From contig NZ_KE159568.1 of assembly GCF_000403845.2 (NCBI RefSeq), forward strand, positions 1,185,400-1,249,399: 64,000 bases of DNA, written 5' to 3'. Each line of letters begins with the position of its first letter. Position 1 is the stretch's first letter. The notes beneath the pieces were generated by a model. It was not told the DNA's origin and did not search any database. It worked only from the letters and a program-made list of their open reading frames with translations. Shown piece after piece: positions 1-64,000 of the stretch. Origin of the DNA: Eubacterium sp. 14-2. GTDB taxonomy: Bacteria; Bacillota; Clostridia; Lachnospirales; Lachnospiraceae. The position numbers and the translations under genes are program-made.

Positions 1-77
1 GCCTGTGTGCTTGTGGTAACGCCTAACTGACGGTTCGCGTTCATTGCTGTAAGATTGTGCTGTACTACCATTGCCAT
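1..77 (-). CDS. hag: Flagellin, N-terminal fragment (gene continues beyond window)
   Basis: The first 25 codons of a flagellin lie at the left edge, read leftwards. The start MAMVVQHNLTAMNANRQL is the conserved D0 helix of bacterial flagellins, which packs in the filament core and serves as the export signal. The ATG at 77-75 follows an AAGGAGG ribosome site with 8 bases of spacing. A sigma-28-like promoter lies about 200 bases upstream, and the leader has CsrA-type sites. The cap, chaperone and FliW/CsrA genes lie just to the right. Only the N-terminus is visible, so completeness and copy number cannot be judged. Confidence 0.95.
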   Translation of the reverse strand, partial: MAMVVQHNLTAMNANRQLGVTTSTQ

Positions 78-85
78 AATGTTTT

Positions 86-117
86 CCTCCTTGAATTTAA
101 CGCAGCTTCCATGCTGC
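86..117 (-). promoter_or_regulatory. Putative dual CsrA-binding sites in the flagellin leader
   Basis: On the minus strand a hairpin GCAGC/GCTGC (117-102) shows the loop ATGGAA, which contains the CsrA consensus ANGGA. The ribosome site AAGGAGG (92-86), 9 bases further on, supplies a second ANGGA. In Bacillus subtilis CsrA represses hag translation through two such sites, one in an upstream hairpin and one over the Shine-Dalgarno. CsrA and its antagonist FliW are encoded in this window. Binding is inferred. Confidence 0.6.
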
Positions 118-277
118 ATGTGATATTTTTATAATCATCTGCCTGTATATAATACAGATGACCATTCTGCCGAAGCAGTTTTTCGTTCTGTTCCCTGAGG
201 CTTCTGAACAGCCTTCCGGAAACTTTATGCAACTCTTTCTTCAGTTGTAACAGTTGCACTTCTGACTTACATTATTT

Positions 278-304
278 TTATCGGTTCTTTTTGAAAAGAG
301 TTTA
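278..304 (-). promoter_or_regulatory. Sigma-28 (FliA/SigD) promoter for flagellin
   Basis: Read on the minus strand: TAAA, 16 bases, CCGATAA. This fits the flagellar consensus TAAA-N15-GCCGATAA except for the leading G. The same layout recurs before flgM and, more weakly, before flaG. The predicted leader is about 190 bases long. Confidence 0.8.
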
Positions 305-333
305 TACTTTTTTACATTTAATTTTACTTTTTG

Positions 334-2040
334 TCATGTACTGCATTCCACTGCCACTTTACAGCTTTTCTTATAGCAGGCAATGCCAAATTTATAGATT
401 GTTTTTATCTCTTCCTGTTTCAAAAGTGATTCATATCCCTTTTTTTCAATCTGTTCCATCGCCTGACTGCAGGCAGCGTCAAAGGTTCCGTTTTCAGCAT
501 ATTTTATTTCTATAATACATCCGGTCTTCTCCGATGGAATGATAAGCATAATATCCATATGACCAACCCCGGATTCTGCATTTGACTTTACAATCCAGCT
601 CTCTTCTGCCCTCATCAGCCCAAGCAGCATTCCATGGTAAAAATTTTCCTTCATTTCTTTTCTGACATAAGTATCACGAATACTGATGGATTCTTCCATA
701 AAACTATTGAACAATACCTGAACCGTATTCCCATTCCCTTCTTTTACTGCTGTGCAGAACTTCTGCCACCGCTCCGTATTACTCACCATTTTCTTCTCAA
801 ACCAGGCCAGAATTTTTTCTTCATAGATTCCAAGAATTTCCCTGTTCGGAATAACCAGCTCGTGAATCCTGCCAGCTGATTCCCCTGCATCTGTAAGATA
901 ACCGGTTGCATAAAGTATACTCCACAGATACATCTGCTTTTTCTGCCTGTTCCCGTTGTCAAAATCTGAATATGTCAGTCCTGAAATCAGCGGTTTTTCT
1001 ATGGATTCACCAGATATAAGCGCTTCCATTTCTGTTCTCGTGGCTTCGGTAGAATGTTCCAGAATATCTTTCACAATACTGTTACTGCTGCTGTTCTCCC
1101 AATGTGATTCCATCCAGGCACTTTCTGATTCACAAAATTTATCGCACTGATTAAGTACATCCCAGGGGCAGTAAACATGAACATTTCCGAATCGATATCC
1201 ATCATACCACTCTCTGAATAATGCGATCTTCTCTCCCAAATCATAATAGTCCAGCAATTTGGTTACTTCCTGATCTGTAAAACCAAAATATTCTGCAAAA
1301 CGGACATCCGAAACTGTCCGAACTTTGAAATTATTCAGTCCTGTAAAAATACTTTCTCTGGCAATCTGAAGGCAGCCTGTTATCACTGCAAACTCAAGAT
1401 TCTCATTTGTTTTAAGGGCCTGGCTGAATATGGAACGAATCAAATCTACCATTTGCAGATAGTATCCATTATGATATGCTTTGTCCAGCGGCACATCATA
1501 CTCATCAATCAGTACAATAGCAGATACCCCATAATGTTTTCGCAACAGTCTTGTTAACAGTTTCAGGCTATGATGGAGATCAGAGGATTTCTCCAACCGA
1601 TTTTTTATCAAGTGTTCCAGCTTTTCCTGATCATGGGGCATTAATCGGTCGCTTTTCATAAGAAAATCCAATCTTGCAGCTTCTTCGCTGACAACCGTAC
1701 ACAGCGCATCATATGCAGCCTGAAAGTTTTCCCCTCCAACGTCTTTCAGACTGACAGAGATAACAGGATATTTTCCCATATATTGTTCACACAGTTCTTT
1801 TTCTTCTGCAATTTCAAGCCCTTCAAACAATGAAGGATCCGTGTCAATCTCAAAAAATGTTTTCAGCATATCCAGGTTTAAACTTTTCCCAAAGCGCCGG
1901 GGACGCGTAAAAAGGTTTACACTGCCTCTGGTTCTCAGCAGTTCACTGATAAAACCTGTTTTATCCACGTAATAGAATCCTTTCGTTCTGATATTTCGAA
2001 AAAATTCTTCTCCTATCGGGAGTTTTTTCCTTTCTTTCAC
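334..2040 (-). CDS. AAA-ATPase-like protein with PD-(D/E)XK nuclease-type C-terminus
   Basis: Resembles the predicted-AAA-ATPase family (PF09820 type) that carries a PD-(D/E)XK nuclease-like C-terminus; cellular role unknown. Visible motifs: a Walker-A-like RPRRFGKS at residues 46-53, a Walker-B-like IVLIDEYD near 175-182, and near the C-terminus GHMDIML followed by IIEIKY, matching the D...ExK nuclease core. A GTG start at 2040 is chosen because AGAGGTG lies just upstream; the frame opens further (to 2088) but without a ribosome site. The gene sits between flagellin and fliT with no functional link to motility. The family is often multicopy in gut anaerobes, so recent insertion is possible. 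Confidence 0.75.
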   Translation of the reverse strand: MKERKKLPIGEEFFRNIRTKGFYYVDKTGFISELLRTRGSVNLFTRPRRFGKSLNLDMLKTFFEIDTDPSLFEGLEIAEEKELCEQYMGKYPVISVSLKDVGGENFQAAYDALCTVVSEEAARLDFLMKSDRLMPHDQEKLEHLIKNRLEKSSDLHHSLKLLTRLLRKHYGVSAIVLIDEYDVPLDKAYHNGYYLQMVDLIRSIFSQALKTNENLEFAVITGCLQIARESIFTGLNNFKVRTVSDVRFAEYFGFTDQEVTKLLDYYDLGEKIALFREWYDGYRFGNVHVYCPWDVLNQCDKFCESESAWMESHWENSSSNSIVKDILEHSTEATRTEMEALISGESIEKPLISGLTYSDFDNGNRQKKQMYLWSILYATGYLTDAGESAGRIHELVIPNREILGIYEEKILAWFEKKMVSNTERWQKFCTAVKEGNGNTVQVLFNSFMEESISIRDTYVRKEMKENFYHGMLLGLMRAEESWIVKSNAESGVGHMDIMLIIPSEKTGCIIEIKYAENGTFDAACSQAMEQIEKKGYESLLKQEEIKTIYKFGIACYKKSCKVAVECST

Positions 2041-2091
2041 AATTTTCACCTCTTTTCGGATATCAGTTTTTCCATCTGTACATAACACAAT

Positions 2092-2117
2092 CCCCTCCGG
2101 ACATCCGTCCGGAGGGG
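2092..2117 (-). terminator. Strong hairpin between fliT and the AAA-ATPase gene
   Basis: Perfect 11-base arms CCCCTCCGGAC/GTCCGGAGGGG with a 4-base loop, 10 bases beyond the fliT-like stop codon. No clear U-tract follows on the minus strand, so it may be a weak terminator or an RNA-stabilising structure ending the flaG-fliT transcript. Confidence 0.55.
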
Positions 2118-2127
2118 TATCTGCTTT

Positions 2128-2604
2128 TTATTTCTTTTTGTCCATAAACTGAGCGTCTACATAATTCAGCTTTGCCATATTGGTATAATACTGCTTCGCT
2201 ACCGTAGAAGAATTCCTCATACTTTTTACTTTTTTCCGTTCCTGAGAAAAGCGACGCTCCACCAGTCTCCGGTTACGGACTTCTTCACTCTGAATCGTCA
2301 CGGATTTCTCCGTAATTTCCGTGATAAGCTGCTTCATAAGCAGAATATCTTCTTTATGGGCCTGTTTTTCTGTTTCCAGAACAGCTTTCACACGACTGTA
2401 CAGTTCTTCGAACCCTTCATCCAGAAAATTAATGTGATCAATCAGGTTCCCTTTTTCCTCCACGTTCTGCTCAAAGGCATCTCCGTCAAACTCTTCCTGT
2501 TCCAGAATCTGCTGCTGTTCTTTATTCTTCTCAATAATTTCATCCAGAACCTGCACCTTTTTCTGAAGGCTCTGAATCATAACGCTTACATAATCATTTC
2601 CCAT
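2128..2604 (-). CDS. Putative FliT/FlgN-type flagellar export chaperone
   Basis: A 158-residue, highly charged and almost entirely helical protein directly after fliS, with 1 base between the genes. No family motif is obvious, but the position after fliS and the coiled-coil character (QKKVQVLDEIIEKNKEQQ near the N-terminus) fit the FliT-like chaperones that escort filament-cap protein. The name rests on context and composition. Translation is probably coupled to fliS; a GGCGGA ribosome site lies over the end of fliS. Confidence 0.6.
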   Translation of the reverse strand: MGNDYVSVMIQSLQKKVQVLDEIIEKNKEQQQILEQEEFDGDAFEQNVEEKGNLIDHINFLDEGFEELYSRVKAVLETEKQAHKEDILLMKQLITEITEKSVTIQSEEVRNRRLVERRFSQERKKVKSMRNSSTVAKQYYTNMAKLNYVDAQFMDKKK

Positions 2605-2605
2605 A

Positions 2606-2992
2606 TTATTCCGCCTTTGCAGCTTTATTCTGCCCCATCACTTCTTTCCAGGTGTCGCGCATGGTACGAAGATGGGACAGCACTTCTTCCAGAATCTCTT
2701 TGTCTTTCTTCAGATTTGCCTCGACCAGACGGTCCATGATGTAATTGTAAACATTTTCAAAATCTCTGGCAACTTCATATTTATGATCCAGTGTTGACAA
2801 AAATTCTGAAATAATATTTTCAACTTTCGTAATATTATTATGTGCTTTTTCCACATTTTTTTCTTCAATTGCAACTATCGCAATATTACAGAATTTGATT
2901 GCCCCTTCATAGAGCATCAATGTCAGCTCCGCAGGGGAAGCTGTCATAATTTTGTTCCTTGCATAGGCATCATATCCTCTGTTCGCTATCAC
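2606..2992 (-). CDS. fliS: Flagellin export chaperone FliS
   Basis: At 128 residues it has the usual FliS length and the family start NRGYDAYARNKIMTASPAELTLMLYEGA. FliS binds the disordered C-terminus of flagellin in the cytoplasm, prevents premature polymerisation and delivers it to the export gate. The start is GTG, supported by AAGGAGG seven bases upstream. Third gene of the flaG-fliD-fliS-fliT unit; 15 bases separate it from fliD. Confidence 0.93.
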   Translation of the reverse strand: MIANRGYDAYARNKIMTASPAELTLMLYEGAIKFCNIAIVAIEEKNVEKAHNNITKVENIISEFLSTLDHKYEVARDFENVYNYIMDRLVEANLKKDKEILEEVLSHLRTMRDTWKEVMGQNKAAKAE

Positions 2993-3007
2993 GTTATGTC
3001 CTCCTTA

Positions 3008-4942
3008 TCAGCCTCCGAACAATGAAGAAAGTGAATTTGTCTGAGACTGCAGTTTTCCAAGTGCAGTTTCCATGGCAGCAAATTTCTTATAATAGGCTTC
3101 TTCCATGGCCTGTAATTTTTCTTCCCATTTCTTAATAGTCTTGGTGTATTCGTCATACTCGGCCTGCATCTGTTTGTCATTGTAAACCTTATAGATACTG
3201 CTGGAACTGGTAGCCTGCATTTTCTCATGAAGGCCGTCATAAACAGTATTTGCAAGCTGTGTAAAGAAACTTGCCACTCCGTCGGGATCTTCGGCAATCA
3301 TTTTGCGCAGTTTGTCATCATTACCGGAAGAAACAGCATCATCTTCATCATGGTCAATATGATATGCATAAGACTCATTTTCTGCCGCATTAAAATATCC
3401 TGCTGTTTTAATTCCGAAAGAAGCAAGACTGTATTTTTTGCCGTCTACCTCAAAAACTTTTGCCATGTTCATGGACATATTGCTCATTACGGAGCGCAGT
3501 GTCTCATCCCGTCTTAAAATGGAGTCTTTGATCTTGGTCTCCCACTTTTCTATTTCCTTCTCGGACATGGCTTCTTTCTCATCATCCGTCAGAGGTTCAT
3601 ATCCCTTGGCAGCAGGAGCATTATAAGCAGATTCCATGGAATTCATCAGTTCATTGTATTCCTTAAAGAAACTCTTAATCATATCATAGACACCATCCAC
3701 GTCTGTGGATGTGGTAATAGTCATTGCTCCATTGCTGACGCCTGTAGCTGTAATATTCAGACCATTGATGGAAAAATCATTGGATTCTCCCTCAAACAGC
3801 GCGCCATTCAGAATAATCTGAGCATTCGTAGCATCCTGCTTGGTGGCAAGATTCATACCTGAAGTTTCAACCGCACCGGCGTCCTGATAGTCTTTCTTTG
3901 TAGCCAGTCCAAGGCTGTCTGCAACTTTAAAACTGTCATCCGGCTTGCCGTCCGGGCCTTTACCTGCAACCAGTTCCACGGCATCCGTTCCGTTTTTGGA
4001 ACTCAGGTTAAATCCGCCTTTTGCAGAATCGTATTCCAGCTTCATGCCGGCGGCATCAAAATCATTGATGAGGCTGTTCCATGTACTGTTCTCATCAACG
4101 GTTATTGTCTTTTCAACACCTCCCACGTTAAACTTCATGGTTCCGGTGGGAATTTTATAACTGAGTGCCAGAAGATTGTTCAGGTCATTGGACGGAGAGG
4201 TACTGTCCAGATCCAAACCATTAAATTTACTGCTTCCTGAAATCATGCCATTGGATGAGAACGCATAATCTCCTCCGGCTGCTTCAAAATTCTCTTCTGT
4301 TGCCAGTCCAAGGCTGTTCAGCATATTAAATGCTGCCGTATCCCCTTCGTTTACTACAAAACTGAAATCATTTCCTACTCCGGTAGTTTTTGAACTTAAA
4401 ATAAATCTCTGCTGGGTTACGTCGAAATTTGCAGAAATACCTTTTTCGCCTAATGCTTTTGTCAAATCAGCCACGGTATCTGTTGCATTCACAAATATGG
4501 TTTTTCTTTCACCACCCACATCAAAAGTCAGATTCCCGCTTTTCACGCCCAGAGCAGAGAGACTTGTATCGTTTGTAATCTGTCCGCCATAAGCCTGCTT
4601 AATTTTTCCTCCGGTCAGATACCCGGCAGTTGCCAGCCTCTTTACTTCCAGAGTCTGCGTTCCGTTGACAACGCCGGCCCCTGCTGTTACCTTTGCCTTA
4701 GTCTCGTCAGATACGGTAGTTGTCTTCTTATTAAAGTTACCTACCCGGCGCATATTTGACAGAGTCTTGCTGTAAAAATTGTAAATCTTGGTATTCATGT
4801 CTTTCCAGGATTCCTGCTTCCAGGAAAGTTTGGTCTGAGCCTTTGTGTATTTATCCTGTTTGGTACGATACGCTGATACCAGTTCCTGTACGATGGAATC
4901 TGTATCAAGTCCTGAGTTTAATCCAGAAAGTCTGATTGGCAT
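3008..4942 (-). CDS. fliD: Flagellar filament cap protein FliD (HAP2)
   Basis: FliD forms the cap that folds flagellin at the filament tip. The N-terminus MPIRLSGLNSGLDTDSIVQELV and a helical C-terminus ending QSQTNSLSSLFGG are the conserved FliD ends. At 644 residues it is longer than the usual 450-500. The excess appears to be a duplicated middle module: two segments read GG-(E/V)-(R/E)KTI followed by ILSSK or NLSSK, then SLGLAT plus an acidic/aromatic stretch (roughly residues 145-215 and 270-355). Ribosome site TAGGAGG. Confidence 0.93.
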   Translation of the reverse strand: MPIRLSGLNSGLDTDSIVQELVSAYRTKQDKYTKAQTKLSWKQESWKDMNTKIYNFYSKTLSNMRRVGNFNKKTTTVSDETKAKVTAGAGVVNGTQTLEVKRLATAGYLTGGKIKQAYGGQITNDTSLSALGVKSGNLTFDVGGERKTIFVNATDTVADLTKALGEKGISANFDVTQQRFILSSKTTGVGNDFSFVVNEGDTAAFNMLNSLGLATEENFEAAGGDYAFSSNGMISGSSKFNGLDLDSTSPSNDLNNLLALSYKIPTGTMKFNVGGVEKTITVDENSTWNSLINDFDAAGMKLEYDSAKGGFNLSSKNGTDAVELVAGKGPDGKPDDSFKVADSLGLATKKDYQDAGAVETSGMNLATKQDATNAQIILNGALFEGESNDFSINGLNITATGVSNGAMTITTSTDVDGVYDMIKSFFKEYNELMNSMESAYNAPAAKGYEPLTDDEKEAMSEKEIEKWETKIKDSILRRDETLRSVMSNMSMNMAKVFEVDGKKYSLASFGIKTAGYFNAAENESYAYHIDHDEDDAVSSGNDDKLRKMIAEDPDGVASFFTQLANTVYDGLHEKMQATSSSSIYKVYNDKQMQAEYDEYTKTIKKWEEKLQAMEEAYYKKFAAMETALGKLQSQTNSLSSLFGG

Positions 4943-4953
4943 TTTTCTTCCTC

Positions 4954-5430
4954 CTATCCTCGTTCATCTATCATAATTCCCGCTAATTCCCATACCTTTG
5001 CAATCATATCCAGCGTTTCTTCCGGCGGAAATTCCCGGATAATCTCCTTCGTTCCTTTGTCTACCACCTTAATGGTAACCCGATTTGTGGCATCATGTAT
5101 TCCGAAAATAAGCTCTGAGTTCTTCGCCTTCCGGTTTACTTCTTCCACTGCACGCTTCATGCTGTTTTTTTTCTGCGACATCTCCTGCGCTTCTATGGGA
5201 TTTTGCTTTTCTTCTCCAGAAGCTCCTGTTTTCTCTGAAACTCCGTTCTTTTCCGATACCCTGATCTTCTCCGGATTCACAGGTTCCGGCAAAGTCATTT
5301 TCTTCTCTGCCTGCGATGCTTCAGGGCTTCCTGATGTTTCCCGTCTGGTAACTGCTTCCTGCTTAACAGGCACCTCCGGCCCACTTCCCTGATAAGGCGC
5401 GGATGATGTACTTACCTTTCGAACTTCCAT
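4954..5430 (-). CDS. flaG: Flagellar protein FlaG
   Basis: The last 60 residues form the FlaG domain (LIFGIHDATNRVTIKVVD, then FPPEETLDMIAKVWELAGIM), linked to filament length control. The first 90 residues are a charged, low-complexity linker rich in Glu, Lys, Pro and Ser, including SEKNGVSEKTGASGEE. First gene of flaG-fliD-fliS-fliT; the ATG follows GGAGGTGATAGT. A sigma-28-like promoter lies 51-77 bases upstream. Confidence 0.88.
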   Translation of the reverse strand: MEVRKVSTSSAPYQGSGPEVPVKQEAVTRRETSGSPEASQAEKKMTLPEPVNPEKIRVSEKNGVSEKTGASGEEKQNPIEAQEMSQKKNSMKRAVEEVNRKAKNSELIFGIHDATNRVTIKVVDKGTKEIIREFPPEETLDMIAKVWELAGIMIDERG

Positions 5431-5480
5431 ACTATCACCTCCGTGTGAAACATGACCGTTATAGTTTTATCTCTTATTAT

Positions 5481-5507
5481 ATATCGGTCGTCTGCCGGAA
5501 AAATTAA
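5481..5507 (-). promoter_or_regulatory. Sigma-28-like promoter for flaG-fliD-fliS-fliT
   Basis: Minus strand: TTAA, 16 bases, CCGATAT. The -10 matches the flagellar consensus well; the -35 has one mismatch to TAAA. Spacing is identical to the flagellin and flgM promoters in this window. Confidence 0.65.
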
Positions 5508-5605
5508 GAACTATCACTTAATTTTCAGTTTACGTCCCTCTGCTCCCGGTCTGAAGATGCGTTATCTGTTATTACAGAAACTGCGGAATATGATTTTCCG
5601 GATTT

Positions 5606-6175
5606 TCAGGATCCGCTCTTTTTTTCGTTCCACATGTGATTTTCTTCCACCAGAACTTTCAGCTTTTCTTTTGCACGTTTGGAAATGTGCCTGACATTGT
5701 CCTCTGTTTTTCCCAGAACATCTGCAATTTCCTTTGTACTCAGATCATAATAGTATTGTAAAATCAGCACCTCCTGATAGGAAACTTTCAGCCTTTTCAC
5801 CAGACTCAGCAAAAGGTTGTGCTCTTCCGCCTCTTCCAGTATCAGGGCCACGTCTTTGTCAAAAATATCCTCCTGCGTCCATGATTCATCCAGTCCCACT
5901 TCTCCCCGCTGCTTTCTCTGCCTGTACAGATTAATGGCTCTGTGCTGCAGAGTGATTTTGATATAATACCACACTTTGTAGGGTTCCGAATTAATAATCC
6001 GGTCCACATACTGTATCAGCGACACAAATGTCTCGTGTACCATATCCTCCGCATCGGAAGAATTGTGCAGAATACCATTTGCAATACGGAACATGTCGTT
6101 TTGGTACTTCTCATAAATTTCCGTAAAAAATTCCCGTTCTTCATCTGTTTCCAACAGAAGCAGATATTGAAACAT
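5606..6175 (-). CDS. ECF-type RNA polymerase sigma factor
   Basis: A 189-residue sigma-70 family protein with region 2 (YQNDMFRIANGILHNSSDAEDMVHETF, residues 23-50) and region 4 (LQYYYDLSTKEIADVLGKTEDNVRHISKRAKEKL, near 140-175). It redirects RNA polymerase to its own promoter set. No anti-sigma gene is adjacent: the next gene downstream is flaG, about 175 bases away behind its own promoter. It sits between two flagellar units, but nothing ties it to motility. The ATG follows GGAGGGGGAAAT. Confidence 0.85.
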   Translation of the reverse strand: MFQYLLLLETDEEREFFTEIYEKYQNDMFRIANGILHNSSDAEDMVHETFVSLIQYVDRIINSEPYKVWYYIKITLQHRAINLYRQRKQRGEVGLDESWTQEDIFDKDVALILEEAEEHNLLLSLVKRLKVSYQEVLILQYYYDLSTKEIADVLGKTEDNVRHISKRAKEKLKVLVEENHMWNEKKSGS

Positions 6176-6371
6176 ATTTCCCCCTCCAGTAATTTCTTTT
6201 CTCTTTTGTAAGTTTGTAAATGGTGCAAAATCTCTGTTGCCGTCTTATATATAAACTTTACACATTGTTTTCACCCTTTTCAATCCCCACACCGGAAAAT
6301 TTGAAGAATTAATTCCTGTATTCCGAGAATTTCCATGTTTTTTCAGTAAAATATAAAAATCCGGCGTCTTT

Positions 6372-6609
6372 CATGAGAGACCTGGACGGTTTGCTGCGCC
6401 ATTTGGGGTGCGATAAGATTTTTTTCTTCTACAGGAAAATACTTTTGTGCTTTAAAGTGACAGGGCCTTTGCTGCATAAAAAAGAATGCGCTATACGCAT
6501 TCTCCGCGCGCGAGCGGATTGCGCAGCAATAAACATCACCCCCGCGAGCTGCGCATCATTGTTTTGTTCTTCTACAGGAAATCCAGAGGAATTTCCTGTA
6601 GAAGAACAA
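6372..6609. repeat. Composite intergenic repeat block R1
   Basis: Contains four modules shared with the block at 13616-13924: a 29-base stretch starting CATGAGAGACCTGGACGG (6372-6400); a degenerate type-A element with TTCTACAGGAAAA (6426-6470); a palindrome AGAATGCG-N5-CGCATTCT (6483-6503); and a perfect type-B hairpin with arms TTCTTCTACAGGAAAT/ATTTCCTGTAGAAGAA (6564-6609). Module order differs between the two blocks, which suggests independent assembly from small elements. Confidence 0.8.
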
Positions 6610-6656
6610 AAAAGCCCCCAGGAATCCGGCGCTTAATCCATAATTCCTGTGGGCTT
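6608..6656 (-). terminator. Intrinsic terminator of the flgM-csrA operon
   Basis: Minus strand: AAGCCCACAGGAAT pairs with ATTCCTGGGGGCTT across a 17-base loop and is followed by six T. It lies 70-120 bases beyond the csrA stop. Confidence 0.75.
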
Positions 6657-6728
6657 ATTATTTTGTAATCAATCCATTGGTTCTTCTGGCACAAAAATGA
6701 AAAAACCATCTTTTTCCGTTATCTGCTT

Positions 6729-6944
6729 TTATAAAATACCTTTCAGGGCTGCCAGGCTGTCTGCTGAAGAAGCGGCCTCATTTTCTTTCTGTATCTGAAG
6801 ATATACTTCTTTGCGATACACAGGAACTTCTTTCGGTGCATTGATTCCAACTTTCACCTGATCCCCCCGCAGTTCCAGGATACTGATTTCAATATCATTA
6901 TTTAAAATGATGGATTCTCCTTTTTTTCTGGTTAATGCCAGCAT
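6729..6944 (-). CDS. csrA: Carbon storage regulator CsrA (translational repressor)
   Basis: A 71-residue RNA-binding protein with the canonical start [15 protein letters not shown] and the segment [19 protein letters not shown]. CsrA dimers bind GGA motifs near ribosome sites; in Bacillus FliW sequesters CsrA until flagellin export frees FliW. The ATG at 6944 is preferred over an upstream in-frame GTG (6953) because it gives the family N-terminus and has AAGGCGG upstream. The fliW stop codon TAG sits two bases before this ATG, so translation is coupled. Last gene of the flgM operon. Confidence 0.95.
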
Positions 6945-6945
6945 C

Positions 6946-7410
6946 CTATTCACCCGCCTTTTCTTTTTTAGCCTTCAAAATCTCGTATATTGGGAATTTT
7001 ACCGGAAAATCATCTTCTACAATTACCTGATGAGCCTTCCGTTCATCTGTATTAATTACAATAGGTGCTTTCAGATTCACACTCAGCAGTGTGATATCTT
7101 CTTTGGCTGTCACAGTTACCAGTACATAAGTATTTTCTGCTGTAAGGTTCCCAAGATGCTCCAGCACTTCATCCTCCACCTGAGGATTATAATCCTCCTT
7201 TATCAGCAGAGGATCCATAACCGGAAGGGCAAATGCCGGTTCATCCAGAGACTGAAGCCAGGAAATTCCTTTGCGGGCCCCGTCCTCTCCTTCATCGTAA
7301 ATCAGTGTGAATTTCTGGCAGTCCGGAAAACCGATAATGCCTTTTTCAAAAAAGATTATTTTCTCATCTTCTATATCTATCTCTCCGAATAATCTTGTCT
7401 CAATCTGCAT
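6946..7410 (-). CDS. fliW: Flagellar assembly factor FliW
   Basis: A 154-residue FliW: starts [11 protein letters not shown] and contains [18 protein letters not shown] and [12 protein letters not shown]-type segments of the family. FliW binds either flagellin or CsrA; when flagellin has been secreted, freed FliW inhibits CsrA and permits more flagellin synthesis. The gene follows flgL by 12 bases (ribosome site AGGAGGAAGCT) and overlaps the csrA upstream region. Partner switching is inferred from the Bacillus model. Confidence 0.95.
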
Positions 7411-7422
7411 AGCTTCCTCCTG

Positions 7423-8952
7423 TTACAGATAATTCAGCAGTGTCTGGCCGTTTGCTTTGGCAGACGCCTGCAGGGACGCCTGATATGCGTTATAGGCCGC
7501 TGTATATTCGATGATGATGTCTGAAAGTTCCATATCTTCATTTCTGGATTTCAGCTGTTCAAAAGTCGTCTGCTGGTTAGCCATCCTGTTTTCCGTAAGA
7601 TTCAGACGTCCTTCCCGGCTGCCCATATCTGTTCTGGCAAGTTTCACCTGATCCAGATACCCCTGAAATTTCGTTATTCCTCTTGCATAAAGTTTCTGCA
7701 TATTCTCGTCTGCATAAACCGCTTCTTTTTCCGCTGCTTCCAGCCACTGACCCAATGCCTCCTGAGAAGCAGGGTCGGAATACTGCTGCTGGGTCATCAT
7801 TTCTTTAATCTTATCTACTTTATCATGCGCCGCAATTGCCGCCTGAACCGCATTGGTCAGATCGTCCACATCCCGTCCGATGGAAGCGTCAAGGACATCA
7901 CTGGCCTGTGTATTGATGGTCAGCTCCTGACCGAATGCAATTGTAAATTTAATTTCCTGATTTTCTTTTACATAAGTAATCTCATTTTTGGGATCTGTGG
8001 TGTTCTTACAGTCGAAATAATGCTCCGGTCTTACCTCGCCTTCCTTAAATCCCTGTTTGGTATAGGTGACGCTCAGCTGGGCTTTTTCACTGCCCAGGAA
8101 ATCTGCCACTCCTTTTCCCATTACCAGTTCTCCGGTTTCCTTGAAATAAATTACCTCGCCATACCCCACAGGATATCCATCTTTCACCCACTGATCATAG
8201 GTCATATCTGTGGTCACTGTGATGGGTCTTCCGTCATCATCGTAACCAACTCCATCCAGCTCCTGTACATTTCCATCCGCATCAATATATTTGATATCCC
8301 CTGCCTCAATATCTCCCAGTCCCTCATAAGACAGACGGATTCTATTAATCACATGTTCCTCCGGCATATCACCGAGGGCTACGCCTGTCAGAACTTCTGC
8401 AGAAGAATTGGGCACTTTCACCTCATTGCTGTAGAAACGCTTTTCCTCAATATCTTCAAAAGATACAGGCTCTGTAATCTCATAGGAAGTATCTTTTTCC
8501 TCTTTCAGGAAAGTGAGCTTGCTGTTGGTCTTATAGCCGGTAAATACACTTCTTCCGGCGCAGTCTGTGTTGCCTTCCGCATACACCTGATAACGGAGAG
8601 ACTGCATATCTTTCAGAATGGCTGCGCGGTCTTCCTGGGTTTTCACATCTGTGGAACCGTCCACACATTTCTCATAAACATTCCGAAGAATTTCTTCCAT
8701 ATTATCAAGGGCTCCTTCGGTTACCTCGAACCAGGATTTGGCATCCGGTATATTTCTCTCATAATACTGATTCAGCTCACTCAGATTACTGCGCAGACGC
8801 AGGGCCCGAACTGCAATAATAGGATCGTCAGAAGGCCGGATAATCTTTTTCTGAGTGGTCATCTGAGTATTCAGTGTATCCACGTTTACTTTATTACTGT
8901 TAATGTTAGTCATGCTGTTTCTGCTGATCATGCTGTTAGTTACACGCATCAT
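7423..8952 (-). CDS. flgL: Flagellar hook-associated protein 3 (FlgL)
   Basis: FlgL joins the hook-filament junction to the filament. The N-terminus MRVTNSMISRNSMTNINSN and the C-terminal helix ending AYQASLQASAKANGQTLLNYL are diagnostic. About 509 residues, well above the roughly 300 of enterobacterial FlgL; the extra length is a central beta-rich outer domain (about residues 150-340). The open frame starts with TTG at 8961, but the ATG at 8952 lies 10 bases from GGAGG and is preferred. Follows the second flgK by 15 bases. Confidence 0.93.
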   Translation of the reverse strand: MMRVTNSMISRNSMTNINSNKVNVDTLNTQMTTQKKIIRPSDDPIIAVRALRLRSNLSELNQYYERNIPDAKSWFEVTEGALDNMEEILRNVYEKCVDGSTDVKTQEDRAAILKDMQSLRYQVYAEGNTDCAGRSVFTGYKTNSKLTFLKEEKDTSYEITEPVSFEDIEEKRFYSNEVKVPNSSAEVLTGVALGDMPEEHVINRIRLSYEGLGDIEAGDIKYIDADGNVQELDGVGYDDDGRPITVTTDMTYDQWVKDGYPVGYGEVIYFKETGELVMGKGVADFLGSEKAQLSVTYTKQGFKEGEVRPEHYFDCKNTTDPKNEITYVKENQEIKFTIAFGQELTINTQASDVLDASIGRDVDDLTNAVQAAIAAHDKVDKIKEMMTQQQYSDPASQEALGQWLEAAEKEAVYADENMQKLYARGITKFQGYLDQVKLARTDMGSREGRLNLTENRMANQQTTFEQLKSRNEDMELSDIIIEYTAAYNAYQASLQASAKANGQTLLNYL

Positions 8953-8967
8953 AATTATCAAACCTCC

Positions 8968-10818
8968 TTACACACCGGTTTCCAGAATCAGACGGTCATA
9001 CATCTCTGACATGGTCTGAATCATCCTGGAGGCCAGATTATAGGAATTCTGGAATTTTAACATATCCAGAGCCTCCTCATCTTCATCCACACCGGAAATA
9101 GACATACGTTTCTGCAGAATTGTCTCACCAATATTTTCATAATTTTTCAGTAAAGTTTTCGCTTTCTCGGTATCTACGGTATTGTCGCTGATCAGGCAGG
9201 CCAGAAACTGATCTGCTCCCACGCCGCGGAAAACCTTGACATCTTTTTTCAGTTTCAGCATCTCCACCACAATATCCTGAGTCGCCACGTCATCCGGCAT
9301 GTCGGGTTTATTCATGGTTACCAGGAAATTGGGGTCATGCTCCAGGTCGTAGGCCACTTTAATATTTGCGGCAGTCAGCATATAATAATAATTTCCCGTA
9401 GAGGTCATGCTGTCTGTTTTATCAAGATCAAAATCAGCAAAATTATACTCTGAACCATCCGCAGGGTTCTCTGCCACAAAGAAGGAAATACCGTCATTCC
9501 CCTTCAGGTCAACCCCTGATTTGTGCAGTTCGTTAAACTGTTTTGCAAATTCCCTCAGAAAACTGTTGCACTGAGCCTGATAATAAGGTACACCCATGGC
9601 GTCAATATCTCCGCCAATTACTGCTGTCCGTTCCAGTAAATCCTGTTCCGTCTCTGCGCTCATGGTGTCTATTTTCAGGTCAAACACATAGGTCTGGGTT
9701 TCCGAATCATAGGAAAATCCCGTATAAGCGAAATCCCTGTTATTAATTGTAATGATTCCCTCGGAATCCATGGTCATCTGATTAACACTGGTGATACTGG
9801 GATTTTTGATGGTAACCTGATAATGTCTGTCATCGCCGGTGCCAACCATATTCAGAGACTGTACCCTTCCCTGAAATGCTTCATTATTATTGCCGTCCCG
9901 GACATCAAACAGACCTTTCAGCCTTCCGGTACAGGTTCTTCCTGAAGCGTTAAAGGGCACATTATTCCTGGTCCAGTAAATGTCGTACAGCCCTTCTGCA
10001 TCTGAGGCATTGACCTTATAATCCCTGGCCCTGCATTCCAGCGTATTGTATTCAAAGTTCTCCACCAGCGTCTGTCCGTTGATTTTCACAATGTAGTTGG
10101 TTCCTCCGGTATACATATCCGGATAATTGCTGTTGCTTACTTTGGACTCTGTCACTTCCACCGGTACCAGCTCGGAAAGCTGATCTATCAGAACCGCGCG
10201 CTGGTCGCGCAGATCATTGGCATTGGTACCCTGCTGCTCTATAATATTAATCTGACGGTTCAGCATGGAAATTTTCTGGCCGATGGCATTAATCTGCGCC
10301 ACCTGTGTGGCAATTTCCTGATTGACATCTTCCTGAATGCGAATCAGTCCCACATTCATGCTGGTAAAGAAATTAGTAAAATTCTGGCACTTGCTTATAA
10401 ATGCTTTTCTGGCATCCAGACTTTCTGCGTTGTTTTTCACATCATCCAATGCGTCAAACATTTCATCCAGAATAGAACCAAAACCCTTGACAGCATCCTC
10501 ATCTTCCAGAAAATTCTCTATCTGCTGTGCTCCATATAACTGAGCGTCAAACATCCCGATTTTGGCATTGTTTTCCCAGTATTTTACGTCATAATAAAAA
10601 TCACGTTTCTGTATAATTTCCGTAGTGCAGACTCCGCTGCCCGCCATACCGTAGCGCTGATGGGTACGAAGGGCCTCTGCAGCCACACGCACAGCTTCCT
10701 GTCTGGTATAACCTTTCGTGTGCACATTGGAAATGTTGTTGGCAACCGTGTTGGTGGCCACATGAAATGTATTTAAAGCGGAACCCGCTATGGTCAGTCC
10801 AAAAAATGTTGATGGCAT
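8968..10818 (-). CDS. flgK: Flagellar hook-associated protein 1, paralogue B (FlgK-like)
   Basis: 616 residues, with the FlgK/FlgE rod-type N-terminus FGLTIAGSALNTFHVATNTVANNISNVHTKGYTRQ and a C-terminal helix SYNLASRMIQTMSEMYDRLI. HAP1 forms the first junction layer on the hook. It is the second of two tandem flgK-like genes; the other starts 14 bases upstream of this one's ribosome region. The two proteins clearly differ in their middle domains, so this is an old duplication. Which one is the main HAP1 cannot be told from sequence alone. Confidence 0.88.
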   Translation of the reverse strand: MPSTFFGLTIAGSALNTFHVATNTVANNISNVHTKGYTRQEAVRVAAEALRTHQRYGMAGSGVCTTEIIQKRDFYYDVKYWENNAKIGMFDAQLYGAQQIENFLEDEDAVKGFGSILDEMFDALDDVKNNAESLDARKAFISKCQNFTNFFTSMNVGLIRIQEDVNQEIATQVAQINAIGQKISMLNRQINIIEQQGTNANDLRDQRAVLIDQLSELVPVEVTESKVSNSNYPDMYTGGTNYIVKINGQTLVENFEYNTLECRARDYKVNASDAEGLYDIYWTRNNVPFNASGRTCTGRLKGLFDVRDGNNNEAFQGRVQSLNMVGTGDDRHYQVTIKNPSITSVNQMTMDSEGIITINNRDFAYTGFSYDSETQTYVFDLKIDTMSAETEQDLLERTAVIGGDIDAMGVPYYQAQCNSFLREFAKQFNELHKSGVDLKGNDGISFFVAENPADGSEYNFADFDLDKTDSMTSTGNYYYMLTAANIKVAYDLEHDPNFLVTMNKPDMPDDVATQDIVVEMLKLKKDVKVFRGVGADQFLACLISDNTVDTEKAKTLLKNYENIGETILQKRMSISGVDEDEEALDMLKFQNSYNLASRMIQTMSEMYDRLILETGV

Positions 10819-10831
10819 ATTTTTCCTCCTG

Positions 10832-12532
10832 TTACAGTCTGGTCACAAGGTGTTCCAGCATTTCAGAAATCACGTTGATAAACCGGCTGGCTGCATTGTA
10901 AGCACTCTGATATTTAATCATATTCTGAAGTTCTTCATCAGAAGATACGCCAAATACCTGCTGTCTGCTGTTCTCAATAGAAGCCACCTCAGCCTCCAGG
11001 TCTTCGGCCATTGACTTGTAAACATTGCCGTTTGTGCCGATATCCACAATCATTTTCTTGTAATATTCTTTGAAATTACAGGGATTGGTATCATTGGGAT
11101 TACTGATATATTTCTTGGCTTCCCAGATATCCACAAGCTGCTGAGCCATATCCCAGGCAGGAGTCCCATCCGGATTCAGATGGGGCATTCCGGACTCTGT
11201 CTCCAGCAAATCCGGATTCACGTCAACGTTCTGAATAGTATACATTTTAAAGGTATCGGGTGAATCTTCTTCATTATACACATAGTAAATGTTGGGCGGA
11301 ACCTGATTATCTGCAACTTCTCTGTAACGGTCACAGCCCCGTCTTACAAACAGTTCTCTGCCGGGCTTCTGTCCGTCTGCCCCCAGGCATCCTTTATCTT
11401 CATCCCAGACACGGACATTATTGTACGGCGTACCGTCTGCCCCTGTAAATGATATGGTTTTGGTGGGACTGAGCACATCATTGACAGCTGTAATCACTTC
11501 ATGAATAAACTGGTCAAATTCGGCTTCCGCCGAAAGCATAACAGACATACCGGCTCCGTCATTGTATTCGTCTGCAGACAGCCCGGCAATATCACGGTAG
11601 GTAGCAAATCTGTCTCCTCTGCTGAGTACAAGGGCTTTCAGTTCTCCGATATCTGAATTCAATTCCGGAGCAATATCCACATCAAAGTCAAACACATCCG
11701 CGTATTTTCCTCTGCTCAGGTCTGACAACCGGGGCCAGTAGGGCGTTACAAAACCTGTCACATCATCCTGCCGAATACCAATTTCAAATACATGGACTTC
11801 ATCCAGAAATTCCACATTTTCCAGCCGGACTCTGACTGCTCCGTTGGCATCTTCCCGAAATTCCACTTTGGCCAGGGAGGAAAGTTCATCCAGCGCATTA
11901 TCACGCTCATCCCGCAGGGTCATGGCTGTCTCCACACCGCCGGATTCGATTCTCATAATCTCTTTATTCAGATTCTGAATGGTATGACCCAGTTCGTTGA
12001 TACGGTCAACACCTTCCCGGATCTTAATATTAATCCGCTTCTGGTATTCCTTCATATTCTGATAAACACCCTGCGCTCTTTCAATAAACAGGGTTGCGTT
12101 TTTAACCACCAGGTTCTGGTTTACTTCCGTATTGGGACCTTTGCTCAGCTCTGCAAAAGATTTCCAGAATTCTTCCAGCTGAGTCTGAAACTGCTCTCCT
12201 TCCAGTTCCTGGAAAATATTTTCCACGTCCTGTACAGCCAGGTAATTTGTCTCATAAAAAGACTGACGACCATTCTCCGTGCGGTAATATCTGTCCAGGA
12301 AATAATCTCTGGTATGTATCACATCGGCAATCGCCAGTCCAAGTCCCGCCTGCTGTTTACTGATGGCGGCACTCTGAAAGGTTACATAATCTCTGTCTGC
12401 AAATAATACCTGCTGCCTCACATATCCTTTGGTATCTGCATTTGCAAGGTTATTGGCTGTAGTATTCAGCGCATTCTGACTGTTCTGCAGCCCGGATGCA
12501 CCGATATACAAACTTCCCATTCCATTTGCCAT
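10832..12532 (-). CDS. flgK: Flagellar hook-associated protein 1, paralogue A (FlgK)
   Basis: 566 residues with N-terminus MGSLYIGASGLQNSQNALNTTANNLANADTKGYVRQQ and C-terminal SAYNAASRFINVISEMLEHLV, the usual FlgK ends. The centre includes a predicted coiled coil (GVDRINELGHTIQNLNKEI). It lies between flgN, its likely chaperone gene, and the second flgK-like gene, all in one orientation, so it is the best candidate for the standard HAP1. Confidence 0.92.
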   Translation of the reverse strand: MANGMGSLYIGASGLQNSQNALNTTANNLANADTKGYVRQQVLFADRDYVTFQSAAISKQQAGLGLAIADVIHTRDYFLDRYYRTENGRQSFYETNYLAVQDVENIFQELEGEQFQTQLEEFWKSFAELSKGPNTEVNQNLVVKNATLFIERAQGVYQNMKEYQKRINIKIREGVDRINELGHTIQNLNKEIMRIESGGVETAMTLRDERDNALDELSSLAKVEFREDANGAVRVRLENVEFLDEVHVFEIGIRQDDVTGFVTPYWPRLSDLSRGKYADVFDFDVDIAPELNSDIGELKALVLSRGDRFATYRDIAGLSADEYNDGAGMSVMLSAEAEFDQFIHEVITAVNDVLSPTKTISFTGADGTPYNNVRVWDEDKGCLGADGQKPGRELFVRRGCDRYREVADNQVPPNIYYVYNEEDSPDTFKMYTIQNVDVNPDLLETESGMPHLNPDGTPAWDMAQQLVDIWEAKKYISNPNDTNPCNFKEYYKKMIVDIGTNGNVYKSMAEDLEAEVASIENSRQQVFGVSSDEELQNMIKYQSAYNAASRFINVISEMLEHLVTRL

Positions 12533-12619
12533 ATCTGCTTTCTCCTTCTATTTCCGCTTCCCTGCTGATTCTGCCTTCCCTGTTGTAATTCTGTTATACA
12601 TATTCACCGTCCGACGCTC

Positions 12620-13132
12620 TCACTGCTTCGCGTCAAACCCGCTGCTTCCCAGCAGGTCTCCGGTGTTATTGGCACGTTTGTCATAATTGGCAGTAGTGGG
12701 GGCCTGACGCATACTCTTAAACAGCGTCAGATCAAATTCAGTCATCTCAATGGCATGTTTCAGCAACACTTCGTTCTGTGCATTGATATCTGCCATTTTC
12801 TCCAGTGTGGTACGCAGCTTCTCCTTCAGTTCCTTTAACTGCTGCTGCTCTTTCGGCTGTTTATTTAAAAAGGCTATCATATTAGTAATAGTCAGTTCTT
12901 CCGGCTTCTTACTAAGTACGATAGACATATCATTGACAACTTCTTCTCTTTTATTTTCCAGATTCTTAAGAACACTGGTCACTTCCTGTTCCCGGCTGGT
13001 AATTTCTTCAAGAGCGGGGATATTCCCGTCAATAATAATCTGCCGTTTCTCCTGAGACAGTTCAGTCAGACGCTCATATTCCCCGTTCTCTTTCTCCAAT
13101 ATACTGATAAAATCTTCCATTAAACTGGCCAC
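12620..13132 (-). CDS. flgN: Flagellar chaperone FlgN
   Basis: A 170-residue, helical and charged protein matching FlgN in size, composition (ELSQEKRQIIIDGNIPALEEITSREQEV) and position between flgM and flgK. FlgN escorts HAP1 and HAP3 to the export apparatus. The GTG start at 13132 is taken because GAGG sits seven bases before it; an in-frame ATG four codons in is the alternative. Followed by an 87-base gap before flgK. Confidence 0.85.
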   Translation of the reverse strand: MASLMEDFISILEKENGEYERLTELSQEKRQIIIDGNIPALEEITSREQEVTSVLKNLENKREEVVNDMSIVLSKKPEELTITNMIAFLNKQPKEQQQLKELKEKLRTTLEKMADINAQNEVLLKHAIEMTEFDLTLFKSMRQAPTTANYDKRANNTGDLLGSSGFDAKQ

Positions 13133-13147
13133 GTGAAAACCTCATTT

Positions 13148-13423
13148 CTAAAAATATGCTTCATATTTTTCCAGTAATTTAGCAGCAAAATCTCCTGTTT
13201 CCACCTTGTAGTTTCCGGATGCAATACTGCTCTTCAACGCGGCAACCTTATCTTCTCTGATATCAGATGCTTCTGCCACTGCCTGTTTGGCAACCTGATA
13301 ATCCCTGCCTGCCTGTGAAATCTCCACTTCATCTCTTCTGGAGACGGCTCCGCTGCCTTTAATTCTGGAAGCTCTCCCCGTATTAAAAACCTGGCCTATC
13401 TGATTATATGCTTCTATACGCAT
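13148..13423 (-). CDS. flgM: Anti-sigma-28 factor FlgM
   Basis: 91 residues; the C-terminal half (VAALKSSIASGNYKVETGDFAAKLLEKY) is the FlgM sigma-28-binding region. FlgM holds sigma-28 inactive until the hook is complete and FlgM is exported. First gene of flgM-flgN-flgK-flgK-flgL-fliW-csrA, whose own promoter is sigma-28 type, giving negative feedback. Ribosome site GGGAGGAGATG. Confidence 0.9.
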   Translation of the reverse strand: MRIEAYNQIGQVFNTGRASRIKGSGAVSRRDEVEISQAGRDYQVAKQAVAEASDIREDKVAALKSSIASGNYKVETGDFAAKLLEKYEAYF

Positions 13424-13500
13424 AAAGGCATCTCCTCCCTTTCTGTCTCTCTTTCTATACTGTTAGTATATCCAGCTGTCTGAATTGTTATCTAATTTAT

Positions 13501-13527
13501 TTATCGGTTGTTTGGATAGAAACTTTA
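13501..13527 (-). promoter_or_regulatory. Sigma-28 promoter for the flgM operon
   Basis: Minus strand: TAAA, 16 bases, CCGATAA, identical in box sequence and spacing to the flagellin promoter at 278-304. It lies about 80 bases before the flgM start codon. Confidence 0.8.
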
Positions 13528-13615
13528 GGAAATATTGGGCAACAATAAAAAGGAATTGCCTTAACTGCAATTTCCCTTATGCTTTGAAAGAATTTTTCCG
13601 CTTTCTCTGATATAT

Positions 13616-13924
13616 AAAAAAGAATGCGTCATGCGCATTCTTCGCCTGCGGCGGGTCGCTTTAGCGACATATTTCTTTTCCGCCGCAGTGCGATAATTAT
13701 TTTATCTTATAGGAAATCCAACGGAATTTCCTATAAGATAACAAAGCGGACAGGTCCGCATCAGCTCCCTGAATCCCTCATTCATGAGGGACCTGGACGG
13801 TTTGCTGCGCCGAGTGCAGTCGCTTTAGCGACTAATACCTGTTGCACGAGTGCGCATATTACTTTTCTCTTATAGGAAGACACTTTCATGCTTTAGCGTG
13901 ACAAGGTCTTTCCTATAAGAGAAC
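13616..13924. repeat. Composite intergenic repeat block R2
   Basis: Carries the R1 modules in a different order: palindrome AGAATGCG-N5-CGCATTCT (13621-13641); type-B hairpin, arms TTATCTTATAGGAAAT/ATTTCCTATAAGATAA (13701-13741); the 29-base CATGAGGGACCTGGACGG stretch (13783-13811, one difference from R1); and a full type-A element with arms TTCTCTTATAGGA/TCCTATAAGAGAA enclosing CGCTAAAGCATG on the minus strand (13864-13924). Fills most of the flgM/LRR intergenic gap; no gene was seen in it. Confidence 0.8.
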
Positions 13925-13927
13925 AAA

Positions 13928-13965
13928 GTGCTGCACATCTGCAATTAATCGCAGATGTGCAGCAC
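13928..13965 (-). terminator. Terminator hairpin after the LRR protein gene
   Basis: Perfect 15-base arms GTGCTGCACATCTGC/GCAGATGTGCAGCAC with an 8-base loop; on the minus strand TTTGTTCT follows. It lies 17 bases past the stop of the leucine-rich-repeat gene and probably ends the surface-protein operon. Confidence 0.8.
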
Positions 13966-13982
13966 CTATAAAATAAATATCC

Positions 13983-15539
13983 TTATTCCACATCAACTTT
14001 CTTTTTCTTCTTACTGATTACCAGATATCCACCGGCAAAGAATACACCCAGGCAGAGCACATATCTTGCGTCAAAAGCAATTCCTGTCTTAGGAGTTCCG
14101 CTGCCCACCTGTGCAGTTCCCATATTTCTGGAAACAGAAGTTCTGGTTCCGGCATTTGTTCCGCCGCCGGTTCCTGTCTGCGTGGTTCCGCCGCTGTTTC
14201 CACCGGTATTATTGTTATTGTTATTATTGTTATTGCTATCGTTGTTATCCGGTTTTGGTTCGGGTTCCGGTTCCGGCTCAGGATCCGGTTTTGGTTCAGG
14301 GTCCGGTTCCGGATCTTCCCCAAGATTTCCTATACTTTCAAAAATATATCCATTCTCATCTGCAAAACGCTCTGCCTGAGAACCTGTATATCCGCGGATT
14401 ACATCCGGCGTCCAGGAGGACTGAGAGCCAATGGATGTAACGCTGGGAGGAATGGTAACTGCTTTGATTCCACTTCCGGTAAAAGCATCTACCTCGATTG
14501 TGGTTACGGAACCGGGTATCTCCAGATTATACACATAAGGACAATTACTGAATGCAGAAGATGCTATGGAAGTCATACTGTCAGGCAAAGTCAGCTGAGA
14601 TTTTCCAATGGGGCAGAACAAAAGCTGAGACATGCCTGCATCATAGACTGCACCGTCTGAAGAAGCATAGCTTCCGTTTCCGCCTTCTATATTTACTTCT
14701 GCCAGATTACTGCAGCCGTCAAAGGCGCTGAAATCTATAGATGAAACAGAAGCAGGTATACTGATACTTCCAATACCGCTGCAGTTTCCAAAAGCCTGTG
14801 AACCGATACTGCCCACAGAGCCGGGAATTGTAATACTGGACAAACTGCTGCAACCATATAAAGTGAGTTCCGGAATAGAAGATATTCCTGCTGAAAGGCT
14901 GACAGAGGATAATCCGCTGCAGCCTGCCAGAACACCGCTTCCCATGGAACTTACGGATGATGGGAATGTAATCTCGGAAAGGCCGACACAATTATTAAAT
15001 GCGCTGCTTCCAATCTCTGTTACAGTCCCCGGAATGCTGATACTGCCAAGGCTTCCGCAGCCATTAAATGCCTGGGCTCCGATAGAAGTTACACCCTCCG
15101 GAATATTGACAACGCCAAGGCTTCCGCAGCCGTCAAAGGTTTCTGCGCCAATGGCAGAAAGTCCTGCGGGAAGTTCCACATAGCCTAAAGCGGAACATCC
15201 GTAAAAAGCTCCGCCTCCAAGGCTTGCCGGCCCGCTGATTACTGCGCTGGTCAGTCCGGTACATCCGGAAAAAGCATAACTTCCCACACTGGTAACATTA
15301 CCCGGAATGGTAACACTTGAAATAGATGTATTGCCGGCAAAGGCATAATCTGCAATTCCTGTCACAGAGGCCGGTATGGTAATATCCCCGCCTGGTCCGC
15401 TGTAACCGGTAATTACCGAGCCTTCCATAATATATGCACTCAGGTCTTCCTGCGCCATGGCTGGTATCACCGGACACAGCACAAAGGTTAAGGCCAGTAT
15501 CAATATTCCATTGAAACATCTGCCAATTATTTTTTTCAT
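13983..15539 (-). CDS. Cell-surface leucine-rich-repeat (BspA-like) protein with sortase signal
   Basis: 518 residues. A signal peptide ends near AMA-Q (residues 1-29). Residues about 35-385 are BspA/LRR_5-type repeats of about 23 residues (consensus GxxAFxGCxxLxxVxIPxxVTxIG). A Pro/Glu/Asp/Lys repeat and a run of Asn (about 405-440) make a wall-spanning spacer. The C-terminus has GTPKTG, a hydrophobic stretch and KKKKK, a variant LPXTG-type sorting signal. Such proteins are surface adhesins or ligand binders. The gene follows a class B sortase by 36 bases, which suggests it is that enzyme's substrate. The Asn and PEP tracts are prone to slippage. Confidence 0.85.
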   Translation of the reverse strand: MKKIIGRCFNGILILALTFVLCPVIPAMAQEDLSAYIMEGSVITGYSGPGGDITIPASVTGIADYAFAGNTSISSVTIPGNVTSVGSYAFSGCTGLTSAVISGPASLGGGAFYGCSALGYVELPAGLSAIGAETFDGCGSLGVVNIPEGVTSIGAQAFNGCGSLGSISIPGTVTEIGSSAFNNCVGLSEITFPSSVSSMGSGVLAGCSGLSSVSLSAGISSIPELTLYGCSSLSSITIPGSVGSIGSQAFGNCSGIGSISIPASVSSIDFSAFDGCSNLAEVNIEGGNGSYASSDGAVYDAGMSQLLFCPIGKSQLTLPDSMTSIASSAFSNCPYVYNLEIPGSVTTIEVDAFTGSGIKAVTIPPSVTSIGSQSSWTPDVIRGYTGSQAERFADENGYIFESIGNLGEDPEPDPEPKPDPEPEPEPEPKPDNNDSNNNNNNNNNTGGNSGGTTQTGTGGGTNAGTRTSVSRNMGTAQVGSGTPKTGIAFDARYVLCLGVFFAGGYLVISKKKKKVDVE

Positions 15540-15575
15540 TCTCTTGTCCTCCTTGAATTATTGGTGTATGTGCTG

Positions 15576-16739
15576 TTAAGGCGAGCACTTCTTCGCCACC
15601 AAAAATAACCTTCCATCCTCCGTATAGTTGTTACAAGTCGAAAGAGTTAATAATCTATCTCCATACGAGGCATTAATGTCCCCGCTCATTATATTCATCT
15701 CTTTTATGTAATCCAGGTAATGATTAAAGTTTTCTTCATTTCCGGCGTTGATAAAGTCATAATACCGGATTCCTTCTTCACCTTCCTGGGATACTTTTGA
15801 CAGACATACGGCTATGATTTCATACTGTGCTTTCTCATAAATGGTATTAAAGGTCACCATCTTATGTTCCAGGCTGTAGCTTTCATCCAGGTAATTTTTC
15901 AATCCCCCAAACATCATTCCGCTCTTCATGTTGTGTCCGTATATAATCAGATTATCGTCCTGCTGTTCATAATCATTTCTGGAATCCAGAAATATGGAGC
16001 CGTTGATATCCTCCTGCCCGTCATAATTATGAGTAAGATAGAAATCACTGCTCTCCGGTACTGCCTGCATAACCGGATAATCAATCTCGGTTCCCGGTAT
16101 GGTAAGCCATCCGGCAAAATCTGAATTCTGTTCATGGAGTCCCTGGTATTCCGGCAAAATCGGTGGCCCCTGGGGTTTCTCCACAGTCTCCTGCTCCAGC
16201 TCTGCTCCGTAAATAGTATTTTCCACCGTACCTGTCTGAGCTGTTACAGGCTCCTCTTCTGTATCATCTCCGTTCATGGCTTCTATAAACCTGGCGGAAA
16301 GCCAGTCAGAGGCTACGGAAATCTCCTGTTCATCTTTTATTTTCTCAAGTTCCCGGATTTTCTGCTGGTCATGATATTCACTTCCCAGGAAAATCAGGAA
16401 ACACACCACCGCACCGACCATGCAGATGGCTCCTGCAATCTGGCCGGGCGACAGCTGTTTCAGTTTACCCGTGATCTGGCCGGTGAAGGTGGTCCTGGAA
16501 ATAGCCTTGTAGTCTTCTGCCACCATATCGGAAAGGTACAGGAGATAATCATCTCCTATCACACTTTTGAATATAATTTTACCTTCCCGAATCAGTGAAT
16601 AAAGCCTCTGGGCCACTCCAGGCTCATTGATATCCATTTTTTTGGAGATATATCTGATTTTCTCAATATCATCCAGAGCTTCCTGATATTTCTCATAGGA
16701 ATCGAACTGGAATTTTCCAATGCAATATACTCTGCTCAT
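15576..16739 (-). CDS. srtB: Class B sortase with N-terminal cytoplasmic extension
   Basis: A 387-residue sortase. The catalytic triad is visible: His269 in IIYGHNM, Cys369 in LSTCNN and Arg377 in EDGRLFLV; the segment GWLTIPGTEIDYPV is class B-like. A single membrane segment lies at about 101-119. Unusually, about 100 residues precede it (YEKYQEALDDIEKIRYISKK and on), forming a predicted cytoplasmic domain most SrtB proteins lack. It is placed between a giant repeat protein and an LRR protein with a TPKTG signal, so a dedicated sortase-substrate pair is likely. Ribosome site AAGGAGATTG. Confidence 0.92.
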   Translation of the reverse strand: MSRVYCIGKFQFDSYEKYQEALDDIEKIRYISKKMDINEPGVAQRLYSLIREGKIIFKSVIGDDYLLYLSDMVAEDYKAISRTTFTGQITGKLKQLSPGQIAGAICMVGAVVCFLIFLGSEYHDQQKIRELEKIKDEQEISVASDWLSARFIEAMNGDDTEEEPVTAQTGTVENTIYGAELEQETVEKPQGPPILPEYQGLHEQNSDFAGWLTIPGTEIDYPVMQAVPESSDFYLTHNYDGQEDINGSIFLDSRNDYEQQDDNLIIYGHNMKSGMMFGGLKNYLDESYSLEHKMVTFNTIYEKAQYEIIAVCLSKVSQEGEEGIRYYDFINAGNEENFNHYLDYIKEMNIMSGDINASYGDRLLTLSTCNNYTEDGRLFLVAKKCSP

Positions 16740-16764
16740 GGTATCAATCTCCTTCCTTCCCTGC

Positions 16765-19700
16765 TTATTTTTTCGCTGTTACTGATTTCACAGCGGAGTA
16801 ACTGCTGTAATAATTCTTCTTATCAATCTTCTTGCATACACGGATCTTATAGTAATATTTCTTGCCTCCGGTTGCCTTTTTATCTGTATAAGAGGTCTTC
16901 TTGGTAGTTCCGATTTTCTTGTAGCCACTCTTCGACCTGGTACTTCGGTAGACCTCATACTGGGTTGCACCCTTGACCTTCTTCCACTTAACAGTCACCT
17001 GCTTTGCTTTCGAGGAAGCAATGCTGCTGATTTTGGTGGAATTCGGTGCAGTAGCTGTTTTAATACTTGTAAATGGACCATAATAATACTGTCCGTCCTT
17101 ATTGACATACGCACGTACCCGGAAAGTTGCGGCTGTTCCTGCCTTCAGCTTGGATATGGTGCCTTTTGTGGTGCCGGGTTTGGTAATTCTCACATCCCGT
17201 CTGTTTTTGGAATTGTAAATTTCATATCCGCTTACCACGCTGTTTTTCGTCCAGGACAGGGTAATGCTCTTATTAGTGTATTTGGATGTTTTCACACCCG
17301 TAATCTCCGGTACCGTAATATTATAGTTTACGGTCTGTGTTCCGGTAAAGTTACCTTCTCCCTTGATGATAATGCTTGCCATTCCGGGAGTTGCACTGTT
17401 TACATATACCAGATTGTAATCTCTGCCGTTTTCCAGAGTTGTGGCTCCTGTGGTAACAGTTACCGGCGGATTTTTCTCCTGCCCGTCATAAACCTGTTCT
17501 GCTACGGGACTTACCGTGGCTCTTCCCAGCTGCTGAGGTGTAATCCGGAACGTTACGGTTCTGCTTCCGCTGTATTTGTTAATTCCCATAATGGTAATGG
17601 TTGCAGTTCCCGCATTGACATTCTGCTCGTAAATCACCTGATAATCCACACCGTTTACCAGCAGAACCCCTCCATCTTCCACACGAACCGGCGGTGCAAT
17701 GGCTGCTCCCGTATAAGTGTAGGCTGCAGCAACACCGCGGATTGCGGTACTGTCTGAAAGCTCTCTTGCGATATCAAAGGTTACTGTTTTTGTTCCGGAA
17801 AGCCATTCACCAATTCCTGTCAGGATAATGCTGGCTGTTCCGCGGTCCACGTTGTTCCGGTACTCTACGGTGTAGTGAACACCCTTTACCAGCGCCATTC
17901 CGCCCATACTTACCATGGGCTCCGGTGTCACGGCGCTTCCGGTATACTGCTGAGTGGGTATAGGCGCTACTGTGGCCATATTCATGTTACCCAGAATCCG
18001 GAAGTCTCTGACTATGGTTCCGGAATAATTGTTAATACCTGTAATGGTAGCTGTGGCAACTCCTATGGAAGTATTGTTGACACAGGTTACCTGATAATCT
18101 CTTCCAACCACCAGAGGAACCTCTTCACCGGGCGCTGCTGCTCCTTCTGCTGCCGGCAGCTGGAATCTGAGATCTACCGCCGGTATAATAGCTGTACCGG
18201 TAAACTGATAATCCTTAACAGGTCCCATGGTCATGCTGGCGTCAATCACACCTTCTGCCCCGATACTCCTGGGATTGATGGCATAAGATGCTGTAACACG
18301 TTTGCCCAGGAAAATATCTTTTCCCGTAACCGTTACGGTTGCAACTCCTGCATTCTGGCAGTTATCGTAGGCAACATCATAATCCAGGCCCTCAGTCAGT
18401 TCCACAGACATATCGGAATCCTTTACCAGGAGATTTACCTTTACCTTCGGCCGAACAGGCTTCGTATTATATTCCTGAGCCTCAATGGGTTCTATCTGGA
18501 ATGTTCCGTCCGGCGGAAGAATTCGGAATGTAGCTGTTCGTGTTCCGGTGTAGTTGCCTGTTCCTGTCACAGTTACCGTTCCCTGTTCTCCAATACCTAT
18601 CTGGTTACTCTGGTCAGAAAGGGTAAAGTCCGTATCCCGCACCAGTGTGGCCCGCTCTGCCGGAGCGCCGTTATCCGTTACAGCCACTCTGGCTTCCACC
18701 GGTTCTCCATTTTTATAAAGGGCAGAGCCGGTAGCTGTAATATCTTCGCTGTTAATATTTTTCGGACTGATGGTAAATTTAATTCTTGCCACACCACCGT
18801 ATCCGCCTTTTCCGGTGAGAACAATTTCAGGTGCATTCTCAGCACTGGCATCAGCCGCCTCCGTATTATTCTCATAGGCAATATCGTAGTCAGTGCCTGC
18901 TACCAGCGTTACTTTCTTACCGGCATCCATATAGGATACCTGAACTTCCGGTGTCTGAGGTCTTCCGTTATACACCGGTTTCTCCGCAATCACGCAGTCA
19001 GCTTCATCAATGGGTTTACGGATAATCATAAAGTAAAATCTGTTTTCACCGCTGTAATTAGGCCCTTTTCCTCTGATAAGCACATAGGCCTTTTTGTCCT
19101 CCGTAGACAATTCCTTGTTGTCGTAATAGCCTACAACTTCATATTCTGTAGATTTCAGTTCCCGTCTTGAATCATAGGGATTGAAATCCGGTCCCGGATT
19201 CTCCAGGTCTTTTATATTGTTGTTAAATACCTTAACGGTGGGCCGCTGAGCCTGACCGTTATACACATAACCGTTCTCATACCCTTCACCGGTCTTACTT
19301 CCCACAAACTGCACGGTAATTCCGCTTCTGATATCAGAGAAATCCTTGGGTATGATTTTATACTCTCGTTTCACGATTCCTGTGTAGTAACCGATTCCCT
19401 TAATTACCAGCTTCGCTGTTTCATTTTCGCCGCTGACATTCACGTTATTGGTACTGTATTCCTTCTCTCCATACTGGGCACAGTTCTGCTGCGTAAGAAT
19501 TACAAAATCTTTATCCTGTTCCAGAATATAAGATTCCTCACTGTCACCGGACAGAGGTCCGGAAATATCTTCAAACTTCAGTTCCGGAATCACTTCTACT
19601 CCGCCGCCATAATAAACATTGGGACGATCGTTCTTTCCGTAGCCTACCAGTTCCATATAGCGTACACCATTCAGAGGATTGTCATTATCTACTTCCGCAA

Positions 19701-22700
19701 TGGTAGCCATAATCTTGAAATGCTGGTCATATCTTCCGGTATAATTGCTGTACAGGTTATCCGGAGCTTCAATCCAGATTTTTGCATCTCCGATTTTTAC
19801 ATTATCTTCATAGGTTACCGTATAATCGGTTCCCTCTGTCAGCTTCGCAGATACATTTCCTTTCTTCCATGTAATATCCAGTCCATTTTTATTCGGATAT
19901 GGCACCGATTCCCCGCTGTCCGGGAACGTAATCGGTTTTCTGGTATATTCACATTCCCATTCTCCGTCCTTATTTGTGCTGTAAAGATCCGTTCTCTTAT
20001 TCACCACTTCAACTGTAACGCCCTCGGCATCACGGTCCAGCCTTCTGGGCGTAATGGTAAATTCCTTCTTGAATTCTCCAAAATAATTTCCTGTATACTT
20101 ACCGTCGTCTGCACCCTTTCTTGCTGAAATGGTGGCTGTGGGATTCAGTCTTATGGTCTGAGCCGCATCTTCAAAGGTCCATACATTCAGATTATGTTCG
20201 GCTGTAATTCCATAATCATATGGTACCGTCCCGGAATCTTCTCTTATAAGAGCCACTCCATCACAGGTTATCTCAAGATCCGGCACAATAGGAGCACCCG
20301 TATATTCATACTCCAGATCACCTTCCACAACCAGTCCAGAGTCTTCTTCTTCGCTGAGCACCCGCTGGAAAATTTCAAAGGTATCGCTGTTGCTTCCATA
20401 AGCAAATCCGTCGGCAGTTGCAGTTATGGTAGCTGTAGGCGCATTGGTACTATCATGCTCCGGCGCCGCATTTTCATTCTCCGGATCATCCTCCGGTCCT
20501 TTGGTAGCCCGGTCATTGTGAGTATAACTTACCGTATAATCCTGACCTTCTGTATTCAGAGAAATCTCTTTTTCCCTTCCGTCTACCATTTTAACCACAT
20601 ACTTAACGGTAACTTCCGGTTCATTCGCCGGTCTTGCCGCATCATTAGAAGGCTTAAACGTACAGTCTGCCGCCTCCACTGTGGTATTCTCACTGCTCAG
20701 GTCTGCAAGAATCTTAAATTCTTCTGTAAATTCACCTGTGAAGTTGCTGCCTTCCACACCTCTGATGGTATAGGATGCAGTACCCGGCTCCGTATTGTTC
20801 TCATAGGTGACAGTGTAATCTATGCCATAACGCAAAGCATATTTTAACGGAGTTCCATCATCACCTGGTACGGTATTACCTTCTATATCCACAGGAGTAT
20901 ACATTACCTGAAGATTTTTCCAGACAATTCCGTCAGTGGGTGTATCTGTGGGCTGGCCGTTTTCATCCAGTTCCATATTGGTGGCCAGAGCATCGCCGGG
21001 CAATGGCGGTGACAAGGCTGTATCGGAAGAAGCATCCGGATATTTCACATGATCAAGCACTACTGCCGCCGACGTACCTTCAAGTTCAATTTTCCCATTT
21101 TCCACACCGTCTGTTTTAAGATTGTACTGTGTAATTTCATAGGGCAGTTCGATGTAGTCTTTGTAATTGGTTCTTCCGTTTATTCTGAGACCATAATGGG
21201 AGCCTACCGGAAAGTTACTTCCATCTCTTATATCCTCTATTTTCGTTCCAACGGCAGTCCCGTTGGCATAGGCATAGTATTCCAGTTCGTATTCTGTGTC
21301 TTTTTCTACCGGTTTGCCGCTATGGGTAATCTTAGGATCCGGTGTAATAGGAAGACCGGAATAGGTGTATTTCGGCTCTACATCCTTAATCTCATAATTA
21401 TGATCCTTTTCCAGAACATCCCTGTCTTTGTCCAGACTCAGAGGATCTACAATAAAGGACGCGGTTGATGAATTTACATATAATCCCTGACCAGTGATGG
21501 TCGCCGTTTCATTCCGACTGACAGGACTTATGTGATCCGGATCCGCATTACCGCTCCTTGGATTGGTCACTTCGTAGTCCGTTCCCCGTATAAGCGTCTT
21601 CGTTTCCTTTTCCGTGCGGAATGTGACTGTTACATTTTTGGGCACAATAGTGTCCTTCGTATATTCTTCCGGCTCAATCTCAATCTTAGTTCTTCCGCCG
21701 GTTACATTAAAATCATTCAGATTGCCCTTAATTGCATAATACAGTTCCCGTTTTCCTGTATAGTTGTTGGTTTCCGTCCCTTCAATCACAAGGACTGCTT
21801 TCCCTATATCCGTATTGTCCCTGTAGCTTACCTTATAATCTTTGGAATCTATTGTCCGGCCATTATGAGTAATCCGGAAACCGTTCAGAACACTTCCCTC
21901 TTCCGGAACGGGCCTGCCAGTGTAGAGATAATAGTTCTCAAGATATTTATCTCCTACGCTTCCGGCCACAAGATCTTTCTCAAGACCTGTCTCATCTATT
22001 GCTGTAACCCCCAATGTGGCCAGTGTTCCAAGATTACAGGCATTGATATTAAACTCATATTCCAGTGTTCCGGTAAAATTATCCTGTCCTGTTACAATAA
22101 TTTTCGCTTTTCTCTCAGAAGTTGTAACATTTATGTGGTTACTGTGCTCCTTCATATAATCCACACCCAGGGTCATTGGTTTTCTGACCGTTCCGTTCTG
22201 GTAAGTAAGGCTGAACTCCGGTATAATTTCTTCTCCGGTATATTCCTGGTTTGCATCGTAAACCGCAGCCAGTTCATTGGCCCGTAAAGGACGTGGCACA
22301 ATTTTATATCTTCTTGTAAAATTACCGCCTGTATAGTTCCCCGTACCTGTAATAGTCATGGTAATCTCATTATCAGATACCTGGGAATGGGTCTCTCCTC
22401 CACCGGAGTTGCGATATGTTACGGTATAATCCGTTCCCATATTCAGCTGTCTGGTATTTACCGTAACCGTCAGCCTTGGTTCAATCGGCTGCCCACCGTT
22501 ATATTCTATCTCTTCTCCATCGGTCACTCCTGTAATCGTTGTATTGGAAATATCCAGTATCATGGGGTCAATAGTAAATTTCTGGTTGACAGTACCTGTA
22601 AAATTATGATTTCCGGTAATTGGTATCTCTGCATTCTGACTGGCATTAATATTATTAACATATCTGCCTATGGTATAATCAACGCCTCCTCCGGTCATGG

Positions 22701-24321
22701 GCACTTCCACACCATTCCCATTTGTATAAGTAAGGGTCGGCGTGGGCGTTACCGGCTGGCCTGTGAAAGTTCCGTTTGGGACAGTAATATTAACATTAGC
22801 AGAATCCATGGGCATTGGTGTAATCTTAATGGGTACATCCACTGCCTTACCCCGCAGTTTTCCGGTAGATGTAGGGGTTACCGTAAGATAATAGGTATTT
22901 GCATCTGTACCGGATGTTTTCGCCTTAACAGTATAATCATCGACAGGGGTATAAGGCTCTGTTTCGCTTCCAACCCTGAGACGTCTTGTATAATCAGCGA
23001 CTATATCGCTCACCCGGTTTGTGGAACCGTCAAATACATACTCCCTTTTTGTGTTTTCCACACCACCGTCCAGGATATGTATCATGGAATCGGATAATTC
23101 CGGGATTTCAAGAGTGATGGGCACATCCTGCGCCGTCCCCGTATAATAATTTCCTATTCCCTTAACATTACACCTCCACTGCAGTTTTCCATTCACTACC
23201 GGTTCAGACTGCCAGCCATTCTGAACCGTAACTTCAAATTTATCCTGAGCAGGTATTTCCTTTACTGCATCACTGGCATTATTATCAATAAATTCCGATT
23301 TCTCATAATCCACCTCCAGGCCACTTCCGGAACCCAGCTTCGCAGTCAGATTCCTGTATGTTATGGGAAATCTGTTGTTACCTATATTTCTATAAACTGT
23401 AAACTCTCCTGTATTGCTGCTTACCAGTCCCGCATAATCCCCGCTTTTTACTTTGGCCTGTACATTCATAACGCCCACATATCCGCTGTTTCGATCCGGA
23501 TTATAGATAAATTCCAAGTTATCCCAGGGAATAGAATCACTATTATATTTCACATCTACATCATGCTCAGTAAGTTCCAGCTTATTGCCAGTATAAAGTG
23601 CTCTGAACGTACCACCACTCGTTTCCAGTATACCTGTATTGGAGCCGGCATACCCATTCTTTAATTGAATCGTCAGATTTGCAGCATCGATTCTTTCAAT
23701 ATTAAAAGTAGTATTTCTCTTCCCCGTATAGTTACCCTGCCCGACAATCTCTACTTCACCGATTGCAGCCGATTCTGTATCTGCGACCGTATCCTTTATC
23801 CAGTTAAGGGTAAAATCTGAGGTAAGGTTTAATGATTTTCCAGTCTCTGAATCCGATATACTTATTTCCGGATGGACTATCTGCCCGGCTACTGCTTTTT
23901 TATCCGGAATATTCGCTACCGTAACAGAAGAAACCCCAATATCTTTCCTACTGATTACAAAACTCCCGGTTGTAGTTCCTCTATATCCTGCCTCCGTATT
24001 TCCGGTTACCGTTACCGTATAAGTCTTCGCGTCTATCATACTGTTTTCACTCTGACTGTAAGACAGGGTATAACCATCAGGATCTGTCACCTGCTGTCGG
24101 TTCCCCCTCTCATCCGCTGCCCACACCTCAAAATCCTCCGGTGCCAGTTTCTGGGGCCTGCCATTATATACTTTAGTTCCTGTATCTTTTATAACTATTT
24201 CGCTAATATCCAACACCTCATCCGCCGCACGCGCCGTAAAGCCGGACCAGTCCACCATCCCGGCTATCATGCAGATGCTTAACAACACTGCCATTATCCT
24301 CTTCCCAACATCCCTATGCAT
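16765..24321 (-). CDS. Giant secreted repeat protein with C-terminal fibronectin III-like domains
   Basis: 2518 residues. A signal peptide is cleaved after ARA near residue 32. About 24 beta-rich repeats of some 90 residues follow; each ends with a motif like (T/I)TGxGNYTGxxxxxFxI and has an internal YxNNxxxGxA motif. They resemble MBG/YDG-type surface repeats. Two fibronectin III-like domains close the protein (about the last 190 residues, with ITLSWTKNSVVSGYEIY and VTVKWKKVKGATQYEVYR), ending very Lys/Tyr-rich. No LPXTG-like signal or membrane anchor is visible, so surface retention may be by charge. Likely first gene of an operon with srtB and the LRR gene. Ribosome site AAGGAGG. Confidence 0.88.
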   Translation of the reverse strand: MHRDVGKRIMAVLLSICMIAGMVDWSGFTARAADEVLDISEIVIKDTGTKVYNGRPQKLAPEDFEVWAADERGNRQQVTDPDGYTLSYSQSENSMIDAKTYTVTVTGNTEAGYRGTTTGSFVISRKDIGVSSVTVANIPDKKAVAGQIVHPEISISDSETGKSLNLTSDFTLNWIKDTVADTESAAIGEVEIVGQGNYTGKRNTTFNIERIDAANLTIQLKNGYAGSNTGILETSGGTFRALYTGNKLELTEHDVDVKYNSDSIPWDNLEFIYNPDRNSGYVGVMNVQAKVKSGDYAGLVSSNTGEFTVYRNIGNNRFPITYRNLTAKLGSGSGLEVDYEKSEFIDNNASDAVKEIPAQDKFEVTVQNGWQSEPVVNGKLQWRCNVKGIGNYYTGTAQDVPITLEIPELSDSMIHILDGGVENTKREYVFDGSTNRVSDIVADYTRRLRVGSETEPYTPVDDYTVKAKTSGTDANTYYLTVTPTSTGKLRGKAVDVPIKITPMPMDSANVNITVPNGTFTGQPVTPTPTLTYTNGNGVEVPMTGGGVDYTIGRYVNNINASQNAEIPITGNHNFTGTVNQKFTIDPMILDISNTTITGVTDGEEIEYNGGQPIEPRLTVTVNTRQLNMGTDYTVTYRNSGGGETHSQVSDNEITMTITGTGNYTGGNFTRRYKIVPRPLRANELAAVYDANQEYTGEEIIPEFSLTYQNGTVRKPMTLGVDYMKEHSNHINVTTSERKAKIIVTGQDNFTGTLEYEFNINACNLGTLATLGVTAIDETGLEKDLVAGSVGDKYLENYYLYTGRPVPEEGSVLNGFRITHNGRTIDSKDYKVSYRDNTDIGKAVLVIEGTETNNYTGKRELYYAIKGNLNDFNVTGGRTKIEIEPEEYTKDTIVPKNVTVTFRTEKETKTLIRGTDYEVTNPRSGNADPDHISPVSRNETATITGQGLYVNSSTASFIVDPLSLDKDRDVLEKDHNYEIKDVEPKYTYSGLPITPDPKITHSGKPVEKDTEYELEYYAYANGTAVGTKIEDIRDGSNFPVGSHYGLRINGRTNYKDYIELPYEITQYNLKTDGVENGKIELEGTSAAVVLDHVKYPDASSDTALSPPLPGDALATNMELDENGQPTDTPTDGIVWKNLQVMYTPVDIEGNTVPGDDGTPLKYALRYGIDYTVTYENNTEPGTASYTIRGVEGSNFTGEFTEEFKILADLSSENTTVEAADCTFKPSNDAARPANEPEVTVKYVVKMVDGREKEISLNTEGQDYTVSYTHNDRATKGPEDDPENENAAPEHDSTNAPTATITATADGFAYGSNSDTFEIFQRVLSEEEDSGLVVEGDLEYEYTGAPIVPDLEITCDGVALIREDSGTVPYDYGITAEHNLNVWTFEDAAQTIRLNPTATISARKGADDGKYTGNYFGEFKKEFTITPRRLDRDAEGVTVEVVNKRTDLYSTNKDGEWECEYTRKPITFPDSGESVPYPNKNGLDITWKKGNVSAKLTEGTDYTVTYEDNVKIGDAKIWIEAPDNLYSNYTGRYDQHFKIMATIAEVDNDNPLNGVRYMELVGYGKNDRPNVYYGGGVEVIPELKFEDISGPLSGDSEESYILEQDKDFVILTQQNCAQYGEKEYSTNNVNVSGENETAKLVIKGIGYYTGIVKREYKIIPKDFSDIRSGITVQFVGSKTGEGYENGYVYNGQAQRPTVKVFNNNIKDLENPGPDFNPYDSRRELKSTEYEVVGYYDNKELSTEDKKAYVLIRGKGPNYSGENRFYFMIIRKPIDEADCVIAEKPVYNGRPQTPEVQVSYMDAGKKVTLVAGTDYDIAYENNTEAADASAENAPEIVLTGKGGYGGVARIKFTISPKNINSEDITATGSALYKNGEPVEARVAVTDNGAPAERATLVRDTDFTLSDQSNQIGIGEQGTVTVTGTGNYTGTRTATFRILPPDGTFQIEPIEAQEYNTKPVRPKVKVNLLVKDSDMSVELTEGLDYDVAYDNCQNAGVATVTVTGKDIFLGKRVTASYAINPRSIGAEGVIDASMTMGPVKDYQFTGTAIIPAVDLRFQLPAAEGAAAPGEEVPLVVGRDYQVTCVNNTSIGVATATITGINNYSGTIVRDFRILGNMNMATVAPIPTQQYTGSAVTPEPMVSMGGMALVKGVHYTVEYRNNVDRGTASIILTGIGEWLSGTKTVTFDIARELSDSTAIRGVAAAYTYTGAAIAPPVRVEDGGVLLVNGVDYQVIYEQNVNAGTATITIMGINKYSGSRTVTFRITPQQLGRATVSPVAEQVYDGQEKNPPVTVTTGATTLENGRDYNLVYVNSATPGMASIIIKGEGNFTGTQTVNYNITVPEITGVKTSKYTNKSITLSWTKNSVVSGYEIYNSKNRRDVRITKPGTTKGTISKLKAGTAATFRVRAYVNKDGQYYYGPFTSIKTATAPNSTKISSIASSKAKQVTVKWKKVKGATQYEVYRSTRSKSGYKKIGTTKKTSYTDKKATGGKKYYYKIRVCKKIDKKNYYSSYSAVKSVTAKK

Positions 24322-25011
24322 AGTCCATTCCTCCTTGCTTCATCCCACACGCATACCATTTTTCGGTCTGTCTATATTTATATTATTAATTTTTTTCGGC
24401 ATTATTGCCTGTATTCATAATAGTTTTACTGCAATTTTCTTATATGTATTTCTGTTATCCCGTATTCTCATCTGCGTTATGGGAACTTCCTGTACATTTC
24501 CCGCAAATTTTCCTGTACATTATCTCCTCCGCTAAAACGTATGTTCTGTCTGAACTGTCAGTATAAGGAGAATTACATCCGGAACAGCTTTCTCTTTTGT
24601 AAAAGTTGGTAAAACCGTATCTTACCTGCTCCGGATACAATACTCCGTTTATGAATTATAACACATTTCTCCGAAGAAAGCTATTTTTTTACGGTATTCT
24701 TTCAGGAAATTTTTTATATGACTGGTAATTTCTGCAGATTTTGCAGATTCACGGTATTTTTTTCCTGACAGCAGGAAAAGTTCCGCCCGTCTTCTGACAG
24801 GACACAGGAATCCCCCGGAGCGTTTTTGAGGGGAGGCTCCGGGGGATTCTGCAATAATTTATACTCCCTGCTTATAATAACAACTGAACGAGATAAAATA
24901 TGACACTTTCTTACAATCTTTTTTTCAAAATCTATATTTATTAAGCTGTTAATACTCAATAAAGGATATTTCATTATAAAACCTTACTGCCGCTGTTTTG
25001 CTGCTTTTAAA
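24322..25011. other. 690-base intergenic region upstream of the giant surface gene
   Basis: A+T-rich. It contains the ribosome site AAGGAGG before the giant gene, presumably its promoter (no clear boxes found), and a large hairpin at 24808-24849. Short open frames here cross the hairpin or lack ribosome sites and are not called. Confidence 0.5.
24808..24849. other. Strong intergenic hairpin
   Basis: Perfect 14-base arms GAATCCCCCGGAGC/GCTCCGGGGGATTC with a 14-base loop. There is no U-tract on either side, so it is not a textbook terminator; it may still block or stabilise transcripts leaving the cvpA operon from the right. Confidence 0.55.
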
Positions 25012-25266
25012 TCATCTGCCGAATACAACTCCAGAATCTGTGATTCCGGAACACGCATTTCCAATTTTCGTCATGGTAATCTCCCTCCTTATGGCCTCCG
25101 CGTCTTCACCGCTGATAAATTTGTCACTTACTACCAGGAGACCGGAAAATACAAATTTTTGTTCTTCATCGTTCTGAATCTGTTTTGCAAGACTGATAAC
25201 ACGATGAATCCACTGCTGCTTTCCTTCAATTCCTCTGTTATTATATAGAGCACCCAGGATATCCTG
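25012..25266 (-). pseudogene. Remnant of a nuclease/transposase-family protein C-terminus
   Basis: With no start codon of its own, an open frame here encodes ILGALYNNRGIEGKQQ, ISLAKQIQNDEEQKF, DKFISGEDAEAIRREI and TMTKIG. This resembles the helical C-terminal part of Rpn-type PD-(D/E)XK nuclease/putative transposase proteins common in Lachnospiraceae. It begins directly after the cvpA stop codon and is in the same frame as cvpA, so read-through would append it. The N-terminal nuclease part is absent. The family assignment is tentative. Confidence 0.45.
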
Positions 25267-26007
25267 TCAGAATATCTGCTCAATCACGTTATTTTCATAC
25301 AGCAGCTTCAGCAGGGGATTTTCCTGGATCTCTTTCATCATTCCGCTTCCCCAGTGACTGCCCTGGCACAGGGTAATCACAAAGAACAGAATCCACACAA
25401 TTACCAGCCCTTCCAGCGCTCCCACAATAAGGCCGCCCACATGATTGATACTGTTGATTCCCGGCAATTTTGCAATAATATCAAGGAGATGAATCAAAAC
25501 GCCCAACAGAATACTTATGATAAGAAAGGACAGGGTCCAGGACAGACGCAGCAGCACTGCATCTGCAATCGAATTTGCAGCCTCTTCAAAAAGTCCGCTG
25601 TCTTCCATCAGTGCTCTGGCCTGTTCTGCCAGATTTCCGGTAAAAAGCTCCTGTACTTCCGGGGGAAGTTCCATGCCGAACAGCTGCAGCTTTTCCGGTT
25701 CTGCTTCCTGACTCTGCTCTGGTGTTTCCTGCTGTCCGGGCAGTTCCTCCTGCTCCGGCAGTTTTTCTTCCATATTTTTCTCGATTACAGACTGCACTGC
25801 CTCCGCACATTTTTCCTGGATGGTATCGTACAGCGGCGTCTGTGTCCGAAGGAATTCCGCTGTATACGGGGCGGCCAGAGATGCCAGAACAACGGTCAGA
25901 ACAATGGCAAACAGAGAAAAAACCATCCGCACCATTCCTCTGATATAGCCGTGAAGGGTAAAACACCCCAGAACAATCAGCACAATTATCAGTAATATGT
26001 TGTCCAT
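25267..26007 (-). CDS. CvpA family membrane protein
   Basis: 246 residues with hydrophobic segments at about 3-21 and 25-47, a charged Glu/Gln/Pro-rich extracytoplasmic loop (about 85-120), and two more segments (about 160-180 and 190-215). The start GCFTLHGYIRGMVRMVFSL and later GINSINHVGGLIVGALEGLVIVWI fit CvpA, originally linked to colicin V production and present in many bacteria with a poorly defined envelope role. Last intact gene of the pfkA-to-cvpA run, 12 bases after the DUF5711-like gene. Confidence 0.8.
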   Translation of the reverse strand: MDNILLIIVLIVLGCFTLHGYIRGMVRMVFSLFAIVLTVVLASLAAPYTAEFLRTQTPLYDTIQEKCAEAVQSVIEKNMEEKLPEQEELPGQQETPEQSQEAEPEKLQLFGMELPPEVQELFTGNLAEQARALMEDSGLFEEAANSIADAVLLRLSWTLSFLIISILLGVLIHLLDIIAKLPGINSINHVGGLIVGALEGLVIVWILFFVITLCQGSHWGSGMMKEIQENPLLKLLYENNVIEQIF

Positions 26008-26019
26008 TTTCCTGTACTC

Positions 26020-27204
26020 CTATTTCAGTCTGATCCTTTGTGTTTCTCCATCTGTCAGGAAAATATAATCTCTGACTTTGTTGGCAGACATTACCTTCCA
26101 GATATTTTTCTCAAAATTCTCATGATATTTGCGAATGCCCCGCAGGGTATATATGGCGCATTCCAGATCATTTCGGATGCAGATTTCATCATTTTCCAGA
26201 AAACCGATTTCCTGATATTCCATTCGGAAATCCTGGGAAAGAACTTCTGCCCCCCGCAGGTCGTAAATATTCATATGATAAGAAGATTCTTTATTCTCAT
26301 TATCAAATACAAAGCCCATATAGGCGTCATTATAAAAAATGCTGCGGATTTCTCTTTTCAGTTCCAGTTCCTTTCTGACTTTCGGCTTATTGGAAGCGTC
26401 AAAAATCACTGTTTTTCCATTTCCAAATCCCACCATAACATCGTTTGTGAGAAATTCCACTTTGGGAACCACCATCTCGGAATAGGAATACTGGCCCACA
26501 ATATTATCAATTTCATTCTGTCCCATGGAATCAAAATAGAAAAAGGTAATGGTGGTTTTTACAGTTCCTTCGTTTACGTCCAGCAATGACACCGCCAGCT
26601 TTTTTCCGTCATTGGATATGGCCAGGTCCAGGGGATAACCGCTGTTTTCCGTGTGTACTTCCCCGCCTGCCAGGTATTCTCCTGATTTGTCATAAACCTG
26701 TATGTACCCGGTGCCTTCCTGTTCCATCAGCACCGCCACCGTACCCTGGCTAGCCACCTGCACCCGCTGAATGGGCATGGCAGTTTTGATTTCTCCGCAG
26801 GGCCCCGACCTGTCCATAATATAAATCCGGTCGCCTTTTTTATCTGCGATTACCACATAGTTTTCACAGGAATCCGTCATGGGTGACTGCATTTCATAAG
26901 TCTGGTTCCAGATCGTTTTATTATCTGTGTCCACCAAAGATGCACCGTCCTTATTGTACTTCAGAATGTTCCCATTGAACACGTCAAACTGTGTTCCTGA
27001 AGAATCCTCCCTTTTTACGGTTTTCAGCACTTCGTAGCCGGTATAGGTCCTGGTCTGCAAATATATATACAGTCCGGCGCTTCCGGCCAGAAGAAGAATC
27101 GTTACAAACGTGATGATACCCAGAATTCTTCTCCGGTGCCTGTGGATTTTCTCATTCATTTCCTTTACATCCGATTTTACAATCCGGTATGCTTTATCTG
27201 CCAA
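26020..27204 (-). CDS. DUF5711-like membrane-anchored beta-propeller protein
   Basis: 394 residues: a basic cytoplasmic start, one membrane segment (about residues 29-52, ILGIITFVTILLLAGSAGLYIYL), then an external domain of repeated beta strands (YVVIADKKGDRIYIMD, GYIQVYDKSGEYLAGG, KLAVSLLDV). This layout fits the DUF5711 family seen beside cvpA and LysM genes in Lachnospiraceae; function unknown. A TTG start at 27204 is preferred because GGAGG lies seven bases before it; the frame extends to 27234 without a ribosome site. Head-to-tail with cvpA. Confidence 0.75.
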   Translation of the reverse strand: MADKAYRIVKSDVKEMNEKIHRHRRRILGIITFVTILLLAGSAGLYIYLQTRTYTGYEVLKTVKREDSSGTQFDVFNGNILKYNKDGASLVDTDNKTIWNQTYEMQSPMTDSCENYVVIADKKGDRIYIMDRSGPCGEIKTAMPIQRVQVASQGTVAVLMEQEGTGYIQVYDKSGEYLAGGEVHTENSGYPLDLAISNDGKKLAVSLLDVNEGTVKTTITFFYFDSMGQNEIDNIVGQYSYSEMVVPKVEFLTNDVMVGFGNGKTVIFDASNKPKVRKELELKREIRSIFYNDAYMGFVFDNENKESSYHMNIYDLRGAEVLSQDFRMEYQEIGFLENDEICIRNDLECAIYTLRGIRKYHENFEKNIWKVMSANKVRDYIFLTDGETQRIRLK

Positions 27205-27315
27205 AACTACACCTCCAGGTATGAAATCCGTCAACTGTGCATGGAAAGTCTGCTCTTATCATAACACACTCTTATGGTTCCTGCACATTTTTTCATAAAT
27301 ATCATGTTCAGAATC

Positions 27316-29067
27316 TCATGGAAGCAGCAGTTTCTGTCCTGCGTAAATTTTATCTCCATTTTCAATCCCGTTTACTTCACAGACTTTTCCCATCATGTCT
27401 TTGGTATGGTAAATACTGATACAGATGGAAGCAAGGGTATCTCCCGGCTGCACGGTATAATATCTGGGTTCCGCCGGCTGTCCGCCGGAGGTTTCCTGAG
27501 CAGTATTATCCTCTGCCGGAGATTCCGTGGAAGCATCTGTCCCTGTTCCCTCCGGACTGTCTGGGGCCTGTCCGGAGGGTTCCCCGGAGGTTTCCTGACC
27601 TGTCTGTCCTTCACCGGTTTCCGGCTGTGCAGGTTCCTGCCCGGCTGCTTCCCCTTCTGTGGGCCGGGGCTCCTGTCCGGCTGCCTCTCCGCTGCCGGCT
27701 CCCTGGTCTTCCTGCCCGTTTTCCTGGGCAGAGGCCTCTTCCTCCAGGGGAGATACCTGAGAAGACACACTTTCCACCAGCGGCCCGTTCTCATTTCCGG
27801 AACGTTTTCCCTCTGATTCCACATGATTCATAACATCCAGAACATCCTCTACTTCCTGCATTTTCCGGTAATTGTTTATGGTGGTAATACCAAGAACACA
27901 AACAACCACCAGGAAAAAAGAGGAAGCTGTATAGAGGAAATTGCGATTCTGTCTGGCCAGCTGTTTTCCCTGACGTTCCAGTATCATATTCCGATAGGAT
28001 TCCAACGCTTCCTCAGCATGGGTTCTGGGTTCTTCCAGATTGTTTCTGGCGAATATTTTTTCCGGATTTCCAGGCTCCGGCCCGGATTCCCGCTCCAGTT
28101 CCCGGTAAAGTTCCCGAAATTCTTCACTCTGGACTTCTCTCTGTTTCTGCACGAAATCCGTTTCTGATGATTTCTGTTTCTGCACGGAATCCGTTTCTGA
28201 TGATTTCTGTTTCTGTACGGAATCCGCTTCTGATGATTTCTGTTTCTCTATGGAATCTGTTTCTGATAATTTCTGTTTCTGTACGGAATCTGTCTCTGAT
28301 GATTTCTGTTCCTGTACCGCTTCTTCTCCGGGCTGCTTTGAAACGGACATCTTCTCCAAAGACCGGGCTTTTTTCCCTTTGGCTTCTTCCTGTCCTTCGT
28401 TTCCGGCTTTTAATTCCCGGTGCAGCCGGGCAAACTCCGTGCCCTTTTCTGCCTCTGCCAGTTCCGTCAGTTCCTCCAGGCGCTGTTCTTCTTCTTTTTT
28501 GCTGATCATGTATTCCTGCATGGAAATATTTTTCTCATAATAGATATAATAACCTTCCCGTTTCTGCAGGTAGCCCTGGTCATAGATGAAGAATACCTCC
28601 TCGTCTTCCAGAACGTCCATCAGCATCAGCACCTTGTCCCTGCCTGAAAAATATTTCCGGTGGGCGGCTTCTGCCACAGGCGGAAGCTCCATGGCCTGTC
28701 CCGCTTTTCCCAGAAACCAGCCCACAATCTCTTTTTCAGGAAAATGCTGCTCCTTTTCCCGTTCCATATGTTCCCGGAAACTGTCGTCCAGACAGATATT
28801 ATCCCATTGGAATACGCCGTTTCCGCACTCCAGTGCCCCGCTGATAAATGTGTAGCGGATATCCTTGAACACCTGACTGTTTCCCAGAAATACAGCGGCG
28901 CAGGTTTCTTTTTTCCCTGCTATGGTTTTCAGATATGTATATACATAATCTTCCAGGTATATCTTATGTCTTCCCCCAGGGCTGCCCATCTGACGGATGT
29001 TTTTGGGAAGGCTTATTTTCTTCTCTTTTTCTTCCGGTAAACCCTCTCTGCAAACAATTTCTATCAT
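27316..29067 (-). CDS. Membrane protein: inactive JAMM/MPN-like domain, coiled repeats, TM, LysM
   Basis: 583 residues from the ATG at 29067 (AGAGGTG upstream). Residues about 35-175 resemble a JAMM/MPN fold: EIVGWFLGKAG, then HRKYFSGRDKVLMLMD and EEVFFIYD align with IVGW(Y/F)HTHPG...Q/H-x-FF-x-QVALVxD in that family, but the metal-binding HxH is LxK here, so catalysis looks lost. A Glu/Lys/Gln/Ser-rich 11-residue repeat (QKQKSSETDSV, about six copies) spans 251-309. A membrane segment is at 377-396 and a Pro/Glu/Gly/Gln linker precedes a LysM peptidoglycan-binding domain at 536-583. The topology is cytoplasmic N-terminus, external LysM. Follows recR in the same operon. Role unknown. Confidence 0.75.
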   Translation of the reverse strand: MIEIVCREGLPEEKEKKISLPKNIRQMGSPGGRHKIYLEDYVYTYLKTIAGKKETCAAVFLGNSQVFKDIRYTFISGALECGNGVFQWDNICLDDSFREHMEREKEQHFPEKEIVGWFLGKAGQAMELPPVAEAAHRKYFSGRDKVLMLMDVLEDEEVFFIYDQGYLQKREGYYIYYEKNISMQEYMISKKEEEQRLEELTELAEAEKGTEFARLHRELKAGNEGQEEAKGKKARSLEKMSVSKQPGEEAVQEQKSSETDSVQKQKLSETDSIEKQKSSEADSVQKQKSSETDSVQKQKSSETDFVQKQREVQSEEFRELYRELERESGPEPGNPEKIFARNNLEEPRTHAEEALESYRNMILERQGKQLARQNRNFLYTASSFFLVVVCVLGITTINNYRKMQEVEDVLDVMNHVESEGKRSGNENGPLVESVSSQVSPLEEEASAQENGQEDQGAGSGEAAGQEPRPTEGEAAGQEPAQPETGEGQTGQETSGEPSGQAPDSPEGTGTDASTESPAEDNTAQETSGGQPAEPRYYTVQPGDTLASICISIYHTKDMMGKVCEVNGIENGDKIYAGQKLLLP

Positions 29068-29157
29068 GTCTTCACCTCTTTTTCCACATGGTAGCATATT
29101 CTGTTTGCAGTTTTTGGAAATCTCTGTCACACCCCAGAAAAACATTTCGACGTTCTT

Positions 29158-29754
29158 CTACAATTCTGTTCTTCCTTCCAGGGCCCGCAGCAACGTCATC
29201 TCGTCTATATATTCCAGGTCTCCTCCCACAGGCACGCCGCTGGCAATTCTGGATACTCTGATTCCAGTGGGTTTAATCAGTTTGCTGATATACATGGCTG
29301 TGGTTTCTCCTTCCAGACTGGAGTTGGTGGCTATGATTACTTCATCCACATCTGCCTGCAGCCGGTGCATCAGCTCTTTCAATTTGATATCTCCGGGGCC
29401 TATGCCCAGCATGGGGGAAATGGCTCCATGGAGCACATGATACACCCCTTCGTATTTGTTGGTTTTTTCATAAGCCGCCAGATCCCTGGTGTCTTCCACC
29501 ACCATAATGGTCTTATGGTCCCGGTTTTTGTTTTTACAGATGGGACAGAGCTGGTCGTCGGTAAGGGTGTAGCATTCTTTACAGTATTTTACATTTCTTC
29601 TGGCTTCTGTTATGGCAGAAGCCAGTTTCTCCACATGCTCCAGCGGCATATGCAAAATATGAAAAGCAAGCCGCTGTGCCGACTTGCTTCCAATTCCGGG
29701 CAGAGAAGATAACTCCTCAATCAGTTTACTTATCTGGCTGCTGTAATAATCCAT
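29158..29754 (-). CDS. recR: Recombination mediator RecR
   Basis: 198 residues with every RecR landmark: helix-hairpin-helix (SLPGIGSKSAQRLAFHIL), a four-Cys zinc finger (CKECYTLTDDQLCPICKN), and a Toprim domain (MVVEDTRDLAAYE to IIATNSSLEGETTAMYI). RecR loads RecA with RecF and RecO at gaps. Follows ybaB by about 20 bases in the conserved dnaX-ybaB-recR block. Ribosome site GGGAGG. Confidence 0.97.
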   Translation of the reverse strand: MDYYSSQISKLIEELSSLPGIGSKSAQRLAFHILHMPLEHVEKLASAITEARRNVKYCKECYTLTDDQLCPICKNKNRDHKTIMVVEDTRDLAAYEKTNKYEGVYHVLHGAISPMLGIGPGDIKLKELMHRLQADVDEVIIATNSSLEGETTAMYISKLIKPTGIRVSRIASGVPVGGDLEYIDEMTLLRALEGRTEL

Positions 29755-29774
29755 TTTTTCCTCCCTGCATAAAA

Positions 29775-30128
29775 TTAAAATGGAAATCCGCCGCCCATTC
29801 CGCCGAGTCCACCCGTGATTTTCGACATGGACTGCTGGGACGCCTCTTCAATCTGGCGGAGGGCCTCATTGGTAGCCGCCATAATCAGGTCTTCCAGCAT
29901 TTCGATGTCGTCCGGGTCCACTACTTCTTCCGTAAGTTTCACCTTTGTTACTTCCCGTTTACCGGAAATGGTCACTTCCACAGCTCCGCCTCCTGCGGCT
30001 GCTGTAATCTCTTTTTCCTCCAGCGCTTTGGTGGCCTCTTCCATCTGCTTCTGCATTTTCTGGGCCTGCTTCATCAGATTATTCATGTTACCGGGCATTC
30101 CTCCCGGAAATCCTCCGCGTTTCGCCAT
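29775..30128 (-). CDS. ybaB: Nucleoid-associated protein YbaB/EbfC
   Basis: 117 residues, with the YbaB core QAQKMQKQMEEATKALEEKEITAAAGGG, VEVTISGKREVTKVKL and PDDIEMLEDLIMAATNEAL. Gly/Met-rich ends flank it (GGFPGGMPGNMNNLM; GGLGGMGGGFPF). EbfC-type dimers bind DNA and are coded between dnaX and recR in most bacteria, as here. Ribosome site AGGAGGATATACA. Confidence 0.95.
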   Translation of the reverse strand: MAKRGGFPGGMPGNMNNLMKQAQKMQKQMEEATKALEEKEITAAAGGGAVEVTISGKREVTKVKLTEEVVDPDDIEMLEDLIMAATNEALRQIEEASQQSMSKITGGLGGMGGGFPF

Positions 30129-30151
30129 TGTATATCCTCCTAATCTCTGTT

Positions 30152-31747
30152 TCAGTCTTCTATGACTATTTCCATATTTATGAGTTTTCCAAGATCCACG
30201 TAAGTATCTTCTGCCGGACGTCCGGTTTCATGGAGCTGGATTTTTACTTCCACTTCTTTTCCCGTTCTTTCCGATATTACCTGCTTCAGTTCCTGCATAT
30301 GAGTTTCCGTGCCCACAAATGCCTCTGCCACCTCGTCTTCTAACACAATCAGAAGCTGATTTTCCCCCGAAAGGCTTAAATGAGCGGTTTTCAGATAATT
30401 CTTCAGTCCGCCGGACAAACCTTCAATGATAGAACGCCAGTTCTGCACCACTTTCTGAATATCTTCCGGTACTGCTTTTGGCATACGGGGCGCCGGCTCA
30501 TTCTCTGCAGTTTCTTCTGACCGGACAGCTGCAGGTTCTCCCTGATTCTTTCCGCTGCTTCCTTGGGAAATTTTTCCACGGGAAACAGGTATGCCCTGTT
30601 CCATCTGTTTTTCCAGACTGGAAATTCTCTGAACCAGAGACTCATAATCCCGTTCCATCTGGGGCCTGCACAGTTTAATCAGGGCAATTTCCAGAAGGAT
30701 TCTTTTCTGGGTGCCATAGCGGAGCTGGCCGGACAGCTCTGAAAAAATACGGATATAGCGTATCAGCTGCTCCGGTTCTGCCATCGCTGATTCTTCTTTT
30801 AAAAGCTGCAGGTTTTCACTGGAAATATCCAGCACGTCTTCCATATTATCAGAACTCTGCAATAAAAGCAAATTTCTGAGATACCATGTGAAATCTGTCA
30901 CAAACTGTCCTGGCTCCCGGCCCTGTGCCACCAGTTCTTCCAACAGGATAATGACGCCGGCCACATCCTGTCTGAGAATCTTCTGCAGCATGTCGGAAAA
31001 CACCTCTGTGTCCACAGCCCCCAGCACTTCCAGCACCTTTTCAAAGGTGAGACGTTCTCCCAGATAAAAGGCGATACACTGATCCAGCAGGCTTAAGGCA
31101 TCCCGCATGGAGCCGTCTGCCGCTTTTGCAATGTAGCGGATGGCTTTGGGTTCCACTTCCACCTGTTCTTTTTCCATGAGTTCTTCCAGCCGTGCGGCTA
31201 TGGCGTCAATGGTAATTCTCCGGAAATCATACCGCTGGCAGCGGGAAAGGATGGTCACAGGTATTTTATGGGCTTCTGTGGTGGCCAGAATAAAAATCAC
31301 ATAGGAGGGAGGTTCTTCCAGCGTTTTCAGCAGTGCATTGAATGCCCCTGTGGAAAGCATATGAACCTCATCAATAATATAGACTTTATATCTGCCTTCC
31401 GTGGGAGAATAAGCCACTTCCTCGCGGATTTCCCTGATGTTATCCACACCGTTGTTGGATGCGGCGTCAATCTCTATCACATTCATGGAACTGCCTGCGC
31501 CAATGGCCCTGCAGGAGGGGCACTGGCCGCAGGGGCTTCCTTCCCGCGGATGATCGCAGTTGACTGCCCTGGCAAATATTTTGGCTATGGTAGTCTTCCC
31601 GGTTCCTCTGGTTCCGCAGAACAGATAGGCATGTCCCACCCGTTCTGCCCGGATCTGATTTTTCAGGGTTGTTACAATATGTTCCTGTCCCCGGACATCT
31701 TCAAATTCCTGAGGACGGAATTTCCGGTATAAGGCCGTATATGACAT
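30152..31747 (-). CDS. dnaX: DNA polymerase III subunit gamma/tau
   Basis: 531 residues. Walker A GTRGTGKT at 45-52, zinc-binding Cys residues 64, 73, 76 and 79, Walker B-type VYIIDEVHMLS, and SRC sensor region (TILSRCQRYDFR). The clamp-loader ATPase domain (1-220) is followed by the tau-type C-terminus for polymerase contacts. No frameshift slippery site was looked for exhaustively. Starts 2 bases after the pfkA stop with a weak ribosome site, so translation is likely coupled to pfkA. Confidence 0.97.
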   Translation of the reverse strand: MSYTALYRKFRPQEFEDVRGQEHIVTTLKNQIRAERVGHAYLFCGTRGTGKTTIAKIFARAVNCDHPREGSPCGQCPSCRAIGAGSSMNVIEIDAASNNGVDNIREIREEVAYSPTEGRYKVYIIDEVHMLSTGAFNALLKTLEEPPSYVIFILATTEAHKIPVTILSRCQRYDFRRITIDAIAARLEELMEKEQVEVEPKAIRYIAKAADGSMRDALSLLDQCIAFYLGERLTFEKVLEVLGAVDTEVFSDMLQKILRQDVAGVIILLEELVAQGREPGQFVTDFTWYLRNLLLLQSSDNMEDVLDISSENLQLLKEESAMAEPEQLIRYIRIFSELSGQLRYGTQKRILLEIALIKLCRPQMERDYESLVQRISSLEKQMEQGIPVSRGKISQGSSGKNQGEPAAVRSEETAENEPAPRMPKAVPEDIQKVVQNWRSIIEGLSGGLKNYLKTAHLSLSGENQLLIVLEDEVAEAFVGTETHMQELKQVISERTGKEVEVKIQLHETGRPAEDTYVDLGKLINMEIVIED

Positions 31748-31749
31748 AT

Positions 31750-32823
31750 TTAATCACCAAAGCTGATGCCGATTAATTTTGCTTCTTTTATAATTTTGGA
31801 ATCAGGCTCTACTGTTTTTAATTTTCCGGCCACTTCTTCCAGGGGAACTTTCTTCGTATTTCCGTTCACCATGGCTACCATATAGCCATACTCCCCTTTC
31901 AGGATTAAGCTGGCAGCTGCCGCGCCCAGTCTGGTACAGAGTACACGGTCATAAGGGCAGGGGCTTCCGCCTCTCTGGGTATGTCCCGGAACGGTCACAC
32001 GCACTTCGCTTCCGATTTTTTCTTCGATTCTGGCTGCCACTTCGTAAGAAACGGAAGGATATTTTCTGCTCTTTTTCTTTTCTTTCAGCTCTTTTTTGGA
32101 AAGGGCCGCGTCTTCTTTGGAAATGGCTCCTTCGGCCACTGCCAGTATGGTAAAGCCTTTTCCCGCTTTATTTCTTCCTGCGATGGCAGAAACTACTTTA
32201 TCAATATCATAGGGGATTTCCGGAAGCAGGATTATGTCTGCGCCTCCGGCAATTCCTGCGTACAGTGTGAGCCAGCCCACTTTATGGCCCATTACTTCCA
32301 CAATAAACACACGGTTATGGGAAGCGGCTGTGGTATGGATACAGTCAATGGCTTCCGTTGCAATATTGATGGCGCTCTGGAAACCGAAGGTTACGTCTGT
32401 ACCGTAAATATCATTGTCAATGGTTTTGGGAAGATGAATCACATTCAATCCTTCTTCTCTGAGAAGATTTGCTGTTTTCTGGGTTCCGTTTCCTCCCAGA
32501 ATCACCAGGCAGTCCAGACGCAGCTTGTAATAAGTCTGTTTCATGGCTTCCACCTTGTCCAGGCCCTTTTCATCGGGTACCCGCATCATTTTAAATGGCT
32601 GTCTGGAAGTTCCCAGAATCGTACCGCCTTTTGTAAGAATTCCTGAAAAATCCGAGCCGGTAAGCAGACGGTAATTTCCATAAATCAGGCCCTTGTACCC
32701 TTCGTAAAAACCGTATACTTCCAGATCTTCCACATTTTTGCTCAGTCCTTTTACCACTCCGCGCATTGCCGCATTTAATGCCTGGCAGTCGCCGCCGCTT
32801 GTCAGCATTCCAATTCTTTTCAT
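31750..32823 (-). CDS. pfkA: 6-phosphofructokinase
   Basis: 357 residues. It phosphorylates fructose 6-phosphate in glycolysis. Motifs: MLTSGGDCQALNAAMRG at the N-terminus, LGGNGT (109-114), LPKTIDNDIYGTD (131-143), the MGHKVGWLTL substrate segment and PGHTQRGG. The PKTIDND Lys (equivalent to E. coli position 124) places it among ATP/PPi mixed clades; Gly at the 104 equivalent suggests ATP use. The usual Asp of GGDG is Asn here (GGNG). ATG at 32823 follows AAAGGATGTG. First gene of the pfkA-dnaX-ybaB-recR transcript. Confidence 0.9.
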   Translation of the reverse strand: MKRIGMLTSGGDCQALNAAMRGVVKGLSKNVEDLEVYGFYEGYKGLIYGNYRLLTGSDFSGILTKGGTILGTSRQPFKMMRVPDEKGLDKVEAMKQTYYKLRLDCLVILGGNGTQKTANLLREEGLNVIHLPKTIDNDIYGTDVTFGFQSAINIATEAIDCIHTTAASHNRVFIVEVMGHKVGWLTLYAGIAGGADIILLPEIPYDIDKVVSAIAGRNKAGKGFTILAVAEGAISKEDAALSKKELKEKKKSRKYPSVSYEVAARIEEKIGSEVRVTVPGHTQRGGSPCPYDRVLCTRLGAAAASLILKGEYGYMVAMVNGNTKKVPLEEVAGKLKTVEPDSKIIKEAKLIGISFGD

Positions 32824-32963
32824 AATCTTCACATCCTTTACCATATTTCATTTCCAGTAATTCATTCATTTTCCATCATTATGGCAGGAAAGGTATTTCC
32901 TGCCTGACGGAAATATTATAGCTCATTATTTTGTCCACCACAAGATTTTTCTTCTGTTTCCAT

Positions 32964-32991
32964 TTGCATTTCTGAAAATTTCTGGTATAAT
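32964..32991 (+). promoter_or_regulatory. Sigma-A promoter for tRNA-Ser
   Basis: TTGCAT (32964-32969), 16 bases, TATAAT (32986-32991), about 80 bases upstream of the tRNA on the same strand. Confidence 0.6.
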
Positions 32992-33069
32992 ATCTGGAGA
33001 TGTTACGGTGTCCTGGCAGTTGTTGGCTTCCGTCATAAATTACAGGGCCGTCATCTTATTTACCATTCT

Positions 33070-33158
33070 GGAGGAGTACCCAAGCGGCTGAAGGGTCTGG
33101 CTTCGAACACCAGCAGGTCGGTAGTCCCGGCGCGGGGGTTCAAATCCCCCCTCCTCCG
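33070..33158 (+). tRNA. tRNA-Ser (anticodon CGA)
   Basis: Acceptor GGAGGAG pairs with CTCCTCC; T-arm GGGGG-TTCAAAT-CCCCC; a long variable arm typical of class II tRNAs; discriminator G. The anticodon loop TTCGAAC gives CGA, reading UCG serine codons. The last base pair of the anticodon stem is a C-A mismatch as drawn. CCA is not encoded. Serine tRNA genes commonly lie near tadA and dnaX in Firmicutes, as here. Confidence 0.93.
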
Positions 33159-33162
33159 TTAC

Positions 33163-33192
33163 AAAAGCGCTGAGTTTTCAGCGCTTTTTTTA
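33163..33192 (+). terminator. Intrinsic terminator after tRNA-Ser
   Basis: AAAGCGCTGA/TCAGCGCTTT with a 4-base loop and a run of T, starting 5 bases after the tRNA 3' end. Confidence 0.92.
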
Positions 33193-33249
33193 TCTTACAG
33201 GAAAGACCTTGTCACGCTAACGCGTGAAAGTATCTTTCCTGTAAGATAA
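33190..33249. repeat. Type-A interspersed hairpin element
   Basis: Arms TTATCTTACAGGAAAGA/TCTTTCCTGTAAGATAA enclose an inner TCACGC-N4-GCGTGA-like hairpin. This is the cleanest copy of the family also present at 13864-13924, 6426-6470 and 41491-41540. Confidence 0.85.
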
Positions 33250-33495
33250 AATAATATGCGCAGGGCCTGCCCACTTTGTTCTTTCTGCATCAGATTCATG
33301 AAAAATCCTGTCATACTCACCATTTTATAAAAGAACAGAAAAAAATCTCTGCAGCCGGCGGAACCCTGTACCCTTCTGGTACTTTTCCTTTCCAGTCACA
33401 AAGATTTCTTTCGGAGCTAAAGTTTTATTGAGATCTTTTCCCCTTTTCACACCCCTTGTGATTATTCTACAGGCGTTTCACCGGAATCACCATAC
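33250..33495. other. Intergenic stretch without recognised gene
   Basis: Between the type-A repeat and a long imperfect hairpin. It contains a small GTACC-N5-GGTAC-TTTT hairpin near 33369-33387. No coding frame with a ribosome site was seen. Confidence 0.4.
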
Positions 33496-33604
33496 ACTTT
33501 GAGGAAAATTTCAGGTTTCTGTCGGAAATTTATAGATTTTTCCGAAATTTTCCTTTTATTATCTCCGAAAAAATAGGAAATATTTCCTAATTTTTCCTCA
33601 AAGT
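33496..33604. other. 109-base A+T-rich nested inverted repeat upstream of the peptide gene
   Basis: Outer arms ACTTTGAGGAAAA/TTTTCCTCAAAGT are perfect over 13 bases. Inside are TCGGAAA/TTTCCGA and a 12-base palindrome GGAAATATTTCC. It ends 27 bases before the -10 box of the peptide promoter. It could be a small RNA, a MITE-like remnant or a protein-binding region. Confidence 0.55.
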
Positions 33605-33628
33605 TCATGGCTGCCCGTGGGTTATCGT

Positions 33629-33636
33629 GTTATACT
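33629..33636 (+). promoter_or_regulatory. Extended -10 promoter of the signal-peptide gene
   Basis: The sequence TGTTATACT has an extended -10 (TG-N-TATACT). No good -35 is present, which is typical of extended -10 promoters and of promoters that need an activator. Predicted start near 33643. Confidence 0.5.
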
Positions 33637-33651
33637 TCCCACATCATATCA

Positions 33652-33672
33652 GTGTTTACATCAGGTAAACAC
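33652..33672. promoter_or_regulatory. Palindromic operator before the peptide gene
   Basis: Perfect inverted repeat GTGTTTAC-N5-GTAAACAC just downstream of the predicted transcription start. A third half-site GTAAACA follows at 33679-33685. Position and symmetry fit a binding site for a dimeric HTH regulator; the HTH-TPR protein encoded opposite is the obvious candidate, but binding is not shown. Confidence 0.6.
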
Positions 33673-33705
33673 ATGGCTGTAAACATTCACAAAGGAGGTT
33701 TTTTT

Positions 33706-33849
33706 ATGAAAAAAACAATCATAAGCACCTGTTTATCTTTTTGTCTTTTGTCTGCGCTTTTTCCATCGCTGACCTCTTTCAAATCAGGTCCGAAGCTGCC
33801 TGGAATCAGTACCCTGTCATATTTCGACGATCTCATGGAGTATTATTGA
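33706..33849 (+). CDS. Small secreted peptide, candidate signalling propeptide
   Basis: 47 codons with a very strong ribosome site (AAAGGAGG, 7 bases before ATG). The product is a Sec-type signal peptide (MKKTIISTCLSFCLLSALF), then a short mature part with FKSGPKLPG and ending YFDDLMEYY. Size and layout fit PapR/Phr-type pheromone precursors of RRNPP systems. The 3' end overlaps the convergent HTH-TPR regulator gene by 33 bases. The upstream region holds an extended -10 promoter and a perfect palindrome. No homologue was recognised; the pheromone role is inferred from context. Confidence 0.6.
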   Translation: MKKTIISTCLSFCLLSALFPSLTSFKSGPKLPGISTLSYFDDLMEYY

Positions 33850-34752
33850 TTCCATCTGCCAGTTTTCTTTCAGAAAATTCTGCAGCTTTTCACACTGTGT
33901 CCTGTCTCCCAGGGCATAAAAAGCACAGAAGCCTTTTATAAATGACTCTTTTGCCTGTTCTCTTTCCTGCAGTTCCAGCAGGGCGAGCCCTCTGTTAATG
34001 AGGAATTTGGGGAACAGGCAAAAACGGTTATTTTCTTTCTCCATGGCAATTCCCTGATTACAGAGTTCCACCACATGAGAATATTTCTTTTCATCCAGCA
34101 GCAGATTGGAAAGATTAAACAGAATCATTGGATATTTCTGTGCCTTTTCTCTCCGGTCTATGATATGCGTATCCATATACTGTTTCAGCCCGAACAGTAT
34201 TTCTATGGCTTTGTCCCGCCTGCCCAGTTTCCGGTATGCTCTTGCAATATTGATAAGAATTACCATTTCATTATAGGTCAGCAGCCCTTTCAGCGCAGTT
34301 TCCACTTCAATTCCATTGGGTTTTGTCATGCGCAGAGTTTCCTCCAGTTCTTCAATAATCCCTGCCCAGTCTTCATTTTTCCGCTGTTTCAATATAATTC
34401 TGGTAAAACGGCAATACTGGGAATTCAGAATATCTCCCTTTGCTATGGTGCGCTCAAATCTGTCAGTCAGCTCTTCCAGTCCCTCATAGTCATAATTGGT
34501 AATTTTACGGACAATCCGGCTGCATATTTCCACCTGCTGCATTTCCTCTCTGCTGGAATACTGCAGAAACGTCTCTCCGCAGCCCAAACGCTGTGTCAGT
34601 GCTTCCACGGTTTTCCGATTTGGCAGCCGCGTCCCGTTTTCAATCTTGGACAGATTTCCCACAGAACAGATTCCAAAACATAATTCTTCCTGCGAATATC
34701 CACGTTCCACCCTCATATCGTGGATATAATTTCCGATTTCATATACCGCCAT
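33817..34752 (-). CDS. HTH-TPR transcriptional regulator (RRNPP-like)
   Basis: 311 residues. An XRE-type helix-turn-helix at about 7-62 (IGNYIHDMRVERGYSQEELCFGI, LSKIENGTRLPNRKTVEALTQRL) is followed by about 240 residues of TPR-like helical repeats (EVETALKGLLTYNEMVILINIARAYRKLGRRDKAIEIL and similar). PlcR, Rgg and related proteins share this architecture and bind exported-then-imported peptides through the TPR part. The convergent 47-codon secreted peptide gene at its 3' end is a candidate ligand. Other HTH-TPR proteins respond to unrelated cues, so this remains a hypothesis. Confidence 0.75.
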   Translation of the reverse strand: MAVYEIGNYIHDMRVERGYSQEELCFGICSVGNLSKIENGTRLPNRKTVEALTQRLGCGETFLQYSSREEMQQVEICSRIVRKITNYDYEGLEELTDRFERTIAKGDILNSQYCRFTRIILKQRKNEDWAGIIEELEETLRMTKPNGIEVETALKGLLTYNEMVILINIARAYRKLGRRDKAIEILFGLKQYMDTHIIDRREKAQKYPMILFNLSNLLLDEKKYSHVVELCNQGIAMEKENNRFCLFPKFLINRGLALLELQEREQAKESFIKGFCAFYALGDRTQCEKLQNFLKENWQMESIILHEIVEI

Positions 34753-34797
34753 TCCTTATTATTCCCCTGCCTTTCCTGTCTCTCCTCCACGTCTGTC

Positions 34798-34826
34798 ATT
34801 ATAGAACAATTGCTTTTCTTTGTCCA
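34798..34826 (-). promoter_or_regulatory. Sigma-A promoter for the HTH-TPR regulator
   Basis: Minus strand TGGACA, 17 bases, TATAAT; predicted start about 40 bases before the ATG. Confidence 0.7.
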
Positions 34827-34917
34827 CGAAATCCGCGATTCTCTAATTACAGCCCGGACTGAGTCACTTTTTCATTTCAGGCAGGCCGGATTCTTCCCGC
34901 CCTGAATTCTGTTTTTC

Positions 34918-34946
34918 TTGCCTTTTATTTTATTTCCATTTATAAT
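34918..34946 (+). promoter_or_regulatory. Sigma-A promoter for the lipoprotein gene
   Basis: TTGCCT, 17 bases, TATAAT, about 60 bases before the start codon at 35009. Confidence 0.6.
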
Positions 34947-35008
34947 AATAGTGAAAATCAGGTAACTAATCAGAATGTTTTCCATTTTTATGCAGGAAAG
35001 GATTTCCC

Positions 35009-35653
35009 ATGAAAAAATATTTTTCCATTTTGTTTTTTGCCATGTGTTTATGCGCCACTTTCCTGAGCGGCTGCGGAGAACCGAAAAAAAATGCCGCTGA
35101 CTCTGTCAGGGCAATTTATGATCTGTATATTCTGGGGGATACCCAGGGAATCACCTCTCTGGGAATGACGGAGGAAGATATTAATACTGCCCGCCAGACT
35201 TATGACGATTCTCTGAAAGAAACGCTCCGGGCCAATTTTTCTGCCAGCGGGCAGGAAATAGAAGAAGCGGTACTGGATGAACTGTGCAATGCCCGCAAAA
35301 CCGCCCTGGCCAAAATGAAGGCTTCTGCTGAAATTATTTCCGAAGCGGACGGAAAGGCAACCGTTGTAATTCACACCACTTATTTTGATGAATCCAGCCT
35401 GGATGCGGACGCTTTTTTCAGCGCCAAGGAAGACGCCCGGCATAAAAGTTTTGCTTCCACAGAAGAACAGAACAAATTTCTGATGGACACCTATACGCAG
35501 AATTTAATCACAGCTTACCATGAAGTGACGCCCTCAGAAAAAACCACTGATATTTCTGTGGACTGTGTTATCCAGAACAACACCTGGGTTCCTGCCAATA
35601 TGTCCTCTTTCGGTTCCGACCTGGCGCTGGCCATTACCGGACAGACAGAATAG
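35009..35653 (+). CDS. Lipoprotein, DUF5105-like
   Basis: 214 residues. A lipoprotein signal with lipobox LSGC (Cys22) leads to a mature helical/beta domain with ADSVRAIYDLYILGDTQGI at its start and repeated pairing of YDDSLKETL with EEVLDELCNARKTAL-like helices. This resembles the DUF5105 lipoproteins of Firmicutes, whose role is unknown. Preceded by AGGAAAGGA and a sigma-A promoter. The next plus-strand gene begins about 90 bases on. Confidence 0.75.
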   Translation: MKKYFSILFFAMCLCATFLSGCGEPKKNAADSVRAIYDLYILGDTQGITSLGMTEEDINTARQTYDDSLKETLRANFSASGQEIEEAVLDELCNARKTALAKMKASAEIISEADGKATVVIHTTYFDESSLDADAFFSAKEDARHKSFASTEEQNKFLMDTYTQNLITAYHEVTPSEKTTDISVDCVIQNNTWVPANMSSFGSDLALAITGQTE

Positions 35654-35741
35654 CAGGGTATCGTCCAGGCGCCTGCATATTTTCATGCATAAATTTCATA
35701 CGATGGGAATAAGATGTAAAAAGTTTTTCGGGAGTAGAAAA

Positions 35742-36821
35742 ATGTCTGAATTCCATCGAATGATTACATATCTTTATTTATATGAGCGTGGAATCAAACG
35801 CCACAACGTAGGATTTGCCAAAATAGAAAAAAGAGACAGCCAATGTCTTGTGGAAATACATATGAAAAACACCGGTCACAGCCTTTCTCCGATTCCGGTG
35901 TATTTCTATGCCGAAAATCAGCAGAAATTTCCCGGTATTCTGTTGGGAACCATGGGGCTTTCACGGGGAAACGGAGATTTTAAAACCATCTTAAAGGGGG
36001 AACCTCTGTCTGACAGCGGCTATCGGCTGGATGATATCAGCGGAATTTTCATTCCCCTGGATTCGGAAATTATGTTTGTGAGCCAGTGGAACGACCGGGA
36101 ATTCGTCAGGGAACAGTTCCTGGAACCACGGAAAAAATCAGAACCGAAGCCACAAAATAAATCTCCGGAGCCGGCTCGCCCTGCGGAACCTGCCCCGGCA
36201 GAGGAACCGGCGGTGCAGGCAGCTTCCACCGGCAGTATTCCACCTGAGGCTGCCCCGGAGGATCACCTGTCCCCCTTTCCCCTGTCCAGCTCCGACACCG
36301 GCGCTTCTCCTGCTCCTTCTTCTGTTCCTGATGCAGATCTCAGGGCCGCAGAAGCCGCACCAAAGTTAATCGAAATCTCCAGACCAGAACGTTCTTTCCA
36401 GCCTCAGCCCCATACTCCTGCAGGAGCAGACCCGAAACCGGAGCCTCTGCCGGAAAACTGGAGCCTGAAATGGGATTTTATTCTCGAAAATTATCCGGTG
36501 ATGACGCCTTTTGCCGGTGATGAATCTACGCTCTGTGTCCGTCTGGAATTAAAGGATCTGCGGCTTTTGCCGCGTCAATACTGGTATCTGGGGAATAACA
36601 GTTTCCTGCTCCACGGATTTTTCAACTACCGCTATCTGATTCTGGGCATGACTGAAAAAAAAGGGAAAAAACGCTGGTTTATCGGTATTCCAGGCATATA
36701 CCAGAATCCGGAGCGCGTTATGGCAACCCTTTTCGGGTTCCCGGAATTCCGCAACGAGAAGTCTGTTCCAGTAAACACCGGGGAATTCGGTTACTGGTAT
36801 CGTTATCTGAACGAAGGATAA
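35742..36821 (+). CDS. Uncharacterised Lachnospiraceae protein (possibly DUF6128-like)
   Basis: 359 residues from the ATG at 35742 (GGGAGT upstream); the open frame extends further upstream over the lipoprotein gene in another frame. Residues 1-130 form a beta-rich domain (YLYLYERGIKRHNVGFAKIE to FVSQWNDREFV). A Pro/Ala/Glu linker spans about 135-245. A conserved C-terminal domain follows with LPRQYWYLGNNSFLLHGFFNYRYLILG and FIGIPGIYQNPERVMATLFGFPEF. No catalytic motif was recognised. The layout matches a protein widespread in Lachnospiraceae, for which I recall the label DUF6128 without being able to check it. It is convergent with the GNAT gene, 6 bases apart. Confidence 0.65.
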   Translation: MSEFHRMITYLYLYERGIKRHNVGFAKIEKRDSQCLVEIHMKNTGHSLSPIPVYFYAENQQKFPGILLGTMGLSRGNGDFKTILKGEPLSDSGYRLDDISGIFIPLDSEIMFVSQWNDREFVREQFLEPRKKSEPKPQNKSPEPARPAEPAPAEEPAVQAASTGSIPPEAAPEDHLSPFPLSSSDTGASPAPSSVPDADLRAAEAAPKLIEISRPERSFQPQPHTPAGADPKPEPLPENWSLKWDFILENYPVMTPFAGDESTLCVRLELKDLRLLPRQYWYLGNNSFLLHGFFNYRYLILGMTEKKGKKRWFIGIPGIYQNPERVMATLFGFPEFRNEKSVPVNTGEFGYWYRYLNEG

Positions 36822-36827
36822 TTTATT

Positions 36828-37403
36828 TCACAGCCCGCTGTCCTGACGGGAAGTATCCGGACCGGAAAGCAGAGCGTACAGTTCATGGTCTCTCCAGACC
36901 CCATGGAGCCTGACGCTCTGCTTTTTTACTCCTTCCAGCTCAAATCCCAGACCCCGCAGCAGTTTTCCGGAAGCTGTGTTCTCCGGAAGCACGCTGGCTT
37001 CTATCCGATGCAGTTTTAATTCCTCAAACATCACGCGGATTCCTCTGGAAATGCTTTCTTTTGCATATCCTCTGCCCCAGCAGCGGTGATCAAATTTATA
37101 TCCCAGTTCACAGGACTGATAATAGCCCCGGTTAATATGCTGAAAAGAAACGGTGCCCATGACCTTCTCTGTCATTCCCTTCTCAAACACCCAGAACCGG
37201 ATGGCTTTCTGTTTTACCGCCATATTGTACTCGCACTGGAGGAGCTTTTTCTGAAAATTTTCCGTATAAAACTGCAGGGGCCTGTCCGTCTCATACTCCT
37301 CGAATATTTCCTGATTGTCCAGATGGAATTTCAGTACCTGGGGAGCGGCTGTATCCGGCAGTATTTTTAATTCCAGACGTTTGGTCTGATACATCAGATT
37401 CAT
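36828..37403 (-). CDS. GNAT N-acetyltransferase (RimJ/RimL type)
   Basis: 191 residues. It shows the GNAT core: GTVSFQHINRGYYQSCELGYKFDHRCWGRGYAKESI, with GRGYA as the acetyl-CoA pyrophosphate loop, then ASVLPENTASGKLLRGLGFELEG. RimJ/RimL-type enzymes acetylate ribosomal protein N-termini or small substrates; the true substrate is unknown. Ribosome site CAGGAG. Divergent from tadA with about 75 bases between them. Confidence 0.87.
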   Translation of the reverse strand: MNLMYQTKRLELKILPDTAAPQVLKFHLDNQEIFEEYETDRPLQFYTENFQKKLLQCEYNMAVKQKAIRFWVFEKGMTEKVMGTVSFQHINRGYYQSCELGYKFDHRCWGRGYAKESISRGIRVMFEELKLHRIEASVLPENTASGKLLRGLGFELEGVKKQSVRLHGVWRDHELYALLSGPDTSRQDSGL

Positions 37404-37479
37404 TTGTATGTTCTCCTGATTTCCTGTATAATAATATTATTATCTTACCACAATTATTGAGAAAAAAACAGGAGCGCCT

Positions 37480-37959
37480 ATGAACCAGGAAGAAAAATTT
37501 ATGAAGGCCGCCATCCGGGAAGCCAGAAAGGCAGAAAAAATTCAGGAGGTCCCCATTGGCTGCGTCATTGTATATGAAAATAAAATCATTGCCAGAGGTT
37601 ACAACCGGCGGAATACGGACAAAAACACCCTGGCCCATGCAGAGCTTTCCGCCATAAAAAAGGCCAGTAAAAAGCTGGGAGACTGGCGGCTGGAGGGCTG
37701 CACCATGTATGTGACTCTGGAACCCTGCCAGATGTGTGCAGGAGCCATTGTCCAGTCCAGAATGGACCGGGTGGTCATGGGCAGCATGAATCCCAAGGCA
37801 GGCTGTGCCGGCTCCGTGCTGAATCTGCTGCAGATATCTGCCTTCAATCATCAGGTGGAGCTGGTACGGGGTATACTGGAAGAAGAATGTTCCACCATGC
37901 TCAGTGAATTTTTCCGAAAACTGCGGGAAACGAAGCGTCTGGAGAAACAAATGGAATAA
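37480..37959 (+). CDS. tadA: tRNA adenosine(34) deaminase TadA
   Basis: 159 residues. Zinc and catalytic residues are visible: His53 and Glu55 in AHAELSA, Cys83 and Cys86 in EPCQMCAGAI. TadA converts A34 of tRNA-Arg(ACG) to inosine. It lies directly before the SRP RNA gene, as in many Firmicutes. Ribosome site CAGGAG. Confidence 0.95.
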   Translation: MNQEEKFMKAAIREARKAEKIQEVPIGCVIVYENKIIARGYNRRNTDKNTLAHAELSAIKKASKKLGDWRLEGCTMYVTLEPCQMCAGAIVQSRMDRVVMGSMNPKAGCAGSVLNLLQISAFNHQVELVRGILEEECSTMLSEFFRKLRETKRLEKQME

Positions 37960-37974
37960 ACCCTTCCGGAACAG

Positions 37975-38003
37975 TTGACATTTTCCTTTAAAAAGGATAT
38001 ACT
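37975..38003 (+). promoter_or_regulatory. Strong sigma-A promoter for SRP RNA
   Basis: TTGACA, 17 bases, TATACT. The predicted start coincides with the first paired base of the SRP RNA. Confidence 0.85.
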
Positions 38004-38008
38004 TAAGA

Positions 38009-38275
38009 CTCCGAGCAGCTGGGGCGGTAGCGGTGCCCTGTACCAACAATCCGCTATAGTTGGAGTGATGTTCTGCCCCGGGTTTTTGCCTGTGGGGCTG
38101 CCTTTTATAAGTGGTGATGACGTCTGGGTCTTACGCAATGGAACTCTGTGAACCGTGTCAGGTTGGGAACAAAGCAGCACTAAGCAGAATCTTTCATGTG
38201 CCGTAAGGGCGCCTGGGCCGAGCTAACTGTAAAAGTAACGCCCATGGTCAGGATTCAAAGCAGAACGCTCGGATT
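38009..38275 (+). ncRNA. ffs: Signal recognition particle RNA (large Gram-positive type)
   Basis: About 265 bases. The 5' CCGAGC (38011) pairs with the 3' GCTCGG (ending 38272). The conserved apical hairpin for Ffh is GTGTCAGGTTGGGAACAAAG with downstream CAGCACTAAGCAG. The RNA is the scaffold of SRP, which targets membrane proteins co-translationally. An open frame across its 3' half is a shadow. Confidence 0.93.
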
Positions 38276-38300
38276 TAAATTTCAAAAAAGGAGAATTTCT

Positions 38301-38774
38301 TTGAATAATTTACTGCGCAAAATCAGAAATATCCTCTATGAATCCTGTAATTTCCTGGAGCTTTTGATGGCCCTTGTGGTTCTGGCCGCCATTCTGATTG
38401 CATGCAGCTCTCTGGGCGGTTCTTTTCTGGATTACTGGAATGACAGGAGTTCTAATACTGCTTTCCTGATTTTTGTGGGACATGTGTTCAATATACTGAT
38501 TGGCATTGAGTTTCTGAAAATGCTCTGTCAGCCCAGTGAAGATACGGTGCTGGAGGTTCTGATATTTCTTGTGGCCCGTCATATGATTCTGGATCATACC
38601 ACGGTGGTGGAAAATCTCATTACCATTCTGAGTATCGGAATTCTGTTTGCCATCAAAAAATATATCAACCTGCCTGCCCGTAAAGGAAGTTATGGTATAT
38701 TTTCCGGCAACTCCGGTTCGGAACAATCTGACAGCGGTTCTGGGTCATCTTCTGAAAACAGTAAGGACTGCTGA
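38301..38774 (+). CDS. Small membrane protein, PsiE-like
   Basis: 157 residues from a TTG start at 38301 with AAAAAAGGAG 8 bases before it; the longer frame runs into the SRP RNA and is rejected. Four hydrophobic segments (about 16-38, 55-75, 85-103, 110-125), then a Ser/Gly-rich tail. The pattern IGIEFLKMLCQPSEDTVLEVLIFLVARHMILDH resembles the PsiE phosphate-starvation-inducible family; function unknown. Confidence 0.65.
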   Translation: MNNLLRKIRNILYESCNFLELLMALVVLAAILIACSSLGGSFLDYWNDRSSNTAFLIFVGHVFNILIGIEFLKMLCQPSEDTVLEVLIFLVARHMILDHTTVVENLITILSIGILFAIKKYINLPARKGSYGIFSGNSGSEQSDSGSGSSSENSKDC

Positions 38775-38852
38775 TCCCTCTGTGACTGCATAACAGCGCA
38801 ACAAAAGTCATCATTATCTGAAATATGGAAATATTTTACTTTGCCCCGGCAC

Positions 38853-38881
38853 TTGACATTTTTGCGCCGGGGTATTATATT
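38853..38881 (+). promoter_or_regulatory. Sigma-A promoter of perR
   Basis: TTGACA, 17 bases, TATATT; the predicted start is just before the Per-box-like palindrome. Confidence 0.7.
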
Positions 38882-38894
38882 AGACAGGAATCAA

Positions 38895-38912
38895 TAATAA
38901 TTATCATTATTA
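38895..38912. promoter_or_regulatory. Per-box-like operator at the perR promoter
   Basis: TAATAAT-N4-ATTATTA is a perfect inverted repeat. Read as 7-1-7 (38898-38912) it has one mismatch. The consensus Per box is TTATAAT-N-ATTATAA. Autoregulation by PerR is likely. Confidence 0.65.
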
Positions 38913-38930
38913 CAGGAGGTAGGAACATTG

Positions 38931-39329
38931 ATGAAATACAGCCGCCAACGGGAAAGCATCCGGGAATTCCTTGCTGACTGTTGTGAGCATCCTACTGCCG
39001 AAACGGTTTACATGAATGTGAAAAAAGAATTTCCCAATATCAGTCTTGGAACCGTATACCGTAATTTATCTCTTTTGACAGAGCTGGGGGAGATCAGAAA
39101 AATTTCGACCGGTATAGGCCCTGACCGTTTCGACGGAAATACATCTCCCCATTATCATGTTCTCTGCACCGGATGCGGCAGTGTGATGGATTTAAAAATG
39201 GAAAATATCGACCATATCAACATCATTGCCGGCAATGAATTTGAGGGCAGAATTCACGGGCATATCACTTATTTTCTGGGTACCTGCAGAGATTGTATGG
39301 AAAAAGAAAAAAATAAAAATATCTCTTGA
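38931..39329 (+). CDS. perR: Peroxide-responsive Fur-family repressor PerR
   Basis: 132 residues. Winged helix (ETVYMNVKKEFPNISLGTVYRNLSLLTELGEI), then DRFDGNTSPHYHVLC with the Asp-Phe-Asp-Gly-Asn and HxH layout of PerR, and two CxxC pairs (CTGC, CRDC) for structural zinc. PerR senses peroxide by iron-catalysed His oxidation. The ATG at 38931 is preferred over a TTG codon just before it; AGGAGG lies upstream. An operator-like palindrome precedes it, and a rubrerythrin gene with a similar site follows. Confidence 0.88.
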   Translation: MKYSRQRESIREFLADCCEHPTAETVYMNVKKEFPNISLGTVYRNLSLLTELGEIRKISTGIGPDRFDGNTSPHYHVLCTGCGSVMDLKMENIDHINIIAGNEFEGRIHGHITYFLGTCRDCMEKEKNKNIS

Positions 39330-39354
39330 CAGGAATCTTAAGATATGCTATTTT
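39326..39354 (+). promoter_or_regulatory. Promoter of the rubrerythrin gene
   Basis: TTGACA, 17 bases, TATTTT; it overlaps the last codons of perR, with the predicted start at the adjacent Per-box-like palindrome. Confidence 0.6.
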
Positions 39355-39359
39355 AATTT

Positions 39360-39374
39360 CAGTAATAATTACTG
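39360..39374. promoter_or_regulatory. Per-box-like operator of rubrerythrin
   Basis: CAGTAAT-A-ATTACTG, a perfect 7-1-7 inverted repeat, the geometry of Per boxes. It sits over the predicted transcription start, so repression by PerR is likely. Confidence 0.7.
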
Positions 39375-39425
39375 TTTTTAATTTTTACTCATATAAAACA
39401 AAGGAACAGAAAGGAAGAAATCATT

Positions 39426-39968
39426 ATGAAAAAATTTGTATGTAATGTATGCGGTTATGTTTATGAAGGAGATGCAGCACCGGAGAAATGTCCTCAGTGT
39501 AACGCTCCTGCTTCCAAATTTACAGAGCAGTCCGGAGAAATGTCATGGGCTTCCGAGCATGTAATCGGTGTTGCTCAGGGTGTTTCCGAAGATATTATCG
39601 AAGATTTAAGAGCAAACTTCAACGGAGAATGTACGGAAGTTGGTATGTATCTGGCAATGGCAAGAGTTGCCCACAGAGAAGGTTATCCGGAAATCGGCCT
39701 GTACTGGGAAAAAGCTGCTTATGAAGAAGCAGAACATGCTGCTAAATTTGCAGAACTTCTTGGTGAAGTAGTAACTGACAGCACCAAAAAGAATCTGGAA
39801 ATGAGAATTGAAGCTGAAAACGGTGCTACTGCCGGAAAAACTGACCTGGCAAAACGTGCAAAAGCTGCAAACCTTGACGCTATTCATGACACCGTTCATG
39901 AGATGGCTCGTGACGAAGCAAGACATGGAAAAGCATTTGCAGGCCTGTTAAAGAGATACTTCGGCTAA
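39426..39968 (+). CDS. Reverse rubrerythrin
   Basis: 180 residues. A rubredoxin domain comes first (Cys6, Cys9, Cys22 and Cys25 in CNVCG and CPQC), then a four-helix di-iron domain with [40 protein letters not shown] and [12 protein letters not shown]. This is the reverse of the classical order. Such proteins reduce peroxide and oxygen in anaerobes. Directly downstream of perR with a Per-box-like operator. Strong ribosome site; codon use is unusually clean, suggesting high expression. Confidence 0.93.
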
Positions 39969-40006
39969 GAGGAAATGCTGTAAAATCAACATTTTTGAGA
40001 ATTCAG

Positions 40007-40042
40007 GGGTATGTTGGAGCAATCTGACATACCCTTATTTTT
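40007..40042 (+). terminator. Intrinsic terminator after rubrerythrin
   Basis: GGGTATGT/ACATACCC with a 12-base loop, then TTATTTTT. Confidence 0.85.
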
Positions 40043-40140
40043 GTGCAGATGGTTGTGTCTGAAAGTGGGTTTGAATTTTTACTTTTCATTACATTGTCCC
40101 CTGATATGTATAATGAATCGCTGAATTCCACATATTTCGC

Positions 40141-41472
40141 TTATACCTTTTTTGATAACGTTTTTGTATATTTACTCATCATAAATACAGCATAAACGGC
40201 AACTATTAATTCTGTAACCGGCATTGCAAACCATAAGGAATTTGCCCCTGCCACAATCGGTAACAGCATAATTAAAATTCCACTGACAATGAGGCCTCTG
40301 AAAACAGATACACAAAAAGCGGCTCCTGGCTTCATCAGTACCTGAAAATAATAAGTGGAGAAAATATTCAGCGGCAGCAATATAAAAGAAATACTGTAAC
40401 AACGGATTATTGCGGGTGCAATATCCAAAATTGTTTTTGTTGGCTTCATAAAAATGTAAATATACAAATCAGGGTAAATCAAACTGAGGGCAGTCCAAAA
40501 TATACTGAACGCTCCAACAGTATATAGGGCATACCGCAAAGTTTCTTTAATACGCTCCCATTTCTTTGCGCCGAAATTAATAGAAATAATTGGCTGTGCA
40601 GCCTGCCCCACACTATAAGCGCAGCACTGAACAATCGTGCTTACATTGATAACAGGGCCATAAACAGCAAGTGCGTTACTGCCCAAATATTTCATAATCT
40701 GACGGTTGAAAAGCACTGTCAAAATCCCCATTGCAATATCAATAAAAAATGTCGGGAAGCCAGTAACCGATATTTCCCGCAATTTTCCCGCAATCCCAGT
40801 CGGTTTTCGGAGAACCAGCGTATTTTTCCCAGACCAGAAATGGGAAAGCATAACCACAAACGAAATCCCGGAGCCAACTGCCGTTGCAAGTCCCGCACCA
40901 AAAATCCCCATGTCAAAAGTAAATACAAAAATGTAATCGCCAATAACATTGAACAATCCCCCGGCTAATACGCCGGCAGTTGCAAGTCCGGGGTGATTGT
41001 CATTTCGCAGAAACGCTGCCAGCATTTGATTGAACAGGAACAGCGGAATGGCTGCTTTTACTGGCGTTAAATAAGATTCAGCCAATGAAAGCAGGCTGCT
41101 GTCCGCACCAAAAAACAATAAGATTGGCTTGTCAAAAAATATAATTGCCGCCCATGACACGAAAGCAAGAATGACAGAGCCTGTAATTGCAACAGTAAAA
41201 TACTCATTTTCGTTTCCGCTTTTCTGTGTTTCCTTTCCTCTGACTGTACTAAAAATTACAGAGCCGCCAATTCCCATGAGCAGCCCCAGACTGTAAATAA
41301 TATTCCATACAGGAGCAACAACAGCTAATGCCGCCGTTCCGTCCGGGCCCTGATATTGTCCGACCATTGCCATATCCATAAGTGAATATACCGAAGTAAT
41401 CATTGCACTTCCAAAAGCAGCAGACAAATACTTGAAATAGATTGGTTTGATGTTTCCATTTAGCAAATTCAT
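40141..41472 (-). CDS. MATE family multidrug/toxin efflux transporter
   Basis: 443 residues and about 12 membrane segments; MATE signatures include SVYSLMDMAMVGQYQGPDGTAAL near the N-terminus and internal repeats with GQAAQPIISINFGAKKWERIKE. It exports cationic compounds using a Na+ or H+ gradient; the substrate is unknown. The ATG at 41472 follows GGAGGAAAAGGCA; a frame extension to 41505 has no ribosome site. A structured leader with an upstream ORF and a terminator precedes it. Its neighbour on the right is the decayed carAB. Confidence 0.9.
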   Translation of the reverse strand: MNLLNGNIKPIYFKYLSAAFGSAMITSVYSLMDMAMVGQYQGPDGTAALAVVAPVWNIIYSLGLLMGIGGSVIFSTVRGKETQKSGNENEYFTVAITGSVILAFVSWAAIIFFDKPILLFFGADSSLLSLAESYLTPVKAAIPLFLFNQMLAAFLRNDNHPGLATAGVLAGGLFNVIGDYIFVFTFDMGIFGAGLATAVGSGISFVVMLSHFWSGKNTLVLRKPTGIAGKLREISVTGFPTFFIDIAMGILTVLFNRQIMKYLGSNALAVYGPVINVSTIVQCCAYSVGQAAQPIISINFGAKKWERIKETLRYALYTVGAFSIFWTALSLIYPDLYIYIFMKPTKTILDIAPAIIRCYSISFILLPLNIFSTYYFQVLMKPGAAFCVSVFRGLIVSGILIMLLPIVAGANSLWFAMPVTELIVAVYAVFMMSKYTKTLSKKV

Positions 41473-41490
41473 TGCCTTTTCCTCCTTTTT

Positions 41491-41540
41491 TGCAAATACT
41501 TTCACACGTTAGCGTGACAAGGTCTTTCCTATAAGATAAA
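41491..41540. repeat. Partial type-A interspersed element
   Basis: Carries the inner hairpin strand and one outer arm (GGTCTTTCCTATAAGAT) of the type-A family; the left arm is lost where the MATE ribosome site begins. It forms part of the MATE leader and the 3' end of the upstream ORF. Confidence 0.7.
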
Positions 41541-41592
41541 AAACCGGATAAGAAAAACGAACAGGAACGGTTTTCTTATCCGGCACTCTCAT
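41509..41592 (-). CDS. Upstream ORF / leader peptide before the MATE gene
   Basis: 27 codons: MRVPDKKTVPVRFSYPVF, then YLIGKTLSR, ending 36 bases before the MATE ATG. GGAGGG lies 12 bases before the ATG, or 6 bases before an in-frame TTG (41598). The ORF spans the whole terminator hairpin, so translating ribosomes would affect termination. Short leader peptides with this geometry control several antibiotic-resistance and efflux genes. Translation is inferred. Confidence 0.5.
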   Translation of the reverse strand: MRVPDKKTVPVRFSYPVFYLIGKTLSR

Positions 41593-41640
41593 ACGCAAGA
41601 GTAACCCTCCGACAAACCGTATGCCCGCTATCTTATCCGG
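41538..41640 (-). promoter_or_regulatory. Attenuator-like leader of the MATE gene with terminator
   Basis: Minus strand: CCGGATAAGAAAA (41583-41571) pairs with TTTTCTTATCCGG (41556-41544), and six T follow: a good terminator inside the leader. A second copy of CCGGATAAGA (41640-41631) could compete for the same 3' arm. CATACG/CGTATG encloses the upstream ORF's ribosome site GGAGGG. A -35-like TTGACA lies at 41710-41705; the -10 is unclear. Confidence 0.65.
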
Positions 41641-41759
41641 TCTTATACTTACGCTTATAAGTCCTCCGATAACTATTGTATAAGCTAACAGAAATGATTA
41701 GGTTTGTCAAGTCTTATACAAATATTCATAAAAGCAGAAGAGGAAATGTAAAGGAGACA

Positions 41760-42045
41760 TGTAGCTTCAATCTTACTCGCCTCATGGCTTTCATTACGGG
41801 TATTGATGACATAACTGACATATCCGGCGCGTATTGCATTCAGGATTTCAACGCTGCCTTCCGATGGTTTACCCAGTATGCCACAATCTGCATGGTTCTT
41901 CCGCCAAATAAATAAGGATTTCCTGATATCCTACCGGAGAGGTATTGAATACAATTTCCGTAATTTTTTCAAGCCTAGAACCAAAACCATATCCACAGTA
42001 TTCGCTGCCATCGGACAAAATAAGTATTCTGTCATATGTTTTCAT
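41760..42045 (-). pseudogene. carA-carB remnant (carbamoyl-phosphate synthetase), internally deleted
   Basis: The frame from the ATG at 42045 encodes MKTYDRILILSDGSEYCGYG followed by IVFNTSPVGYQEI, the N-terminus of carbamoyl-phosphate synthase small subunit CarA, then stops at 41871. In another frame GKPSEGSVEILNAIRAGYVS and YVINTRNESH (about 41880-41760) match the C-terminal allosteric domain of the large subunit CarB. Thus most of both genes is deleted. It lies 20 bases after purF, apparently once the same operon. Confidence 0.75.
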
Positions 42046-42065
42046 CGTATATGCATTTCTTTATC

Positions 42066-43484
42066 TCAAACCCGTTCAGACAATTTCCTTTCAAAACGGT
42101 CCTTACATAAATTTGCCGGGATTTTCGTGGGATATTTTCCCTGAAAGCAGGCAGCACAATAGTCTTCACTGTCTATCAGTTTATTCAGTTTCTCTACCGG
42201 CAAATATCCCAGAGAGTCTGCTCCAATCATACGTGCAATCTCGTCCACGCTATGATGACATGCAATCAGTTTTTCTTCCGAATCAATATCCGTTCCATAA
42301 TAACAGGGATATAAAAATGGAGGCGCGGAAATTCTCATATGGATCTCTTTCGCTCCGGCATCACGCAAAAGATTTACAATACATTTGCTGGTTGTCCCTC
42401 TGACAATGGAATCATCAATCAGTACAACTCTTTTTCCATTGATTACATTCCTGACAGGGTTCAGCTTAATCCTGACTTTGTCCAAACGTTCATTTTGTCC
42501 TGGAGAAATAAATGTCCTTCCAATATATTTATTTTTTATCAACCCAATCCCATAAGGAATTCCTGATTTTTTCGCATACCCCAATGCGGCATCCAATCCG
42601 CTGTCGGGAACTCCAATCACAATATCCGCGCATTTGGGATAACTCTCTGCCAGTAATTCTCCGGCTTTCATACGGGATTCATGCACAGATATGCCATCTA
42701 TAACAGAATCCGGCCTTGCAAAATAGATGTATTCAAAAATACAGGTTCTTTGGTTTTGTTTTTCACAGTGTTCTCTCCTTGATTCCACACCGTTTTTTGT
42801 AAACACCAGAATCTCTCCCGGCAGCACATCACGGATAAATTCTGCTCCTACCGCTGACAATGCACAGCTTTCGGATGCAGCCACATATGCCCCGTCTGCC
42901 ATTTTTCCATAACAAAGCGGCCGGAACCCGTATGGATCTCTTGCCGCAATCATCTTTGTAGAAGAAATCAAAACCAACGAATAAGCGCCTTCCAGTAAAT
43001 TCATTGTATTGCTGACTGCTTCCTCTATACATGGTGTCCTAAGCCTTTCTCTTGTAATCACATAAGCGATGGTTTCCGTATCGCTGGTTGTATGGAAAAT
43101 TGCTCCCGATAATTCCAGATTGTCGCGAAGTTCCAAAGAATTGCTCAGATTTCCATTATGCGCCAGCGCCATCTTGCCTTTCTGGTGGTTGACTTCAACA
43201 GGCTGGCAGTTATTTCTTGTATTTCCTCCAGTTGTTCCATACCTTACATGTCCCACCGCCATATTCCCCATCGGGAAATGAGATAATGTATCTTTAGAAA
43301 ATACTTCACTGACAAGCCCAAGATCTTTGCAGGAAGAAAATGCACCGTCATCATTCACAACAATTCCGCAGCTTTCCTGTCCTCTGTGCTGCAGGGCATA
43401 TAGCCCATAATAAACAATGCCTGCAACATTTTCCTTTTTTGTACCTGTCACTCCGAATACGCCGCATTCTTCATGGATAGCCAT
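42066..43484 (-). CDS. purF: Amidophosphoribosyltransferase PurF
   Basis: 472 residues. It catalyses the first purine step, moving glutamine amide to PRPP. The propeptide MAIHEE precedes Cys7 of CGVFGVTG, the N-terminal nucleophile after processing. The PRPP motif is VVLIDDSIVRGTT, and C-terminal Cys residues (EDYCAACF) fit the iron-sulphur type. The ATG at 43484 follows AGGAGG; the longer frame to 43595 runs through a structured leader and is rejected. Between amtB-PII and the carAB remnant in one orientation, all tied to glutamine use. Confidence 0.93.
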   Translation of the reverse strand: MAIHEECGVFGVTGTKKENVAGIVYYGLYALQHRGQESCGIVVNDDGAFSSCKDLGLVSEVFSKDTLSHFPMGNMAVGHVRYGTTGGNTRNNCQPVEVNHQKGKMALAHNGNLSNSLELRDNLELSGAIFHTTSDTETIAYVITRERLRTPCIEEAVSNTMNLLEGAYSLVLISSTKMIAARDPYGFRPLCYGKMADGAYVAASESCALSAVGAEFIRDVLPGEILVFTKNGVESRREHCEKQNQRTCIFEYIYFARPDSVIDGISVHESRMKAGELLAESYPKCADIVIGVPDSGLDAALGYAKKSGIPYGIGLIKNKYIGRTFISPGQNERLDKVRIKLNPVRNVINGKRVVLIDDSIVRGTTSKCIVNLLRDAGAKEIHMRISAPPFLYPCYYGTDIDSEEKLIACHHSVDEIARMIGADSLGYLPVEKLNKLIDSEDYCAACFQGKYPTKIPANLCKDRFERKLSERV

Positions 43485-43561
43485 AACTTTATTTCCTCCT
43501 GTTATATAGAGTATTCTGCTCATAAGTCGCAGCTGCAGTTCTTCGCATGCTCCGGTGCAGC

Positions 43562-43644
43562 CCCAGGAAGCAGGGGATTTGTACCCACAGGGCACTTACC
43601 CTCGCGGCTTTCGCCAAATATCCGTGTAAGCGCCGCTTCCTGGG
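43562..43644 (-). ncRNA. Structured leader RNA of unknown class upstream of purF
   Basis: Minus strand. P1 is a perfect 10-base stem CCCAGGAAGC/GCTTCCTGGG (43644-43635 with 43571-43562). Inside lies P2, GGCGCTTAC/GTAAGTGCC (43634-43626 with 43599-43591), enclosing a GGC-GAAA-GCC hairpin, then P3, GGG-TACAAAT-CCC. This three-way-junction shape in a 220-base amtB-purF gap suggests a riboswitch or regulatory RNA. It did not match ZTP, guanidine-type, PyrR-leader or T-box patterns that I know. Confidence 0.5.
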
Positions 43645-43706
43645 ACGGCTTTTAAATTCCGGATGAAACCGCCATTGCAATATTTAGTTTCCATCTGTCC
43701 TGGCTT

Positions 43707-45464
43707 TTACTCCACATCCTGAAGGGCGTCAAATCCTTCTTCTCCGGTTCTTACTTTCACTACATTTTCTACATCATAGACAAAAATTTTTCCATCTCCA
43801 ATATGCCCTGTGTAAAGTACTTTCTTCGCTGTTTCAATCACTTTACAGATCGGAATCGCGCTAACTACAAGATTCACCTGTACTTTGGGAAGAAGATTCG
43901 CCTCTACCTGTACGCCGCGATAGTACTCCGGTTTGCCTTTCTGAACCCCGCATCCCAGGACATGGGATACTGTCATACCAGTAATTCCCAACTTCATCAT
44001 TGCATTCTTTAAAGCTTCAAATTTGGATTCCCTGCAGACAATTTCAATCTTTGTAAGTTTCGGAGTTCCTTCTTCAAATGCAGGAACTTTCTTAACCGGA
44101 ATCGCTTCTGCAACCGGGATATCACCGGATACCGCAACAAAATCAGTTCCTTCTTCAATATACTCCGGAAGCATTGCAAAACCTGCATACGCAGAAGGAA
44201 GGCCATGTTCTGCTGCATCAAGGCCAGCCATTTCTTCTTCCCTGTCTGCACGAAGGCCTGTAATTGCTCTGATTACAAGGAATGTAATAGTTATGGTAAC
44301 TGCTGTCCATACTGCTACACTGGCAAAGCCGATAAACTGAAGTTTCAACAAGTCAAACCCACCGCCATAAAACAGACCAGTTAAAGTTTCTCCCGAAGCA
44401 TTTGCAATACTGTATCCGGGAGCCTTATCTGTAGCAAATAATCCAACTGCAAGTGTACCCCAGATCCCATTCATGCAATGCACGGCAACTGCCCCGACCG
44501 GATCATCAATGCGAAGTATATGGTCAAGAAGCCACACGCCAAACACAACCAAAAGGCCTGCAACTGCTCCAATCACAATTGCACCAAATGCATCCGTCAC
44601 ATCGCACGGTGCTGTGATTGCAACAAGCCCTGCCAACGATGCATTCAAGCACATGGAAACATCCGGTTTTCCATATTTGATCCATGTAAAGAGCATACAT
44701 ACAACAGTTGCAGCCGCAGGTGCGACTGTTGTTGTCAGGAAAACAGAACCAAGTTGTGCAATAGAAGTTGCAGCCGCACCATTAAATCCATACCATCCGA
44801 GCCAAAGAATAAATACCCCAAGCGCTCCGAATGCTATGCTATGTCCCGGAACTGCATTTACTTTCACAACTTTTCCACTCGTATCTCTGGTAAACTTTCC
44901 GATACGGGGACCAAGAATTTTTGCACCAATTAATGCAGAAATACCGCCTGTCATATGGATCGCACAGGAACCGGCAAAATCATGGAATCCAAGTTGCGCC
45001 AGCCATCCTCCTCCCCATATCCAGTGTGCTTCAATTGGATAGATCAAGGCAGAAATTACACCGGAATAAATACAATAGGACAGAAATTTTGTACGTTCCG
45101 CCATTGCACCGGATACGATGGTCGCCGTTGTGGCACAGAATACAAGGTTAAATACAAAACTTGAAAAATCAAACTCCGCATATGCAGTAAACAAATCAAA
45201 TCCCGGTCTTCCGATAAATCCCCACAGGTCTTCTCCCATCAGTAAACCAAAACCAATCAGTATAAATACTACGGTTCCAATACAAAAATCCATCAAGTTC
45301 TTCATAATGATATTTCCTGTATTTTTTGCCCTGGTAAAACCCGCCTCTACCATTGCAAAACCTGCCTGCATCCAGAACACCAATGCAGCGCCAATTAAAA
45401 ACCAGACTCCGAACACTTCGGCGGATACTGTTTCCTGCACAAATGCTTTCATAGCTTCTTCCAT
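43707..45464 (-). CDS. amtB: Ammonium transporter AmtB fused to a PII (GlnK) domain
   Basis: 585 residues. Residues 1-410 form an 11-segment ammonium channel (FWMQAGFAMVEAGFTRAKN, AHWIWGGGWL, MTGGISALIGAKILGPR, HCMNGIWGTLAVGLF). The last 115 form a PII signal-transduction domain (LTKIEIVCRESKFEALKNAMMKLGITGMTVS, T-loop GCGVQKGKPEYYRG, C-terminal GDGKIFVYDVENVVKVRTGEEG). The fusion would gate ammonium uptake directly. The ATG at 45464 follows GGAGGAAGAAGAT. It is the first intact gene after the decayed glnN. Confidence 0.95.
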   Translation of the reverse strand: MEEAMKAFVQETVSAEVFGVWFLIGAALVFWMQAGFAMVEAGFTRAKNTGNIIMKNLMDFCIGTVVFILIGFGLLMGEDLWGFIGRPGFDLFTAYAEFDFSSFVFNLVFCATTATIVSGAMAERTKFLSYCIYSGVISALIYPIEAHWIWGGGWLAQLGFHDFAGSCAIHMTGGISALIGAKILGPRIGKFTRDTSGKVVKVNAVPGHSIAFGALGVFILWLGWYGFNGAAATSIAQLGSVFLTTTVAPAAATVVCMLFTWIKYGKPDVSMCLNASLAGLVAITAPCDVTDAFGAIVIGAVAGLLVVFGVWLLDHILRIDDPVGAVAVHCMNGIWGTLAVGLFATDKAPGYSIANASGETLTGLFYGGGFDLLKLQFIGFASVAVWTAVTITITFLVIRAITGLRADREEEMAGLDAAEHGLPSAYAGFAMLPEYIEEGTDFVAVSGDIPVAEAIPVKKVPAFEEGTPKLTKIEIVCRESKFEALKNAMMKLGITGMTVSHVLGCGVQKGKPEYYRGVQVEANLLPKVQVNLVVSAIPICKVIETAKKVLYTGHIGDGKIFVYDVENVVKVRTGEEGFDALQDVE

Positions 45465-45500
45465 ATCTTCTTCCTCCAATCAGAAGTTAAATTTATCAAC

Positions 45501-45715
45501 TTATTTTACGCCAAAGAGTAAATCGCCATAAATTGGAAATGGCCAGTATTTCTTTGCCGTCATCGTTTCTGCCTCATCACAGGCAACTCTTAATTCTCCC
45601 ATCTTTGCCATATCGCTCATGGTATTTGCTTCAATTGTCAGTTTTGCCGATAAATTTGCTTTCATCACTCTGTCATCGAATACTTTACATCCAAAAAATC
45701 TGATACATTCTTCAT
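45501..45715 (-). pseudogene. glnN remnant (type III glutamine synthetase), frameshifted and internally deleted
   Basis: The ATG at 45715 follows AAAGGAGC and begins MKNVSDF; one base appears lost in a T run, after which FGCKVFDDRVMKANLSAK continues in the next frame. This matches the start of GSIII (FFGxxVFNDxVMKxRL). The frame then jumps to IEANTMSDMAKMGELRVACD and KKYWPFPIYGDLLFGVK, the GSIII C-terminus. About 600 residues are missing. GSIII normally runs to about 700 residues. It retains its leader with ANTAR-type hairpins and its promoter. Confidence 0.8.
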
Positions 45716-45741
45716 AATCCTGCTCCTTTCAATTTGAAAAT

Positions 45742-45804
45742 AAAAAGACAGGGATAGCTTTCATGGCGCTTTTCCCTGCGCCGCAAAAGACTCCCTTGCC
45801 TTTT
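45742..45804 (-). promoter_or_regulatory. ANTAR-type hexaloop 2 with overlapping terminator
   Basis: Minus strand: AAAAGGC, loop AAGGGA, GTCTTTT (45804-45785); loop position 1 is A and 4 is G, as ANTAR targets require. The loop's GGGA and the 3' arm can instead join an imperfect stem GGGA...GGCGC/GCGCC...TCCC followed by T-rich sequence (about 45798-45742), a terminator. The two folds are mutually exclusive. Confidence 0.6.
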
Positions 45805-45830
45805 ATCCCAAATTTTATGTATTTTCACTG

Positions 45831-45881
45831 AAAAGTAAAAAGCGTCTCTGAGAACTTTCCCTCAAAGACGCCCTTGCCTTT
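45831..45881 (-). promoter_or_regulatory. ANTAR-type hexaloop 1 with overlapping terminator
   Basis: Minus strand: AAAGGC, loop AAGGGC, GTCTTT (45881-45864), with A at loop position 1 and G at 4. The 3' arm GTCTTT is also the 5' arm of a terminator, GCGTCTTTGAG/CTCAGAGACGC plus TTTTT (45871-45831). ANTAR binding to the hexaloop would block the terminator. Confidence 0.7.
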
Positions 45882-45890
45882 ACGTGTTGG

Positions 45891-45919
45891 ATAATACACC
45901 CTTAAAAATCATTTGTCAA
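45891..45919 (-). promoter_or_regulatory. Sigma-A promoter of the glnN'-amtB-purF operon
   Basis: Minus strand TTGACA, 17 bases, TATTAT; predicted start about 3 bases before hexaloop 1. Confidence 0.8.
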
Positions 45920-45953
45920 TCCTTTTTTTATTTTTTTATCGTGTCAAAAAATA

Positions 45954-45982
45954 TTGACAAAGCGCTTCATCTGTTGTACTAA
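45954..45982 (+). promoter_or_regulatory. Sigma-A promoter of glnA-ANTAR operon
   Basis: TTGACA, 17 bases, TACTAA; predicted start about 45989, a few bases before the glnA hexaloop hairpin. Confidence 0.7.
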
Positions 45983-45993
45983 TATAAATTAGT

Positions 45994-46061
45994 GTGAGCA
46001 AAGGCGTTCATTTTCAGAGTAGAAATCACCTGCCCTGGTAGTGGATAATTTTGCTTTTTTT
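45994..46061 (+). promoter_or_regulatory. glnA leader: ANTAR-type hexaloop and conditional terminator
   Basis: TGAGC, loop AAAGGC, GTTCA (45995-46010) is a hexaloop hairpin with loop A1 and G4. AGCAAA within its 5' half can instead pair with TTTGCT (46050-46055), which is followed by T6 (about 46055-46061), forming a terminator. Hexaloop formation would prevent it, the antitermination mechanism described for ANTAR regulators. Confidence 0.6.
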
Positions 46062-46110
46062 GATTTATTCTGAAAGATATGCAGCAAATTAAAAGAAAGT
46101 AGGTAGGCTT

Positions 46111-47322
46111 ATGAAATATTCCAAAGAAGAGGTCATCCAATATGTACATGAAGAAGATGTAAAATTCATCCGCCTCGCCTTTTGCGATGTATTCGGCAGG
46201 CAGAAAAACATATCCATTATGCCACAGGAACTTTCCCGTGCTTTTGAATATGGCATCGCCATTGACGCATCCGCCATAGCTGGTTTTGGCGATGAAAACC
46301 ATTCTGATCTGTTCCTGCATCCTGAAGCAGACACATTGACGCCTCTGCCATGGAGACCGGAGCATGGAAGTGTAGTAAGAATGTTCTGTCACATTACTTA
46401 TCCGAATGGCAAAATATTTGAATGTGATACCCGTTCTATTTTAAAAAACGCAATTCAAAAAGCAAAACTTTCCGGACATCAGTTTTTCTTTGGCGCAGAG
46501 CAGGAGTTTTACCTGTTCATGTTGGATGACAATGGAAATCCAACCAAAGAACCTTATGATAACGCAACTTATATGGATATCGCCCCGGAAGACAAAGGTG
46601 AAAATATTCGCCGCGAAATATGCCTGACTCTGGAGCAGATGGGAATACAGCCGGAAAGCTCACATCATGAAGAAGGACCGGGACAAAACGAAATTGATCT
46701 TCGCTATTCTGATCCTCTGACCGCCGCAGACAACGCCATGACGTTTCAGACAGTTGTAAAAACAATTGCCCGGCGGAATGGCCTTTGCGCTGATTTCAGC
46801 CCGAAACCATTGGAAAACAAACCAGGAAACGGCTTCCATATCAATATATCAGTCAAATCATCTTATGATGCAGACAATGTGAAATACCTGATTGCAGGGA
46901 TTTTGGATAAAGTCGCTGATATGACAGTATTTTTAAATTCAACTGAAAGTTCCTATCGTCGTTTTGGCAGCAACAAAGCGCCAAAATATATTTCCTGGTC
47001 CAGCGAAAACCGTTCACAGCTTGTAAGAATCCCTGCAGCTGTCGGCGAATACCGTCGTGTTGAACTGCGTTCTCCTGATCCGGCAGCAAATACTTATCTG
47101 ATATTTGCCCTGATAATCTATGCCATTCTTGATGGGATTGAGAATAAACTGGAGCTGCCGGCTCCTGCGGATATCAATCTGTATAAAGCAGATGTAAATA
47201 CCCTTGCCAATTTTAAACAGCTGCCCTGCAATCTTAAATCTGCCTGTGCGATAGCTGCAAACAGCAATTTTATCAAAAAAAACATACCGGACGCTATATT
47301 AGACATCTACTGTAATAAATAA
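46111..47322 (+). CDS. glnA: Glutamine synthetase type I
   Basis: 403 residues, slightly shorter than the usual 440. It makes glutamine from glutamate and ammonia. Motifs: FIRLAFCDVFGRQKNISI, FFGAEQEFYLF (metal Glu), ESSHHEEGPGQNEIDLRY, GNGFHINIS, and RIPAAVGEYRRVELRSPDPAANTYL (glutamate site). The Pro/Tyr-adenylylation region of Gram-negative enzymes is not evident, as in Firmicutes. It is followed by the ANTAR gene 32 bases on and preceded by a leader with ANTAR-type control. It presumably compensates for the lost GSIII. The start has AAAGTAGG spaced acceptably. Confidence 0.92.
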   Translation: MKYSKEEVIQYVHEEDVKFIRLAFCDVFGRQKNISIMPQELSRAFEYGIAIDASAIAGFGDENHSDLFLHPEADTLTPLPWRPEHGSVVRMFCHITYPNGKIFECDTRSILKNAIQKAKLSGHQFFFGAEQEFYLFMLDDNGNPTKEPYDNATYMDIAPEDKGENIRREICLTLEQMGIQPESSHHEEGPGQNEIDLRYSDPLTAADNAMTFQTVVKTIARRNGLCADFSPKPLENKPGNGFHINISVKSSYDADNVKYLIAGILDKVADMTVFLNSTESSYRRFGSNKAPKYISWSSENRSQLVRIPAAVGEYRRVELRSPDPAANTYLIFALIIYAILDGIENKLELPAPADINLYKADVNTLANFKQLPCNLKSACAIAANSNFIKKNIPDAILDIYCNK

Positions 47323-47354
47323 TTTAAGCCAAAGAAAAAAGAAGGAGGTGCAAA

Positions 47355-47939
47355 ATGAGTTTAAGAGAACGGGTTTACAGTATACTCATTGTGTCTGCAA
47401 CAGATAAATTCACCTCTGCCTTTGCCGACCTGCTTCCCGAAACAAGATATTCCCCGCTCCATACTGCTGCCAGTGTCAACGCCGCCGAACGGATACTCGC
47501 TGAAAAAACATTTGATTTTGTCATTATCAACGCGCCTTTGCCTGATGATATTGGTGTTCGTTTTGCGATTGACACCAGTACCAGTAAACAATCTGCTGTG
47601 CTGCTTTTGGTAAAAAGCGATGTACATGCCGGAATTCACGACAAGGTTGCTGAATACGGTGTGTTCACGCTGTCAAAGCCAACATCAAAGCCAACCATGA
47701 TACATGCTCTTAGCTGGATGGAAAGCGCCAGAGAGCGGCTGAGACAATTTGAAAAGAAATCCCTGTCTGTCAAAGAAAAAATGGCAGAGATCCGTATTGT
47801 TAACAAGGCGAAATGGATTTTAATCAGCGAATTAAAAATGAATGAACCCGATGCTCACCGTTATATCGAGAAACAGGCAATGGATCGCTGCATTACAAAA
47901 CAAACCATTGCTGAAGAAATCATTAAGACTTATATGTAA
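47355..47939 (+). CDS. ANTAR-domain antitermination regulator
   Basis: 194 residues. The N-terminal pseudo-receiver (YSILIVSATDKFTSAFADLL) lacks the phospho-acceptor Asp: VIINAPLPDD has Asn where receivers have Asp. A coiled coil (SARERLRQFEKKSLSVKEKM) leads into an ANTAR RNA-binding domain (EIRIVNKAKWILISELKMNEPDAHRYIEKQAMD, C-terminal 55 residues). ANTAR proteins bind hexaloop hairpins and prevent termination. Ribosome site AGGAGGTG; follows glnA in one operon. The hexaloops in both nearby leaders are its likely targets. Without the Asp, control may be by ligand or partner protein. Confidence 0.9.
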   Translation: MSLRERVYSILIVSATDKFTSAFADLLPETRYSPLHTAASVNAAERILAEKTFDFVIINAPLPDDIGVRFAIDTSTSKQSAVLLLVKSDVHAGIHDKVAEYGVFTLSKPTSKPTMIHALSWMESARERLRQFEKKSLSVKEKMAEIRIVNKAKWILISELKMNEPDAHRYIEKQAMDRCITKQTIAEEIIKTYM

Positions 47940-47973
47940 TGTCCCCATAAAAGCGTTTGCCACCTCCTGCCAG

Positions 47974-48011
47974 ATACCCTATTGCCAATCAATATTTTGG
48001 CAACAGGGTAT
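47974..48011. other. Hairpin just after the ANTAR gene
   Basis: Arms ATACCCTATTGCCAA/TTGGCAACAGGGTAT pair over 14 of 15 positions. No U-tract follows, so termination is uncertain. Confidence 0.5.
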
Positions 48012-48287
48012 GCAGAAGGGGAGCCCGCCAGTCCAGGGCGCCATGCCACACAGCGTATTCCATTGGATGATTTCTTCATCTGTTGGATTATCTGCAATCC
48101 TCACACAGGAATAGCAGATGTCAGTGTCCTGTGTCCGTTTCCCGTATTTTTTCTCGCATTCGTGGACCAGGATTTTATCCACAAAGGTATTTAAGGTTTC
48201 GGGCGTTAGCTCGTCAATACGGGTGTATTTCCTGGTGACGGCTATCAGCCTGATATCCATCTGACAGCTTGTAAAAACGTTCGTCAT
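47979..48287 (-). pseudogene. C-terminal fragment of a large serine recombinase
   Basis: An open frame of 102 codons contains IRLIAVTRKYTRIDELTPETLNTFVDKILVHECEKKYGKRT, in pieces characteristic of the C-terminus (DUF4368-type) of large serine recombinases such as TndX/TnpX that move conjugative and mobilisable elements. The catalytic N-terminus is absent and the 3' end is divergent, so this is a remnant. It marks the right side of the nitrogen/MATE region. Confidence 0.6.
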
Positions 48288-48457
48288 TCAGCTTTTAAGG
48301 GAAACTTACTCGTGGTCTCACTTAAAATCCCAATTGTCAAACTGAATTATACCATAATCTGCTTAATAATAACACTTTTATATTTACAAATATAAGGCAG
48401 TCGCATCATCTGCAATGGGGCTGCCTGCTGTATTTTACTTTATTCTGTTTTCTGATT

Positions 48458-49141
48458 TTACCGCTCCGGCATCTGGAAGCCTTTCAGCGCCAGGTTCAGG
48501 CAGTCGTTAAAGGGCTTCATCTTCCGGAACATGGAGACTGCAAGTGTCAGAAATTCTTCTCCGTTTTGGATTATTTCATCTTTCAGCGGATATTCCAGGT
48601 ACCAGCTTTTATATTTGAGAAATTCTGCCTGGGAGTGTTCTTTGTCATAACCGCGGGGCACATTTTTCAGGGCAGCACCCTGAACCTGAAAATTCTCCTG
48701 AAATTCTTTCTGACAGATGACTTCTTCCCATTCCTGCGGATGTTCCTGAATATAATCCCGCACCAGTTTTGTGGCGTCTTTGAACATATCTGCAAAAAGG
48801 CCTCCTCCCAGGAAGGACTGGTTTCCAGGCTTTATCATAAGATAATATCCCACCGGCACCGGCAGTTTGCCCTGAGGTCCGATATGGGCCCGGAAGGAGG
48901 GATTATAAGGGGATTTGTCATGGCTGAACCTGGTGTCCCGCACCAGCTTGAAGGTCAGGCTTTTGGGTTCATGGTGCAGAATACTGCTGTCAAATTCTCC
49001 GATTTTCAGTATAAGTTCCTGCAAAAATTCCTCAAACTCTGCATTTGCCTGCCGGTATGCTTCTTTATGGGCATGATACCACTCCCGGTTATTGTTCTGG
49101 CTTAATTCCTTCAGGTAATCCAGTATCAACGATGTATTCAT
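48458..49141 (-). CDS. DUF2461 family protein
   Basis: 227 residues. The features DYLKELSQNNNREWYHAHKEAY, FKLVRDTRFSHDKSPYNPSFRAHIGPQGK and YLMIKPGNQSFLGGGLFADMFKDATKLVRDYI match the conserved DUF2461 (TIGR02453) family of unknown function. The ribosome site is AAGGGAGAA. It is preceded by an ECF sigma factor in the same direction, 18 bases away, so a joint transcript is likely. No functional clue comes from neighbours. Confidence 0.85.
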   Translation of the reverse strand: MNTSLILDYLKELSQNNNREWYHAHKEAYRQANAEFEEFLQELILKIGEFDSSILHHEPKSLTFKLVRDTRFSHDKSPYNPSFRAHIGPQGKLPVPVGYYLMIKPGNQSFLGGGLFADMFKDATKLVRDYIQEHPQEWEEVICQKEFQENFQVQGAALKNVPRGYDKEHSQAEFLKYKSWYLEYPLKDEIIQNGEEFLTLAVSMFRKMKPFNDCLNLALKGFQMPER

Positions 49142-49159
49142 TTTTTATTCTCCCTTCTC

Positions 49160-50011
49160 CTATGAATTTTTCACTATGTTCAGTGAAGCCGAATCCAGAA
49201 ATTCCCGTACAAACTTTTTGAGATGCTCCGGAGATTCATAAGATTTACAGAAAGAAAATTTTGCGGCCAGACCGTCAATCTCTTCCATGGCTTCTTTTAC
49301 GTTCTGCATTTTTTCTTCCGGAATGATTCCCGCTGATACATAGTCGAGACTGGCCGGATTAATTCTGTGATTCTGAATGGCATAATTCACCCGGTCTCTG
49401 CATTTACATGTTCCTTTTCCGTATTCTCCGCAGTAGGTTTCCAGAAAATCTGCCACTTTCTTTCGGACTCTGGACAGTTTCTGGCGGTAGGCTTCCGGCG
49501 TCATATCCAGAAGATCTCCGGCTATCCGGCTGTCTGTCCGGAACATGGTTCCCAGCACAAAAATGCACCTGCTCTCTGTATCAAGACACTGAAGCAGTAC
49601 GTTGGTGCAGGCCATTTTCAGTTCTTCTTCCAGAACCGCCTGTTCCACATTCTGACTCAGATCCGGAATATCCTGCAGTTTTCCGTTTTTGATATCGTCA
49701 CCATAATATTCAAAGCTCAGGGGATAATTTGCAAACATATGTTTTTTGTAGTCTTTCAGATGGTTTACTGCGATACGGAATACCCAAGTGGAAAATGCGC
49801 TTTCTTTCCGAAAAGACGACAGATGAGTAATCACTTTCAGTATAATATCCTGTGACGCATCCTCCGCATCTGCAAAAGTTCCCAGCATTCGCAGAGACAG
49901 ATTAAAAATCAGATCCTGAACGCTGGAAATCACGGTTTCCAGAGCTTCTTTGTCCCCGGCAACTGCCTGGTCAATCAAAAGGGACAGTTCTTCATTTGTT
50001 TTATTTTTCAT
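49160..50011 (-). CDS. ECF-type sigma factor with long C-terminal extension
   Basis: 283 residues from the ATG at 50011 (AGGAGGTAAAAAAC before it). Region 2 (residues 15-85: LIFNLSLRMLGTFADAEDASQDI, FRKESAFSTWVFRIAVNHLKDYKK) and region 4 (about 140-185) are clear; then about 95 residues extend it, with Cys residues (TYCGEYGKGTCKCRD) that could bind metal or respond to redox. No anti-sigma gene is adjacent. A C-terminal extension may replace one. The two ECF factors of this window are not close relatives. Confidence 0.8.
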   Translation of the reverse strand: MKNKTNEELSLLIDQAVAGDKEALETVISSVQDLIFNLSLRMLGTFADAEDASQDIILKVITHLSSFRKESAFSTWVFRIAVNHLKDYKKHMFANYPLSFEYYGDDIKNGKLQDIPDLSQNVEQAVLEEELKMACTNVLLQCLDTESRCIFVLGTMFRTDSRIAGDLLDMTPEAYRQKLSRVRKKVADFLETYCGEYGKGTCKCRDRVNYAIQNHRINPASLDYVSAGIIPEEKMQNVKEAMEEIDGLAAKFSFCKSYESPEHLKKFVREFLDSASLNIVKNS

Positions 50012-50062
50012 GTTTTTTACCTCCTGTATAATCAGACGCGCTGCGTCCGGTTCTGTGACAGG

Positions 50063-50106
50063 AAAACCCCGCCAAAACAAATTTTTCATCATCTGTTCTG
50101 ACGGGG
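50063..50106 (-). terminator. Terminator between the helicase and ECF sigma genes
   Basis: Minus strand: CCCCGTCAGAACA pairs with TGTTTTGGCGGGG (13 base pairs including G-U) and TTTTCC follows; it lies just beyond the helicase stop codon. Confidence 0.65.
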
Positions 50107-50121
50107 CACCCCCTGTATTAT

Positions 50122-51714
50122 TTATTTCTGATTTGCAGGCTCAATATTGATGCTTTTTCCTTTGATCTTGGAATTGGTCATGGCCTGCAGCACTTCTTTT
50201 CCATATTCCCGCGGTACTTCCACAAAGGTATACTTATCGTACATATCGATGGCTCCCACCAGTTTTCCGGGCATACCGGACTCTCCGGCAATGGCTCCCA
50301 GAATATCTCCCGGTTTCACATGCTGCTTTTTCCCGATATTGATAAACAGCCGCACCATGCCTTCTTCTGCGCCTGTATCGCCGAATTCATAATTTTCCAG
50401 ACCGCTCTGGGCCTTTTCTTCTTCTCCCAGAAGGGCCAGCTTTAAGAAAGCCGCTGCAATGTCCATGGCAGTGTAATCGGCCTCGTTTACCTGAGATTCA
50501 ATCATATTTACCATGGAGGTCAGGTCTTCTTCTTCGATTACAGTTCCGATGTGATCCATGATTTTCTCCAGTTTTACCTGCACCACATCTTCCATGCTGG
50601 GCACTTTCTGGGCCAGAATCTTGGTTTTGCAGTAACGCTGGATGTCTTTTAACTTGTAGACTTCTTTTCCTTTTACAAAGGTAAAAGAGCGCCCGGTTCT
50701 GCCTGCCCGTCCGGTTCTGCCGATACGGTGTACATAATATTCGTCATCCTGGGGAAGGTCAAAGTTAAAGACAGCTTCCACGTCATCCACATCAATTCCT
50801 CTTGCAGCCACATCAGTGGCTACCAGAATCTCCGTGTTGCCGTTGCGGAAATGATTCATAACCCTGTCGCGCTGCATCTGTTTCATATCTCCGTGGAGTC
50901 CTTCCGCAAAGTAACCCCGGCCCTGCAGTGCGTTGGTCAGTTCATCCACCATCCGTTTGGTATTGCAGAACACAAGGGAAAGTTTGGGATCATAGACATC
51001 CAGAAGCCTGCTCAGGACTTCTACTTTATCTTTGCGCTTAACATCATAATAATACTGTTCGATGTTCGGAACCGTCAGCTCTTTTTTTACTACTTTAATG
51101 GTCACTGCGTCTTTCTGGTATTTTTTGGTAATATCCAGAATGGGTTTCGGCATGGTTGCAGAAAACAGCACCGTCTGCCTCTCCTCCGGGATATATTCCA
51201 GAACTGTCTCTATGTCCTCCCGAAATCCCATGTTCAGCATTTCGTCCGCCTCATCCAGTACGATGGTATTTACTTCCTCGCACTTGATGGTTCTGCGCCT
51301 CAGGTGATCCATAATTCGTCCTGGTGTTCCGATGATGATCTGAGCGCCGCCTTTTAAAGAGCGAATCTGTTTTACAATATCCTGTCCGCCATATACAGGA
51401 AGCACTTTCACACCGTGCATGTATTTTGCAAGACAGCGGACTTCCTCCGCCACCTGGATAGCCAGTTCTCTGGTGGGGCAGAGAACAATAGCCTGGGTAC
51501 TTTTGTCATGGGGATTCACCTTCATCAGCAACGGAATTCCAAATGCCGCTGTTTTTCCGGTTCCTGTCTGTGCCTGTCCGATTACGTCCACGCCTTCCAT
51601 TACAATGGGGATTGCCTTGCTCTGAATGGGCGTGGCTTCCTCAAATCCCATCTCCTGGATTCCTCTTAATATCTGAGGATATAAATTTAATTCGTCAAAT
51701 CTTACTGTTTCCAT
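50122..51714 (-). CDS. DEAD-box RNA helicase with DbpA-type RNA-binding C-terminus
   Basis: 530 residues. The helicase core is complete: F-x17-TPIQSKAIP (Q motif), AQTGTGKT (motif I), PTRELAIQ, TPGRIMDHL, VLDEADEML (DEAD), SATMP, and HRIGRTGRAGR (VI). The C-terminal 75 residues (MVRLFINIGKKQHVKPGDILGAI to FVEVPREYGKEVL) form the DbpA/CsdA RNA-binding fold used for ribosome assembly or cold-shock RNA folding. The ATG at 51714 follows AAAGGAA. Orthology to dbpA, deaD or cshA is not settled here. Confidence 0.93.
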   Translation of the reverse strand: METVRFDELNLYPQILRGIQEMGFEEATPIQSKAIPIVMEGVDVIGQAQTGTGKTAAFGIPLLMKVNPHDKSTQAIVLCPTRELAIQVAEEVRCLAKYMHGVKVLPVYGGQDIVKQIRSLKGGAQIIIGTPGRIMDHLRRRTIKCEEVNTIVLDEADEMLNMGFREDIETVLEYIPEERQTVLFSATMPKPILDITKKYQKDAVTIKVVKKELTVPNIEQYYYDVKRKDKVEVLSRLLDVYDPKLSLVFCNTKRMVDELTNALQGRGYFAEGLHGDMKQMQRDRVMNHFRNGNTEILVATDVAARGIDVDDVEAVFNFDLPQDDEYYVHRIGRTGRAGRTGRSFTFVKGKEVYKLKDIQRYCKTKILAQKVPSMEDVVQVKLEKIMDHIGTVIEEEDLTSMVNMIESQVNEADYTAMDIAAAFLKLALLGEEEKAQSGLENYEFGDTGAEEGMVRLFINIGKKQHVKPGDILGAIAGESGMPGKLVGAIDMYDKYTFVEVPREYGKEVLQAMTNSKIKGKSINIEPANQK

Positions 51715-51952
51715 ATAATTCCTTTCATCTCTCACACAAAGTCTGTTGCTAATCATAGCAGAGAAATGGGCTATTGTCAAATTATTTTCTAAAATATTCC
51801 TCATCTTATTGACTTTACCCTCTTTATGGTGTAGTATCTGTTTATGGTCAATGTAGTTTTTAATACTATGTAATCATATTTTCATTACTTTTACATATAC
51901 TATAACTGTCGATGACATACTTAAGATGTTGCAAAAAGGAGGATATGTTATT

Positions 51953-52618
51953 ATGAAATTCAAGTTGAAAGACCCAGGAAGTTCCATTACCCATTTTATC
52001 GGAATGCTGATGGCTCTGTTTGCCGCCACTCCGCTGTTAATCCGTGCTTCCATGAATCCGGACATGGTTCATGTGGCTTCTCTTTCTATTTTTATTATAA
52101 GTATGATTTTACTTTACGGCGCCAGCGCCGCCTATCATGCACTGGATTTATCTGAAACAACAAACCGTATCCTGCGCAAACTGGATCATATGATGATTTT
52201 TGTGCTGATTGCCGGAACCTATACGCCGGTATGCGTAATTGTTCTGGGAGGCCGGACGGGCTATGGTCTTCTGGCTCTGGTCTGGGGCATCGCCCTTGTG
52301 GGAATCCTTGTAAAAGCCTTCTGGATTACCTGCCCGAAATGGTTTTCTTCTATATTATATATTGCCATGGGCTGGGTATGCGTACTGGCCTTTACCCAGA
52401 TTATTACCTCTCTTTCTCCTCAGGCATTTGGCTGGCTGCTGGCGGGAGGTATTATTTACACCATCGGAGGTGTCATATATGCCCTGAAACTGCCGATTTT
52501 CAATTCCAGACATAAAAATTTCGGCTCCCATGAGATTTTTCATCTGTTCGTTATGGGCGGCAGTGTGTGTCATTTTATTATGATGTACTGTTTTGTGGCA
52601 AATATGCCTCTTCTCTGA
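51953..52618 (+). CDS. trhA: TrhA/hemolysin III family membrane protein
   Basis: 221 residues and seven membrane segments. The family pattern is clear: ITHFIGMLMALFAATPLL, YGASAAYHALDLSE, LRKLDHMMIFVLIAGTYTPV and HEIFHLFVMGGSVCHF, the last two with metal-ligand His residues of the PAQR-like fold. Known members influence membrane lipid balance rather than lysis. AAAGGAGGATATG... precedes the ATG at 51953 by about 10 bases. A type-B hairpin element follows the stop codon. Confidence 0.9.
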   Translation: MKFKLKDPGSSITHFIGMLMALFAATPLLIRASMNPDMVHVASLSIFIISMILLYGASAAYHALDLSETTNRILRKLDHMMIFVLIAGTYTPVCVIVLGGRTGYGLLALVWGIALVGILVKAFWITCPKWFSSILYIAMGWVCVLAFTQIITSLSPQAFGWLLAGGIIYTIGGVIYALKLPIFNSRHKNFGSHEIFHLFVMGGSVCHFIMMYCFVANMPLL

Positions 52619-52620
52619 TT

Positions 52621-52664
52621 TTGTATTCTATAGGAAATCCGGAGGAATTTCCTATAGAATACAA
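52621..52664. repeat. Type-B interspersed hairpin element
   Basis: Arms TTGTATTCTATAGGAAAT/ATTTCCTATAGAATACAA with inner ATCC-N3-GGAATT. Arm changes relative to the copies at 6564 and 13701 are compensated on both sides. It lies 3 bases after trhA and may double as a terminator. Confidence 0.85.
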
Positions 52665-52715
52665 AAGGGACAGGGATTTTCCCTGCCCCTTTTGTATGAC
52701 TCCGGCAATACCATA

Positions 52716-52985
52716 TCACTTTATAACGGAAGCCTGTCCATGGATCAGGGCTTCTTTTTCTTTTCGGGTAAGTTTTTTAATCCAGGCTTCCCGCTGCATG
52801 GCTTCCTGCCTGGTCTCATGTTCTTCCATATACATGAGTTTCACCGGGCCCCGTCCTCTGGTGTATTTGGCTCCCTGTCCCGCATTGTGCCGCTCCAGCC
52901 TTTTTTCCAGATTATTGGTCCATCCTGTGTACAGGGTACCGTCGCTGCACTGTAAAATATAAGTAACATTCTGTTTTTCTTTCAT
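52716..52985 (-). CDS. GIY-YIG nuclease-domain protein (UPF0213/YhbQ-type)
   Basis: 89 residues covering one GIY-YIG domain: TYILQCSDGTLYTGWTNN (Tyr residues of the motif), RLERHNAGQGAKYTRGRGPVKLMYMEE and EAMQREAWIKKLTRKEKEALI, with the catalytic Arg and Glu positions kept. Such small proteins may act in nucleic-acid repair; the exact role is unknown. Ribosome site CAGGAG. Confidence 0.88.
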   Translation of the reverse strand: MKEKQNVTYILQCSDGTLYTGWTNNLEKRLERHNAGQGAKYTRGRGPVKLMYMEEHETRQEAMQREAWIKKLTRKEKEALIHGQASVIK

Positions 52986-53209
52986 TCTGTCTGTTGGCTC
53001 CTGTTATGTACAGAGACTGCAGGCAGTCTCCTGTATGCAAAGCAGCACGTAACGCTGGTATGTTTTCCGTGGTACATGGGCATAAACCGATCTCCGTTTA
53101 AAGTATAAAAAAATTTCATTCCGGAATGATGAAACCGTGCTGCGGATTGTCGCTTTCCTCTATACTCTATGTTATGAAAAACATGGAAATCAGTGCCTGT
53201 TTTGCCCGG
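52986..53209. other. Intergenic region with one hairpin
   Basis: Holds a palindrome GAGACTGC-N2-GCAGTCTC at about 53012-53029 without a U-tract. No other signal was recognised. Confidence 0.4.
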
Positions 53210-54649
53210 TTAAACTTTCTGAATGCGGCATACAATGGTTTTTACTGCCTCTGAAGCCGCATTGGCAGATGCACGTCCGTCACCGGGCGTTTTTCCCAGT
53301 GTAATCATATACCTGCCATCTCCGTGAAAATACAGTTTGTTATGTTTCCTGTCTTTGCTGATAAATCCCAGTTCCTGCAATCTTCTTTTGTCTTTGGCAT
53401 TCAGCCTGCCCACCCTGCTTAAGATATCTTTCAAATCCGTTTCCAGGATTTTCCCTTTTCCTGTAATTTCATTTTCCGCTAAAATTGCCTTTAACACATG
53501 ATAAATTCTCCAGCCCACCTGATTGGGATCATCATCCATCTGTTTCTTTTCCCGCTCCAGCAGTTCCAGAATCATATCTTTGATTTCACCTTCAAAAAAT
53601 TCCGTTTCACTGCATGAAAATACAATATCTCCTGTCTGCCCGCCTTTCCTGTTCTGCAGTGCATGTTCGTAATACTGCACCTTGCCTCTCAGTTCATTTG
53701 CCTCTGCTTCCAGTTGCCCACATTTATCCTCCTTTGATTTTACTATTTCTTCCATTGACTTCAATATTTTTTCAAAGGCTTCTCCCAATCCCTTATTTTC
53801 TTCCTTATACTGCTGGCTCTTTTCCAGCAGTTTCTGATATTTTATGGTTTCCCAGGTATATTTATCCTCAACCTTCACCTGAGAGAGTCTCCTGCATACA
53901 GCATCTACAATGTCATTTCTGAACGTATTGGACTTACTGAATGCCTCAGGGATTATCCTGTTGCCCACCTTGTCCGTATAATAAATATGTACTGCTCCGT
54001 TAAAGGGATTTTCCCCTCCCGTTCTTTTCTTCAGCTCTGTCGTTATGTCCGTACTTTCCTCCACCAGTACATGGGCTGTCCCCGCCAGATCTTTTGCCAG
54101 TTCCTCTGTATCCAGAATGGTTGTACTGTCCATAAACCGTTTGGTAACATATACCACCGGCAGCAGATATTTTGTTCTTCCGCATATCACATCTTCCGCC
54201 AGATTTATATTCTGCCTGGTAATCAGAACTTCCTTATCTGAAATCAGCAGCCTGTTATCTTCTGCTCCGTAGCCTGCCCGCAGTATCTCTTTCATCAGCC
54301 TTGGACGATGGAACCGGTGGGGCACAATGCTTTCCTTATCCATGGCGTCCCGGTTCAGACGTACAAACAGCAGATTTCTGCCATCGCTTTCTGTAAAGGT
54401 AAAATCACTGGTCCAGAGAATATCGCCGTCCCTGTTTTCCAGCCGGATTGCCATGGTTCTGTTATCATTTGACACAATCAGGGAAAATTTCTGTTTTTCA
54501 CATTCCCGTTCATAGAAATCTTCCCCGTTCCAGACAAGATTTCCAAATCCATAGTGCTGGCTCTTATTTACCCATTCAAAAGCAAGCTCTGCCATTTTCT
54601 CTTTCGTTAATTCTTTTTTCACATAAAACATTGTTGAAAATATTACCAT
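53210..54649 (-). CDS. Uncharacterised protein with central coiled coil and C-terminal helical domain
   Basis: 479 residues from the ATG at 54649 (AAAGGAGCGGGAGC before it). The N-terminal region (1-250) is alpha/beta, with LPVVYVTKRFMDSTTILD and LAGTAHVLVEEST; a coiled coil (about 275-335, with KSMEEIVKSKEDKCGQLEAEANELRGK) is followed by a helical, winged-helix-like C-terminus (ILETDLKDILSRVGRLNAKDKRRLQELGF). I recall similar N-terminal segments (LPVVYV...AHVLVQES) in uncharacterised bacterial proteins, some in accessory clusters, but cannot name the family. It stands alone here; a defence or regulatory role is speculative. Confidence 0.6.
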   Translation of the reverse strand: MVIFSTMFYVKKELTKEKMAELAFEWVNKSQHYGFGNLVWNGEDFYERECEKQKFSLIVSNDNRTMAIRLENRDGDILWTSDFTFTESDGRNLLFVRLNRDAMDKESIVPHRFHRPRLMKEILRAGYGAEDNRLLISDKEVLITRQNINLAEDVICGRTKYLLPVVYVTKRFMDSTTILDTEELAKDLAGTAHVLVEESTDITTELKKRTGGENPFNGAVHIYYTDKVGNRIIPEAFSKSNTFRNDIVDAVCRRLSQVKVEDKYTWETIKYQKLLEKSQQYKEENKGLGEAFEKILKSMEEIVKSKEDKCGQLEAEANELRGKVQYYEHALQNRKGGQTGDIVFSCSETEFFEGEIKDMILELLEREKKQMDDDPNQVGWRIYHVLKAILAENEITGKGKILETDLKDILSRVGRLNAKDKRRLQELGFISKDRKHNKLYFHGDGRYMITLGKTPGDGRASANAASEAVKTIVCRIQKV

Positions 54650-54802
54650 GCTCCCGCTCCTTTGTATTTTCTGTCCTGTTTCAGATAAAACCGGACTGTT
54701 ATCCTGTGTTTTTCCAGGTTCATTTGTTTCTTTTTTGTATTTTAGCATAAAAAAATCTGTTATTCCATAAAATTTCCGGAGTTTCTCCGTCCCTTCCGCC
54801 AG

Positions 54803-54850
54803 AAAAAAACTGCCGCACCATTGACGGTTTCATCCATGATGCAGCAGTTT
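54803..54850 (-). terminator. Terminator after spoIIQ
   Basis: Minus strand: AAACTGCTGCATCAT pairs with ATGGTGCGGCAGTTT (a few mismatches) and TTTTTTT follows, about 5 bases past the stop codon. Confidence 0.85.
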
Positions 54851-54857
54851 CCTGTTC

Positions 54858-55646
54858 TTATTCCAGATGTTCCATGGGATTCACCGGCGCACCGTCTTTC
54901 AGAAGCTGAAAATAAAGGTTTGCGCCTTCCACCGAATAATATTTAGTGGGCTCGTTCACATAGCCGATAATTTCACCGCTCTCCACATAGTCTCCCTGAT
55001 TTTTGGGAATTTCCTTTAACTGTCCATACCGGGCGCTGTAACCGTCTCCCAGATCCACAGTCATGGTAATTCCTGTCTCTTCACTGGTCTCAATTGCAGT
55101 TACCTTACCGGAAGCCACCGCATTAACCGGCGTATTGACTTCTGCCTGAATAATCACAGCGGGATTGTACTTATACTGATCCAGCGTTGCAAAATATACC
55201 GTCTGATCCATATTATAATTCAGGATCACATTTCCCTGCAGAGGCCAGCTCAGATCCGCTGCCGCATCAAAATGAAGTTCCGGTTCCACCGGACTGCTTA
55301 CTTCTGATACCACCTCAGGTTCATCCATAAAATTATCTTCCTGGGGTTTAATCATATTAGAGACTTCTTCTGTGGTTTCTTCCTGTTCTCTGGCTTTGAT
55401 TTTTGCTTTGGCTTCAGCGGCTGCTTCTGCTCTGGCCTGTTCCTGTGCCGCTTTCATCCGGGCTGCATCCTCTTCTCTTGCCTGCTGCACCTGAGCTTCT
55501 CTCTCTTTTGCCAGCTGAGCTTCCTGTTCCCGCTCCTGCTGCGCATAGTACAGTCCAGTCATTCCAAAAGCTGCCACAATCATAATCACTGCTGCCACAA
55601 TATAGGATTTCCGGTTAAAAAATGCTGCAAATTTTTTATTTCTCAT
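54858..55646 (-). CDS. spoIIQ: SpoIIQ-like M23-fold sporulation protein
   Basis: 262 residues. A membrane segment (about 14-36) is followed by an Ala/Glu/Gln-rich coiled coil (37-90), then a LytM/M23 fold (about 135-262: LSWPLQGNVILNYNMD, VNTPVNAVASGKVTAIE, LGDGYSARYGQLKEI, GEIIGYVNEP, LYFQLLKDGAPVNP). The zinc ligands of active M23 enzymes (HxxxD and HxH) are missing; NLYFQL replaces HxHFEL, so it is probably a structural SpoIIQ binding SpoIIIAH in the engulfing forespore. Located next to spoIID. ATG at 55646 with GGAAGGTG upstream. Confidence 0.85.
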   Translation of the reverse strand: MRNKKFAAFFNRKSYIVAAVIMIVAAFGMTGLYYAQQEREQEAQLAKEREAQVQQAREEDAARMKAAQEQARAEAAAEAKAKIKAREQEETTEEVSNMIKPQEDNFMDEPEVVSEVSSPVEPELHFDAAADLSWPLQGNVILNYNMDQTVYFATLDQYKYNPAVIIQAEVNTPVNAVASGKVTAIETSEETGITMTVDLGDGYSARYGQLKEIPKNQGDYVESGEIIGYVNEPTKYYSVEGANLYFQLLKDGAPVNPMEHLE

Positions 55647-55768
55647 CCTGTCACCTTCCATTTCTGTTTGATTTTCCTTCTTATTTTTGCCGGAAAAACT
55701 GGTATTATACAGGATTTATGAGAAAATTTTACTTCACTTTTTCAAATGGAACACCGGAAAACTTCCCC

Positions 55769-56701
55769 TCATTTTTCCTCAATGGAAATATCTTTATAGT
55801 AGTATTCCAAAAGGGCTTTATAATCTTTTCCTTCTTTTGCAAGGGCATTTGCCCCATACTGGCTGAATCCCAGGCCATGTCCCAGGCCTTTTGTGACAAT
55901 CCGCACCTGGTTTTCCACCTCCTTCAGATAAAAACAGGAAGAATTCAGCTTAAAATGATTTCGAAACTCTTCTCCTGTTATGGTCTGTTCTCCCACTGTT
56001 ACCTTTGTGGCATAATCACCGGAATCCCGCTCTGCCACAACCACAGACTCAGCGATTTTCTCTGCTTCTCCCTGAAATTCCGGACAGATTTCTTTCACCT
56101 TTTTTAAAAATTCCTCTTTTTCCAGAAAAATCACTTTCAGAAAATCAGGAGAAGGGATGTCCATGCCGCTGTCCACACACTCCAGATAGGGCTCATCTTC
56201 TCTCTGCAGAGCCTCCCTGGCACTGCGGGTCTTTCCCGCGCTTACAGCATGAAAAGCAGCCTGAATGGGATTTTTATCATAGCAGAGAATTTCACCCCTG
56301 GTAGCCTCTGCAGCAGCCGTCAGAATCCGGTAATTTTCCTCGAATCCATCCTGGCCCCAGAGTTCCAGCATTTCCTCCCTGGACATGGATTCCGGCAGAA
56401 TTTTTTCCTCCGTGGCCAGCGCGGCCGTCAGTTCTGTCCTGGCAATTACGGTCTGAGCTTTGATGGTCTCCATCTGATAGTCCAGCGGAATTTCTTTAGC
56501 CACAATTCCGGTGAGATATTCTTCCACATCCAGCTCCTCATCTCCCGTTTCCATTACCTGAGGGGTATTTTCCCCCAGCACATCTCTGAGTTTTTCCCTG
56601 TCCGGGCCTGTCTGATTATTCTGAAACAAAAGGGTTACAATATACGGTACCGTGAGAATCAGCACACAGACCGCCAGAAACGTTTTTATTTTTTCTTTCA
56701 A
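55769..56701 (-). CDS. spoIID: Stage II sporulation protein D
   Basis: 310 residues with an N-terminal membrane anchor (7-26). The SpoIID/LytB core runs from LDVEEYLTGIVAKEIPLDYQMETIKAQTVIART to the C-terminal KGLGHGLGFSQYGANALAKEGKDYKALLEYYY. SpoIID is a lytic transglycosylase that thins septal peptidoglycan during forespore engulfment. It is directly upstream of spoIIQ in the same direction with a 122-base gap. Together they show that the organism carries sporulation genes. Confidence 0.95.
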   Translation of the reverse strand: MKEKIKTFLAVCVLILTVPYIVTLLFQNNQTGPDREKLRDVLGENTPQVMETGDEELDVEEYLTGIVAKEIPLDYQMETIKAQTVIARTELTAALATEEKILPESMSREEMLELWGQDGFEENYRILTAAAEATRGEILCYDKNPIQAAFHAVSAGKTRSAREALQREDEPYLECVDSGMDIPSPDFLKVIFLEKEEFLKKVKEICPEFQGEAEKIAESVVVAERDSGDYATKVTVGEQTITGEEFRNHFKLNSSCFYLKEVENQVRIVTKGLGHGLGFSQYGANALAKEGKDYKALLEYYYKDISIEEK

Positions 56702-56888
56702 AACAGCACCCCCTTTTCTGACTATATGCCGGAAAAGGAAAAATTATGAGCTTCTCATCCCCATAGCCCAGGCCTTCTGAAATTTACAAACAAACGTTCT
56801 TTTTCTGTTGCTTTTTCCTTTCTCCTGTGTTATGATAATTACAGAACATGAGTTCTTTCATATTATTCAGGACTGGAGGGGTTCTCTT

Positions 56889-58241
56889 ATGAATTTACAG
56901 AAAAATACAGATTTGCTGGAGAAACTGACCATCCTGTCTGACGCGGCCAAATATGATGTGGCCTGCACCTCCAGCGGCATTGACCGTAAAGGCACCAAAA
57001 CAGGCATTGGGAATACCATCGCTCCCGGTGTCTGTCATACTTTTTCTGCAGATGGAAGGTGCGTCTCACTTCTGAAAATATTATTTACCAACGAATGCAT
57101 TTTTAACTGCGCCTACTGTCTGAACAACTGTACAACAGATGTAAAGCGCGCCGCATTCACCCCCGATGAGATCTGCACCCTTACCATGGAATTTTATCGT
57201 CGGAATTACATTGAAGGGCTGTTCCTGAGTTCCGGTATTATGGTCAGCCCCAATTATACCATGGATCTCATCTATCAGACCATTTTCAGGCTCCGCCGAA
57301 TCCATCATTTCAACGGCTATATTCATGTGAAGTCCATTCCCGGCGCTGACCCCGCCCTGATTGAACGGACGGGATATCTGGTGGATCGTATGAGTATCAA
57401 TCTGGAACTTCCCACAGCAGACAGTCTGCGGCAGCTGGCTCCCTGTAAATCCCGGACTACTATTTTAAAACCCATGCGCCAGATTCAGAACCGTATCACT
57501 GACAACAAACAGGAGCTGATGGTTTACCGGGAAACGCCCCGGTTCGTCCCGGCCGGCCAGTCTACCCAGATGATTATCGGCGCCACACCGGAGAATGATT
57601 TTCAGATTATGAGCGTGGCAGAAAGTCTCTATCAGAAATTTCAGCTCAAACGTGTCTTTTACTCGGCCTTTGTAAATGTAAACGGCAACTCCATGCTGCC
57701 TGCTCTGCCCGGCGGACCCCCATTGCTTCGGGAACACCGGCTGTATCAGGCAGACTGGCTGCTGCGCTATTATCATTTCCACGTTTCGGAGCTTTTATCG
57801 GAGGACCGTCCGGATTTTAACATTTTTCTGGATCCCAAATGCGACTGGGCTCTGCGCCATCTGGAATATTTCCCTGTGGAAATCAACAAGGCCTCTTATC
57901 AGACGCTGCTGCGGGTGCCCGGCATTGGCTATAAATCTGCGGAACGGATTGTAAAAGCCCGCAGAAGAAACCGCCTGTCCTTCGACGACCTGAAGAAAAT
58001 CGGCGTGGTATTAAAGCGGGCTCTGTATTTTATCACCTGTTCCGGAAAAATGATGTACAACACCAAACTGGAAGAAAATTATATCTGCCAGAACCTTATG
58101 CGGGACAAAACCCAGATTCCAAAGGATATCCGGGAAGGCGGCTACCAGCAGCTCAGTTTCTTTGACCAGGATATGCGGGCGGACTTTCAGCTGACAGACG
58201 CTCAGATTATCCCTCCCGGACAGCGGATTGTCTCCCTTTAG
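56889..58241 (+). CDS. Putative DNA modification/repair radical SAM protein
   Basis: 450 residues. A radical-SAM cluster motif C70-x3-C74-x2-C77 (CIFNCAYC) is followed by a helix-hairpin-helix DNA-binding motif (LLRVPGIGYKSAERIVKARRRNRLS, about 345-370). This is the TIGR03916-type family, nearly always beside a TIGR03915/DUF4130-type partner, as here (14 bases downstream). The reaction is unknown; the HhH motif and partner point to DNA repair or base modification. The ATG at 56889 follows GGAGGGG. Confidence 0.9.
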   Translation: MNLQKNTDLLEKLTILSDAAKYDVACTSSGIDRKGTKTGIGNTIAPGVCHTFSADGRCVSLLKILFTNECIFNCAYCLNNCTTDVKRAAFTPDEICTLTMEFYRRNYIEGLFLSSGIMVSPNYTMDLIYQTIFRLRRIHHFNGYIHVKSIPGADPALIERTGYLVDRMSINLELPTADSLRQLAPCKSRTTILKPMRQIQNRITDNKQELMVYRETPRFVPAGQSTQMIIGATPENDFQIMSVAESLYQKFQLKRVFYSAFVNVNGNSMLPALPGGPPLLREHRLYQADWLLRYYHFHVSELLSEDRPDFNIFLDPKCDWALRHLEYFPVEINKASYQTLLRVPGIGYKSAERIVKARRRNRLSFDDLKKIGVVLKRALYFITCSGKMMYNTKLEENYICQNLMRDKTQIPKDIREGGYQQLSFFDQDMRADFQLTDAQIIPPGQRIVSL

Positions 58242-58255
58242 AAAGGACGGTATTT

Positions 58256-59050
58256 ATGTATATATTTCTCTGTGAAGACAGCATTGACGGTATTTTCACC
58301 GGAGTATATGACGCCTGGGCCAGCAGATACGGTCATGGGAATATTTCCCTTACTACCTGTCCGCCGGATAACTACAGTCTGTTCAGCGAATACATTACGG
58401 TGCAGACGGATTATGAAAAAAGTGAAAAGGTGGCCCGCACTCTGCGCAGCCGCCTTGGAGAAGAAACTTATACGGAACTCTGTCAGGCTGCCTCTTCCCT
58501 GGAGGAGCACAGCCGTAAAGCAGACATGAACAAAGCAGAAGCTATCTACCGCACCATTGTTCTGGCACTGGCTCTGGAAGACGGCAGCAAAGTTCTGAAT
58601 TATCTGGGAGAACCTTATGTAAACCGGGTATTCCGGCTTTCCAGAAGCACCGGCAACGAAGCCCATCACCTGTTGGGATTCCTGCGGTTTCAGGAACTGG
58701 AAAACGGACTTCTTTTCGCCCGGATTCATCCCAGGAACCATGTACTCCCTTTCCTGGGAGAGCACTTTTCCGACCGCCTTCCCCAGGAAAATTTCATGAT
58801 TTACGATGCCGCACATAACCAGGCCGCCCTCCACCCAAAGGGAAAGGGATTCTTCCTTACGGATACCAGAGAACTGGATCAGGAAATGATTCACCGTTAT
58901 TCTCCGGAAGAACTGGAATATCAGAAGCTCTGGTGCGGATTTTTTGACAGTATTGCCATTGAAGCCCGGATTAACCCCAGACTCCAGAACCAGAATATTC
59001 TCAAACGGTTCCAGCAGGATGTGATTGAATTCAGTTCCAGGCAGCGTTAA
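58256..59050 (+). CDS. DUF4130 (TIGR03915-type) DNA metabolism partner protein
   Basis: 264 residues, starting MYIFLCEDSIDGIFTGVYDAW and containing NEAHHLLGFLRFQELENGLLFARIHPRNHVLPFLGEHFSDRL, typical of the family. In some bacteria it is fused to a uracil-DNA-glycosylase-family domain, which supports a DNA-repair link. It is transcribed with the radical SAM gene and overlaps the convergent ksgA by 4 bases at the stop codons. Confidence 0.9.
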   Translation: MYIFLCEDSIDGIFTGVYDAWASRYGHGNISLTTCPPDNYSLFSEYITVQTDYEKSEKVARTLRSRLGEETYTELCQAASSLEEHSRKADMNKAEAIYRTIVLALALEDGSKVLNYLGEPYVNRVFRLSRSTGNEAHHLLGFLRFQELENGLLFARIHPRNHVLPFLGEHFSDRLPQENFMIYDAAHNQAALHPKGKGFFLTDTRELDQEMIHRYSPEELEYQKLWCGFFDSIAIEARINPRLQNQNILKRFQQDVIEFSSRQR

Positions 59051-59910
59051 GACTCTCCCAGCAGGTTACTGAGCGCCGCAAACTGCTCCAGTGTCAGGGC
59101 TTCTCCCCGGATATCGGGCGCAAGCCCCATGGTCCCAAGGGCATTTACAATCTGCTGTTTTTCCAGATTCAGCTCTGCACCATTGTTCAGACCGTTTACC
59201 AGTGTTTTACGCCGCTGGTTAAAGGAGGCACGTATCATCCGAAACATCAGGCTTTCATCCCTGACCTGCACCGGGTTCTCTCTGTGCCTGGTAAGACGTA
59301 TCACAGCGCTTCCCACCTTAGGCCGGGGAATAAAACAGTTGGGCGGTACGTTTGCCACAATTTCCGGTCTGGCATAATACCGGACTGCCAGAGAAAGCGC
59401 TCCGTAATCTTTCGTTCCGGGCCCCGCCTGCATACGCTCTGCCACTTCTTTCTGAACCATAATCGTGATACTGTCCACCGGGACATGGCTTTCAAATAAT
59501 CCCATAATAATGGGAGTTGTAATATAATAAGGCAGATTTGCCACTACTTTTATGGGCCTGCCCTGATTCTTTTCCTGCGCCAGACGGTTAATGTCCACTT
59601 TCAGGATATCTTCATTCAGTACCTCTACATTTTCATATGCACTTAAAGTATCCGCCAGAATGGGGATCAGATTCCGGTCTATCTCCACTGCTGCCACCTC
59701 TCTGGCATTTTCGCAGAGATACTGGGTCATGGTTCCGATTCCCGGACCGATTTCCAGTACAAAATCCTCCTGCGTAATCTCTGCCGCCTGGATAATTTTC
59801 TCCAGAACTCTGGGGTCAATCAGAAAATTCTGTCCGAACTTTTTCTGAAAATTAAAATTATATTTCTGTAATACCGCAATGGTATTCTGTGGTTTTCCTA
59901 AATCAGCCAT
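59047..59910 (-). CDS. rsmA: 16S rRNA (adenine 1518/1519) dimethyltransferase KsgA/RsmA
   Basis: 287 residues. FQKKFGQNFLIDPRVLEKI, the SAM motif LEIGPGIGTMTQYL, and the catalytic NLPYYITTPI; the C-terminus has SFNQRRKTLVNGL. It dimethylates two adenines near the 16S 3' end, a quality step in small-subunit assembly. The ATG at 59910 follows AGAAGGTAACA; a 47-residue frame extension upstream overlaps the ABC permease gene and is rejected. Only 122 bases from the permease stop codon. Confidence 0.96.
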   Translation of the reverse strand: MADLGKPQNTIAVLQKYNFNFQKKFGQNFLIDPRVLEKIIQAAEITQEDFVLEIGPGIGTMTQYLCENAREVAAVEIDRNLIPILADTLSAYENVEVLNEDILKVDINRLAQEKNQGRPIKVVANLPYYITTPIIMGLFESHVPVDSITIMVQKEVAERMQAGPGTKDYGALSLAVRYYARPEIVANVPPNCFIPRPKVGSAVIRLTRHRENPVQVRDESLMFRMIRASFNQRRKTLVNGLNNGAELNLEKQQIVNALGTMGLAPDIRGEALTLEQFAALSNLLGES

Positions 59911-60032
59911 TGTTACCTTCTTTCTGCTGTTGTCTGTTTTAACTGCCTGCCCCGCCGGCCATTTCCAAAAATTTCTGCCAGTTTCTGAAACCGGCATGGC
60001 GGCATATGGAGCCCTTTCTGTTCCAGAGCCTG

Positions 60033-60572
60033 TCAGTAAAGTATCCTGCACAGCCCTGTTGTTATCGCCATTCCCCCTGATAAAAATACGGGAAACAGGA
60101 ACAATGCCCGTTCACCTGCCGCAAGCAGGCCCAGGAAACTGAGAAAAAACCAGATTCCGCTTACTGCGGTGCACAAAAGGATTCCTCCCGCTGTACCTGG
60201 TGCAATTTCCTGACGAATCAGCATTCTGCACAAAAAGCCAAAGACCTGCATTCCAAGCTGAAACCCGAAAATTTTTCCGGCCGATACCGCTATTGCCAGC
60301 AGATATTTCTTCCTGTCCACCGGAAAGTAACGAATCTTCTCATACATGGAGCGCCAGTGTTCCTTTTCCCATCTGGTATAAGACACCATCACACCAAGGA
60401 GAAATACCATCATGGTCAGGGCTGACACCGTACATATAAACAGGGGTTCTTTATAATCTGCTGAAAGAAGCAGCTGAAAATAAAGGCTTTCCCCCAGAAA
60501 CAAAAGCATAAATCTGGCTCCCACAGGCCTTCTGTCAAGCTCTCTTATGTTTTCCCATGTTCTTTTCCCCAT
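60033..60572 (-). CDS. ABC-exporter membrane component (short)
   Basis: 179 residues with about five hydrophobic segments (around 18-38, 45-65, 88-112, 122-145, 150-170) and no recognised motif. The gene overlaps the end of the upstream ATPase gene by 38 bases and starts with ATG after GGAGGCGGAG, so it is the likely permease partner of that ATPase. Confidence 0.7.
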   Translation of the reverse strand: MGKRTWENIRELDRRPVGARFMLLFLGESLYFQLLLSADYKEPLFICTVSALTMMVFLLGVMVSYTRWEKEHWRSMYEKIRYFPVDRKKYLLAIAVSAGKIFGFQLGMQVFGFLCRMLIRQEIAPGTAGGILLCTAVSGIWFFLSFLGLLAAGERALFLFPVFLSGGMAITTGLCRILY

Positions 60573-61524
60573 CTCCGCCTCCTTTTGTCATATGATACAT
60601 CCACCAGGACAGGTCCGTATCCTCGCAGAGAATCCCGCTTTCTGTTTCTTTCAGCCAGTCCCGCGCCAGACCGTATTTTCTGTCGTACAGATCTTTCCTG
60701 TTTTCCGGTATCTGCTGCCGGTCCAGCAGAGCGTCAAATCCCACGCTGCTCACCTGAATTCCCACGATTTCCGGATAATTCTCATCCCGGAGCTTTCGGC
60801 CCATTTCCGGGCTTCCCTTTATCCTGCAATAACGGGACAGAAGATGCTCCACAGAGTCTGTGTAGAGGATCTCTCCCTGTTCTATCAGGGCAATCCGGTC
60901 AGCCACCTGCTCCAGATCTGAAGTCAGATGAGAGGAAAACAGTACGCTGAGCTGTTCTTCTTCCACTGCTTCCTGCAGCATGCCCAGAAATTCCTTCCGA
61001 AAAACCGCGTCCAGATTTCCCGTGGGCTCATCCAGCAGTAAAAGCCTGGGCCTGTGCGCCATGGCAAAGGCGAACTGGAACTTCATCCGGCTGCCCTGAG
61101 ACAGCCATCCCAGCCGTTCAGACTTATCCAGGCCGCAGACAGACAGCCATCTCTTCCATCTCTCTTCTGTAAAATCCGGGTAAAACCTTCCGAACACCAG
61201 TCCGTTTTTCCAGAGGCTCTCTGTTTCCAGGAACATGTGTTCATCCAATACAAACCCGGTCCGGGCCTGCACATCTGTACGGTTTTTTCTCATATTCACC
61301 CCGTTTAACCAGATGTTCCCCCTGTCTGCAGAGGTATGGCCTGTCAGTATCCGGATGGTAGTGGTCTTTCCGGCCCCATTTCTGCCCAGCAGGCCCAGAA
61401 TATTTCCCGGCGGTATTTCAAAGGAAACATTTTTCAGCCGAAACCGTCTGTATTTTCTGGAAAGTCCCTCCACTTTCAGACCATATGAACTGCTGCCTGT
61501 GTGACCCGCCTTTAGCTTTTCCAT
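60535..61524 (-). CDS. ABC transporter ATP-binding protein
   Basis: 329 residues. Walker A GLLGRNGAGKTTTIR (about 46-60), a degenerate signature LSQGSRMK in place of LSGGQ, Walker B LLLLDEPTGNLD, and H-loop SSHLT. A C-terminal extension of about 100 residues follows the ATPase. The degenerate signature LS(Q/K)GS(R/Y)MKFQ is shared with the second ATPase at 62826. The pair resembles Ytr/Bcr-type exporters controlled by GntR regulators. Ribosome site AGGGAGGAGAG. Confidence 0.88.
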   Translation of the reverse strand: MEKLKAGHTGSSSYGLKVEGLSRKYRRFRLKNVSFEIPPGNILGLLGRNGAGKTTTIRILTGHTSADRGNIWLNGVNMRKNRTDVQARTGFVLDEHMFLETESLWKNGLVFGRFYPDFTEERWKRWLSVCGLDKSERLGWLSQGSRMKFQFAFAMAHRPRLLLLDEPTGNLDAVFRKEFLGMLQEAVEEEQLSVLFSSHLTSDLEQVADRIALIEQGEILYTDSVEHLLSRYCRIKGSPEMGRKLRDENYPEIVGIQVSSVGFDALLDRQQIPENRKDLYDRKYGLARDWLKETESGILCEDTDLSWWMYHMTKGGGDGEKNMGKHKRA

Positions 61525-61643
61525 TCTCTCCTCCCTTTCAGGGCTGTTATGGGATATTACTGACTGCCGCCTTTACAGCTGCCGGTTCCTCCGGCAGCTC
61601 CTCAGCTCCTTCCTGCTCTCCCTGGCAGAAGGTCAGCCCCCGG

Positions 61644-62018
61644 TTACAGTTCCTCAAACAATACCTCTATATAGTCCGTCATATCCTCTCTGGAAAGTCC
61701 GGCTTTTTTCCACTCTGCCGCCAGCCTGCCCAGTTCTTCTTCCAGCATCTGTATCTTTTTTTCTCTGAGCATACCGGTATTCTGGCTGGATATATAGAAG
61801 CCTTTTCCTGCCACCGGATAAATCAGTCCTTCCTGTTCCAGTTCTTCATAGGCCCGTTTAGTGGTAATCACGCTGATCTGCAAATCCCTGGCCAGAGAAC
61901 GGATGGACGGAAGAGCCTCTCCTGCCTGCAATTCTCCCGCAATTACCGCATCTTTTATCTGACGGACAATCTGCTCATAAATTGCCAGATTACCTGTATT
62001 GGAAATTATAATTTTCAT
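61644..62018 (-). CDS. GntR-family repressor (YtrA subfamily)
   Basis: 124 residues. The winged helix has IYEQIVRQIKDAVIAGELQAGEALPSIRSLARDL and SVITTKRAYEELEQEGLIYPVAGKGFYI; the short C-terminal helical tail, without a large ligand domain, is the YtrA type. YtrA repressors control ABC exporters induced by cell-wall stress. Third gene of the ABC operon; a long palindrome over the operon promoter is its likely operator. Confidence 0.88.
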   Translation of the reverse strand: MKIIISNTGNLAIYEQIVRQIKDAVIAGELQAGEALPSIRSLARDLQISVITTKRAYEELEQEGLIYPVAGKGFYISSQNTGMLREKKIQMLEEELGRLAAEWKKAGLSREDMTDYIEVLFEEL

Positions 62019-62050
62019 GATGCAGTCCCTTCCTGTTCTGATTCAGACTC

Positions 62051-62773
62051 TTACAGTTCATCGTAGTACAGACTGGCATCGGCAGTCTTCCGGTAAAAAT
62101 ACCCGATTGCCAGAAAGCTGATCAGATAATTCAAAGCCGGCAATATGGATGCCGGAATACTCCAGAACCCGCCGGTTGACACAAGATTAATAAAAGTAAT
62201 TCCCACATCCAGAGACTGTACCATAATGGAACATCCCGGCCATTTTGTCCCGTCGTTCCTCTCACTTCCCTTTATGGGCTGCACCGTTGCAATCTGACAG
62301 GAACTGAGGCCCAGACTTACCGGTATTGCTTTCGCAACTATATCCCACCAGAATTTTTCTGCCCTCTGGTCTGCACAGGCAAACTCTGCCGATGCAATCA
62401 GCAAAAGAATCATACTCACCCAGGCCATTTTCCGTATCTGCATGGCAGCAAATTCCTTTCTGCCCACAGGAAGCAGGTACGTCAGCCTGTGATTCTGAAG
62501 ACTCATCATAATAATCAGCCCTATGTTGCTAAAGCAAAGACTGATCATCAGCCGATCTGCCAGTTCCCGTCTGTTCTCTGCCCCTCCTGCAGCCGGAAGG
62601 AATCCCACGATAATTCCGGCCAGAAACAGTGCAAATGCAAATTTTCCACGAAAAGTATGCAGGGAACCACGGATTTCCACAAGAATCTCCCGTCCTGTAA
62701 ACAGAAATTTTGCTGGTGTAAAATTTCCTGTTTTCTGATTCTGACAGCATGTTTCTATACGATTCATTCTCAT
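62051..62773 (-). CDS. ABC-exporter permease
   Basis: 240 residues with about six hydrophobic segments (for example RGKFAFALFLAGIIVGFLPA and WVSMILLLIASAEFA). No family motif was recognised, but it lies between the first ATPase and the GntR gene, in phase with both. An ATG two codons in (62767) is equally plausible. Confidence 0.65.
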   Translation of the reverse strand: MRMNRIETCCQNQKTGNFTPAKFLFTGREILVEIRGSLHTFRGKFAFALFLAGIIVGFLPAAGGAENRRELADRLMISLCFSNIGLIIMMSLQNHRLTYLLPVGRKEFAAMQIRKMAWVSMILLLIASAEFACADQRAEKFWWDIVAKAIPVSLGLSSCQIATVQPIKGSERNDGTKWPGCSIMVQSLDVGITFINLVSTGGFWSIPASILPALNYLISFLAIGYFYRKTADASLYYDEL

Positions 62774-62825
62774 CCCTCTTTTCTCCCGGTGCTGTTTACA
62801 GTACCGGCATCACCCAAACCATCTG

Positions 62826-63671
62826 TCAGAATTTTCCATCCAGATAATATATCAGGTCTGCCAGCCCAGGACGGGACACCTTCACATCCACCCACAGTTC
62901 CCGGCCATCTTCCTGAACCAGCCCCTCCTCATAATATTCCATCTTCCGTCTGCCAATCAGACGGCTGTTAAGATAATCCATCTGCACCCTGCTGCCGCGC
63001 ACAATTTTGTACTGTTTTTCCAGTTCCGGCATGGTCAGGGAAAAAATCTGATGACCTTTGGACAGCATGGTAACCGCATCTGCATACTGTTCCAGTTCCT
63101 CCGTCAGATGAGTGGCAAAAAGAATACTGCAGCCACCTTTCCGTACGTCATACAAAAGATTCATCCATTCCCGGCGAAACACCGGGTCCAGACCTGACTC
63201 CGGCTCATCCATCAGAATCAGGCCAGGGCGGTGAGCCAGTGCAAAAGCAAGCTGGAACTTCATATAACTGCCCTTTGACAGTTTTCTGAGATTCTGCTTC
63301 ACATCCACATCGAACTGTCTGCAGTATGCCAGAAAATCATTCTGCACATATTTTTCATAATATCTTCCATAAATGGCTCCCGCATGTTTTACAGATAAAT
63401 CCAGCCGGAAGTAATCATCGTCAAAAATAATTCCCAGTTCCCCTTTACACCGTTCCGGTTCCTGTTTCATACTGACTCCCTTCAGCCACAGGTCGCCCTG
63501 ACTGATACGGGAAAGGCCGCAGATCATATGAAACAATGTTGTCTTTCCGGCTCCGTTTCTGCCAATTACTCCCATTAGCATTCCCGGCTCCAGTGTCAGA
63601 TTGATATCCCGCAGCCAGAAGGTGGTTCCACGTTCTGCCCCGGCACCTTCGATTCGTAATACTGGTTGCAT
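62826..63671 (-). CDS. ABC transporter ATP-binding protein (first of the operon)
   Basis: 281 residues. Walker A GVIGRNGAGKTTLFH (about 33-47), signature-like LSKGSYMKFQ, Walker B LILMDEPESGLD and H-loop ATHLT. Same architecture as the ATPase at 60535. It is the first gene of a five-gene run (ATPase, permease, GntR, ATPase, permease) and starts with ATG after AAGGGAGG, just downstream of the palindromic operator. Confidence 0.9.
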   Translation of the reverse strand: MQPVLRIEGAGAERGTTFWLRDINLTLEPGMLMGVIGRNGAGKTTLFHMICGLSRISQGDLWLKGVSMKQEPERCKGELGIIFDDDYFRLDLSVKHAGAIYGRYYEKYVQNDFLAYCRQFDVDVKQNLRKLSKGSYMKFQLAFALAHRPGLILMDEPESGLDPVFRREWMNLLYDVRKGGCSILFATHLTEELEQYADAVTMLSKGHQIFSLTMPELEKQYKIVRGSRVQMDYLNSRLIGRRKMEYYEEGLVQEDGRELWVDVKVSRPGLADLIYYLDGKF

Positions 63672-63703
63672 GAGTACCTCCCTTCTTTCTGCAGAAACAA
63701 AGT

Positions 63704-63754
63704 GTGCATATACTGTATATGTTTATATATACAGTATATGCACAGATATGTCAA
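63704..63754 (-). promoter_or_regulatory. Promoter and 40-base palindromic operator of the GntR-ABC operon
   Basis: Minus strand: TTGACA (63754-63749), 17 bases, TATATA (63731-63726). Perfect 17-base arms GTGCATATACTGTATAT/ATATACAGTATATGCAC with a 6-base spacer (63704-63743) cover the spacer and -10. A dimeric GntR protein binding here would block RNA polymerase. Confidence 0.85.
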
Positions 63755-63781
63755 TACTTTATTCAGATATTCCAAAAAGTT

Positions 63782-64000
63782 TTATTTTACTTTGGAAAAC
63801 AGTCTCCGGGCATTTTCTCTGGCAGCAGCTATCACTTCTTCACTGGTAATTCCCCGCAGTTCTGCAATTACCTGAGCCACATAAGGCAGATTCAGAGAAG
63901 AATTCCGTTTTCCCCGCTCCGGTTCCGGAGACAGATACGGGCAATCCGTTTCCAGCAGAATATGTTCCAGGGGGATAACAGCTGCGGTTTCCTTTAATTT
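63782..64000 (-). CDS. tatD: TatD family metal-dependent DNase, C-terminal part (runs off the window)
   Basis: The last 72 codons, with LEHILLETDCPYLSPEPERGKRN (metal-binding Asp and Pro motif) and AELRGITSEEVIAAARENARRLF, match the TatD C-terminus. TatD enzymes are 3'-5' exonucleases and hydrolases. It ends 28 bases before the ABC operon's promoter region. In many Firmicutes tatD, rnmV and ksgA are adjacent; here the ABC operon lies in between. Confidence 0.92.
   Translation of the reverse strand, partial: KLKETAAVIPLEHILLETDCPYLSPEPERGKRNSSLNLPYVAQVIAELRGITSEEVIAAARENARRLFSKVK

Follow-up and report, generated by a model that had tools for sequence, protein, structure and literature searches.

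A putative PlcR-type peptide/receptor pair in Lachnospiraceae with leadered, leaderless and peptide-less relatives

Introduction

Lachnospiraceae are common gut bacteria, yet no paper joining RRNPP regulators with them was found in the literature searched. The available main text of three surveys (PMC10075063, PMC12700828, and PMC9765709; supplements aside) contained no word beginning with "Lachno", and the wider literature held nothing on the regulator family described here among the matches listed. In the window, a stretch of 64,000 nucleotides from Eubacterium sp. 14-2, a short gene runs convergently into the 3' end of an HTH-TPR regulator gene. Do the two form a peptide/receptor pair, and does the peptide signal between cells or act inside the cell that makes it? 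The family offers a compact and testable system whose signal code, presumed operator, and promoter geometry can be read from sequence. Sister species carry leadered, leaderless, broken, or peptide-less versions of it, and these sit at one place in the chromosome. Because all versions share that place, the passage from a signal to a private switch or to an eavesdropping receptor is directly testable.

Gene layout in the window

The features of the locus, in a genome of 4 contigs and 3.99 Mb, are as follows.

33490-33511: inverted repeat, distal arm CCATACACTTTGAGGAAAATTT, operator-like and conserved
33589-33610: inverted repeat, proximal arm AATTTTTCCTCAAAGTTCATGG, ending 20 nt ahead of the -10
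33628-33636, plus strand: extended -10 of the peptide gene, TGTTATACT, without a partner -35
33652-33672: palindrome GTGTTTAC-ATCAG-GTAAACAC in the presumed 5' UTR, with an extra TGTAAACAT downstream
33693-33698, plus strand: Shine-Dalgarno (SD) sequence AGGAGG ahead of the peptide gene
33706-33849, plus strand: peptide gene, 47 aa, MKKTIISTCLSFCLLSALFPSLTSFKSGPKLPGISTLSYFDDLMEYY, with Lys-Lys and a hydrophobic leader, a spacer, and a C-terminal tail
33820-33849, plus strand: conserved tail YFDDLMEYY and stop, the presumed mature signal or part of it
33817-34752, minus strand: PlcR-type HTH-TPR regulator gene (HTH_3 and RNPP_C), 311 aa
35009-35653, plus strand: DUF5105-type lipoprotein gene, divergent neighbour of the regulator gene

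An earlier note on this DNA had described a 47-residue ORF behind a strong ribosome site, an HTH-TPR gene converging on it with a 33-base overlap, an extended -10, and a perfect palindrome with an extra half-site. These parts were recovered at the positions listed, the overlap of 33 nt spanning 33817-33849 and the palindrome, as a sequence, having exact arms.

The peptide/regulator arrangement in the window is more than a chance one. The window holds 44 ORFs of 150 aa or more that do not overlap one another. All were examined for a convergent small ORF near their 3' end, and one of them, the 311-aa regulator gene, had a convergent hydrophobic ORF of 35-60 aa behind a 6/6 SD match (1/44); one other gene had a convergent 14-aa ORF with a 6/6 SD match. 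A separate inverted repeat with 33-nt arms (85% complementary) was seen at 33185-33254, just after tRNA-Ser (33069-33159).

Family of the regulator

Pfam models HTH_3, TPR_2, and RNPP_C were found in the 311-aa protein. RNPP_C scored 26.7 bits, just above its cutoff of 26.5, and all but one of the 18 aligned regulator proteins carry it at E<=1e-3. When a profile of 18 sequences was searched against solved structures, PlcR (2qfc) was the best match, covering both domains (profile positions 1-286, E 8.4e-14) and far ahead of the PrgX and ComR chains; with the single sequence, the similarity was limited to the HTH (E 8.5e-4). NCBIfam matches of the window regulator at E<=1 included no Rgg model. 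The RRNPP signature, as given in the available part of PMC10075063, is an N-terminal HTH with C-terminal TPR repeats in 250-500 aa, and the 311-aa regulator has this build. Judged from these matches, the regulator is a member of the RRNPP family and of the PlcR type. The PlcR profile match, RNPP_C, and the linked small ORF with its kept frame lend support to the RRNPP-type peptide/receptor pair proposed earlier.

Relatives of the locus

Regulator matches at E<=1e-30 were present in 26 of the 29 genomes of the genus set, own genome included. Clade A, that of the window, comprises 14 loci with 49-100% identity across the matched region; for clade B, 22 loci were read, at about 31-38% identity. 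The close relatives include Lachnospiraceae bacteria A2 (locus L049) and 3-1 (L040, leaderless), Petralouisia muris (L046, peptide-less), and MAGs.

Six of the 14 clade-A loci had a leadered convergent peptide, with the tail YFDDL[MI]EYY in L001, L007, and L008 and the tails FYLAIEGQ, FYIAVEGD, and FHLAIEDQ in L017, L018, and L019, respectively. Three had an 11-codon ORF, MAYFDDLIEYY (L009-L011), one was frame-broken (L012), and four had lost the peptide (L013-L016). The expected link of a small ORF to orthologous regulators thus stood in most clade-A loci and failed in the four without a peptide and the frame-broken one. In clade B, the peptide was leadered in 3/22 loci (L020, L022, and L030), leaderless in 8/22 (L021, L024-L027, L033, L082, and L083), and frame-broken in 1/22 (L035), and 10/22 were without a tail-bearing ORF, some with another short ORF. 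Leaderless ORFs carrying the same tail, mostly of 11-23 residues, therefore occur in some species of both clades; in clade B they measure 18-23 aa, the outlier being L021, whose 48 aa include no hydrophobic stretch. Across both clades, the peptide was lost and the regulator kept in 14 of 36 same-genus loci and the frame was broken in 2 of 36, where a "lost" locus may hold a tail-less short ORF behind an SD-like stretch that was left out of the counts (52 aa in L002, 8 aa in L023, 56 aa in L029, 14 aa in L031 and in L034, and 9 aa in L085/L086). In L019 (genome G004; also L087), a transposase-like ORF of 538 aa interrupts the clade-A regulator, and the peptide ORF stays open.

Outside the genus, a clear convergent leadered peptide was found in 4 of 13 loci read (L051, L056, L060, and L061); L054 and L066 were similar in look, and L053 was unclear. 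The own genome holds a paralogue (L004, 27% identity) that forms a second complete pair with the whole layout repeated. Close relatives are rare, since a family search of 397 genomes gave 8 genomes (own included) at E<=1e-40. A wider profile gave 30 loci in 15 of 150 genomes at E<=1e-15, of which 17 were read, four being repeats of earlier loci (L099, L101, L102, and L121, the last being L004 again). A convergent hydrophobic small ORF was present in L103, L104, L117, and L119 and an 18-aa ORF in L105 (outside the genus); the other 11 of the 17 had no small ORF of such kind. A phage origin was rejected, as no relative was found among viral contigs.

Coding evidence for the peptide gene

Among five distinct clade-A tail sequences of the form YFDDL[MI]EYY, Met/Ile was the sole residue change, and all seven variable sense columns of the tail DNA fell on codon position 3 (hypergeometric probability 4e-5 if columns are free, the sequences being related). 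Measured from the tail, the regulator stop falls at a different place in each of L001, L009/L010, and L011, so the conservation of the tail is not enforced by the regulator frame. For the peptide gene, pN was below pS in seven of eight locus pairs compared: 0.07 vs 0.31 (L001/L007), 0.05 vs 0.51 (L020/L022), 0.05 vs 0.31 (L024/L025), 0 vs 0.07 (L033/L083), and 0 vs 0.58-0.97 (L009/L010, L009/L011, and L010/L011). The exception was L026/L027, with both at 0.09.

Clade-B peptides are convergent as well and end in FFLGDVEET[YF]. Searching 29 genomes for the degenerate pattern FF-L-[GDE]-[DN]-VEET gave 8 matches in 8 genomes, all directly 3' of a clade-B regulator and on the opposite strand, against 0 for the reversed control. 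The whole window peptide had one match in its own genome, the locus itself. The 47-residue peptide gene is, on this comparative evidence, a real coding gene, because change in the tail is confined to third positions, the clade-B motif is so placed, and the window scan singled out one gene in 44. The reading frame is conserved in orthologues, as the earlier note had anticipated. All loci counted with a peptide have an SD and a start; in L009-L011, the SD-like AAGGGGG lies 12-13 nt from the ATG, which is longer than usual and makes translation less sure there.

The leader of the window peptide consists of KK and a hydrophobic stretch with a best 15-aa mean of 2.23, by hydropathy only and with no clear cleavage site. 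Propeptides of RRNPP systems are exported by Sec or PptAB, and the window leader is a putative Sec-type one.

Inverted repeat, palindrome, and promoter

The earlier note had taken the palindrome at 33652-33672 for the operator and asked whether it accompanies orthologous regulators. Its exact 8-bp arms and extra half-site speak for such a role. However, the two closest orthologues (L007 and L008) have it in degraded form; their regulators are 90% identical with nearly the same HTH, and a 6-bp RNA stem is all that remains of the palindrome there. In the further orthologues aligned, it was not seen. It lies downstream of the -10 within the presumed 5' UTR; it has a single exact copy in its own genome, and a total of 2 places were found with <=2 mismatches, equal to the reversed-pattern control. 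As it is not conserved, the palindrome was rejected as the operator, a role that we consider highly improbable. A 2-mismatch version occurs in L037.

The conserved element is a different one, the inverted repeat CATxxACTTTGAGGAAAA ... TTTTCCTCAAAGTxxATG upstream of the promoter. The same repeat occurs in clade A with regulators down to ~50% identity; its distal arm is present in all 14 clade-A loci read, and the peptide-less L013, L015, and L016 have kept the distal arm alone. In the own genome, exact matches to the arm are the two arms only, and 4 other places have 3 mismatches. As the repeat has no other copy there at <3 mismatches, an output beyond the peptide gene appears to be missing. 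The arms of L004 are likewise single in this genome, and the window and L004 regulators each seem to have one strong predicted site, at the promoter of their own peptide gene. A mobile repeat was rejected, the arms having 1+1 copies in the own genome at <=1 mismatch. Control of the DUF5105 lipoprotein by the repeat was also rejected, as no site with <3 mismatches exists elsewhere in the own genome and no such repeat was seen by eye in the aligned regulator-lipoprotein intergenic region. The lipoprotein gene at 35009-35653 has a counterpart next to and divergent from the regulator gene in 10 of the 12 clade-A loci examined, and no operator-like repeat was seen in between.

Across the 29 genomes, exact off-locus copies of the 18-base arm pattern were two single arms (G015:C3:195947 and G023:C12:35795), and one-mismatch places elsewhere, which may include further targets, hardly outnumbered those of the reversed-pattern control. 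The single arm at G023:C12:35795-35812 lies away from the locus in a genome with a clade-A regulator and is a possible further target.

Between the end of the proximal arm and the -10 hexamer, the distance is exactly 20 nt in 23 of the 26 loci measured, the paralogue L004 with its different repeat among them; arms and -10 hexamers were picked by eye per locus, and some loci are near-copies. The exceptions are 19 nt in L026, 21 nt in L034 (where the typed motif is one base shorter), and 23 nt in L051. The spacing table covers 27 of the 41 loci of the regulator tree described below, 26 with a -10. It leaves out L013-L016, where the promoter is gone, and L020, L021, L029, L030, L032, L035, L056, L061, L084, and L086, the omissions being mostly due to an unclear proximal arm or -10. 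A two-hexamer scan found no plus-strand promoter with a -35 at the -10 of the peptide gene. From the fixed distance and the missing -35, we infer an activator touching RNA polymerase. Helical phasing of the two arms was rejected, since the gaps between them vary widely and show no rule by eye.

Beyond clade A, the scan turned up repeats that differ in sequence and share the same kind of outer ends (CCAT/ATGG or CATATG) in L002, L004, L023, L028, L029, L033, L034, L035, L051, and L060; L031 lacks only the outermost bases. Another kind of repeat ranked top in L020, L021, L022, L024-L027, L030, L032, L056, and L061, and an imperfect repeat is visible by eye in several of the loci whose top-ranked repeat differed. 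The SD region of clade-B loci can also pair with sequence over the -10 and, on the other strand, leads into a T-run (as in L022, L024, and L026; by eye), so it may double as the terminator of the regulator gene. In L023, L028, and L031, the repeat, the -10, and an SD-like sequence survive without a tail-bearing ORF; the kept sequences are perhaps a regulator terminator and an antisense promoter.

Proposed mechanism and alternative readings

We consider it likely that the locus is a PlcR-like RRNPP peptide/receptor pair with positive feedback. The small gene would yield a propeptide, of which the C-terminal part (approximately YFDDLMEYY) would be released by processing, in the window species probably after Sec export and re-import. 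The released tail would bind in the TPR groove of the convergent regulator, which as a dimer or a dimer of dimers would occupy the long inverted repeat and would activate, rather than repress, the peptide gene from its extended -10 without a recognisable -35, closing the loop. A brake might come in addition from convergent transcription that reads into the regulator gene from its 3' end. In leaderless species, the loop could be closed inside the cell, or the peptide could leave by another route, and peptide-less receptors could be eavesdroppers.

The leaderless forms invite another reading, in which the tail is an internal co-regulator, activating or inhibiting in the producing cell, the leader being unneeded for signalling. 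The same tails without a leader in two clades, from the 11-aa MAYFDDLIEYY to the 18-23 aa forms and the 48-aa L021, fit this reading, as do the four changes that the leaderless loci need in the regulator tree. However, the deeper peptide-bearing branches of that tree are leadered (the 18-aa ORF of L105 not being on it), peptides of the leaderless LCP class act between cells according to the available part of PMC10518010, and the distant SD-like stretch leaves translation in L009-L011 less sure. An internal co-regulator instead of a pheromone is therefore rather unlikely.

Two other readings concern the nature of the small gene itself. Its transcript could matter as an RNA antisense to the regulator 3' end, with the ORF incidental; the convergent overlap and the repeat, -10, and SD-like sequence kept in L023 and L031 without a tail-bearing ORF agree with this. 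An RNA function is nevertheless very unlikely given the third-position-only change in the clade-A tail, the confinement of the clade-B tail motif to regulator-adjacent sites across 29 genomes, and the SD and start in every locus counted with a peptide. A small hydrophobic toxin, with the HTH protein as antitoxin or repressor, would suit a hydrophobic 47-aa product adjoining an HTH gene, but some relatives lack the hydrophobic part and keep the acidic/aromatic tail, and the regulator is of the PlcR type; we regard a toxin as extremely improbable.

Proposed leader loss and peptide loss at one chromosomal place

The genes pfk and dnaX lie on one side of the locus in 8 of 12 clade-A loci examined and the DUF5105 lipoprotein on the other side in 10 of 12, some absences being ends of the available DNA; from this synteny, the changes occurred at one chromosomal place. 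In the peptide-less L013, L015, and L016 (with longer flanks in L045, L046, and L044), pfk and dnaX remain on their usual side of the locus, so these three look like in-place deletions; the peptide-less L014/L043 is at a contig end.

In a tree of 41 chosen regulator loci (midpoint root; long branches meet; L105 not placed), the labels leadered, leaderless, broken, and lost needed 10 changes vs 20.6 when shuffled (0/200 as low), with 4 changes for leaderless and 6 for lost. Twelve loci with no recognisable peptide or an unclear layout were left out (L003, L005, L006, L050, L052, L053, L054, L055, L062, L063, L065, and L066), and the HTH-only matches L057 and L058 are unread. As the deeper peptide-bearing branches are leadered (L004, L051, L056, L060, and L061), the simplest reading is a loss of the leader, at least once per clade, with the direction inferred from the tree. 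A tail kept where the leader is sometimes missing suggests that a secreted signal may have become an internal switch. We tentatively extend this to a scenario that is possible but somewhat doubtful: in PlcR-type quorum sensing of Lachnospiraceae, the leader would have been shed in place at least once per clade with the tail, operator, and promoter geometry kept, turning secreted signals into cell-autonomous co-activators, and elsewhere the peptide would have been lost and an orphan or eavesdropping receptor retained. The literature searched yielded no account of a leader being lost within a single orthologue group.

Comparison with known systems

In the Bacillus cereus group, the PapR propeptide gene adjoins plcR in the same direction, and the PlcR box is a short operator. 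The present pair resembles PlcR/PapR in a regulator similar over both the HTH and TPR domains and in the small propeptide gene adjoining it. It differs in that the peptide gene is convergent and overlapping, whereas PapR runs in the direction of PlcR, and in that the presumed operator has arms of ~20 bp instead of a short box.

The earlier note had called the convergent overlap unusual. This did not hold, as convergent, overlapping peptide and receptor genes are already known from group III Rgg/SHP of streptococci according to the available part of PMC13361665, and the 33-nt overlap here is a likeness to them. The receptor of the window, however, matches no Rgg model at NCBIfam E<=1, and its acidic/aromatic tail differs from the SHPs, which the same part of that source describes as rich in hydrophobic residues. 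Leaderless peptides are likewise known elsewhere. In RopB/LCP, as described in the available part of PMC10518010, the LCP genes are divergent from ropB; L009-L011 and others similarly encode little beyond the presumed signal. The window peptide is leadered and so falls outside the leaderless class, in which L009-L011 and the eight clade-B forms lie, leadered and leaderless forms thus occurring within one orthologue group. The peptide gene here is convergent instead of divergent, and the receptor is PlcR-type, with PlcR as its best solved match and no Rgg model. The Qsr/Qss systems of solventogenic Clostridium (PMC7376267 and PMC7206700) are likewise RRNPP systems in Clostridia. Eavesdropping receptors have already been proposed for other RRNPPA systems in PMC9765709, whose available part describes a search for propeptide ORFs that had to be 20 to 120 aa long and to bear an export signal; the shortest peptides here would fail that filter.

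Tandem and possibly fused regulators

The own genome also holds, at C1:225467-227292 (L004/L005), two PlcR-like regulators in tandem. The second has a convergent leadered peptide ending in STYSYFDLEVQK, and its own inverted repeat stops 20 nt short of the -10. At L003 1501-3303 (own genome C2:1508794-1510590), a frame of ~600 aa contains two HTH_3 stretches and two successive regulator matches, and its predicted product resembles a covalent dimer of PlcR-like modules. Other genera also show long open frames, of 595-667 aa, at their matches, and some of these (L103 and L119) are accompanied by a small hydrophobic ORF that is convergent.
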